Below the pieces are notes generated by a model that was given only the letters and a program-made list of their open reading frames with translations, did no database searches and had not been told where the DNA came from. Of a stretch of 64,000 nucleotides of DNA, positions 1 to 64,000 are shown in pieces; positions within the stretch are counted from its first letter, which is position 1; the number at the start of each line of letters is the position of its first letter. The stretch is taken from positions 34,694,002 through 34,758,001 of the forward strand of contig OX439046.1 of NCBI GenBank assembly GCA_949317995.1, read 5' to 3'. Both the position numbers and the translations under genes were made by a program. The stretch comes from Acholoe squamosa. Its lineage: Eukaryota > Annelida > Polychaeta > Phyllodocida > Polynoidae.

Positions 1-234
1 AAATCATATCAAAATTCTATCATATTTGCAGTAGTTATCACAGGTTTGTTAATTTACGAGGATTTTTACCATGCATGTGGGTATTAAGGATCCATTGCCA
101 TTTATTCTAGAATTCCCAATTTTGAACTAGTTGTGGAATTTGTTGCTTGTTAAACAGAGGTAATCTGTTCTAAAGGTAACTTTTATTTCAAACATCATGG
201 CACTTGACAATATCTATTTCTAATTAAAAAGTAC

Positions 235-343
235 CTTCTCATTGGCTTCCCTTGCATTTTGGAGTGTAGTCGTGAACCATGTCATCATATCCTTATATTC
301 ATCCTCGACCCAATGAATGAGGTTGTAATAGTTATCCCAGTAT
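235..343 (-). CDS. SMPD1: ASM exon 11, last one in the window
   Basis: It completes the split Gly codon and reads YWDNYYNLIHWVEDEYKDMM, ending AREANEK in phase 0 before gtactt. The next exon, expected to begin near the HIPPG motif, is not seen in bases 1-234. Confidence 0.9.
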
Positions 344-3300
344 CTTTATCAAAAAGAAAAAAATCTTGATTACCATATCCTTTTCTCGTTTAAATATCGA
401 TAATATGTAAAAGTGTAAAGCTGGCAATACAAAAAAAAGAGAGGTCCGTTCAAAACTATGACAAGATATGTCTTGCAGTAGTTGGACTTGAAGTCAATAT
501 TTCAGAAAGATTGCTTAGATACTAGGCAGCATTTGTGACGGTAAAACCATCTAAAGCTTCATGTCCATAGACATACCCGATACCACATCCCTTATAGCTG
601 ACCCTTGGATACATACCCATAGTTAGAATTGAGACAGACAATACGGAGACCTTCCTTCACCAATATGGTGTAATACCCAGCCTTGTAAATGGTCTTTTTC
701 TGTTCTGCCCCAAAGCCTGCAGACTTGCTCCACGCCTCTTCCCATTTTCGGTTAAAAACCTGTAATAAAAAAAAATAAAGTATACACGTATTGAATCAGT
801 ATGCCAGGTGGGCGATATCAAAAGGCACCAAGCCATAGACATAGTTGTATAATTTCAAATTAAAACATGGGACTTTTTTTTTATCTTCCATGTAACGTGT
901 CACTGTGGATAGATTAAGCTATCATAACGTGTCTACAAATTTTGTAGGATAATCATCGCCTACCGTCATGTTTTCATGATGTATTGCTTTGTCCATCGTG
1001 TACAGGTTCAAGGGCATTGTTTCTGAAAAGAACGGGGGAAATGCCCTCAAATTCAACCATTTTGGAGCGGAGCCAAATTAGTAAGTTTCCAGCATCTAGG
1101 CGAGCTCTTGAAATAGAATTAATCCATGGGGAGAAACGATCAAATAAATGATTCAACCTTGTCAAATCAATGATAAACCAGCATTTACATAACCATTGGG
1201 AATAGGGTTTCAGTCCATAATTAGGTAGAATCTGAGTGCTATTTACACACAGAGATCACCTGCATTTTTTGTAGATTCATATTTCCTCGTTCCTACATAC
1301 AAATGTTCTGTTATACGGGGTAGGTTTTGATGCCATTAGTTTTATGAATGCAATCACTCACCATGGTTCCCTATCGCTGGGTAGGTCTTAATGCCATTTC
1401 TGTCAAAGATATTCTTCTCTACCAGACTCGCTGCCAGTTGTGTCACTTTGATTTGGGATTCGTATGTTTCCTCCCAGGCTGAATGGGGCGGATTGTCTCC
1501 TAGATTTATTGAAATATTTGAAATAAAATTAGGATATGGGTATGTTTGGTAGTAAATTAAGGGATGCAATAATATAGAAATTCTGTACATTTCCACAACC
1601 GTTAAGGCCCACCAAACCGTTAGGTAGCGAAGTAAGAATATTGCTCCCATGGCATGTATAGGCCTACACCATCTCATATGCAGCCGAATTAAAAGTGCCC
1701 CAAACCTTTTGTAAAAAATATCTCTTGTCACGTGTTGTGCATTGCTGATGAGAGCCACTTTTCTTTTTTGGTATGATATTTCTTTTTATTCCAAAGAGCT
1801 GAGTGTATGAATATAAAAATGATTTGCGCTTTCAGTGGTTAGATTAAGTCTTTTAAGCTATGTGATAGGTTTATTAACTTAATTTCACATTTTATGGACA
1901 GAGGAATGGTTTTTAACTTACCTGAATATATCAGGAAATCTGGATTCAGTTTAGTAGCAGTAAAGTTGAGGAAATGTTCAATGGTTCGTGGGGGTACATT
2001 ACACTTATATTCTCCCCAGTGTCCGGCAGATCCCTGTGATAAACCATATTTGAAATGATTGCTTTGTGTATAACAGAAATGACTATGGTGTTGCTTAAAA
2101 GATACTTAGGACTATATCAAATAGACACATCACTAATATATTGTATGTGTACTTACATCACTAATATATTGTAAGTGTACTTACATTTCCTGGAAATTCT
2201 CGACGACAACATACTGCATATTCACACTGCATGGCGGAACCCTAAGGAATACATGAAAAACAGATTTTCTTTTTATATGAACAACATCTGGTAATTGATT
2301 GTTGGTTATTCCAGATCAGACCAAGTAGACCTGTCTAACAGTCTCTTAATTTAAACGGCCATCAATAGAAGTTACTAGAATGTTTTACATTTTTATGAGA
2401 TTCATAACGCTAAATGTTTGTCTAAGGAAAAATTACTCCTTTGAATTCCACTGTCAACGAGTCCGTAAATGATGAATAAGGATGAATACAGACGAATCAG
2501 GAATCCAGTTTGGTATCCACTTTATTCATTGAAGTCCACGAGGTATAGTTGGTGATACAGTATAAAGGTGCCCAACAGTGTCCAAGCCTAGCCCTTGAGC
2601 CAAGGGCCTTGATCTCACGTGAGTATGTGAGGTATGAAGTATGAAGGTGGAAAGATGAGTGAGCTGCTCCCTCCACAGGTATTTGTAGTAGGAGCCGCTC
2701 ACCCAGCTCATCCTAAAAATAGTATCAGGTGAGCTAAATATAGTAACTGGGGAACTCCAGTGCAGGTATGTAGGGGGGATCCCAAACATAGCACTGGGGT
2801 TCACAGAGTTCAGTGTGGTTCTAAATATAGCTGCTGGGAACTCCCGGTATGCTGTGAGCTGCTCATGATCAATGGGCATGTCATCCAGCAGGGGGAGTTG
2901 TTTCTAAACATTGTCTGCTAGGAATTTCCAGCATGCAGTGGGCTGCTTGTGATTGACGGCGTATCCTCCAGTGAGGAGGAGGCGGGGTCACTGAGTGCAG
3001 TTGACACCGCCAGCCTTTGGTCTATGGGTATGGCTTGGCTGTGGGTAGACTCGGACACTGGGTTACATGGTAGAGTCAAAGGTGAAAAATAAATATGATA
3101 AGTACAATACCTATAACGGTCTACTGACAAATCCCCACATTCCTACTCGATTCCACGCGAGGTTTTAAGGAGGAAGCTTGTGAGAAAAGGTCTACTGACA
3201 ATATGTTTGATGTATAATAATAGGTATTACATCTTATCATTTAAGTTGAAAGTTTATAGTATTAAGGAGATATTTAATATTGGTTTTTGGTTGAACATGA

Positions 3301-6300
3301 ATAATTTATAAGCAGTACAAAACGAAACTGTGCCAAAGAGGTGTTGTTTGTAATTTTGACAAGAAGAATATGAAAAATTCAGGTCGTGGTAGGATACAAA
3401 GGCTGGATTATTATCTAGCACTAAAGTTCACACAAAGATAAAGGAAATAAAAACTATCCTAAAACATGCAGTTATTGGCTTTAAGGCAGACCTTGAGGTA
3501 GATAAGTTAATACTGAAGTTTGTTTCAGTACCGGTAGGCACTTATTATTTAGGTCTTGAGCCAATATACAATACAATATAATAAATAAAAACAGAGGTAA
3601 GGTAATTGATGACTGGCGAGTCGATCAATCATTCCTTATAATACTGGTAAGGCTTAGGGAGTCTGAAGGCTTTTAGGTGGTATGTTTAAGGAATTTTCTA
3701 AAAAAAAAATTTTGGATTTTTGGTCTTTTATTTATCTGTAAAAGTTTCTGTTAATTTTGTAGAAGGTTTGTCTTAGTCAATGGAAAATTTAGCATGTTTA
3801 GCCTTCAGTCTACCTGGGGTTATCATTTGCTGAAAAAGGACGAGGTTAATACAAAGGTAAATGGAGGCTCTGGCTGATATTTAGTTTGGATCTCAATTGG
3901 TCCTGCAAAGATACTGGTTGCCAGGGCTTTCTTGTAAAATTTTTAGAAAAATATAAACTAGCTAAAACCCATAAATATTTGACATGGTTGGGTTTGAAAA
4001 GGTACAGTGTGAAAAAGAAAAAGAACTTTATGGCATCTTAAGATCACAAAAACCTGCTGCCTGGCTTGTGTTCTTCATAATGTTCTTATAAAGGAAAATA
4101 AATGTAAAAATGCAGCGTGTTTTCATGGTTATGTATCATAGCCTTATACAAACAAGAAAAACTGGCTTTAAAAATCAGTTGACTAGGCTGACTGAGTCAG
4201 TGTTCATAGTGTCCATGGGCGGTCGGTGAGTGAAGTGTGTCTCTACACTTTTAGTCCATAATATTAAAGACAGTTTCAAAAATAAATAAAATAAATAGAG
4301 GATGGTTAATGAAATTATTTTCTCCTTCTGTGGCGACTTTGGTTTGCAAGACCCTTTGGTGGTGGGTCTTGGTGGTTAAAGACATGTGGGTTGAGGGAGC
4401 GACCTAGTGAGGGTCTTCTCCTGGATCTGGATTTTTTGGTGTTGGGGACAAAATTTACAATTTTGCTGAAATGCATTCTGCTAGGCTTGCCTGAGTCAGG
4501 CTGCAAATTTAGATCGGAACTGTATGCAGGGTCCATGTCTATTGGTTCTGCTGAGAGGGAGGTGTCAGAGTCACTGTCCTCCTCAGATGAAGCTTGGTAT
4601 GTTTTGGGTAGGGGTCTCCAGACCTGGGTCGAGCCAATTGTTTTGAAAGTTTCTGGTCTATTGTCTTTGTTGATGCTGCATGGGCAGCTGTAGCTATACA
4701 TTAGGTGGGGACAATTTCTTCCCAGGGTGGCGAATCTAGTAGGTGGCCCTATTGGAGAGCAGACTCGTGTGCTCCAATGGGGCAGGCCGGTTGGTATGGG
4801 CGTGTCTGGTCTGCCACTATCTCCTGCTGGCCTGTCAATGCGGTCTCCGCCTCCTCGATTAGGTCGTTGGCCTCTGTATTGAAAAAACAGAACAAGAGAA
4901 GGGGGATTTTTAGTTTTAGGGTCGATCATAGTGCATGGATCACAAGGCGACCAACAAAAATACCAAATTGACAGGTAAGGCAGTGAATTAGGCAGTGCAT
5001 ATTGATGTGCAGTGTCACCGGGCCGGTGTAGACTCATGGCCAAATGTGAGCGGGAAACTGGAATATCCAGGGTCCAGGTTAGTTCTGCTGCGCGGCACGG
5101 GTAGCGCCACTGCATGGGGACCTGTTCTTATTTAGTTCATGCGAAAAACATTGGCTGGCGCCACTGAGCTGGCGTTTGTTCAGCGTTCGTGTAAGGACAT
5201 GGTCAAATGGCATGGTCAATGGTGTAGACTTGCCATGGACTCATTGGGTTCATGTGTAAGGGTTGTCTCAACTCTGGGTTAGGCGATTCTGGGTCCCAAA
5301 GGTGGGTTTGGTTGGCTGGAATTTTGAATTTTGATGATGCGCTTTTTCGGAAAAATAGGTCCAAAAATTAACTTTATGCTCCCGTTTTGGATCCTGATAT
5401 AAAAGAGGGCGGAGGCTATTTTGGGATCAGAAAGCGACCTAATTTTGACATAGGAGGATTGTATAAGAGATAAGACGAGCGGTAAAACAACGACCAACAT
5501 GATTGTCCGCGCAAGGATTGTGGTCATGCCGTCGGGATTGATCTTCCTGGCCGTGGTGGTGGTCGGACTTTGCGGGTGAGTACCGGTATGATGGGAATTT
5601 TGAGCATTTTTGGGCAAAGAGAGGTCGGTTGCGGTGCCGGTGTCTGACCCCTATGGTCTCTGTTGTTTCAGAGTACTTCTCCTGTGGGTCGAGATTGGCT
5701 GGGCGCCGATGCAGTGTCATCAGATCAGCGGGCCCTACGATGGACCCGAGGGGGGGGCCAGTGGGCCGTGCAGCATCTATGGTTAGAAATCGCCGGTATG
5801 TATGGTTTGGGTTAATTTTGTTTAAAAATCGCGATAGTCTGAAATATGTTCGTTATCCAGATTTTGAAATTTTGAATTTTGAAGCTGTACTCGAAATTTG
5901 AGCGAATAGGTTTCTTAGTTGGTCTGCGGTTTGTTTTTCAGAAATTGGTGCGTGGCCATGATGAGAGCTTTGTACGGGAAGGTGGCCTGCTAGAGGAAGA
6001 GAGAGAGAAGATGACGAAAAAGGGGTTCATCCCAGAAGGTGGCACAGCCAAATGCGATCAAGAGTGATTTATGCTGATTTGTGATAAAAGACTGTGATAA
6101 TCATTATAAGTGCCATGAGCCTGATTTTACTGTGATTGTGCCAATAATGCATTTGAAAGTCCACCACCAGTTAGAAGTTATGTTGTTTATTCTGGGCTTC
6201 TAAATTGGAATGGGCGGGCTTTCAATTCTCATGCGGTTTGGTACTGTTATCTTGGGTCGAGAACAAGTCTAGTGATATTGCTAACACGTGCTTATGTTAT

Positions 6301-9300
6301 TGTTTTGACGCAGATATTGAGTGCGGGTGTCCTGACTGACGTTAAGTTGTCATGCCAACGTGGGAAAAATGAAAGAGATCTGACGTTGGGGAGGCCGACG
6401 GCAGTGGTGAGACGCTGCGCCGGCGTTCTGACGCAGCGTTTGGCGGGGAACCAGACGCGACGTCAGAAACAAGATGGCGAGGTCTCATCGTGCGGTGGGC
6501 CTTCACAGTGAGTCGAAATAACTGTGTTATTGTGGGTCGAAACTGTGCTATGGTACTGGAGATGTTGTTAAAAAGGGTTTTAATTGTGGGTGGGGTCGGA
6601 TTTAGAGCTATTAAGGATGGGGATGATCCCCACATGAAGGTGTTAGATTGGGCTATCCGGTGGATTGGGCGACCGGGAGAGTCCATTACCAGGTTATATG
6701 GGGGGTGGCCGGCGGTTAATTGATCCCCACATGAGGATCAAAGTAGGTTTTTGATGAAAACTTACCGCTGGTTGATGTTGAGGGTGGTGTGAGCATCATC
6801 TCCGGTTGTTTGTACATGTATTTGTTTTTCTTTGGCTGATGCCGGAGTGGGGTGTACTTTGTGAGCTCAGCCGGGGAGTCATGGCGATCAGCCGGCCAGG
6901 ACTCACAAGGTAGTTGTATGGCGGGGTCAGTGTCACTAGAGGCAAGTTGAAAATCGGGTTGTCCTTCTGAGGAGATGACCACTGTCATGTGGTGAGCTCC
7001 TTTTAAGACCCTGTACAGCGGTATTCTCCATAGAAGTGGTACCGGAGGATAGCGCTGCAGCGGGATCTGTCGGACTTGTCCCCCGATTATTGTCCTGATG
7101 TCAGACTTCCAATGGAGATCCAGGTGTCTGCCCAGGGGTGCCGTAAGGCGAGCTGGGGAGACCTTAGGGGCTGTGATGGTGGGGGCCCAGAGATTCTGTC
7201 CATAGATCATCTTGCCAACGGTGAAATCAAAGGTTTGACCATTAGCATGGATCTTGGCCACAATCGAAGGTGTCCTGTGGCTGTCCTGTTTGCAGTAGGG
7301 CCAGTGTCGCAGGCACCTCTTGGCGGTACTCCATGTGATGTACAGGAGGGTTGCTATTAAAATCCAGGTGAACATGTCCTGGTAGCGGTCAGGCGACTGT
7401 ACAAAATCTAGATCGGTGTCTGGGGTCGTTTGTGGGGCTGGCCAGTTTTTGTTAGCCTGGCGTATCAGATCTTTAAAACGATCCCAACTCTCCGCATTAG
7501 CCATCTTGGGTGTTCGGGTTGCTGAGACTAGTGTGATAAAGCGCGCCAATTGATTGACACGAAGATGGTTCTTAAGGGTTAATGCGCAGCAAAGTAGTGC
7601 CAGGAGGGGTGATACCAAATGTATCCAGGGTGAGAACTGGAGGTGGTATCCTAGATGCATCAGGGAGTTAGTGGATAGGAGGGCTGATTGGTCTTTAAGT
7701 CCCTGTGCGGCTCTTTTAAGGGTTAGGGTGTCTTGGAAGAGGGGTGCTATTTTTTGATTGTGTAGGTGTTTTAATTTTTCAAAATTGGGCAGGTGAAGGG
7801 TCTGGGTAGTGGTTGCCATGGTGATGCCGGAAACATTGGCTGGAGGTTGACCAAAATGTCGCCACAGTGGTAAATTGAAATAGGCCTTTGATATGGGTTC
7901 TAGGGTGAAATTTTGGGTGCAAGATAAATCAGAATTGGTTAAAATCATGCCAGCATTTTTAATGGAGCACAGACATGGGACTGAGATGACTGAGTATGCT
8001 CTATTTTTAATTTTGACTTGGCCTGAATCTGTGCATTGGAGCATGGAAGTGGGATGGTCGGTTATTAATAGGAAAGTGCTGTGAGATAGGGGTTGGATAA
8101 GATTTGGTATGGGTGCTGCCATGTGTGCTTTAAAACTGCAGGTATGGTGCACCGCCTCTGGTAGGTCTAAAAATAGGGATAGAGTGCATGTGGGGTGTGT
8201 GGCCGACAACAGAGGTAGGGGTAGGTTACAGCTGATAAGGTGGCCGAGGTCACACATATCCAGGTCAGCTTGTGTAAACTGTATGTAGTGTGAGTGGGTC
8301 CTGGACATAGCCAAGTAGCCGGGAAGTGGCTCCACCTGGGTGTGACCTACTGACTTAGTGTCGGAGGTGTCGAAAGGCACGGGGAAGGTTTCTATTCTAA
8401 ATATAGAAAAGGTGCTTCCCCCTCTGGTTATGGGTACTGGTATGGTTATTAACAGGCTCGAGTTATGGCTCCAGTGCACATGTACTCGGCGCTGATAATA
8501 ATAATTTATGGGTAGGCCTTCTAAAATAATGCCGTGGTGTGCCTTGTGCAGGAGGCTGGATAAATTGTTTAAACCTAAACTGAGGTCGTCCTGCGTGATG
8601 ATGGATTGGGGTAGGGTGCCCTCAAGTAGATTATTAATGGTTAAGAGCAGATTCTTCAAGTCGCTTTGGAGGTCAATTAAAGACTCTATTTGAGAATTTG
8701 CTGCTGTGAATAACATGGAATAGAAGGTGTCTTGTCTGGATTGGAGTTCCAATTTTAATAATATTGATGAGATGTTTGAATTTAGGTGCTCTAATTTTCC
8801 GGAAATAAAAGATAGAGCATCATCAGTGTCATTTTGGAATTTTGAGAAGATGTTGACAGAATTGTAATTAAATTCCGAAATATTTAACAAGAAATGTGTG
8901 GCTAATTCTACCACGTGCATTTTGGTGGCTAACTTTTTATCCAGGTCAGACATTTCAGAATTCAGAATATCAATTTCTGGTTGAGTCCCGAGGCCTATTG
9001 AAGCTCTTAAAATGTCACCAATGACTTGGCCGGGGGCATTTCTGGCTTTTCTGACGTTTGGAGGTGAAATCAATTTTGACAAAGTTTTTAGTGTTGTTTT
9101 TGACTTGGAGAATAGGCTCTGTATCATGTTATCTAGGGCATGGGCTGTGTGCTTAATGTATTGGGGTGCATCAGTGCTGATGAGAGGGCTGAGTAGTTTT
9201 GGCTGACTTAGGTTCTGATCAAAGGTCAAGTTAAGGCTGAAGGTCAATGGATAGTCCATGTAATTGGCTAGTAATGTTTGGGGTAACTTGGTAAACAGTG

Positions 9301-12300
9301 CGCCATAGTTGGGTCTGAAGATGGTGTTCAGATTGTTGTCTGATGTTGAGGTGCAGCCGAGGAGCAGATGTAGGAATATACAGACTGCTAGGATGGCTGC
9401 TGCTCTAGAAAATGAGAAAAAATTGAAAATTTTGAGGATTTTGAAAATTTTGATGGTGGGGTTCACTTTAAAAATAACATTAGCCCAGTCACAAATGGGA
9501 TGTTAGTATGGTCAAGTATTTACAAAGGTCGGGGAATCTGTGGGTGGTAGGGTTGTTGTCACATGAAAGGTTTTATGCAGATGGACTGGTGCCTGTTGTC
9601 ACCGTCAGGGGCGGCACACGAGCTTGAGCATGGAATCTGTTTATCTCGAAGACAGCAAACTGGAATACTATGCTGGCCGTATTCCTTATGGCCAGTTCAC
9701 GTCCAATTCTGGAGTATTGGCGGGGTAAGTCCCTGAGGGGCTGTTCCGACGCTATAAGCGTGCGAGCACATAAAAGTGCTATGTATGATGCAGATCTATG
9801 ATTAAACCTGCCCCATGGAGGCCGGCGGGGATTATCCCCAGCTACAGCGACCATGAAGGCTTTGATGGTTGCTGCTGTGGAGTGATTGCTCAAGTCCAGC
9901 TCCTGTCTTAGCACAGGGCTGCTGAGGTAATGTTTAATATCTTCCTGGGCGAGGAAGGTGATGAGGTGTTGCTGTTCCATGATTATGCTCCTAATTTCAA
10001 AAGGATCCATGAGATCACTCCTGATCCCATGTGGCCCAAGGAGGCTGTGTATGGTCCATGTAGCATTTGGGCCGTGCTTATTTGCCGGTGGGTCCAGGCT
10101 GTAAGTCATAAAAGGAAAAAGGGTCTAAGTGGGCTGTGAATGGGGGGAGAGGTAAAGGTGGGGAATTTGCTTGGCTGAAGAGGTTTAGTAAATTGGATTA
10201 TCAATGTTAAAAATTATAGGGTAGTGGAGAAGTTCTTCCACATTTTACACACACTTAAGGCTCACACCGCCATTGGTTAATAGGGGTACCTGGGCACCAT
10301 GATAATAAAGTGCTATCATGTACAATGCTAGAACGACTGTTAAAAATCCTAAATGCTAAAATAGACCCATAAGATAATCCTACCTGGGCTGGTTGCATGA
10401 TGGGTCTGCCATGGTCCCTTCCCAGACACTTGTTGCCGTGCTTAAGGTGTGGTGGTATTGGTTGTGGGTTGTGTTGTGATCAGATGTGGGTGGGCAAGCG
10501 CTTATAAACCTGAGATTGAGTTTGGCTATTTCTCAGTCTGAGATCTCCCATAGGTGGTATGTCTTGCCCTGAAAGAGGCGTAGGCCAAATATTATTGGTG
10601 GATGCAAGTGGGGTTGACGGTCCCATATGCAAATTAGGGTTATCCTGGCCTGGATTGGTTGGTGGTGAGATATTGTCTAAAGATAGCATATTGGGAAGCT
10701 TGGCGGGGGGTGTTTTATCCCTGGCCAAGGTGATATGGTTGCTATGGCGTCCCTGTAGCTTTTAAAGACCTTGAGGGCAGTGTGTTATTGATTTGTATAT
10801 GTGCCACCACAGCACTTAAGGGTTGGCGGAGACAGCGGTGTAAACATGGGGTTTGGGTGTCAGAGGTCCATCTTCCTACAATAGGTTTATCATTGGAAAT
10901 AGTGGTCTTGAAGTGGTAACAAGCCGTCGCATGTGTGTATTGAAGTTTATACACAAACCGAGGATACAGCGCTGCCTTGGGCGGTCGGTATGTGGCGTGT
11001 GTAACCTAACCTAATTATTTGATAATCCATTTGCCAGTGTTTGGCGTTCCACTTAGAAGGGGTAGGTGTGTGTATATACAGTTAATCAAGGCGGTGTTGA
11101 TTTTGGATGCATAGGAATTTTTATGGCTGTTAGTATAAATAGGTTGGGCGTTGGTCTGTGGCTGTTGCTGTCAGTGTGTTTAAGTGGTTGGTGTATTAAT
11201 GGTTGATTAATTTGGTTGGGGCGCGTGGCGCCTGTGGGGAATGAAGGAGGGTTGTTTATATGGATGTTTGGTGTTTGACACAACGACTTATGGCCTATAA
11301 TGGACGCTTAGAAATTTTTCTTGATTTTCTGGAGGGCATGGGGCTGAAGGAGATTGTTCCCTTTTTGGCTGGCCTTCCTCTCTTTTTCTTTGTTTTGGGA
11401 GTGGTAAGACTCACATTGGAGGGGTCGTCCTGGTCGGGGTCGTGAAGTGAGCTTGTGGGCCCTGATTGCAGCCTTTTTATAATGGCTTTGGCGCTAGCTC
11501 TTGTGATTGGTCTCCTTAGCCTTGATACATGTACTGATTTCTTCAGTATTTTTCCATTTTGTAGCCTTTTTAGAATAGCTGTAACTGGTGAAGTCATCCT
11601 CATTATGATGTAGGGGCCTGAGTATGTGGGTTGCAACTTTTTTGATGTGCATTTGACCAGCAGGGTGGGTATATGTAAATATACCAATTGGCCTGTGTTA
11701 TATGAGCTCAGTTCTGCTGAAGTGTCATGTCTGGCTTTCATCTTTTTGTGAGCAGAGATCATGTTTTCTGCAGCTCTCATCTGAATATCATCCCTAAACT
11801 GTAGTAGGCTGGTCATAATTTTCTCCCTGGTGCTTGAGTCTTTTTCAGCTTTAATCAAGGACAAAGCTGCTTCAGTTGGTAGGTGTGTCTGCTTGCCAAA
11901 GACTAACAAATTTGGTGAGTAGCCTAAGGCGCTGCTTATAGTATTATTAATACTGAAGACTACAGCCTGTAGGAAGGTTGACCAATGCTTTTGTGATTTT
12001 GATACAAAAGCCCTGAGGGATGATTCAATGGTTTGATGTTGGCGCTCACAGAGACCTTGAGACCTAGACCAATGTGCACTTCCTGTCACATGTTTAATGC
12101 CGAACTTTTCACAAAAATATTTGAACAGTTTTGAGACGTATTGTTGGGCATTATCTGTGTTTAGTACTGAGGGAGTGCCATGGATACATATGACTTTTTG
12201 GAAGAAACCAAGTGCTACAACTGCAGCAGTATTTTCTTCACTTGTCCAGGCAGTGACATGCCTGGTGGCATGGTCGGTCACCACATGTATGTAGTGGGAG

Positions 12301-15300
12301 CCATCAGCGGCCTTGGAAAAAGGGCCTATTGTGTCCATGGTGACATGAGAGTATGCTGTGAGTACTGGGTCACGTAGTTTCATTGGAGTTTTCAGGTTTT
12401 TGGGTCTCTTTTTGGTGGTCAGGCATGTGTGGCAAGTACCGCAGAAGTCAAAAACTTCTTTAAACATTGATCTCCAGTAATACCTAGCCCTTATGGCTGT
12501 ATAGGTTTTGACTGGACCTAGGTGTCCACCTAGGGGAGAGCAATGGGTTGCTTCCACTAAAGATTCTGTCCACTTTTCTGGAATTACAATTTGCAGTGTG
12601 GGCTCTAAAGTCTTACCCAAATTGGTATCAGTAATTCTGAAGAGGACTTCATCCAGTAAGATGAATTGGTCGTGGTTACGTAGTATTTGATTCATTAATT
12701 CTGAGTCGTGTGGCAGGCTACCTTTTTCAATGTAGTTTGCCATGGAGGATGCAAAAAGGTCTTCTTTTTGGCTTTTAATCAGTGTTTCTCTAGAAGGTGT
12801 CAGGGATTGGTGTTTACAGATTTCCTGAATTGCCCTTTCAGCTAGAGGTAGCACACGGCGGGAGAGCTTAGCTCTCTTGGCGTTTGCAGCTTTGATGGAG
12901 ACCCTAGGTGACCTAGATTTGGCGGGCCTGCCTCTGGGGCGAGGACTGCTGCACTTAGGCTTGAGTGGGCGGGTCTTTTTACTGGGTGCTGATTGGCTGG
13001 CTGCTGGAGGTGTGTCGTCCTGAGACTGGGACTGTGCTCGAGTGAGTACACACAGGTCAGGGTTCACACTTTGCTGCCTCTCTGGGGTGCCTTTCCTTGC
13101 TATGACGCCTTTTGGTGGTTTATTTGTGCTTCCCCAAATTTTGCCTCCTTTTAATATTGATCTAGGAGGTCCCAAACAGATGGGATTATTGGGAATTGGG
13201 TCGTCTGATTTGAAAACCTTTGTCATGGATATATCTGAAAATTGTACCCTTTTTGGTGGGAGGATAATTTTTCCTTGTGATCTAATTGGTATTGGATCAT
13301 CAGAGCCAGGGGGATATTTTCTTCTGGACAGGCAATCTGCCACTAGATTAGCTCTGCCTTGTAGGTATTTCACTTCAAAATCATAAGACATAACAGTATC
13401 TACCCATCTTGCCAATCTGCCATTGGTGATATTTTCCTTCTTGTTGAAGAGGGAGACTAGGGCTGTATGATCTGAATATACCTTGAAGTGAGTGCCGTCT
13501 ACATAATGGTGGAACTTTTTGACAGCGAAGATTATCCCAAGTAACTCTTTGTCAGTTATTCCATATCTGGTCTCCTGAGGTGTTAGACCTCTCCCAGAGA
13601 ATTCAATGGGCCTATAAAAACCATGTTCATCTACCTGTGTGATAACTGCTCCTAAGCTGAAATTGCTGGAGTCTGTGAAGATGATGAAGGGTTTGTTATA
13701 GTCTGGGAATTTTAGGATTGCCTCAGTGCAAATTGATGCTTTGATTTTCTCAAAGGCTGTTTGACACTGAGTGGTCCATTTGAAAGTACCCTTTGTGGCT
13801 TCATATAGGGGTTTCATTATGTGGGCGAAGCCTCTAATGAATCTCTTATAAAATTGTGCCATTCCATTGAAACACCTAAGGTCGTGGATGTTTTTAGGTG
13901 CTGGGAAGGTTTTGACTGGTGAGATTTTGTCTGGGGAAGGTGAGATGCCGTGTTGATCTAGGGTAAAACCTAAGAATTCCATTTTGGTGGTGCCAAATTC
14001 ACATTTTTCTGACTTTAATTTGATGTTTCCTTTGATGAAAAGTTTTAGCACTTCATCTAGGTCTTGCAGGTGTCTTTCCCATGTGGGGCTGTATATGGCC
14101 ACATCATCCACATAGGCTACTGCATTTCTGTATTTGCATTTCATGAGCAATTGTTCCATTACATTCATGAACGACAAACCAGAGGTTTTTAAACCCATGG
14201 GTAATACTTTGGCCATATACCTTGTGCCATTGGCAGAGAAAGTTGTTAAAGGCCTTGATTCTTTAGCTAGAGGAATCAGATGGTAGGCGCTGTATACATC
14301 CAATTTGGAAAAATATTTAGCACCTGTTCTGCCAACTTGTTGCATGAGGTCGTCTGCTCTGGGGAAGGAGTAGGAAAAAGATTTTAGGTTTTGGTTAACC
14401 CATCTATAATCCACGACTATTCTCCATCCTGAGGCTACAGACCTGTCTCCCTGGGGTTTGGGTACTAAGAAAGCTGGGGAGTTCCACTCACAGGGTTTGG
14501 TGCATTCTTCAATGACACCTTGCTGTAAATGTTTATCTAACAGCTCTCTTTGGAAAATCTCTTTTTTGGGTGACATTCTATAGGATGGTCTGTTGCAGGG
14601 TTTGAAGTCAGGGATTAATTCTAATTTGACCTCATTTTCAACATTTAATCCTATAGCACTCTCATTTAACAAAAAGGCCTCTCTATTTGATTCAACAATG
14701 TTTTTGATTTGTTGTTTTTGGGCCTCAGAGAGCTTGTCACATATATTGTATATTTTAGAGGGTCGTCCCCTTTGGGTAGCTGATCTAGGGGATCATCTCC
14801 ACAATTGATGGGGAGCATTTCTTTGTCAGAGATTATGCTGTTGAGGGAGTGTTGGCTGTTCAGTTTTCCAATGGGAATGGCTTTGTCTAGATTGTTAAGT
14901 GCAAAGATGCCTAGGTTCATGTGCTTTTTGATATTGATGGAAAAATCATTTGGGTTGGCCACTGTTACCGGTATGATCTTTCTTGTTGACCTTGGTTCAA
15001 CAAGGGCGTGTTTGATTAGTACCGGTAATGTTGTGTCAACATTTTCTGTGATGCCTGTTTTACCTATTAAGGAATCAGGTCCTATGACGATTGCATTGAA
15101 TGTGGATTCAGAATTTGGTGGCATGGTTAGGCCTTTGGCTGCTCTTATGAAGTGCGGTGAAGGGGACTTGGCCCCAAAGGAAATTTTGGCCCTATATTTG
15201 GTCATAAAATTTACGCCAAGAATTATAGGGTGATTTAGCTTTGGAACAACATGTAGTCTTGTTTTAAACTCTGTGTTATTGATTAGGAAAGTTATAGTGA

Positions 15301-18300
15301 TGGAATTGTTGACCTGAACTGAGGATTCACAGCTAGTAGGATAACCATGCGAGATCTCCTACCATGTCTGAAATTGGGGGTTGATATGATTTTATCTGCC
15401 ATTTTCTGGCTGATAAAGGAAAGGGAGGCTCCAGAGTCTACAAGGGCTCTGTAAGAACTGCCATTGATATCAACATTAACTGCGCCTTTAGTCAATTCAG
15501 TATTAATGTAAGAGGTCTTACCTTGCTGCCCATACTTACTGGTCTCGACTTTTAATTGGAGGGTGGAAATTCTCTTGTTCTGGTTCTCATAGAGGTCCTC
15601 ACTGTCTGATGAGGAGTCTTCGTCACAATTCACAGGCTGGGGGTCGTGGTTCTGTTGTTCTGCCGAATTTAATTCTGCTCCATCATTTGTGTGTGAAATA
15701 TGGCATGTGGGGGACGTTCCAATTTTGTTGTCCAAGGTGGGGGCGGGGCTGTAAGATGCATGGTGGCCCTCCCCTGTGTCCTATTCAATGTTGTCATTGT
15801 AGTGTTCTCCTTGTCCGGAATCAGGGGGTTGGTTGTCATGATGGTTGTCTTCTGTCTTTTTGTTGTCATTTCTGCCTGGTGTTGGGTCCCTGGATTTCTT
15901 TTGTTGCAGGGTCCAATCATCAGGGATTGGGAAATCTGCTGGGACCAGTAGTTTCTGGAAAGACACCTGGCGGGTGTTGGTGGGGGTGGAGGCAACAGGG
16001 ATGAAAACAAAGTTGTTTCTTGTGTCGCTGGATTTGGACCTGCTTCTGTTTCCCTCCTGAGATTTGCTTCTGCCTGGCGATTGATACCTGTTCTTGGAGC
16101 CTGATCTGCTGTTTGAGCCGGGTCTGGGGTTGTTATAACCTTGTTGATTTTGGTTGTATCCTGATTTAGGTTTATCGTCATACTGCTTAATATTGCCATT
16201 TCCAGGGGGCTTGTTGTTATTGTACTGGTCCTTCCTGGATCTGTTATTGTTGTTGTTGTTATTGTTCCTTTGCCCATTGTAGTTATTATAGTTCATGGCG
16301 CACAAGTCTGAAGTTTGGTTTGAGGCATGGGCTGCTTTGGCTGCTTCCATGACCAATTCTTGTTTTAATGCTGCAGTCTCGGCTTCTCTAATGCTTTTGG
16401 GGCTGTCTGAGAGTACAACATTTTTTATTTCATCTTTGAGGCCATTTATGAGATAGTCCACTTGTACAGATTCATCCAGGTTGCTGTTGGATAGCAATAA
16501 GGTCATATCTGCTATGTATTCCTCCACAGTCTCCTTGGGTTGCTGCTTTCTGTTTCTATATCCTTTGATTATTGTGGCAGGGTCAGGCTGGTTGAATCTG
16601 CTGAGAAAGGCGGCATAGACTGCCTCAGTGTCATACATGATTGGTTTGTCAAAAATGTTTGTGAAAAACCATTGTGCTGCTCTGCCCTTTAAAAAGGTAT
16701 ACATACAGGATGCATGCATTGTTGGGCTGCGGGGGTATGCATTTCTTATATAGAATTTGAATTCTGCCAGGAATCTGGCTGCAGACCTGTAGGGCGAGGG
16801 TTTGTCAAAAGGCTCTGGCTTGTTAAAACAGCTTAATTGAGCAGATGTGAGTCGCTCAGGTTCAAAACTCCTATATCCAGTAGGAGCGGAGAAGTTGGAT
16901 TGTCCTAGATTTGGTATCATTGGTGTGGACTGAGCTGCAGGCTGGTGGGCAGCTGCTTGGGCAGGTGGAGTGTTTGTAAACAAACCATACATTGGTATCG
17001 GGTTGTTGTAGGGCGTGTGTGCCTGGTGGGGTATGTATACATTGTTGTAAACACTGCCTGAAAGTGATGTGGCGGCTACCGGTGATGGACGAGTGGTAGA
17101 GGGCGCCATCTGGTGGGTTGTGGCTGAATTACCAAAACCTGCATGTGTCGCGCCTTGTTGGGTGGGCGTGGCACCTGTCGCTATCATTCGGGTTGTATTT
17201 TGGAAAAGGCTTGGTGGGCTGAGCCTGTATCCTACCGGTACAGATGTCGGCATTCTGGTAGAGGTGCCCATAACATGTGAAGGTTGGCCTGAAGGGGGTA
17301 GCCTAGTGTTGGTGGGTGAGAAAAGGCTGTTTTGGCCTTGGCTGGTAGGTGTTCTTGTCCTATCAATGGCCCTGAATATTTCAGATCTCATTCCATCAAT
17401 ATTTCTGTTGATTCTGTCAGACAGATTGGCTGACGCTATTTCAGACCTTCTCAGTACATCAGCGTTGTCCTGAGCTGCTTTTCTTTGTATTTGGCCAATG
17501 TCATTCTCCAGGTGCGACTTCCAAGTGTCCATGTCATTTAACCTGTCATTTATTCTTGACAGTTGGCAGGAGGAGTCGTCTCCAATCCTTTTTATTTCAG
17601 CGGACAATAAGTTCATTTGTCCTGTTAATAGGTTGGAGAGGGAGTCATTGACTGCCTGGGTGCACTCTCTGACTATGTTCCTCGTCATGTCATCCTGGTT
17701 GTACTCTGGAGGTGGAGCTGCAGTGGCCATGTTTGGGTAGGCAGGTGCTCTGTGCAGGTGGGGGAAGGTTACTTCTGTGTCTTCTTCAGAGGTGGATTCT
17801 GTTTGTAAATGGGCGGGGAAGTGACTGTTTCTGTGTAGTATGGGAGTAGTGGCCACAAGGTCGCCTCTTCTAGCTGCAGAGTCCAAGCTTCTTTGAAGTC
17901 TGTAAAATACAGGTGTATTTGGCCTTTGAGGGGAGGATGATTGCACTCTTCTCCTGGGTCTATGGGTGGGGTATGGCCTTTCAAAGGATCTGGCTCTTGG
18001 AGGCGTGCTCAGGGATGAATTTGGTGCTGGAGGTGTCGCCCTGTCTTCCTCGGAGGTAGAGTAGGGGTAGTAAGGCCTAGGGTTTCCTCCAGGTGGATTG
18101 CTATCAGGCTGTGGGTTTTGGTGCGGCCTTAGCAAATTGGTGGGATTGGAGTTGTCTTGCCACTGCTCTTCTAGAATACGGTTTATCCTGTCTAGAAAAA
18201 CAGAGGGACTCTCACCACACTGGTAGCTTGGTGTAGCTCCGGTTGGTATCAGTTGTACACGTCCTGTGTTGAGTCTGTTTTCTCTCCACCTGTGGATTGC

Positions 18301-21300
18301 TGAGTCTAGCCTGCTCCTCCAGTAATTGTCTGCTACTGATGGGTGGGCTTGGATGTCCGGTACAGTAAGGTTGTCCCAACTTAGGTCAGGTGTACACTGT
18401 GGGTCAGAATTACTGCTGGATGAGGGTGACCGTCCGGCAGCTTCCAGGGCTTCCTGCAGGCTATTGGATCTTTCCTCTAGATGGCTATCTAGGTGGAGGT
18501 AACCAGGTGATTGATTTTCAGGCGTGCTGTATGTGGTACTTTGAAGACCACCTAATCTTAGGGGTGGTGATTCTGAGGGTGAATAGCCAGGTAGGGTGAG
18601 GTTTAAACCTGGTGGTGGGGCTCCTGCTGGTGTACTGGTAGGTGCACCTGTGTTGGTGTCCACTATGGTAGATGAGAAATGTAAGGTGTTTGAACTCACA
18701 GGTGTCTGTTTATGTGTGCGTCTATGGGCTGGTAGCACTGGGTCCAGCTGGAGCGCGTCTGGCGAGGAGTCTATCGGGGCGGCGTACTGTGTACTGGTGG
18801 CTTCTTGCTGGTCTCTGTCTTGAGATGTAGGGATACGTTGTGGGGCTGGCTCCTTTGGTAGGGTCTCACTGTTGTCCATGGCTCATGAGAGGTGGTAACT
18901 TGTGGGATGATACGTGAGGGTTCTCCACCATTGTCAACGAGTCCGTAAATGATGAATAAGGATGAATACAGACGAATCAGGAATCCAGTTTGGTATCCAC
19001 TTTATTCATTGAAGTCCACGAGGTATAGTTGGTGATACAGTATAAAGGTGCCCAACAGTGTCCAAGCCTAGCCCTTGAGCCAAGGGCCTTGATCTCACGT
19101 GAGTATGTGAGGTATGAAGTATGAAGGTGGAAAGATGAGTGAGCTGCTCCCTCCACAGGTATTTGTAGTAGGAGCCGCTCACCCAGCTCATCCTAAAAAT
19201 AGTATCAGGTGAGCTAAATATAGTAACTGGGGAACTCCAGTGCAGGTATGTAGGGGGGATCCCAAACATAGCACTGGGGTTCACAGAGTTCAGTGTGGTT
19301 CTAAATATAGCTGCTGGGAACTCCCGGTATGCTGTGAGCTGCTCATGATCAATGGGCATGTCATCCAGCAGGGGGAGTTGTTTCTAAACATTGTCTGCTA
19401 GGAATTTCCAGCATGCAGTGGGCTGCTTGTGATTGACGGCGTATCCTCCAGTGAGGAGGAGGCGGGGTCACTGAGTGCAGTTGACACCGCCAGCCTTTGG
19501 TCTATGGGTATGGCTTGGCTGTGGGTAGACTCGGACACTGGGTTACATGGTAGAGTCAAAGGTGAAAAATAAATATGATAAGTACAATACCTATAACGGT
19601 CTACTGACACCACAATGGAATTGATATGTTTATATAAGATTATCAATCTCTCACAAAGGACCACCGTAATACCTCACGTATACAAGGGGCATCCTGCATC
19701 CATCTTACCTAAACGCACCCTGAGTTGAAGGAGATACTGTGAAGCGCACATAGTTTGATTTGGGGTACTTAGAACTGTTCTATGATAATTAAGGCACACC
19801 CAATCCCATAAGCCACACTAGGAGCCCATCCTCGCGTTTAAGCCGTTTATATAAATTCCCGCAGGATAACCTATGGGTTGTACTGCGACTTCCTATTAAG
19901 AATTATAAATACAAAACAAAGAAGTCCCATAACCTCTACTCACCTCAGCATATTTCTCATCTATATGGAAGTCTGCAACTTGGACGATCTTCAGAGCGTT
20001 CATTTTCCTCTGTGCATGGTGTCTCTTTTGTGCATGGTTTCCGGCCATTCAGCCCCATACTATCCGGCCCTTGACCATCCAGCACCGTCTATTCAGCCCC
20101 CAATCATTGGGCCCCTTGTCCATTCGGCCCCCGACTGTTCGGCACAATACGTCATAACTACGTCATATGTACATCATAATTACATCATAAATACATCATT
20201 GTTAATATTTCTTTTTTTCCATTCGTCATACCTTCGTCATAAATACGTCAACTAATTTGATGTGTTGCTATACGTCATAACTTCGTCATTAATACATCAT
20301 TAGTTCGTCATAAGTTCGTCATAACTTTGTCATAACTTCGTCATAAATACATCATTTAATAGTGTCTGAATTAGTTATTACTCATAAATACATCATAACT
20401 TCGTCATAAATACATCATAACTTCGTCATAAATACATCATAACTTCATCATGAATACCTCATAAATACATCATAAATGCATCATAACTTCGTCATAAATA
20501 CATCATAACTTCGTCATGAATACATCATAACTTCGTCATGAATACATCATAACTTCGTCATGAATACGTCATAACTTCGTCATGAATACATCATAACTTC
20601 GTCATAAATACATCATAACTTCGTCATGAATACATCATGATGTATTTAAAGGGACAGTTATGACATATTTAGGGGGTCCAGCTATGACGTATTTATGACG
20701 CAGGTATGATGTATTAAATGGCCCAGCTATGACGTATTTAGGGGGTCAGGCTATGACGTATTTATGACGCAGGAATGATGTATTTAAAGGGACAGTTATG
20801 ACATATTTATGACGCAGGTATGATGTATTAAATGGCCCAGCTATGACGTATTTAGGGGGTCAGGCTATGACGTATTTATGACGCAGGAATGATGTATTTA
20901 AAGGGACAGTTATGACGTATTTAGGGGGTCCAGCTATGACGTATTTATGACGCAGGAATGATGTATTTATATGTTTATGGAATGCAGTTATGACGTATTT
21001 ATGACGCAGGAATGACGTAATTATGACGCAGGAATGACGTAATTATGACGCAGGAATGACGATTTCGGATATTAGTTTCCAAAAATTTGATAGGCTCTGC
21101 AAAGCCGGAATGACGTATTTATGATGTACAAATGACGTAAATATGGGATGGAATGGCAAAAAAAAAAATTATGACGAAAATATGACGTATTTATGACACA
21201 TTTGGTGCCGAATGGCTGTGGGCCAAATGGCTGGGGGCCGGATGGACAGGGGGCCGGATGACGAGGGGCTGGATGGCAGGTGCTGGATGGCAGGGGCTGA

Positions 21301-24114
21301 ATGACCTACAATCTTTGTGCATGCGTGCGTCCCCTTCCTTTCAGCTTTGCTTCATGTAAAGTGTCCTTCATAATGTCAGCAGCTGGATGCCAGGTGATGC
21401 CTAAACTAGATCTTTCTGCGGTTATTGGTACTGCTGTTGGCTGTGCTGGTGTTGCTGCCGCTGGCGTAGTAGGGTTAGGATCCTCTATGTTGATTTTACA
21501 AGCGTTCATAAACTCACAAACCTCAAGGGCACTCCTCTTGAGTGGTCCTCTTTGATTGGTTTTCCTGAAAACATACTCAACCTGGAAAGGACGATTAAAA
21601 GATCTTGAGAAAGGATTCATGGGTTTTGTTGAGATCAATTTTACTTCTAAGGTAGGAGCGTATTCTAGGAAAGGTGCTAACGATTATCACATGGAATAGA
21701 CCTATGTATGGATATGGATCCACAATGTGTTTTCTATCATTATATTTATGAATAATGTACTCTGTTAGCTTACCTCGTGACATGGTTTTCTCCTCAATAA
21801 GCAATTAGCCATAAGGTCGAATAAAACAGGATTTCGATATGATTATAATGAATAATGATGAAAGATATATGGTGAGTGGTCTTCTCCCATACAATCTAAT
21901 CGCACCCAGGAACCTCATTATGATATGAATCATGTAGATATAGACGTACATTATATTTCTGTGATATAGACAATTTCACTTACGTGTGGTCCGTAGTTAT
22001 CCAAATATCCTTCACAAATTAAGTTGCCACCAGGAACGAAATCTTTACATGTTGGAATCAGAATTGGACGAAGACTTTTGTATGTTAGGCCTAGCCATAG
22101 TGCCTGCTTAATTGTATCCACTGCCCACTAAAATACAATTAAGAACTTAGTGCATTTTTCTATTAGAAAAGTAGAGCATTATTGGAATTCTGAATAAGTA
22201 GGAAAACAAGGTTAGAAAGTTACATATAATTTCCTTCTGCAAAAGTAACATGTACCATAAAGGTAGATAATCTCTCTTCTCCATCTTATTTGAGTCCAAA
22301 TTGATTTCTCCACACCCTTGTATTATGTTTATTATGGGGTGGCCGTGCCCTACTTTGGAGCTATTTCATCCTAGAAAACGGCCCCACATTCCTTACATTG
22401 GGGTTTTGGCGAAAAATTAAGAAAAAGTTTGAGCTGAATAGCAAAGGCAGTAAGTGGAATGTGTTTAATCTGAGAGTACTGTGAGAAAGTTGAACATTTT
22501 TTGAACAACCAATTTGTAGGAATTGTTAGAATGTGATGATTGAAGTACAGAAAAGTAGAGGTTTGTTGAAGGTGTCCAAATTGTACATAGAGCTCCATAG
22601 TAAATCGACTTTTTTCTTACTACATGTAGGAATGTGATTTTCAGTCAGATGTCAGAATATGTCATCAGCAGTATGTCCTTGAAATTTCATGTTTTTTGTA
22701 TGAATAGTTTCAGAGAAATCCCCATTTTTGTATTTGATTTTACGACTTCACCATAAAGAATGTTTGTTACGGGGAGGAGCTATTGTACTTGCCTTGTAAA
22801 ATATATTGTATGTTGAAGAAGGACCAGGGAATTTGTGGGTGATTTTTTTTATGTGTTTGCTAGATGTATATGTAGAAATGACAAGAAAGGGAGGAGAAAA
22901 ATGTTAGGTTTCGATGTTCAAAGTTGATGTGAATTGAAACATGATTTATAAAGTTAGACCTGGTGCCATGACATCAGTGTAGTAGACCAGAGTTACGTTT
23001 CCTTATATGGTTAGGGAGGTTGGGAGGGGGGAGCAGACGTCTGGTCTTTAACTTGTGAGACTATCCATATATGGTCATAGATTAGGGTTGGAATAGCTTC
23101 ATATGCATGAATGGTGATCTGAATGAATGTTTCAAGTTGTTTACAAATTGATATATCAAAACGTTATGTTTATAATAGGGAATGTGATACAATATTATAG
23201 ATATGTATGGTTTTGATGAAAATAAGGGAACCTACTCTGAAAGTGTTTGTGTTCAAAGCAAAAGATTGCCAGAACTATTTTCTCAGTGCAGTAGACCAGA
23301 GTTGCATTTCCTTATATGGTAAGGGAGGCTGGGAGGGGGAGCAGGCGTCTGGTCATTAACATACATTATGGTTGTTTACTTGTGGAAATATCCATATAAG
23401 GTCCATATGAATGCATCATTCCCTGGTGGGAATGTAATACTGTGGTTTGGCCATTGGAAAGAAGATAGATCTACACATTTTATACCTACCGTGCATCCAC
23501 TGCATTGTGCAGATATGTCCTCTGTAGGTTCAATAGCTGGTAGAGAATGCCCCACTTGGCGTTCAACCATTGCTCTAAATGAGCGAAGTATTTCCGGTCT
23601 CTCCCCAAGATAATTAAAGAGCCGCCTAGAGTTCGACGCACCGGTGGAAGCATATTGGTAGTTTCTGTAGTCCTATATATTACATATATTTGAACTTGTA
23701 AGAGAACTTGAAATAACATTTACAGGCTAAAGAAAGATGAAGGAGGCTTACCCAAGAAGTACATAGGCCATCAAACAAATAAATGAATTGATGTAGTTAC
23801 AATTAATCATAAGATATCAGTATCATGCTGAAGAATAAATTATACGGTGAAAGAGGAGATCACAGTTCCATATGGATAGATACTTGAGCGATTGATCCAT
23901 GCTATATAAAAATGATGATTAGGACTGTACTTTACTGTGGGAAAAAACAACAAATACGCATACTATGTAGAATTATAAGCAACACAATTGTATTAATATT
24001 TATATGGGCTATATGTACAAATGTAAATCCTACCTTGTTACCAATTACCACCCCTGCTAAAAGCAGAAAGGTGAGAGGTATTATGAATATCACTTGCTGC
24101 TTGTGGAGTTCCAT
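235..24114 (-). CDS. SMPD1: Acid sphingomyelinase-like gene, 11 coding exons, 3' end off window
   Basis: Acid sphingomyelinases hydrolyse sphingomyelin to ceramide and phosphocholine in lysosomes or outside the cell. Eleven exons assemble in one frame with GT/AG borders and encode the first 454 residues: a signal peptide (about 1-25), a saposin-B domain with six cysteines (C-x2-C in exon 2, two in exon 3, two in exon 4), a Pro/Thr/Ala-rich linker, then the metallophosphatase core. Metal motifs seen are ADFHID (exon 5), SGDNPPH (exons 7-8) and a GNHE completed across the exon 8-9 junction. The later His motifs (HIPPG and GHTH in the family) would lie left of base 235. The saposin domain argues for true ASM rather than the SMPDL3 type. 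Intron 5 holds a 17-kb retroelement and intron 4 is almost entirely a foldback element, yet every splice phase is intact. What is inferred is the splicing; no transcript was available. Confidence 0.93.
617..759 (-). CDS. SMPD1: ASM exon 10
   Basis: It reads VFNRKWEEAWSK and continues through AGYYTILVKEGLRIVCLNSN to a split Gly codon, donor gtatgt. This matches the ASM region with the W-x(n)-GGFY-x(n)-LISLN pattern. Confidence 0.93.
964..1022 (-). CDS. SMPD1: ASM exon 9: completes the GNHE motif
   Basis: A 59-base exon after a pyrimidine-rich cttttcag. Its first two bases complete a Glu codon, giving GNHE, and it continues TMPLNLYTMDKA where the family has a Pro/Asn-rich stretch. Donor gtaggc, phase 0. 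Found by phase and motif logic, since it is too short to stand out as an ORF. Confidence 0.82.
1362..1499 (-). CDS. SMPD1: ASM exon 8: second metal-binding motif
   Basis: It opens with GDNPPHSAWEE (the GD metal motif) and ends YPAIGNH plus one base of the next codon, followed by gtgagt. The length is 138 bases and the phase matches both neighbours. Confidence 0.95.
1922..2033 (-). CDS. SMPD1: ASM exon 7
   Basis: It reads GSAGHWGEYKCNVPPRTIEH and continues to LIYS with a split Gly codon, donor gtaagt. The AGHWGEYKC segment is characteristic of ASM family proteins. Confidence 0.93.
2185..2241 (-). CDS. SMPD1: ASM exon 6
   Basis: Nineteen codons, phase 0 to 0, with the CCRR cysteine pair that follows the first metal motif in ASM proteins. 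In the genome it is 17.7 kb from exon 5 because of the retroelement in between. Confidence 0.9.
2452..3129 (-). repeat. 3' LTR of the Ty3/Gypsy-class element
   Basis: Same length as the 5' LTR and no mismatch found reading line by line. AATAAA on the minus strand at 2521-2526 could end transcripts of the element, and also host transcripts passing through. Confidence 0.95.
3130..3150 (-). other. Candidate polypurine tract
   Basis: Just before the 3' LTR the element sense strand reads GTAGGAATGTGGGGATT, purine-rich but interrupted. The position is right for plus-strand priming; the sequence is only moderately convincing. Confidence 0.4.
3151..4314 (-). other. 3' untranslated part of the LTR element
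   Basis: AT-rich, no ORF of note, no clear repeat. Probably 3' untranslated sequence of the element. Confidence 0.5.
4315..5115 (-). CDS. 266-codon accessory ORF with acidic patch and basic tail
   Basis: ATG at 5115, complete. The N-terminal half has scattered Cys and Trp (CRAAELTW, YFCWSPCDPC), the middle an acidic Ser-rich run (SSEEDSDSDTS, possibly phosphorylated), and the C terminus two basic clusters (KKSRSRRRPS and RHRRRK) like nuclear-localisation or RNA-binding sites. No family recognised. The charge pattern would suit a nuclear regulator, which is inference. It is the longest ORF of the 3.6-kb block between env and the 3' LTR. Confidence 0.5.
   Translation of the reverse strand: MQWRYPCRAAELTWTLDIPVSRSHLAMSLHRPGDTAHQYALPNSLPYLSIWYFCWSPCDPCTMIDPKTKNPPSLVLFFQYRGQRPNRGGGDRIDRPAGDSGRPDTPIPTGLPHWSTRVCSPIGPPTRFATLGRNCPHLMYSYSCPCSINKDNRPETFKTIGSTQVWRPLPKTYQASSEEDSDSDTSLSAEPIDMDPAYSSDLNLQPDSGKPSRMHFSKIVNFVPNTKKSRSRRRPSLGRSLNPHVFNHQDPPPKGLANQSRHRRRK
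5279..5527 (-). CDS. Small single-span membrane ORF in the accessory block
   Basis: From an ATG at 5527 the frame gives about 82 residues with one strong hydrophobic segment (MLVVVLPLVLSLIQSSYV) and a basic, Pro-rich C terminus. The frame is open further upstream to 5617 without an ATG. Small membrane accessory proteins are common in complex retroviruses, but no family match is claimed. Confidence 0.35.
   Translation of the reverse strand: MTTILARTIMLVVVLPLVLSLIQSSYVKIRSLSDPKIASALFYIRIQNGSIKLIFGPIFPKKRIIKIQNSSQPNPPLGPRIA
5439..5720 (-). CDS. 93-codon basic, His-rich accessory ORF
   Basis: ATG at 5720. The first two thirds are rich in His, Arg and Gln (RHRHRNR, HHHGQEDQSRRHDHN), the end is hydrophobic. 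It overlaps the next membrane-type ORF in another frame. Unknown function. Confidence 0.3.
   Translation of the reverse strand: MTLHRRPANLDPQEKYSETTETIGVRHRHRNRPLFAQKCSKFPSYRYSPAKSDHHHGQEDQSRRHDHNPCADNHVGRCFTARLISYTILLCQN
6342..6686 (-). CDS. 114-codon accessory ORF, unknown function
   Basis: ATG-initiated ORF 30 bases after the env stop. The product is Pro/Ser/Thr-rich with a basic patch (SERRRSV) and no membrane segment. No family recognised. The plus-strand frame over the same bases is also open for 79 codons, so chance is possible. Confidence 0.35.
   Translation of the reverse strand: MDSPGRPIHRIAQSNTFMWGSSPSLIALNPTPPTIKTLFNNISSTIAQFRPTITQLFRLTVKAHRTMRPRHLVSDVASGSPPNAASERRRSVSPLPSASPTSDLFHFSHVGMTT
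6716..9466 (-). CDS. env: env-like membrane glycoprotein ORF
   Basis: 916 codons, type I membrane protein layout. A hydrophobic N-terminal segment at about 22-38 looks like a signal peptide. A dibasic R-K-A-R at 139-142 looks like a furin site and is followed by a Gly/Ile-rich stretch (about 146-161) that could be a fusion peptide, then a long helical, coiled-coil-like region (165-290) with several N-x-S/T sites and a Cys-containing domain at 400-520. Hydrophobic segments occur at about 614-631 and 697-712, then about 200 residues of tail. The layout recalls errantivirus and baculovirus F-type fusion proteins. The frame has no ATG at its start; an acceptor (TTTAAAG, 9466) with TACTAAC about 40 bases upstream suggests a spliced mRNA whose leader carries the gag start codon in compatible phase. 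Confidence 0.82.
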   Translation of the reverse strand: MNPTIKIFKILKIFNFFSFSRAAAILAVCIFLHLLLGCTSTSDNNLNTIFRPNYGALFTKLPQTLLANYMDYPLTFSLNLTFDQNLSQPKLLSPLISTDAPQYIKHTAHALDNMIQSLFSKSKTTLKTLSKLISPPNVRKARNAPGQVIGDILRASIGLGTQPEIDILNSEMSDLDKKLATKMHVVELATHFLLNISEFNYNSVNIFSKFQNDTDDALSFISGKLEHLNSNISSILLKLELQSRQDTFYSMLFTAANSQIESLIDLQSDLKNLLLTINNLLEGTLPQSIITQDDLSLGLNNLSSLLHKAHHGIILEGLPINYYYQRRVHVHWSHNSSLLITIPVPITRGGSTFSIFRIETFPVPFDTSDTKSVGHTQVEPLPGYLAMSRTHSHYIQFTQADLDMCDLGHLISCNLPLPLLSATHPTCTLSLFLDLPEAVHHTCSFKAHMAAPIPNLIQPLSHSTFLLITDHPTSMLQCTDSGQVKIKNRAYSVISVPCLCSIKNAGMILTNSDLSCTQNFTLEPISKAYFNLPLWRHFGQPPANVSGITMATTTQTLHLPNFEKLKHLHNQKIAPLFQDTLTLKRAAQGLKDQSALLSTNSLMHLGYHLQFSPWIHLVSPLLALLCCALTLKNHLRVNQLARFITLVSATRTPKMANAESWDRFKDLIRQANKNWPAPQTTPDTDLDFVQSPDRYQDMFTWILIATLLYITWSTAKRCLRHWPYCKQDSHRTPSIVAKIHANGQTFDFTVGKMIYGQNLWAPTITAPKVSPARLTAPLGRHLDLHWKSDIRTIIGGQVRQIPLQRYPPVPLLWRIPLYRVLKGAHHMTVVISSEGQPDFQLASSDTDPAIQLPCESWPADRHDSPAELTKYTPLRHQPKKNKYMYKQPEMMLTPPSTSTSGKFSSKTYFDPHVGIN
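9573..10109 (-). CDS. 178-codon ORF of unknown function between pol and env
   Basis: A complete ORF from ATG to stop, about 1.2 kb after pol and just before env. The product looks globular and soluble, with helix-like segments (for example LITFLAQEDIKHYLSS and ASIVFQFAVFEINRFHAQ), no signal peptide or membrane segment, and a Pro/Thr-rich tail. I do not recognise the family. Its place resembles that of accessory genes in complex retroviruses; the function is unknown. A subgenomic mRNA would be needed to express it. Confidence 0.6.
   Translation of the reverse strand: MTYSLDPPANKHGPNATWTIHSLLGPHGIRSDLMDPFEIRSIIMEQQHLITFLAQEDIKHYLSSPVLRQELDLSNHSTAATIKAFMVAVAGDNPRRPPWGRFNHRSASYIALLCARTLIASEQPLRDLPRQYSRIGRELAIRNTASIVFQFAVFEINRFHAQARVPPLTVTTGTSPSA
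10110..11085 (-). other. Stretch between pol and the 178-codon ORF
   Basis: No convincing gene. Two short open frames at 10480-10728 (starting at TTG) and 10742-10954 have biased Pro/Thr/His composition and no recognisable domain. It could hold splice signals for downstream mRNAs. Confidence 0.5.
11086..11283 (-). CDS. Small Pro/Asn/Thr-rich ORF after pol
   Basis: 65 codons from an ATG at 11283, directly after the pol stop. It is rich in Pro, Asn, His and Thr with no domain I recognise. Composition alone cannot show that it is translated. Confidence 0.2.
   Translation of the reverse strand: MCQTPNIHINNPPSFPTGATRPNQINQPLIHQPLKHTDSNSHRPTPNLFILTAIKIPMHPKSTPP
11295..14792 (-). CDS. pol: pol: reverse transcriptase, RNase H, integrase
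   Basis: The frame opens after a stop at 14795-14793 and has no ATG at its start; residues here count from base 14672. RT has SKLDVYSAY (about 123-130) and catalytic YVDD at 187-190. RNase H has its acidic residues near D333, E376 and D401 and ends NLVADCLSR. A basic, Pro/Ser-rich insert of about 150 residues (455-610) holds an AT-hook-like RPRGRPAKS. The integrase zinc domain has H710, H718, C747 and C750; the catalytic triad is D780, D840, E876 with exactly 35 residues between the last two. A GPY motif (SGPYIIM) follows, then a second AT-hook-like KKRGRPAKK near the C terminus. All catalytic residues are present. Confidence 0.95.
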   Translation of the reverse strand, partial: SPRSATQRGRPSKIYNICDKLSEAQKQQIKNIVESNREAFLLNESAIGLNVENEVKLELIPDFKPCNRPSYRMSPKKEIFQRELLDKHLQQGVIEECTKPCEWNSPAFLVPKPQGDRSVASGWRIVVDYRWVNQNLKSFSYSFPRADDLMQQVGRTGAKYFSKLDVYSAYHLIPLAKESRPLTTFSANGTRYMAKVLPMGLKTSGLSFMNVMEQLLMKCKYRNAVAYVDDVAIYSPTWERHLQDLDEVLKLFIKGNIKLKSEKCEFGTTKMEFLGFTLDQHGISPSPDKISPVKTFPAPKNIHDLRCFNGMAQFYKRFIRGFAHIMKPLYEATKGTFKWTTQCQTAFEKIKASICTEAILKFPDYNKPFIIFTDSSNFSLGAVITQVDEHGFYRPIEFSGRGLTPQETRYGITDKELLGIIFAVKKFHHYVDGTHFKVYSDHTALVSLFNKKENITNGRLARWVDTVMSYDFEVKYLQGRANLVADCLSRRKYPPGSDDPIPIRSQGKIILPPKRVQFSDISMTKVFKSDDPIPNNPICLGPPRSILKGGKIWGSTNKPPKGVIARKGTPERQQSVNPDLCVLTRAQSQSQDDTPPAASQSAPSKKTRPLKPKCSSPRPRGRPAKSRSPRVSIKAANAKRAKLSRRVLPLAERAIQEICKHQSLTPSRETLIKSQKEDLFASSMANYIEKGSLPHDSELMNQILRNHDQFILLDEVLFRITDTNLGKTLEPTLQIVIPEKWTESLVEATHCSPLGGHLGPVKTYTAIRARYYWRSMFKEVFDFCGTCHTCLTTKKRPKNLKTPMKLRDPVLTAYSHVTMDTIGPFSKAADGSHYIHVVTDHATRHVTAWTSEENTAAVVALGFFQKVICIHGTPSVLNTDNAQQYVSKLFKYFCEKFGIKHVTGSAHWSRSQGLCERQHQTIESSLRAFVSKSQKHWSTFLQAVVFSINNTISSALGYSPNLLVFGKQTHLPTEAALSLIKAEKDSSTREKIMTSLLQFRDDIQMRAAENMISAHKKMKARHDTSAELSSYNTGQLVYLHIPTLLVKCTSKKLQPTYSGPYIIMRMTSPVTAILKRLQNGKILKKSVHVSRLRRPITRASAKAIIKRLQSGPTSSLHDPDQDDPSNVSLTTPKTKKKRGRPAKKGTISFSPMPSRKSRKISKRPL
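14666..15358 (-). CDS. pro: Protease C-terminal part and linker, shifted -1
   Basis: Open from just after a stop at 15361-15359. It contains IILGVNFM, the second conserved protease block (ILG-x-[DN]-[FW]), then a linker of about 150 residues. It is one frame (-1) from the upstream protease half and also -1 from the RT frame. No canonical XXXYYYZ slip site in the right phase was found in the overlap at 15292-15358, so a frameshift mutation is as likely as programmed shifting. Confidence 0.75.
   Translation of the reverse strand, partial: EISHGYPTSCESSVQVNNSITITFLINNTEFKTRLHVVPKLNHPIILGVNFMTKYRAKISFGAKSPSPHFIRAAKGLTMPPNSESTFNAIVIGPDSLIGKTGITENVDTTLPVLIKHALVEPRSTRKIIPVTVANPNDFSINIKKHMNLGIFALNNLDKAIPIGKLNSQHSLNSIISDKEMLPINCGDDPLDQLPKGDDPLKYTIYVTSSLRPKNNKSKTLLNQIERPFC
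15292..15780 (-). CDS. pro: Protease region in gag frame after a TAG codon
   Basis: This frame continues that of gag directly after TAG and has no ATG near its start. It carries the aspartic protease signature VDSGASLSFIS; the Asp is the catalytic residue, two copies of which meet in the dimer. The frame stops at 15292 before the flap-to-ILG part of the fold, which continues in the next frame. Expression would need readthrough of UAG. Confidence 0.85.
   Translation of the reverse strand, partial: DTGEGHHASYSPAPTLDNKIGTSPTCHISHTNDGAELNSAEQQNHDPQPVNCDEDSSSDSEDLYENQNKRISTLQLKVETSKYGQQGKTSYINTELTKGAVNVDINGSSYRALVDSGASLSFISQKMADKIISTPNFRHGRRSRMVILLAVNPQFRSTIPSL
15781..18879 (-). CDS. gag: gag of the Ty3/Gypsy-class element
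   Basis: 1032 codons from ATG at 18879, the first ATG of a good ORF after the primer site. The first third is Pro/Ser/Thr-rich and looks disordered. A likely coiled coil follows (near LSRINDRLNDMDTWKSHLEN), then a Retrotrans_gag-like capsid segment around residues 680-860 with LKGRAAQWFF and KETVEEYIADM. The end has an Asn-rich run (eight Asn) and Arg/Ser stretches. No CCHC zinc knuckle is visible; the basic Asn/Arg/Ser region may bind RNA instead. It ends at TAG (15783-15781) and the same frame stays open into the protease. A splice donor (AACA/gtgaga) lies in codon 4. Confidence 0.92.
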   Translation of the reverse strand: MDNSETLPKEPAPQRIPTSQDRDQQEATSTQYAAPIDSSPDALQLDPVLPAHRRTHKQTPVSSNTLHFSSTIVDTNTGAPTSTPAGAPPPGLNLTLPGYSPSESPPLRLGGLQSTTYSTPENQSPGYLHLDSHLEERSNSLQEALEAAGRSPSSSSNSDPQCTPDLSWDNLTVPDIQAHPSVADNYWRSRLDSAIHRWRENRLNTGRVQLIPTGATPSYQCGESPSVFLDRINRILEEQWQDNSNPTNLLRPHQNPQPDSNPPGGNPRPYYPYSTSEEDRATPPAPNSSLSTPPRARSFERPYPTHRPRRRVQSSSPQRPNTPVFYRLQRSLDSAARRGDLVATTPILHRNSHFPAHLQTESTSEEDTEVTFPHLHRAPAYPNMATAAPPPEYNQDDMTRNIVRECTQAVNDSLSNLLTGQMNLLSAEIKRIGDDSSCQLSRINDRLNDMDTWKSHLENDIGQIQRKAAQDNADVLRRSEIASANLSDRINRNIDGMRSEIFRAIDRTRTPTSQGQNSLFSPTNTRLPPSGQPSHVMGTSTRMPTSVPVGYRLSPPSLFQNTTRMIATGATPTQQGATHAGFGNSATTHQMAPSTTRPSPVAATSLSGSVYNNVYIPHQAHTPYNNPIPMYGLFTNTPPAQAAAHQPAAQSTPMIPNLGQSNFSAPTGYRSFEPERLTSAQLSCFNKPEPFDKPSPYRSAARFLAEFKFYIRNAYPRSPTMHASCMYTFLKGRAAQWFFTNIFDKPIMYDTEAVYAAFLSRFNQPDPATIIKGYRNRKQQPKETVEEYIADMTLLLSNSNLDESVQVDYLINGLKDEIKNVVLSDSPKSIREAETAALKQELVMEAAKAAHASNQTSDLCAMNYNNYNGQRNNNNNNNNRSRKDQYNNNKPPGNGNIKQYDDKPKSGYNQNQQGYNNPRPGSNSRSGSKNRYQSPGRSKSQEGNRSRSKSSDTRNNFVFIPVASTPTNTRQVSFQKLLVPADFPIPDDWTLQQKKSRDPTPGRNDNKKTEDNHHDNQPPDSGQGEHYNDNIE
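18910..18931 (-). other. Candidate tRNA primer-binding site
   Basis: One base after the 5' LTR the element reads TGGTGGAGAACCC in sense. A TGG start complementary to a tRNA CCA end is the usual form of a primer-binding site. I did not identify which tRNA matches. Confidence 0.6.
18932..19609 (-). repeat. 5' LTR of the Ty3/Gypsy-class element
   Basis: 678 bp, beginning TGTCAGTAGACC and ending CTCGTTGACA in element sense, so TG...CA ends. An AATAAA polyadenylation signal (tttatt on the plus strand) lies at 19001-19006. Short ORFs inside it are chance. Confidence 0.95.
19944..20007 (-). CDS. SMPD1: ASM exon 5: first metal-binding motif
   Basis: Sixty-four bases, phase 2 to 0, reading KMNALKIVQVADFHIDEKY and ending AE before gtgagt. 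D-x-H is motif I of the calcineurin-like metallophosphatase fold. The acceptor is acagag, 29 bases downstream of the foldback element on the minus strand. Confidence 0.92.
20037..21313. mobile_element. Foldback-type element forming nearly all of ASM intron 4
   Basis: The ends are inverted: CATTCAGCCCC at 20047 and GGGGCTGAATG near 21303. Each end continues into degenerate iterations of CCATCCGGCCC or its complement. The left interior (about 20150-20640) repeats TACATCATAACTTCGTCATA; the right interior (about 20640-21190) carries complementary words such as TATGACGTATTTATGACG, so the two halves can fold back. A 10-bp direct repeat TTTGTGCATG flanks it at 20027-20036 and 21314-21323, which I take as the target-site duplication. 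No coding capacity is seen. The exact ends are uncertain by a few bases because the outermost bases pair imperfectly. Confidence 0.82.
21310..21581 (-). CDS. SMPD1: ASM exon 4: end of saposin-B domain and Pro/Thr/Ala linker
   Basis: It starts VEYVFRKTNQ after ctttccag and carries the last two saposin cysteines in EVCEFMNAC. A linker rich in Pro, Thr and Ala follows, then a basic end (KGRGRTHAQR). The exon ends in phase 2 at gtaggt. That donor lies inside the right terminal repeat of the foldback element at 20037-21313, so the last 4 exon bases are transposon-derived. Confidence 0.9.
21984..22127 (-). CDS. SMPD1: ASM exon 3: saposin-B domain, middle
   Basis: Forty-eight codons, phase 0 to 0, starting WAVDTIKQALWLG and ending LDNYGPH before gtaagt. 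It supplies the third and fourth saposin cysteines (TCKDF and ICEGY). Confidence 0.92.
22978..23395. repeat. Duplicated block in ASM intron 2
   Basis: The segment starting gtagaccagagttacgtttcc (22981-23078) recurs at 23290-23400 with a few changes, including the G-rich ggaggttgggaggggg core and tatccatata. Direct repeats about 310 bp apart; probably a local duplication. The rest of the intron (22128-23489) shows nothing recognisable. Confidence 0.75.
23490..23672 (-). CDS. SMPD1: ASM exon 2: start of saposin-B domain
   Basis: Sixty-one codons, phase 0 to 0, acceptor tatatag and donor gtaggt. It ends in CSGCT, the first cysteine pair of the saposin-B fold. A second possible acceptor lies 8 bases further in but would break the phase with exon 1. 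Confidence 0.85.
24034..24114 (-). CDS. SMPD1: ASM exon 1: start codon and signal peptide
   Basis: Twenty-seven codons from ATG at 24114, ending at a gtagga donor in phase 0. After a short polar start (MELHKQQ) comes a hydrophobic run (VIFIIPLTFLLLAGVVIG) typical of a signal peptide. An upstream in-frame ATG at 24180 would add 22 polar residues ahead of it, so the inner ATG is preferred. Confidence 0.8.
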
Positions 24115-24281
24115 CACACTGCTGAGACTTCTTCCATATGTGTGATACTGATAGTTCAGCTGGCGAGGGTAGCTGACCATATGGCAAGGCTAGTGAATAT
24201 AGACGATAAGGCAAACATGTGTCTTACATAGATTAGAGTAACAAAGCTTACATAGATTAGAGTAATAAAGTAAGTTTGATA

Positions 24282-24323
<42 letters not shown>
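24115..24323 (-). promoter_or_regulatory. Short remaining 5' flank of the ASM gene
   Basis: Only about 210 bp separate the ASM start codon from the B2 end of the YR element; about 40 of these are (TA)n. It contains a short direct repeat (gcttacatagattagagtaa / gtcttacatagattagagtaa). No TATA box or other promoter signal can be assigned with confidence. Confidence 0.4.

Positions 24324-24324
<1 letters not shown>
24283..24324. repeat. (TA)n microsatellite
   Basis: About 20 TA units. A matching short (AT)n tract continues at 29217-29234 on the other side of the YR element, so the element seems to have landed inside one TA tract. Confidence 0.9.
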
Positions 24325-24326
<2 letters not shown>

Positions 24327-24486
24327 TTATCTCGCTACCAGGGAATAATAATACCGGTAATAACGATGATATTAAAGAGGATAACAGAGATGATAATATA
24401 TATACAGTGGTAATATAAATGATCATATCACAGACACATGAGTTTGGTGGGTTACTGACCTTGGGGCTATCAGCACCATACATGCC
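24324..24486 (-). repeat. B2 repeat of the YR element
   Basis: Terminal copy of B. It abuts a (TA)n tract at about 24283-24324 that probably marks the target site. Confidence 0.92.
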
Positions 24487-24588
24487 TTTATTAAAACAAC
24501 TATAATAATTAGTTGACAATAAGGATAGTCAGTAAAATGCATAATATAATAACAATAATACAGTCATAACAATAGTAATAACAATAGT

Positions 24589-24803
24589 AAAATTTAAAAT
24601 TCCAGGGAACACCCAGCGTGGTGTTACCTGTACAGGTGAAAACGAGCCAATTGGCCGTTACATTGAAAACTCCCCCTTATATATGGGAGGAGTGTTTACC
24701 ATGACGTCATGCTATGACATCATAGATACCAATACGCACAGAAAGTAGTCCCTAACCGTTCGCGGCTAATTATATATATATACACGAGTGTATATAGTTC
24801 CAT
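24589..24803 (-). repeat. A2 repeat of the YR element
   Basis: Direct copy of 29004-29218, joined directly to B1 at ...ttccat/aagtta. This junction should equal the circle junction formed by the recombinase. Confidence 0.93.
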
Positions 24804-24966
24804 AAGTTATCTCGCTACCAGGGAATAATAATACCGGTAATAACGATGATATTAAAGAGGATAACAGAGATGATAATATATATACAGTGGTAATATAAAT
24901 GATCATATCACAGACACATGAGTTTGGTGGGTTACTGACCTTGGGGCTATCAGCACCATACATGCC
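24804..24966 (-). repeat. B1 repeat of the YR element
   Basis: 163 bp, from aagttatctcgct to accatacatgcc; same as 24324-24486. Confidence 0.93.
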
Positions 24967-25010
24967 AAACACCTAAACACGCCAAACACATGTGAACAAA
25001 CACATACCAA

Positions 25011-25958
25011 TCAACAATGCAATTGAGATTGGCAAATCCTATCTAAATCTAAAAGTTCACTTTTATGATTATGTAAATATGTAAAAACAGAATTAGATTT
25101 CCAATTTACCTTCTTCTTAATAGACTCTATACTAAGTCCTGCGTCCTTTAACATAGTAGCCCCACCATGCCTAAGTGAGTGAGTGGAGACTGAACCTCTG
25201 ATACCAGCACGTAAAGATAAAGATTTCAACTTTGAATTAATATATTGGTACTGTAGAGTAACACCATTAATTTTAAATAAAAAATCACTCGCAGCCCTAC
25301 CTGTGCACAATTTTCCTAACCCTCTACATGGACATAACAGTGAGGTATCATCCCTACATAAGTATATGTTAAAGGCATGGCCACCAAGTTGATCAGTCTT
25401 AGAAGTATTAATGCTAAGACTAGCATAACTTTTAAAAATTCTTACATCACCTACCCTTAGTGTATGAGGGGAAGATACAACATGCCCCATCCTGAGGACA
25501 CCTCTATAACATAACAGAATAGCTAACCAGAACTTCAAGTCAGCCCTGTTGGAGAGATCCAAATATGATCTAATACATAACATCTCTTTTGGACTCAAAG
25601 GATGAATAACCCTAGTTGGAACAGCATAATTTCTACCAATACCATCTAACACCTTTTTTAGCATGAAATTACTGCTATGGTCTAGGCCACCCCTAAGCTT
25701 TTGATGATACCAAATGGACGATAAATAATTCCTTACAGAAGAAGGTCTCATATGTTCGGATAAGTATACTGCATATGTAGCAGCCTGTGAGGGAGAACAA
25801 GGGAAATAAGTTAAATTGAATTCTTTACAAAATTTTTTATACCTGTTAAGCTGCTGTCTCCTTGTTCTCCTCGTGCTCTCTGACACACCCTTCGATAAAA
25901 GACACTTTTTTCTTTTTTGTAACCTTTTCCATTCTGGAATCAAAACAACACATATCAT
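25011..25958 (-). CDS. Tyrosine recombinase of the YR element
   Basis: 315 codons from ATG at 25958, overlapping the end of RT-RNase H by 113 bp in another frame. The N-terminal core-binding part (SESTRRTRRQQLNRYKKF) precedes the catalytic domain: Arg in CYRGVLRMGH, H-x-x-R in THSLRHGGAT (about 260-263) and the nucleophile Tyr in VFTYLHNH (about 294). This enzyme inserts the circular cDNA in place of an integrase. All R, H, R and Y residues are present. Confidence 0.93.
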   Translation of the reverse strand: MICVVLIPEWKRLQKRKKCLLSKGVSESTRRTRRQQLNRYKKFCKEFNLTYFPCSPSQAATYAVYLSEHMRPSSVRNYLSSIWYHQKLRGGLDHSSNFMLKKVLDGIGRNYAVPTRVIHPLSPKEMLCIRSYLDLSNRADLKFWLAILLCYRGVLRMGHVVSSPHTLRVGDVRIFKSYASLSINTSKTDQLGGHAFNIYLCRDDTSLLCPCRGLGKLCTGRAASDFLFKINGVTLQYQYINSKLKSLSLRAGIRGSVSTHSLRHGGATMLKDAGLSIESIKKKVNWKSNSVFTYLHNHKSELLDLDRICQSQLHC

Positions 25959-27906
25959 TTTCAAGAAGAGAGTTTACACATTTGACCAGTATACCCTTAT
26001 AAGCAAGCCTAGATAGTTGGTCGGCCAGGACATTGTCTTCTGACCTAATATAGGTTGCATACACCTCTACATTATTGATAAAACAAAGCCAAAAAATCTC
26101 TCTAAGCCATTCCATACACAGCTTATTTTTTGACCTACCGGTATTTACCATAGCTAACACTTGCATATTGTCGGTAACGCAATGTATTCTTTTATTTTTA
26201 CAGCCAGATATCCAACGTTTAAGACCCATAAGAAGAGGATATAACTCGTACACATTTATATTTCTATGGTGGTTCTTTACATTATCCAGTATGGGTGGTT
26301 GGGTAAAATGACCACTACCTAGATTAAATTTATCGAAAGATGTCCAGTCACCATATAAATAATCTTTATCCATCCATGCACCGAAGCCTTTCATGGAAGA
26401 ATCTGAGTACATAGGTGTGTCAATATCATCATTTAGAATTAACCTCTTACAGTTAAAAACTCTACAAAAATCCAACCACCATTGGAAGTCTTGGCGAGTG
26501 CAAGCTGATACCCTAACATAACCACCTGGTCTGGCCCGGGCACAGAGATCGAAAATTCGCCTACTAAAAGTTCTACCACCCTTAACCACCTGCGAGCAGA
26601 AAGACATTAAACCACCTATCCTCTCCAAGTTCTTTTTTGAAATAAATTTCTTATTAACGTTATCCAACAAGAGATTTTCCATTTTCTCAACCTTTTCAAC
26701 AGGCAAAGACAGTTCCAACTTAACTGAATCTATGTTAATACCTAAGAATTTACAAACTTGAGATGGGTCGGTCACCTTTTCTCTGGATACTACAAAGCCC
26801 ATGTAGGTCATACATTCCATTAATACATTTCTTTGTCTAAGACATTCATCATAAGTATCAGCAATTATGATAAAATCGTCCAGATAATTTACAATTTTTT
26901 CTACACCGTAGAATTTTGCCACTTCCACAATAAAATCAGAGATTCTATTAAAGATATACGGGGCACATTTCAGGCCAAAAGTTAACCTGTTACTCACATA
27001 ATACTCCTCCCCATGCCCAAAATTCCATCTGAAACCTTGCATGGTCGTATGAGGTGCATACACATTTATAGACCTGTACGCTGATTTTAAATCTACCACA
27101 CTCATGAAATTGTTCTTATTCAATTGAGCAGTCACCGTGCTAATACTATTATAAGAAAATGTCGAGCTAGTAGTCTCCATAAAATTATTAATGGATATCT
27201 TATCCGGCATACTACAGTCAGTTATGGGTCTTAACTTGCCATTCGATTTTTCTACACCACCTAGGGCATGGATACAACGGGGTTTATCTGCAGTTTTAGA
27301 GACTAGACCAGCCTCTAGTTCATCCAACAATATACCACAGTACTCGTTATAGAATTTACCTTCGAGGATTGATTTATAATTTCTGCAATCATAAGAAGTG
27401 TTGCAGCCAGGATCCACTATCCTGAACCCCTCAACAAAACCTTGCCATAAGAATAATGCCTCTTTATCATTTATATTAATAACTCCCTTTTGGGTTAAGA
27501 ATGGGGCCACTCTGCAAGGTAAAATTTGGGCTATTTCACCATGAATATAATGTACACACTCACACATACCATTTATACAACTGTCATATACTCTGATGCT
27601 AGGTAAATTTTTTACAACAACAGTAAATAATGGTTCAACTTCACCCTGTACTGGATGACTATGTGTAACATTTACAATTTTTGAGTTAATATTAACATCA
27701 ATATTAACCTCATTAACCAAGTCATATTGACTATGGTCACTCGGGGGGACAAAAATATTTTTATCCGATTCAGAATTAATATTTACAACACCCTCATCTG
27801 AAACTTTGGGTAGGGGTAATCTAAGGTCTACCACATTTACTAACTTTGCTTCTGGCACCAGGATATCGAAACCTACAGAGTTAGGACCTAAATTACCATC
27901 ATTTTC
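25846..27906 (-). CDS. pol: Reverse transcriptase-RNase H ORF of the YR element
   Basis: The frame is that of gag continued after TAG, with no ATG near its start, so UAG readthrough is the simplest route. Residues are counted from base 27858: conserved RT blocks include VVDLKSAYRSI (254-264), LTFGLKCAPYIF (292-303) and catalytic YLDD at 325-328. RNase H follows at about 480-640 with YSDSSMKGFGAW, NVYELYPLL and VTDNMQVL as acidic blocks, ending NVLADQLSRL. The order and motifs are those of DIRS-type elements. Confidence 0.93.
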   Translation of the reverse strand, partial: ENDGNLGPNSVGFDILVPEAKLVNVVDLRLPLPKVSDEGVVNINSESDKNIFVPPSDHSQYDLVNEVNIDVNINSKIVNVTHSHPVQGEVEPLFTVVVKNLPSIRVYDSCINGMCECVHYIHGEIAQILPCRVAPFLTQKGVININDKEALFLWQGFVEGFRIVDPGCNTSYDCRNYKSILEGKFYNEYCGILLDELEAGLVSKTADKPRCIHALGGVEKSNGKLRPITDCSMPDKISINNFMETTSSTFSYNSISTVTAQLNKNNFMSVVDLKSAYRSINVYAPHTTMQGFRWNFGHGEEYYVSNRLTFGLKCAPYIFNRISDFIVEVAKFYGVEKIVNYLDDFIIIADTYDECLRQRNVLMECMTYMGFVVSREKVTDPSQVCKFLGINIDSVKLELSLPVEKVEKMENLLLDNVNKKFISKKNLERIGGLMSFCSQVVKGGRTFSRRIFDLCARARPGGYVRVSACTRQDFQWWLDFCRVFNCKRLILNDDIDTPMYSDSSMKGFGAWMDKDYLYGDWTSFDKFNLGSGHFTQPPILDNVKNHHRNINVYELYPLLMGLKRWISGCKNKRIHCVTDNMQVLAMVNTGRSKNKLCMEWLREIFWLCFINNVEVYATYIRSEDNVLADQLSRLAYKGILVKCVNSLLENDMCCFDSRMEKVTKKKKVSFIEGCVREHEENKETAA

Positions 27907-28959
27907 CTATTCGCCTCTAGCCTTGGAGCATTCCAACTTATTATGACTCGTGCCATTACACACGCTGCAAACATGCCTATATTTACATGGTTCCTTCGAG
28001 CAACCTTCTGCCCTGTTGTATGCATAGCATGGGTTATTAGACGATCTCTGTTTGCCTCTGTTTATGGGTTTAGCACCGTAAGCTTTCTGGGCCTGAACGG
28101 TCCCATCGTATGCCAAATGACGTAGTATATCTGAATTTTCAATGGTTGAAAAAGCCTCTATTCCACTATCATTAGCCCTGTCCCTCACTGACTTATCATA
28201 GGCTACCAGGGCTGAAACCGTATATATTTTGGTGCCAGACTTTTCAATTAGTACCTGAAGATGTTTAAGCATACCCTCAACATCGTCACCTGATTTGTAG
28301 TACTTCAAAATAAACTGCAAGTTTACAGACATCAATTTCTCAATAGTATCAATTTTTTCCTTACGTTTGGTGAATTGAGAATGATCAAACTCACCCGATT
28401 TTACACGGTGATGATGCCTAGAGTAAGTTGAATCCAATGACGACCCTCTAGATGTGCTCGGGCTGCATTGACGAGCAGAAATACTGGATTTAGACGATCG
28501 TCTATGTCGCTTGTGATCAACTTGCACCCATTCGTCCCCACCGTCAGACGAAATTTCGCATGGAGACGCTTGGCGGGTAGCCCTAGCAACCGGTCCGCGT
28601 CCTTGACTACGTGACGTCATACCTCTCTGTTTGTAAACATCCGCACGTGCTCTGCTGGAACGACTTGACGCATTGACGAATCCTCCACCCCGATCGTCCT
28701 TTCCATTGACGACCTCTTGTAGAAGTGATTTAATGGTCGACAACTCGTCTTCTAATACATCTAGCCTCGTCTGGTCAATAGACGACCCTCCCACAACACC
28801 TGTAACAGTTCGGGGAACCGACGGTGTATCACCAGTAAGTGAGAGAGTCGAACTACTCGTAAGTCCTAAATTGGCCGATTTTTTCGTCTTTTCCACCGAT
28901 TTAACCGATTTTCCCTTTGGTGTATTGGCCTTCGAGCCTTTAGCAGCCTTTCTACCCAT
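27907..28959 (-). CDS. gag: gag-like ORF of the YR element
   Basis: About 350 codons from ATG at 28959; the open frame extends 7 codons further without an ATG. The N terminus is Lys/Ser-rich and basic, the middle has a helical segment (STIKSLLQEVV), and the C terminus has cysteine clusters CYAYNRAEGCSKEPCKYRHVC and CSVCNGTSHNKLEC that resemble nucleic-acid-binding zinc fingers. It ends with TAG at 27909-27907 and the same frame continues open into RT. Confidence 0.85.
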   Translation of the reverse strand: MGRKAAKGSKANTPKGKSVKSVEKTKKSANLGLTSSSTLSLTGDTPSVPRTVTGVVGGSSIDQTRLDVLEDELSTIKSLLQEVVNGKDDRGGGFVNASSRSSRARADVYKQRGMTSRSQGRGPVARATRQASPCEISSDGGDEWVQVDHKRHRRSSKSSISARQCSPSTSRGSSLDSTYSRHHHRVKSGEFDHSQFTKRKEKIDTIEKLMSVNLQFILKYYKSGDDVEGMLKHLQVLIEKSGTKIYTVSALVAYDKSVRDRANDSGIEAFSTIENSDILRHLAYDGTVQAQKAYGAKPINRGKQRSSNNPCYAYNRAEGCSKEPCKYRHVCSVCNGTSHNKLECSKARGE

Positions 28960-29003
28960 TTCAATGGTAAATAAAGGCACCAGGAGCCCCTCAAAACGGT
29001 TAA

Positions 29004-29218
29004 AAAATTTAAAATTCCAGGGAACACCCAGCGTGGTGTTACCTGTACAGGTGAAAACGAGCCAATTGGCCGTTACATTGAAAACTCCCCCTTATATATG
29101 GGAGGAGTGTTTACCATGACGTCATGCTATGACATCATAGATACCAATACGCACAGAAAGTAGTCCCTAACCGTTCGCGGCTAATTATATATATATACAC
29201 GAGTGTATATAGTTCCAT
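29004..29218 (-). repeat. A1 repeat of the YR element
   Basis: 215 bp, from aaaatttaaaattccagg to agttccat on the plus strand; the same 215 bp occurs at 24589-24803. It contains a short hairpin-forming stretch (ACTCCCCC...GGGAGGAGT). Confidence 0.93.
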
Positions 29219-29360
29219 ATATATATATATATAATATGCATAATGTATTTCTTAACGAGGGCTGGACCAATTATACTTGAAGGTCAACATGTTATTGTGA
29301 TTGGAACTTCCCATGTATCTGAAGGTCAATGTGCTGCATTGTGAATGAGGTGTCCAATAT

Positions 29361-29400
29361 TTGAAGGTGAATATATGATAATATCATATATTCACCTTCA
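29361..29400. repeat. 40-bp perfect palindrome
   Basis: tgaaggtgaatatatgata followed at once by its inverted copy. Nearby text repeats the phrase gaaggtcaat with attgtgat, so it sits in a field of short degenerate repeats (about 29276-29460). Confidence 0.85.
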
Positions 29401-29568
29401 TATATTATATGCTCTATTGTGATAGAAGGTTACACTATTTGAAGATCAATTCTCTATTGTGATGGGAGCTTCCAGTAACTTGGCAATAAGAGCTATTTGT
29501 AACGTTTGGAAACGGCGGAAATAGCTTTGGGAAATAGACAGTTCAACGATGATTTGTCTTCTCAGGTT

Positions 29569-29619
29569 GTTTCTTCACTTGTGGAAGTCAGGCTGTCTGA
29601 CATCCACAAGTGAAGAAAC
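29569..29619. repeat. 23-bp hairpin with 5-base loop
   Basis: gtttcttcacttgtggaagtcag and its inverted copy with one mismatch, separated by 5 bases. It could be a MITE remnant or a short RNA hairpin; the total is short for a typical miRNA precursor. Confidence 0.8.
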
Positions 29620-29966
29620 GGAATGTACTAGGAAAGGAGACGTTTCAAAAACGTTTCTTTTTCAAATATTTTTACCCCCCCCCCCAATTTTGTGGTTTTT
29701 TTTTTTATACAGATAACAAGAATAATTTTCCCGCCAATTGGAAAGGTCAATGTGCACTGTTGTGATAAATGTTTACAGGTCTACTCTATTGTGAAGGAGG
29801 TTTCCAAATACTGATGGTCCATGTGATGTACTCTACTTTGAAGTTAAGAACTGTTAGTGTCCAGGGATTCAATAACCCACTCACATTCCTGTAAGTGCCT
29901 AAAGAAGGAAGACAGGTCCGTGAGCCTAAGGCTAAGACTCCTAAGGGGGTGGTCATTTTTTAACAA

Positions 29967-30175
29967 CAGGGAAGGGGTGGTGGATTTGGGGGGAGGGGGG
30001 AAATATTTCAAACCCCTCTTGGGGGAGGGGGATAATTTCTCACCCCTTCTTAGTGAAAAAAACAGCACATTACAATAGAATGAAAGGGGAAGGGCGAATC
30101 ATTTCAGTCCCCTCTGAGGGGAGGACCTAAAATCTGTGGGGTGCGCGCATTAAAATCCACCACCCTTCCCCTGTT
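29967..30175. repeat. G-rich inverted-repeat element
   Basis: ggaaggggtggtggattt at 29968 is mirrored by aaatccaccacccttcccc near 30155. The interior is runs of G and of CCCCTCTTGGGGG type. Probably a small non-autonomous element. Confidence 0.5.
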
Positions 30176-33100
30176 GTACACCCTCCCCCATTCCGAAGGT
30201 TGTGAGTGGTTTGAGTGGTTGTCAAGAGCGGCATAAGTGAGATAAACACCTCGTTTGGTCGGTGTAGCCAGTATAGCCACCACAGACTGTATGAGAGCTT
30301 GGGGTCTGTGAATACAGTGACCAACTTGGTGTTTATCTACCATGAAGACTTTGGGTTCCAGCATGTGTAATGCACTACATGTACATGTATATATACGTTC
30401 CATATGTTATGCGCGAGAGGTTAGTCTATAGAAAAGAGACACAGAATCAAAATCATGATTTCCATGTTTATTTCTTGACATGTGTAACATTTACAAGACT
30501 ATGTACACTGCTGCTCTTTTATATTACATATAAGGGTCCCAATATCTTGTGCACAGAGTGAAGATTGCCTTTACTGACTCAAGAAGCTGGATGTGCCTTT
30601 ATCAGGGAAACAATCCCCTAAGGAGTTCAACAGGACTTGTAGAGAGGTCCATCCACATAACTTTGCATGCTTAGTTTACTAATGCAAACTAATAACACAC
30701 TATGGCAAACTGAAGCACTATAAAAAACAACAAATGAATAGCTTATCAAACAATGATGCACTGTGTAACAGAATGCAGCTGATGATATCCACAAATGTCT
30801 CACAGATAAATAAAACTTGGCACCTCGATTTGAGTACACATGAGTTAAAAAGTCTATAATGATTAGTATTTTCACTTGATCGCCATTAATTGGGACTAAA
30901 ACAAACAATTCACGGCCCTAATTTGGTTGAATCATGTATTCCTTTACCCTGTGGTGTATCAACCTTAAAGCAAACCTTATTTACCCACTGTACATCAAGA
31001 ATTCAGTTTTGGTGGTTTTTACGACAAATCATATGTGCCATTGTGAAGAAATACAGGATAAACAATAAAACGACGAGCCTGTTGTATGAACCATTCGGTG
31101 ATAGTTGGGCAGTGTACAAGCATTTATCATTGGCCTAGTATATTACAGCTATATTGGAAACAGTAAGAACTTCCTGATCACAGCAGCATGGTCATCAACC
31201 AGTATATGGTGCGCCATGCATGATATTAACACTCCTCCCTCGTCAGATAGGAGCTTAAGTGCTGTGATGCAGTTTACCATCCACCTCCTAAAACAACCCT
31301 GAGAGTAGAGGATATGCAGAGGTTGGCAAGTCATCATATTGTGTCAGAAACCCTCTTTAGGTTTACATACCACCTTTGTTCCTAGGTACTTGAATATCCA
31401 GTTGAGGTTAAGGATGGTAAATCAAATACACCATGATCTGAACAATTTGTCAGGATATGAATCAAGCTATGGTATCTAATATATGTTGGAATGGATCTTG
31501 CCTTAGTTATTTTCATCAAAGACGCTTCTATATATTGCACTTCCCCGTTACTATTAAAAGCACCTGTATTGCATCTTTTTTATACACATCTTTCTCCAGA
31601 CTAAAAGTAGTAACTATATTGTAACTATCCCATTTCAGAACCGGAATGAGAAATTTACAGTTGACCCCAAATATCAATGTCCTTTATACTGTTTAATAAA
31701 GGTTATGGGCATGAGCTTTGGACAATTCAGGTAGTCGCCGTTGTCCTATTCTCTCAGGATTGTATGCTATCAGGTTAACAATTTCACTCTCAACTAGGGG
31801 TATCTCTAATATACGTTATATGTAGTCTTTTGATGCAGTAGATCTTTGAGGCAGCTATGTTGAACAAAGTCACGTAATGCACATATACCCAAATGGTGTC
31901 ATTTCTGGCAGAGGTGACATTTAGGGATTACTTAAGTTAATTGTGATAATGTGTACCAACCATATCCACTCCAAATCCTGAAGCAATACAACATCACTAT
32001 ATCTCACACAGTAAGACCTGGTATTGTTGGAATGTTGAACAACTGAATGGAGACTGCTCCAAGGGATAATCCTCTACTGGCTAAGCACAACACCAGACAA
32101 TACGATACAAAGACTGTGCTCACTACACTGCTTTTTGCACTATGTATTACTGTGTATCGCTGCAAACTTATGACAAGTGCTGGGACCCCGGTCCCGCATG
32201 TATACAGAAGGTTCCTATGTACACTGCCTATGTCAGTGACTTTGGGCAAAGGACAGCAGTCACAACATGCTTATCGCCTCCAACTGTCTGCATGCTACAC
32301 CTTTGCGACTCGCATTTCCACAGAAAGTCAATAATTACAATGGGAATATTCTCCGGCTACAAGTGGAGGGAGGATTGTACTCCACATCCTTGTCCACCTT
32401 GATAACATATTTCACTGGTCCTAGTATATAACATTCATGATGTAATGCAGTCAGATTTTAGCTTGCCCTTATGGTGAAATACTTCATGTTTCACTGAGCG
32501 ACCTCGGTGACATTGTGACCAGGATTGGATGTACTGTTAATTTGATAGAGCTCCTACATGCAAAGAGATATACTTTAGCATATGACAGGCTTACATGTAT
32601 CAATGGCTTCACTCAAAGACCAGTTTCATACTCTATTTGTAACGGAAATAAAGGTTGCTTTGACAGTTATTTATTTTTCACCACTCATGTCATAATAGTG
32701 TTAAATACACAACTCTGAATAAATGACAATTCTGTATATGATTGTTCCCTAGAATGTGTACATATTTGTAAATCACAATACTACTACTATGACTTATCAA
32801 GGTTTTCTGAGAAAGAAAAAATCCATATATCTATCTCTCCACTAGCAACAACGTGCACTTATACTTCTCTATATAGTTACTAGACATGTTTCATGTGATA
32901 ACAGTTTATGATACAAACCAGATTTGGCTACAGAGCAGTATATTCACAAAGCTGTAATAAGAAAAGCCAAATAATGTAAGAACTTTCTGCAAAATATTTA
33001 TCTATATCAACATCTCTACCAAGAAATAGCAGTGTAAATTTTACACCTAGGCTGCAAGCCTCTTTGCTGGGCCTACCTCCATAACTACCAATCTTTGCAT

Positions 33101-36100
33101 TTGAAATGAGCAATCTACAAATCCCTGTACTATCTAGATGTTTCATATTGCTCCTTAGACCAATACAGATTTTGAACAACGGCAATAAAGAAATGAAGTG
33201 AGATGTTGTGTCAGTAGAATATGTTTCAGTATAATAAACTGCTTACCAGAACTTATAGAAAAGTTATCATTGCTCATTGTCTTTATTGTTCAGAATACAT
33301 CTTGGTTACTTAATGCCTTGTCATATTATTACTTATTCTCTGACTTCTTGAAGTTATCCTTTAGAAACATATTGGTCCTAGTATTGCATTCCTTGTAAAG
33401 TTTAGAAACGTCTATGAAATGATCACAAGCAAAGAGTTGCTCTTGCTAAAACACACAACAAACATTTACATAACAAATTAAGAGGCAACTTGAGCAGTCT
33501 AATAATGAATAAAAGATATGTAAGTTAGATGCTTGACATGGCCTTCATGGCAGGCAAGCTCTAGATTATTGCAAAAGAGAGTATCACAAGCAGATTTCTC
33601 CGCACAAATAGGTCATTATTGAATCATTTTCAGCTTCCTTTCATTTTTTCAGTGGTATGACATTTCTACCAGCTTCAATAAGCATTATGACCAAAGTATT
33701 AAATTAGGATCGAGTGATGTTTATGTATTAAACTATGCTTAAAGTGACCATCAGTTACAAAGAATTTTAAACTGAGGTATATCCAATATTACTAAAAATG
33801 TCTATTCTTATGTGACCTAGTCTCTTTTCCATCATCCCATTCAACATCAAGCTCATTCAACTAGAAGCCTCTCATATTGTAACACTCTAGTGATATAATT
33901 ATAAAGAAGACATCAATCTCCTGGTCAGTCTGAATTTCAACAAACATGGCACTACAATGGAACTCTAGTTTGACATTAACCCACTAAGTACTGTAACATC
34001 AGGTGGACTTTTCATGTACAAACTATACACCAGCTGAGGAAGAATTCTGAGGAATGTGAAATCAGCATCTACAGCCAATGCTACATTAAATTGTTGGGAC
34101 ATTGATATCTACTGCCAACCAATACACTAGTAATGACTCAGTAATGCTAATCTACATCATTAAAACAGCACAGTAGCATTTACATCAATGTGAAATATAC
34201 ATCTCTTTTAGAGTAAAGAAACTGGTGGGCTTAAAGATTACAATGCCACAACTGGACTATATCAACAACACCAGAGTGCTCTGTAACAGGTGCCCAAAGA
34301 TTTAGGCTCAACAATGAACAAACTGATGGCATAATGCTTAGAAGCGCACCCTACATCTTTCCTGCTAACACCTGAAGTCATAAAGTAAGAAAATAAAACA
34401 CAATCTGAAACATAGAACATGCAGGAGTCTTGACTGATTCTTTTGTAATAATGTTTGATTTGTGAAGCACTGGTTTCATGTATCCATATCTCCTTGCACA
34501 TCCACGCTTATATAGTTTATACATATATATTTTCTCTTCTCCTATACATCAGAATACATATGTATTGCAGGCAGTTCTACGTTCCTTTACATGCACTTCA
34601 TTTATAGATCCTCGGGTATAACATTCCACTGTTCTATACCACTACTAATATACATTTAGACTCTTAAATGATGATAACATGAGGCCCAATCAAGTAGCCC
34701 TGGCGTTGCTGGCACCATGACAATTATGTGTAAGTAGAAAGGTATAACATATTCTGTAATGAAAATGAGTCTTTTCACGAACCGAGATATTTCTCATAAA
34801 TGAAAGTTATACAGGTGTAAACGTTTTGAACAAGTTAAATAATGACTCTTGTGATACTAAAATTAAGAGGTTCAATTCAGAGAAGACTGAAGACTCATGA
34901 GCGAACAGAGTTAAATATTTGATCTCTGATATGTAGCAAATAATGACCCCTGACACTACCATAGAGCTGTGTATTTACGCTCTCATCCACAAGGAACGTT
35001 CCTTCTCATTGGCTGAGAACTGTCTTGTGAGTAAAACCTGACTGGAGCTGACAGAAGCATATCTGACTATACCACAGACAACACTCAGTATCTGGTATAC
35101 ACTACCTTCTATACCCTATTATCTCTGTGAATGTATGTTTACTTGGTGACTACACTTCACCTTTCTTCTTTTACCATCATAAATTTGGAAGTGTGTATCC
35201 CATTTTAATGGGATGACTCAGCAATCACCCTCTCAGCACCTGGCGGTCCTATAGGCCTGGACTCACTTGTTTGTTTTTGTGAAGACAAAGGTCCATTGGG
35301 GATTTTCCTTTTGTATAGGAATGCATCACATGTGCCTAGAGCATGTTTCCAATCATGTGGACTTGCTATGTCAGGCATTGAATCATGGGCTCACTATGTA
35401 TCTCTAAGTATGTATGCATAATAAGCCCTACAGAGGTGCTGTTGTTAACCACTTGTCTGCCCCCATCACATCTACCAAGTCTGGATGACATCACGGTTCG
35501 GTTTACTGGTTACGTGGGCGGTCGGGGATGCGAGGTGGTACCGATGGCTGCTGGCCAGTCGCACGTCTGAAAAATGTGAAGGGATAGTTTTATGTGTGTA
35601 TATGAACATGTTTTCAAAGCAGATACTTAGTTTTAGTAGACACATCAATTGTACATTCAAATTTATTGTTGACATGGCAGAATTTAAATATATATCATCA
35701 TTTGACAATATACAATACAGTCAGAGCTAAACTTTTAAGATTCATATTGATATTGCACGTGCTTGACACTATCCTACACTTCCTTTGCTGTCAACCATAT
35801 GAGAGCTTCACACAGCTTGACATAGAAGTGCAAAATTACTCAAGAAACTTGGAAGAAACCCTGACAAATGGTAGTATTTCATCCTAATGGTACACTACAG
35901 ATTGATGAAAAGAAAAACAATTTTTATCTCTTATCATGATAATCAAAGATCAAAACCAGTTCTCCATTGCTACTATACCTCAGAATTGCGCCGACCTTCT
36001 CTGGCTAATGACAACAAAGAGCTTAAGTATTGAACATGTGATTGCAGTCCACTTGAATATATAGTTTTGTACAATCAACACTTATGAGGGCTTGTTGCAT

Positions 36101-38077
36101 CTTCAAAAATGGCTGATTTAATGAATACAGAGACAATTATTGATTATTCTGTGCAAAAAGAGTTCATAAGTTACATGTTATACAATAGTATATAATGTTA
36201 GAATAAAAGGGTTGCTGTTTCTGTTGTCTGATTCAGAACAAAGAGTCAAACAAAAAACTACTGAAAAAAGAGCGTCAATCTTTCTGTCTAGAGTCTGTGA
36301 TGTTTTCTCCGGATTATGAATGATGGGTCTACCAAATTCCATTTTGAAAGGTGGTAGATCTCTTCAATCCATGCAGTCCAGCTTTACCCAGCAATCTTTA
36401 ATGAGGAGTCTGGAAATACTGGGATATATCCATAGAATGATATTTTGTTGCCATGCCTGGGGTACTAAATGAGTCGGGACAACATTCTCTTAAAATGAGT
36501 CAGTAGATAAATCAGGATGACATTCTGTTTTTCACATGCACGCCCTTATTATATCCCACATTGTATATATAGAATGGTGTTTTGTGCATTCTATGTTCAA
36601 CAGAACAACACTGACAAATGAAATGAAGTAGTGAGTTAGATGGCACAGAATGAGATGGAGACTGTAGGGTACAATTATCATTTTTATATGTTCATGCCAT
36701 CTAGTGAATGTAAATGAAATGTGAGTTGTCTTAGAAGTCTATAACCATCATCTGATGTTAAAAAAGAAATGTGTGCACCATAAAGAGTTGATACATGCTA
36801 CACATGAGTTCACAAATCAGTAGTTCTTAAAAAAAGATAGAATTGTTAATTCTGTCAAATGTCAAGCCACAATGGTTTACAAAGGTATCAAATGAGGGGG
36901 GTGTTTCCATAGTAAGTATTGTGTTAAGTGATATCATTACCGCTTAGCCTCACAGTTTTATACGCACCCAAGATTTCTGTAGCAGAAAAAAGACAATAGC
37001 AAATGTCATCATGAAGGTAAACTATGTGCATTCATCAAGAGAAGATCTTTCACCAGATAAAGAGTGATGTTTCAAGGGGATATATATTTATTTTTGAACC
37101 TGATCTGTCAGCACGAATTTAGCAGATGCAAAAAAAAAATGTGGAAATTTTGTTTTCATGAGAGAAATTGACGCCTGTCTGTAAAATTGGAACAGATTGA
37201 GATATACATCCCCTTCAAATAGAATGAACAATTTACACAACTACATGCACACAGAATGTCCAGCTTATATTAATCTTATAAGTGTTGCGAAGTATTGGTG
37301 TAAATGGCTTCTTTTATGTTTAGACGAATGTGGGGATAGGTGTGGATGTATGTCTGTAGAAAATGTAGTAAATAGATGTTATGAAAAAAGGTCCACATTT
37401 TAACAGATATGTTCATTGCAATGGGCAAGACTATGCTTATTCAAATATCTATATTCACATCATAAACATAATCCATACTACATACTTACAGTGATATTAC
37501 ATGCTGACAGGGTGTTCGGCCTAACAGATATCTGCAGAGCTTATTAACAAGGTCCAGCTTAATTCAATAAAACCAATATAATCAATAAAAAAAAATGTGA
37601 ATACAAAGTATACATATTTCTAGCTTGATACAACATCCAATGTGTGTGTGTTTCTATCTTACAAACAGTATTACAACAACAGTAAGGTCAGGTGGAGGAA
37701 TCAGAATGTGCTAACTAAGAAATTATCCAGGGAGAAAAGGACCAGTGATCAGAAACCAATACTGGTATCTACTTGCCCTAACATCATCAGCCCTTTCCCC
37801 ATCAGACTCGCTTGCTCCTTAATTTGTTGGAATTGGTTTTGGCTGCAGAGTATGAAAATGAGATAAAAAATTGAGACTACGAACTAGACTACTTAATAAC
37901 AGTACTGAAGAGACCGACACTATTTCAGTTGTTCTCCAGATGTCATGAGGCAAGAATAGGAATGATTTGGTGACAGAGACGGAATTCATTTCCCTAGATA
38001 TGTCAAACTTTCTAGGGTGTAGGATGATAAGATTGTATCCTTTGAATAATTGAGGGGTGCATTGGGAGTTTAAGGGC

Positions 38078-38225
38078 AGTGGCGGATCCAGGATTTTGAA
38101 AAGAAGGGAATGTGCCCCTTGTTTGAGACCCATTGAGGCTAAAATGTGGGGATAAAGGAGGCAAATAAACTCTTAACTATAGGCAAAAAGGAGGGGGTGT
38201 GCGTTCCCCATCCAAATCCGCCACT
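38078..38225. mobile_element. MITE with AGTGGCGGAT terminal inverted repeats
   Basis: 148 bp, starting AGTGGCGGATCCAGG and ending ATCCGCCACT, no coding capacity. A one-ended relative (agtggcggctttggattggg) occurs at 51139 in a dynamin intron. Confidence 0.8.
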
Positions 38226-39742
38226 AAAGGGGGCTTATATGATGGATTGATTAGAACACTTTAGCCCATATCATTTAGAAGAAACACTTTTACATACTAT
38301 ACACCATTATGACCGAATATAATGCCATTTTCAGATTTCCAAGGTAACCAAATGCAAATGGAACAAAAACATTGCTTGTACGCTTTTTGCTTTGAGCATT
38401 GATACATTTTTCAGTTCTCTTAGTTCTGAAGTAAAAAGGGCGTATTTCTGAGAACGCCTTTTTTTCTTTAGCTGATACTCCAATTATAAAGGTCTACAGA
38501 GCCGTTTAAATTTCCATAGTTACCAAAAAAAAAAAAAAGAAAAAAAAAAGAGAAAATCACCGTTTTTTGGTACCTCTAAATAACTTATATTGCTTGGGGA
38601 TGAAACATCTTTTGTAAACTGTACAGGGTAAAGTGTTCTAGTCAAACCGCCCTACTATGCCCCTTTAAACTGGAACTACCACTTGTGGAGGCATGATGTT
38701 CTTGGACCTGTGTGGGGTCACCCAGATCAAAACAATCATTGTATTACTCTACTACACCGCTGTAAGATGCACCCCATGTGCAATACACAGTCAGACTTTA
38801 TGGATATGCTAAGAAATTTCCTGCCCAATGGATTTTCAAAATTCAAAAGCGTATAGGTAGCAATGATCTACCCCCCCCCCCCCTCTCATGTAGCTGTCAG
38901 GGTTGGTGGGGCATTGGGGAAGTTCTAGGGTAACCTCTGCCGGCACCTCCTTCTCCAACTTGGGTCTGAATGGGTTTATAAGCAGTGCGATGTACTATGG
39001 TATATCTACATCTTTTTATAGGTATCAAATTCTCCTGGTACTATATGTGTTATGGTAGGATAGTTTAAATATAGTCAATCAGTTCATATTAAAGGAGATA
39101 CCTGTATCCTTTAGTGAATGGTAGAAATGCCAGATGTTGTTATAAAAACTACATGTGATTTGTTTTTTGTAATAAAGGATAACAGTTTCTATGTTACTGA
39201 CTGCCCTCTGCACGTATTTACAGTAAGGTTAATAGGTTAGGGGTTACATCTAAAGGGTTGATAGGTGCTTAGCATGTACAACACACCAAGGTGGTTCACA
39301 TCCTACAAAAATGGGGGTGTCATATACTTTGGGTCAGGACCTACATGACCAAGATGGTCTAGGGAAAGGAGACAGAGGGACTGATAGAATGAGGTGCACG
39401 TATACCCATTTAAGGAAAATATATCATATATCTGATAATTTTAGTATTTCAATTTAAGTTACATCATATCTGACGTTGCAGACATTCTATAAAAACTGGT
39501 GGTTCACACCCATGCTTAAATATACCGCATTTCAAAGCACATTACACGACAAGAAAGATCAGTATTGGTCCCTCTTTTTCGCGTGACTAGCAATACAATT
39601 ATTAGAGATGAATTTTAGTTTTGCCAGTCGATTTTCTTTTATTGGCAGGTTTAACTGTCAAGGCCTATCACAGTATGGAGGAAGGGATTTACATACATCA
39701 CTACATTTTCCTTGTCCCATTTTCATACTTTAGGTAAATCCA

Positions 39743-40129
39743 CCCACTTGGCAAAAAAACGTGTTTTAAACATTTGCAAACGTTTTTATTTGGTTTGGAT
39801 AAAAAACGTTTTAAAAAACGTTATTTTGACGTTGAAAAAAGTTTTAAACGTTTTTCAACCAATTTTCAACCAAATAAAAACGTTTGCTTTTTTCAACCAA
39901 TTTTCAACCAAATAAAAACGTTTTTTTATTTATGTTTGTTTTACGTAAAAAAAAACACGTTTTTTTAACCTGATATAATAACGTTTTTATAAAAACGTCA
40001 AAATAACGTTGTTTTGAGTACATGTAAAAACGTTATTTTGACGTTGAGAAAAAAACGTTTTGCAAACTTAGGAACCAAAATAAAACGTTTTTTTTTTTAC
40101 GTCAAAAAAACGTTTTTCTGCCAAGTGGG
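39743..40129. mobile_element. Palindromic MITE built of AACGTT words
   Basis: 387 bp bounded by CCCACTTGGCA at the left and TGCCAAGTGGG at the right. The interior is an iteration of AAAAACGTTTT with caaccaattttcaaccaaat, and aaaacgtcaaaataacgt near the right half inverts acgttattttgacgtt of the left half. No clear target-site duplication. A related AACGTT-rich patch lies at about 49756-49835. Confidence 0.82.
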
Positions 40130-41760
40130 CAGTATCTTCAGACATCACCTATGTATATGCACTCTGACAATCCCTCTCATCATTGCCATGTATATATTCC
40201 CAGAAGATGTTTTGGAATGGCAATGTAAGAACTCTACTTTTGAAAATAGACTGGTAAGATAGCAAGCAAGTCAACAGAGAAGGGATAAGGTATGGCTTTC
40301 CTAACAACAAATCATATTTAGTGGAGGACACAGAAAGGGAGAAAAGTAATAGAAATGTGGGATCTAAAAAAATCAAAAAATGATAATGCCACTACAAATG
40401 AAGACTGTGTGGAATCTAGCATGTTGTTCACAACTACTTCACACACATTGCAACAACTATAGTGGGAAAATCATCTATTCCAAGAAGCATTAGGATTACA
40501 CATACATGGAGATAACACTTCACTCATTTTCCATATATCTTGTCAATTGTTTTCATGATTGATATTCGGGGAAAGGTCCTTTTGTTAGAGCCCCGGATGG
40601 GATATGGACATTTCCACGCAAACCACTACAGATTAATCACCAAAAAAACTGCAATTCTTCCAGCTTTCGATGAGTGGAATGTATGTTCTCCCATGCATGC
40701 ATATGTATGGTCTTTCCATAATTTCTTTTACGCAATGACATTAGTCAGTAGCACACCAACCCTTTCCTCTACAATGAAAGTCGAAATGGAGTGAGATATT
40801 CCACAACACATTTCAAATAAAACCAATTTAGAATAAATTACCTCATAAGAATTTCACACATCGTCAAGTTCACTTGACTGTATCTGAATTATTGTATTGT
40901 AGGATGCTTTCTCTTTGAGAAACATTCATATGATCTGAAACTTATTCGTGGGATTTTTTTTCCATGATCATGTAGTGACATGCAGGTTCATGTTCGGAAT
41001 ATATAGAATTACTTCATCTGGAATCTGGTTGGTGTGCATAGAGATGTGAACCTCCACTAAACTATGGAGTGCTAAATACAGGTGAGGGTGTGTGTAGAGA
41101 TATGTTAGCAGGGGCAGCCTTCACACTTTATATGTTGGTGGATGTCATTTATAATCAATGAATTTTTCAAATTGGAACTGTTGTAAGTAGTCAATTTTTA
41201 AGACCAAGAGTAAGATTAGGTAATGTTTGAAGACAAGGATTTTGAACATCCCCCTTGAAATAATGCTATCTGTATATTGCAGTTGGAAACGTGAAATACG
41301 TGGTAATTACTAGACTACCGGTAATATGTACTAGACTTCTCATTTCGTATTGTGACTACGATATCCAACACCAATTTAAGGACATATGTAGCCAATGATA
41401 CACAAATATATCCTCCAAAACCTAAGCATATGTTCTTCAGGATTTACCTGGATTATCAAATACAGTTATCCCTTATATCAATTAAACATATATATTTCAT
41501 TATCGAGAACCCTCCTACTCCTTGACCAGCGCTTATTTATTATGAATTGTTTGAGGACCTTTTAAGAGAGGTTTCAGGTTAGGAAAAACTAATACTTCTG
41601 TAATACACTCCACATGCTTTGTGCTAAACCACTTCCTCACAAAATGGTTGATTAATCTGATTAGTTTTCACTACCCTATCTATGAGTATCCAACAATGGT
41701 ATCTACTCTAGTCTCTAGTTAGCTAATAAGTATGAGTTTCTAGATTCTGTAAAAGATACT

Positions 41761-60956
<19,196 letters not shown>

Positions 60957-61044
60957 CTGTAAAGAAAAATTGAAAATCTGTTAATTTCATATATAGATAC
61001 TAAGAACATATGGTAATTAGCAACACAAAGCATGGATTTCTTCA

Positions 61045-61138
61045 GGTTGGGGGGGGGGGGGGTTTAAAACATTTCTGTCAAGGCTTATACGCGGGATTAT
61101 TGACTCTAAATATTTGGGATAACCCCCCCCCCCCCACC
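61045..61138. repeat. Poly-G / poly-C inverted pair
   Basis: ggttggggggggggggg at 61045 and ccccccccccccccacc ending near 61138 are complementary and about 60 bp apart, in dynamin intron 1. Able to form a strong hairpin. Confidence 0.8.
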
Positions 61139-62404
61139 TTCTTACACGTGCAAAGAAAAAAAAGGCACAAAACTGTACCGATGCAGCGATTGGTAATGTC
61201 AAGATTAACGAGCATGAGAATTGGCATTTGAGGATGTCAGTGAACCTCTTGATACATGAAATATTATGTTGCTTTCAATTAAAAGCAAATTTACTTCTCA
61301 CAATCGGGTACAAATGTGATTTAAACACTACGGACGTATTTGATATGACCACATACTTATTCCGGATGATACTGCTAACACGCGTTTAGAAAATTCATTA
61401 CTTTAACATACACATAGTTAGATGTAACAGATTTATGGTATGATAATGTTAATTTCCAATTACTAATGGAAACTAGGGAGTAGCTCAGTGTGCAGAATCA
61501 GTTATACAGAGCATTATGTGGTTACATGACCCTGTTTATTGTCATGTTTACATAATAAGAATTAATGTGTTCTGTCACATCAACTGTCAAATTATAGTCT
61601 GTGTATAACTGTTATATGATGAGAATGATAACCCAGCAATCATAGGTGTAGTGTAGCATACACTGTGTGGCTCTAAATACCAGAAATTATCTATGCTTTC
61701 CCGCATCTTAGGCGGTGTTATACACATCTCATCTCACCAGAAAAGTAGCCGTGTATCTCTGTGTCTGTAATATGTGGTTAAGAGAGCCTCGTAGAGTGAT
61801 GGTCTATTTAATCAATCCCATGGCTCACCATCTAAGTACGAATTTAGGGTTATATATTATTCTTAGTGTACAAAACAGGAGCCTGACTGGTTTACGATTT
61901 CTCATCTAACTTTGAAATAGCTCCAAAAGAGGGAAAATATCGCGTAGAATATGGGAATGGGAGTTGTCTTAGTGTTATTGTATGACAGTCTACATGTTAG
62001 CTGAAATAATGAAGGCAATCTTCAGTCCCCTCGTTCACCTGCCTGCTGCTCTCACCCATCCCACGCTGCCCCGCCCACCTCCACCCAAGGCACCAACTTA
62101 ATCACACACGAGCCCTCTTTGTCAACGGGCGGCCGTCTGGCACAGATTTACTGATCTCCCTTTGAAGGTTAAGATAACTGCCAACTGAGAACAGCAGATC
62201 TTGGCATAGAACACAGAGCATGACTGATTTTACATGCTGACACACCGGTTATGAGGCAAAACTACTATGTACAATATATACGAGTTTTCACATACAGGAA
62301 TGTCAACACGAAATGATATGTTCAGAAATCACTTAGATAGTTGCATAGTTGTTAATATGTTTATGTTTTCTAACTGTAAAGAATCGCCTAGACATTGGAA
62401 GTAT

Positions 62405-63409
62405 AGGTCGAATCCCACTTGGCGAAAATTGCCTCAAATATCTCTGCGATTTTGAATCTGTTGCAATTTTGGGATCTACCCCAAATTTGCAAGGGAGATA
62501 ACTACAGTAGGATACATAGAACACAAGGACACTGTTATGTTTTATTGTAAAGCATATGCAATATATTGCCCTGGTCAATGGGTATATCTGTGTCTGACAT
62601 GTTTGATATCCTAAAATTGCAAGGATATAAAACCATAAGGTCGAATCCCACGATGCAATTATGGCTGAAAAGTTTCTGCAATTTAGTCATCTGTTGCAAT
62701 TTGAGGCTCTCTCCTTATATTGCAAGACCTATAACAGCTACAGGGGGCTTTAATGGCAAGGAATCCCTTGTAGATTTGCACTGGAGTTTGGATCTTTATA
62801 TTTAGATATTTTCCCTTGCTAAAGTGAAAAGTTTCTGCAATTTACAGAATTCGCTTGCAATTTACAGAAATGTGGATAAAGTCATTGACAAATAGGGATG
62901 TGTGTTCACTTCAACTTGCAACCCAAGTCCCACTATGCAATCTAAACTTGCCCCATACCCTGCAATTTGTATGCAAAATGTCTGCATAGATTATACACAG
63001 ACTTCAATTTTGGTTTCATTCGGCACTGTGCTTACTTACAACAGCTTGCAAATTCAATATCAAGGAGAATTGCATTGCAATTTGATGCAGCTCTCAGATC
63101 TACATTGCAAGGGTGAGGGGTCAATTTAATTGCAACAGTCAGATTTGTAAAATGCAATGGCATGTTAGGAACCTTGCAATTTGCAGTAAGGGCAAGTCCC
63201 CCTTCTGCAAGAGTTCCCAAATTGCAAGAACTTTCCAGGGTTAGATTGCATCGTGGGATTCGACCTTTAGCAGAGTCTGCATTGGGACTTTGATATTATC
63301 ACAAATTAACAGCACTCCTTGCGATTTAGGGCACCAGGAAGCCTATAAAACGCAGCTGACAAAGTTGCAGAGATATCTGAGGCATTTTTTGCCACGTGGG
63401 ATTCAACCT
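62405..63409. mobile_element. Nested foldback element rich in TTGCAATTT words
   Basis: The outer inverted repeats start AGGTCGAATCCCACTTGGC and AGGTTGAATCCCACGTGGC (reverse complement of the right end), about 50 bp each. TAT flanks both ends (62402-62404, 63410-63412). A second pair, AGGTCGAATCCCACGATGCA, lies at 62638 and inverted at 63245-63266 with 22 bp perfect, so a 629-bp relative is nested inside. The interior is scattered with TTGCAA, TGCAATTT and their inverses. No ORF of note. Confidence 0.82.
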
Positions 63410-63549
63410 TATGAGGCTCTTTACATATGTTATGGTAAGGCCTATGACAATAACGATAGACCATAAGCTATTCTGAAAGTCAGAGTTAGTTTTATGATCT
63501 TACCGTCAGAACAGTATTGCATAAAACCCATAGAACTCTTAGTGCGTTA

Positions 63550-63747
63550 CGGGGTTCCCTAGCCCACTTAAAGGGTCTATTTCTCCTCTTTCCTATCCCT
63601 TCGGATGTGTGTGGTGCACATATGCACTGGCACCGACACATTACTTTGTGAAATTGTGTAATGTAGTTCTCGCCATAAATATGACCTTAGCTGTCGAAAT
63701 GGCGTTAAACCTCTATTACTCACTCACTCACTCACTCACTCACTCAT
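63550..63747 (-). repeat. SINE-like repeat with (ACTC)n tail, copy 2
   Basis: It reads ggggttccctagcccactt through gcgttaaacctctattactc and ends in seven ACTC units on the plus strand. Inverted relative to copy 1, 3.5 kb away. Confidence 0.8.
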
Positions 63748-64000
63748 AGTGCGTTACAAAGAAAAAACAATCATAGAAGGACGACTATAAAACAACCTCG
63801 CCTAAAGCTAAAGCTAGTTCAGTAGATCTAGTTGCCCTAGGTGAGCCCTTACTTAGCTGGTCTCCGTATAAATATGCATGAAGGTGCTCTGTATAACCGA
63901 TTTACCTCGTGCATAGATCCCCAGGATGGATATGCTATTGAGGGTGTAACACATATCCTTGACCAAACCACAACCAAGGCCAGCGTACACTTTTATCGGA

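Follow-up and report, generated by a model that had tools for sequence, protein, structure and literature searches.

A foldback transposon inserted in a linker exon of an acid-sphingomyelinase-like gene of Acholoe squamosa, a candidate case of intron birth

In the annelid Acholoe squamosa, a foldback transposon has almost certainly landed in the coding sequence of what was one continuous exon, within the linker between the saposin and catalytic domains of an acid-sphingomyelinase-like (ASM) gene, as judged from two paralogs in one genome. This is a single case and a candidate for the birth of an intron, given that the insert may be spliced productively and behave as a new phase-2 intron, a reading which is placed just short of an even chance. 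The window, i.e., the whole stretch of DNA that was analysed, has 64,000 nucleotides and lies on contig C12 of a 1.48-Gb assembly; the features discussed here are collected in Table 1.

Table 1. Features of the host gene, the element and the candidate splice sites (positions in the window)
Feature	Position	Strand	Remarks
Exon 2	23490..23672	-	start of the saposin domain; donor ACG/GTAGGT
Exon 3	21984..22127	-	saposin domain; exon model
Exon 4 as modelled, 272 nt	21310..21581	-	acceptor tttccag/GTTGAG at 21581; last 4 nt, GATT, derived from the element
Target site duplication, copy 2	21314..21322	.	TTTGTGCAT; 9-bp duplication, final target bases of exon 4
Foldback element, 1,278 bp	20036..21313	-	ends set by alignment with other copies; inverted and tandem repeats
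Candidate 5' splice site GTAGGT	21304..21309	-	4 nt into the element; score 4.9
Target site duplication, copy 1	20027..20035	.	TTTGTGCAT; 9-bp rule of the family
Former coding stretch between the element and exon 5 as first read	20008..20026	-	coding in the homologous part of the paralog L050
Candidate 3' splice site A, aaaagag/A	20022..20024	-	in frame; score -2.7; spliced exon of 351 nt, the length before insertion
Candidate 3' splice site B, cacagag/G	20007..20009	-	that of the earlier note; in frame; score -9.5; 336 nt, 15 nt shorter
Exon 5 core, KMNALKIVQVADFHIDEKYAE	19944..20007	-	start of the catalytic domain; from KIVQ on, aligned to solved acid sphingomyelinases
Exon 6	2185..2241	-	exon model
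Later exons	1922-2033, 1362-1499, 964-1022, 617-759, 235-343 and beyond the window	-	exon model

The host gene lies on the minus strand and presents the domain order expected of its family (saposin, linker, metallophosphatase), and it is probably an acid sphingomyelinase of the SMPD1-like type. A sequence search matched its catalytic part to the sphingomyelin phosphodiesterase 5hqn (E = 6.4e-43), and the homolog search with the gene retained only two of 5,774 candidates, a fungal protein and a protein of the annelid Owenia (P0001, 31% identity), which is collinear in the saposin region and matches in both the saposin and the catalytic parts. Twelve exons were modelled, beginning at 23672 and reaching into the adjoining sequence (L047), all of them open and all with GT-AG borders, and no second lesion was found in these twelve apart from the insertion of the element; exon 1 was not found in the modelling, and two additional C-terminal exons were read by eye only. 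Other mobile sequences also occur in the window. Inside intron 5, two direct repeats of 300 nt (2448-2747 and 18928-19227), 100% identical and 16,480 bp apart, look like the marks of a large, seemingly recent LTR-type retroelement, while the region upstream of exon 2 (24589-29219) holds retroelement ORFs for a reverse transcriptase and a phage-integrase-type recombinase, together with identical direct repeats of 216 nt, and by this content is presumably DIRS-like.

The landing in an exon can be read from the empty site. A protein search of the genome led to a close paralog (L050, C12:24330596-24339548), which is one of three related loci found on the same chromosome besides the window gene (L050, L051 and a fourth), and in which a single open exon corresponds to exons 4 and 5 of the window gene, both ends of exon 4 resembling the paralogous exon. 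At the insertion point, the paralog reads GRRHVHARKRRHAQRKENALKIVQLADFH within one exon, and the window, once the element and one duplication are removed, reads GRGRTHAQKRHHAQRKMNALKIVQVADFH, gap-free; in a longer reading, KMEGRRHVHARKRRHAQRKENALKIVQLADFHIDEKFTE of the paralog faces KLKGRGRTHAQKRHHAQRKMNALKIVQVADFHIDEKYAE of the window treated in the same way, again with zero gaps, and the two linkers are unequal in length further upstream of the insertion point. As the paralogous exon runs through this point without a gap, exons 4 and 5 were almost certainly one exon formerly. Of the 28 nt formed by one target copy and the next 19 nt, 22 are identical in the coding exon of the paralog, where the best of 20,000 random 28-mers from 22300-24500 reached 15. 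An earlier note on this DNA had proposed that a continuous coding exon is left when the element and one duplicate are removed, which the empty site bears out, and its reading of the flanks in frame into KMNALKIVQ was reproduced from the sequence.

The same place also seems to be coding in the third paralog (L051), whose apparent linker intron, with borders judged by eye, is situated about 25 codons upstream of the insertion point and is in phase 0, not 2. An intron at the same position in distant relatives lacking the element had been named beforehand as the observation that would speak against an intron gain; of these two paralogs of the same genome, L050 has none there, and L051 appears to have one elsewhere and in another phase. 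Over 270 codons, the window gene and L050 differ by a dS of 1.06 and a dN of 0.22, a ratio of ~0.21 by which they show past constraint against each other. The linker of L050 has also grown into a long array of APTTDA-type repeats (C12:24331755-24332582) between the saposin and catalytic domains.

The element ends in imperfect inverted repeats, GGTTTCCGGCCATTCAGCCCC on the plus strand at 20036 and GATTGTAGGTCATTCAGCCCC on the minus strand at 21313, and its interior consists of arrays of 11/22-bp and longer units that face each other. For the alignment of the ends, 40 left-end matches were scored from 101 candidates and 40 right-end matches from 125; in the aligned copies, the left end starts with GGTTTCCGG, varying slightly, and the minus-strand right end with GATTGTAGG. 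The earlier note had placed the element at 20037-21313, filling nearly the whole intron between flanking repeats, and both the filling and the repeats hold, with the start moved to 20036 by the family alignment. A target duplication of 10 bp was rejected, since the family comparison gives the 9 bp of TTTGTGCAT, in two identical copies in the window, and the supposed tenth base is the first G of the element beside a chance G in the target. Similarly, a second CATGCACA at 20011-20018, which had seemed to leave the duplication in doubt, was discarded as an alternative duplication and does not blur the first, because L050 has CATGCAC at both places and the motif is thus old coding sequence.

Across the genome, the right end was found at 134 places with at most two mismatches, against none for a reversed control pattern, and among the 100 listed of these 134 places, 37 are exact and two have an altered GTAGGT. 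The target duplication was compared on both flanks in 30 copies, including that of the window, and is perfect in 22 of these, has one mismatch in five (L020, L021, L034, L045 and L035) and is out of the 9-bp register in three (L012, with an 8-bp match instead, L017 and L032). Set apart from the 30 are L036, the left end of which is truncated, second pairings of doubtful standing in L012, L043 and L045, and three looser pairings, one in L070 (perfect) and two in L072 (no match). The element thus combines dispersed copies, fixed ends and a target duplication of constant length with long inverted arms made of tandem repeats. Foldback transposons such as Tetris of Drosophila virilis have inverted terminal regions of tandem repeats, variable length and little coding content, and the present element resembles them in this anatomy. 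In ~3 kb of inner sequence translated from 22 copies that were either longer or unpaired, no transposase ORF was recognisable by eye. By its copies and its anatomy, the element is identified as a non-autonomous foldback DNA transposon.

Some further observations concern the wider family. A sister group of right ends, GATTGTAGGTCATTCGGCCCC (e.g., L074, L076 and L077), makes up 55 of the 100 places listed, compared with the 37 exact ends of the window type. The duplication of L070, CTGCCAAAC, has letters that are found in a sister-group end, as has the left flank at one of the L045 ends, and for this reason both copies seem to have landed within another element. The same element ends also occur 47.3-47.8 kb apart at G000:C10:78050851-78098197, C2:58135868-58183527 and C2:29894020-29941777, each pair with a perfect 9-bp duplication (end pieces L013/L054 on C10, and L015/L056 and L016/L057 on C2); over the first 3 kb, two of these copies are 99.9% identical and the third is ~95% like them. 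They look like giant transposons, and could carry the machinery that moves the small foldback copies.

When its ends are compared with 13 other left and 15 other right ends, the window copy has two private differences, and one more at the alignment edge, over ~280 bases, i.e., a private change of ~1%. For the whole element, including the repeat arrays, the closest of six complete copies are L012 (96.8%) and L011 (95.6%), which makes the divergence figure of the interior larger than that of the ends. Judged by these figures, the insertion is recent, or young in evolutionary terms, and the intact state of the gene therefore tells little about its present function.

The donor that the earlier note had seen 4 bases inside the terminal repeat is confirmed as a candidate donor sequence, the letters GATT/GTAGGT being the same in all 16 aligned right ends. 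Its score, obtained from a matrix built on the other introns of the gene (n = 11 only) and therefore a rough guide, is higher than that of 93% of the 3,125 minus-strand GTs in the window, with the other introns of the gene ranging from 1.5 to 9.6, and the same hexamer also serves as the donor of exon 2. Ten AGs are found between 20060 and 19944, of which only 20022 and 20007 keep the frame, and 20022 has the highest score of the ten. Both score below all the other 11 acceptors of the gene, the lowest of which has -1.2, and 20007 is the lowest of 12 acceptors in the gene and at the 13th percentile of 3,562 minus-strand AGs. Neither has a pyrimidine tract, so the use of the candidate intron may be partial. 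As for the acceptor at 20007 that the earlier note had derived from old coding sequence, the origin stands, by homology with L050, and the site itself scores below the other frame-keeping choice. The competing out-of-frame AGs at 20024 and 20009 each lead to a stop, as read by hand, and the unspliced frame stops at once (AGA TTG TAG), which leaves splicing as the only way seen of keeping the catalytic domain joined.

The rescue of the frame is, however, weak evidence and expected by chance, because an in-frame AG lies within 60 nt at 967 of the 1,463 coding sites of the gene at which the insertion was simulated, and an in-frame fit was accordingly rejected as proof of splicing. In the same simulation, an in-frame AG with a score of at least -2.7 was found at 334 sites and an option of the same length at 80, while the GATT itself makes a stop at 107; the same-length option of the window is mildly unusual. 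The RNA of the candidate intron is predicted to form one main hairpin, at -532 kcal/mol over 1,302 nt (a value with no shuffle control for that length), which does not take in the first three donor bases or the final 35 bases. Such a hairpin is expected, given that a repeat array facing its own inverse must fold in this way.

In the favoured reading, the foldback transposon was inserted in the linker exon with its 9-bp target duplication, and the right terminal repeat, by starting with GATT/GTAGGT, gave the transcript a candidate donor that begins 4 nt into the insert. The transcribed insert may then fold into the predicted long hairpin, bringing the donor near the far flank, and, if the insert does behave as an intron, the spliceosome would connect GATT with an AG of the former exon that lies a little past the second target copy. 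Use of 20022 would retain the original length, with KR changed to RL, and use of 20007 would remove five residues; the expected junction would be ...CAAAGATT followed by ACACCAT (20022) or GAAAATG (20007).

A sister insertion is found in another exon. At L024 (C11:7524330-7529330), an element of 1,008 bp (2003-3010) splits the exon SCYQCAADDPK/CADPFVPDSFTPVKC in the same orientation, with a perfect 9-bp duplication and with the exon borders ctgcag/GAG (acceptor) and CTTG/gtaagt (donor). This exon has a below-cut-off Pfam match to the Quiver Ly-6-like family and an uninterrupted relative at C11:7082828 (44%). Here, the GATT would give AAA TGA, a stop ahead of the donor of the element, which would not rescue this exon; the family thus reaches exons without any built-in guarantee of rescue. 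A spanning ORF of at least 90 aa is present at 11 of the 30 empty sites (the window, L024, L032 and eight others), in a scan which followed only the longest such ORF and may miss further exon hits. None of the eight others has a Pfam match at E up to 0.1, and the sole Pfam match of L032 is far below the cut-off. Among 20 further right ends with one-sided flanks, 18 were parsed and none was recognisable as coding by eye, and about 100 of the 134 right ends fall outside the reading of both flanks. Two of the 30 copies compared on both flanks, those of the window and L024, sit in exons that were recognised, and only the window copy can use this donor in frame.

The same exonic insertion may, on the other hand, have produced a disabled or weakened allele, a serious rival that is only slightly less probable than productive splicing. 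In this case, productive splicing would not occur, and transcripts would run into the read-through stop or use the out-of-frame AGs; the animal that was sequenced might then have a null that is either harmful or tolerated, with buffering by the paralogs. The weak acceptors, the immediate TAG when unspliced and the young look of the insertion favour such an allele, as does the Ly6-like exon of L024, where the TGA precedes the donor and the family can be seen to land in exons regardless of splicing, and the three more related loci on the chromosome could buffer a loss. The fair donor argues against it, together with the two in-frame acceptors, one of which restores the exact length, and the lack of a second lesion among the 12 exons of the model, although not much decay should be visible after a young insertion.

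It is very unlikely that the exonic insertion is bypassed in some other manner, by an upstream cryptic donor or another downstream AG that would yield a shorter linker. The linker is long and variable, being filled with APTTDA-type repeats in L050 and much shorter in the annelid relative, but of the four GTs in 21400-21240, those other than the candidate are GTCATT after 21306, which scores 1.3 and gives an exon ending in an in-frame TAG, and two that score below -3. Hardly credible is an old intron which received a nested transposon, or a neighbouring old intron extended by the insert, even though introns are frequent in this gene and L051 appears to have one in the linker, since that intron differs in place and phase. 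The closest paralog is one open frame across the place, and one copy of the duplication is in exon 4 and the other in the present intron, so that just 19 nt of old sequence are left ahead of exon 5 as first read; as this remnant is homologous to the coding sequence of the paralog, no old intron fits at the site, and an ancestral intron was rejected on the open frame of L050 and the remnant together.

The reading of the insert as a new, spliced intron has parallels elsewhere. In 1994, Giroux et al. reportedly described a Ds element in the maize shrunken-2 gene that made a de novo intron, with the RNA shown. That case also involved a single exon insertion, reportedly removed as an intron with a slight change in the protein, removal being a candidate in the present case; the transposon superfamily and the host are different. 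One review counts the insertion of transposons among the routes proposed for intron gain and gives cases from rice, fly, Oikopleura and maize (PMC3443670). The published search for introners retained families of at least four introns in which the similarity starts no further than ten intronic bases from the borders (PMC9860276). In the window, the insertion into a coding exon is evident from the empty site of L050, with the intron itself a candidate, and similarity within ten intronic bases is found on the 5' side, while the other end of the element is 13 nt away from the acceptor at 20022 and 28 nt away from that at 20007. Given this distance, and one candidate among the copies read on both flanks as opposed to at least four introns, the published criteria do not place the element in the introner class, and the introner mode of intron birth claimed in the earlier note is too strong a description.

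The introners of Chrysochromulina take the donor from the end of the element and the acceptor from the target, an arrangement that is a candidate here, and they too are inserts in coding sequence with a target duplication; in that system, however, the duplications have 4 bp and there is no evidence of inverted repeats, in contrast with the 9 bp and the long foldback of the present element (PMC9860276). Published introner families also comprise several similar introns, with median lengths of 30-654 nt, compared with one candidate of ~1.3 kb, and the survey of 2022 found introners in only two animal groups among 3,325 genomes (PMC9860276). Among the papers listed on foldback elements with intron gain, or on introners after 2022, none named a foldback-made intron in molluscs or their relatives.

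Finally, the origin of new introns in animals is an old open question, and in this case its steps can be read in one genome, i.e., the intact exon of a paralog, the exon with the element and its fresh 9-bp duplication, and the candidate donor in the end of the element. It is possible, if fairly unlikely, that the terminal repeat acts as a portable 5' splice site, in which case sense insertions in exons that escape a stop would become self-folding hairpin introns for which weak acceptors suffice. The 134 right ends of the element form a convenient sample on which to gauge the use of this donor at other sites, and if the terminal repeat is indeed a portable donor, the ASM locus would represent an intron soon after its birth, with the empty site kept in a paralog.
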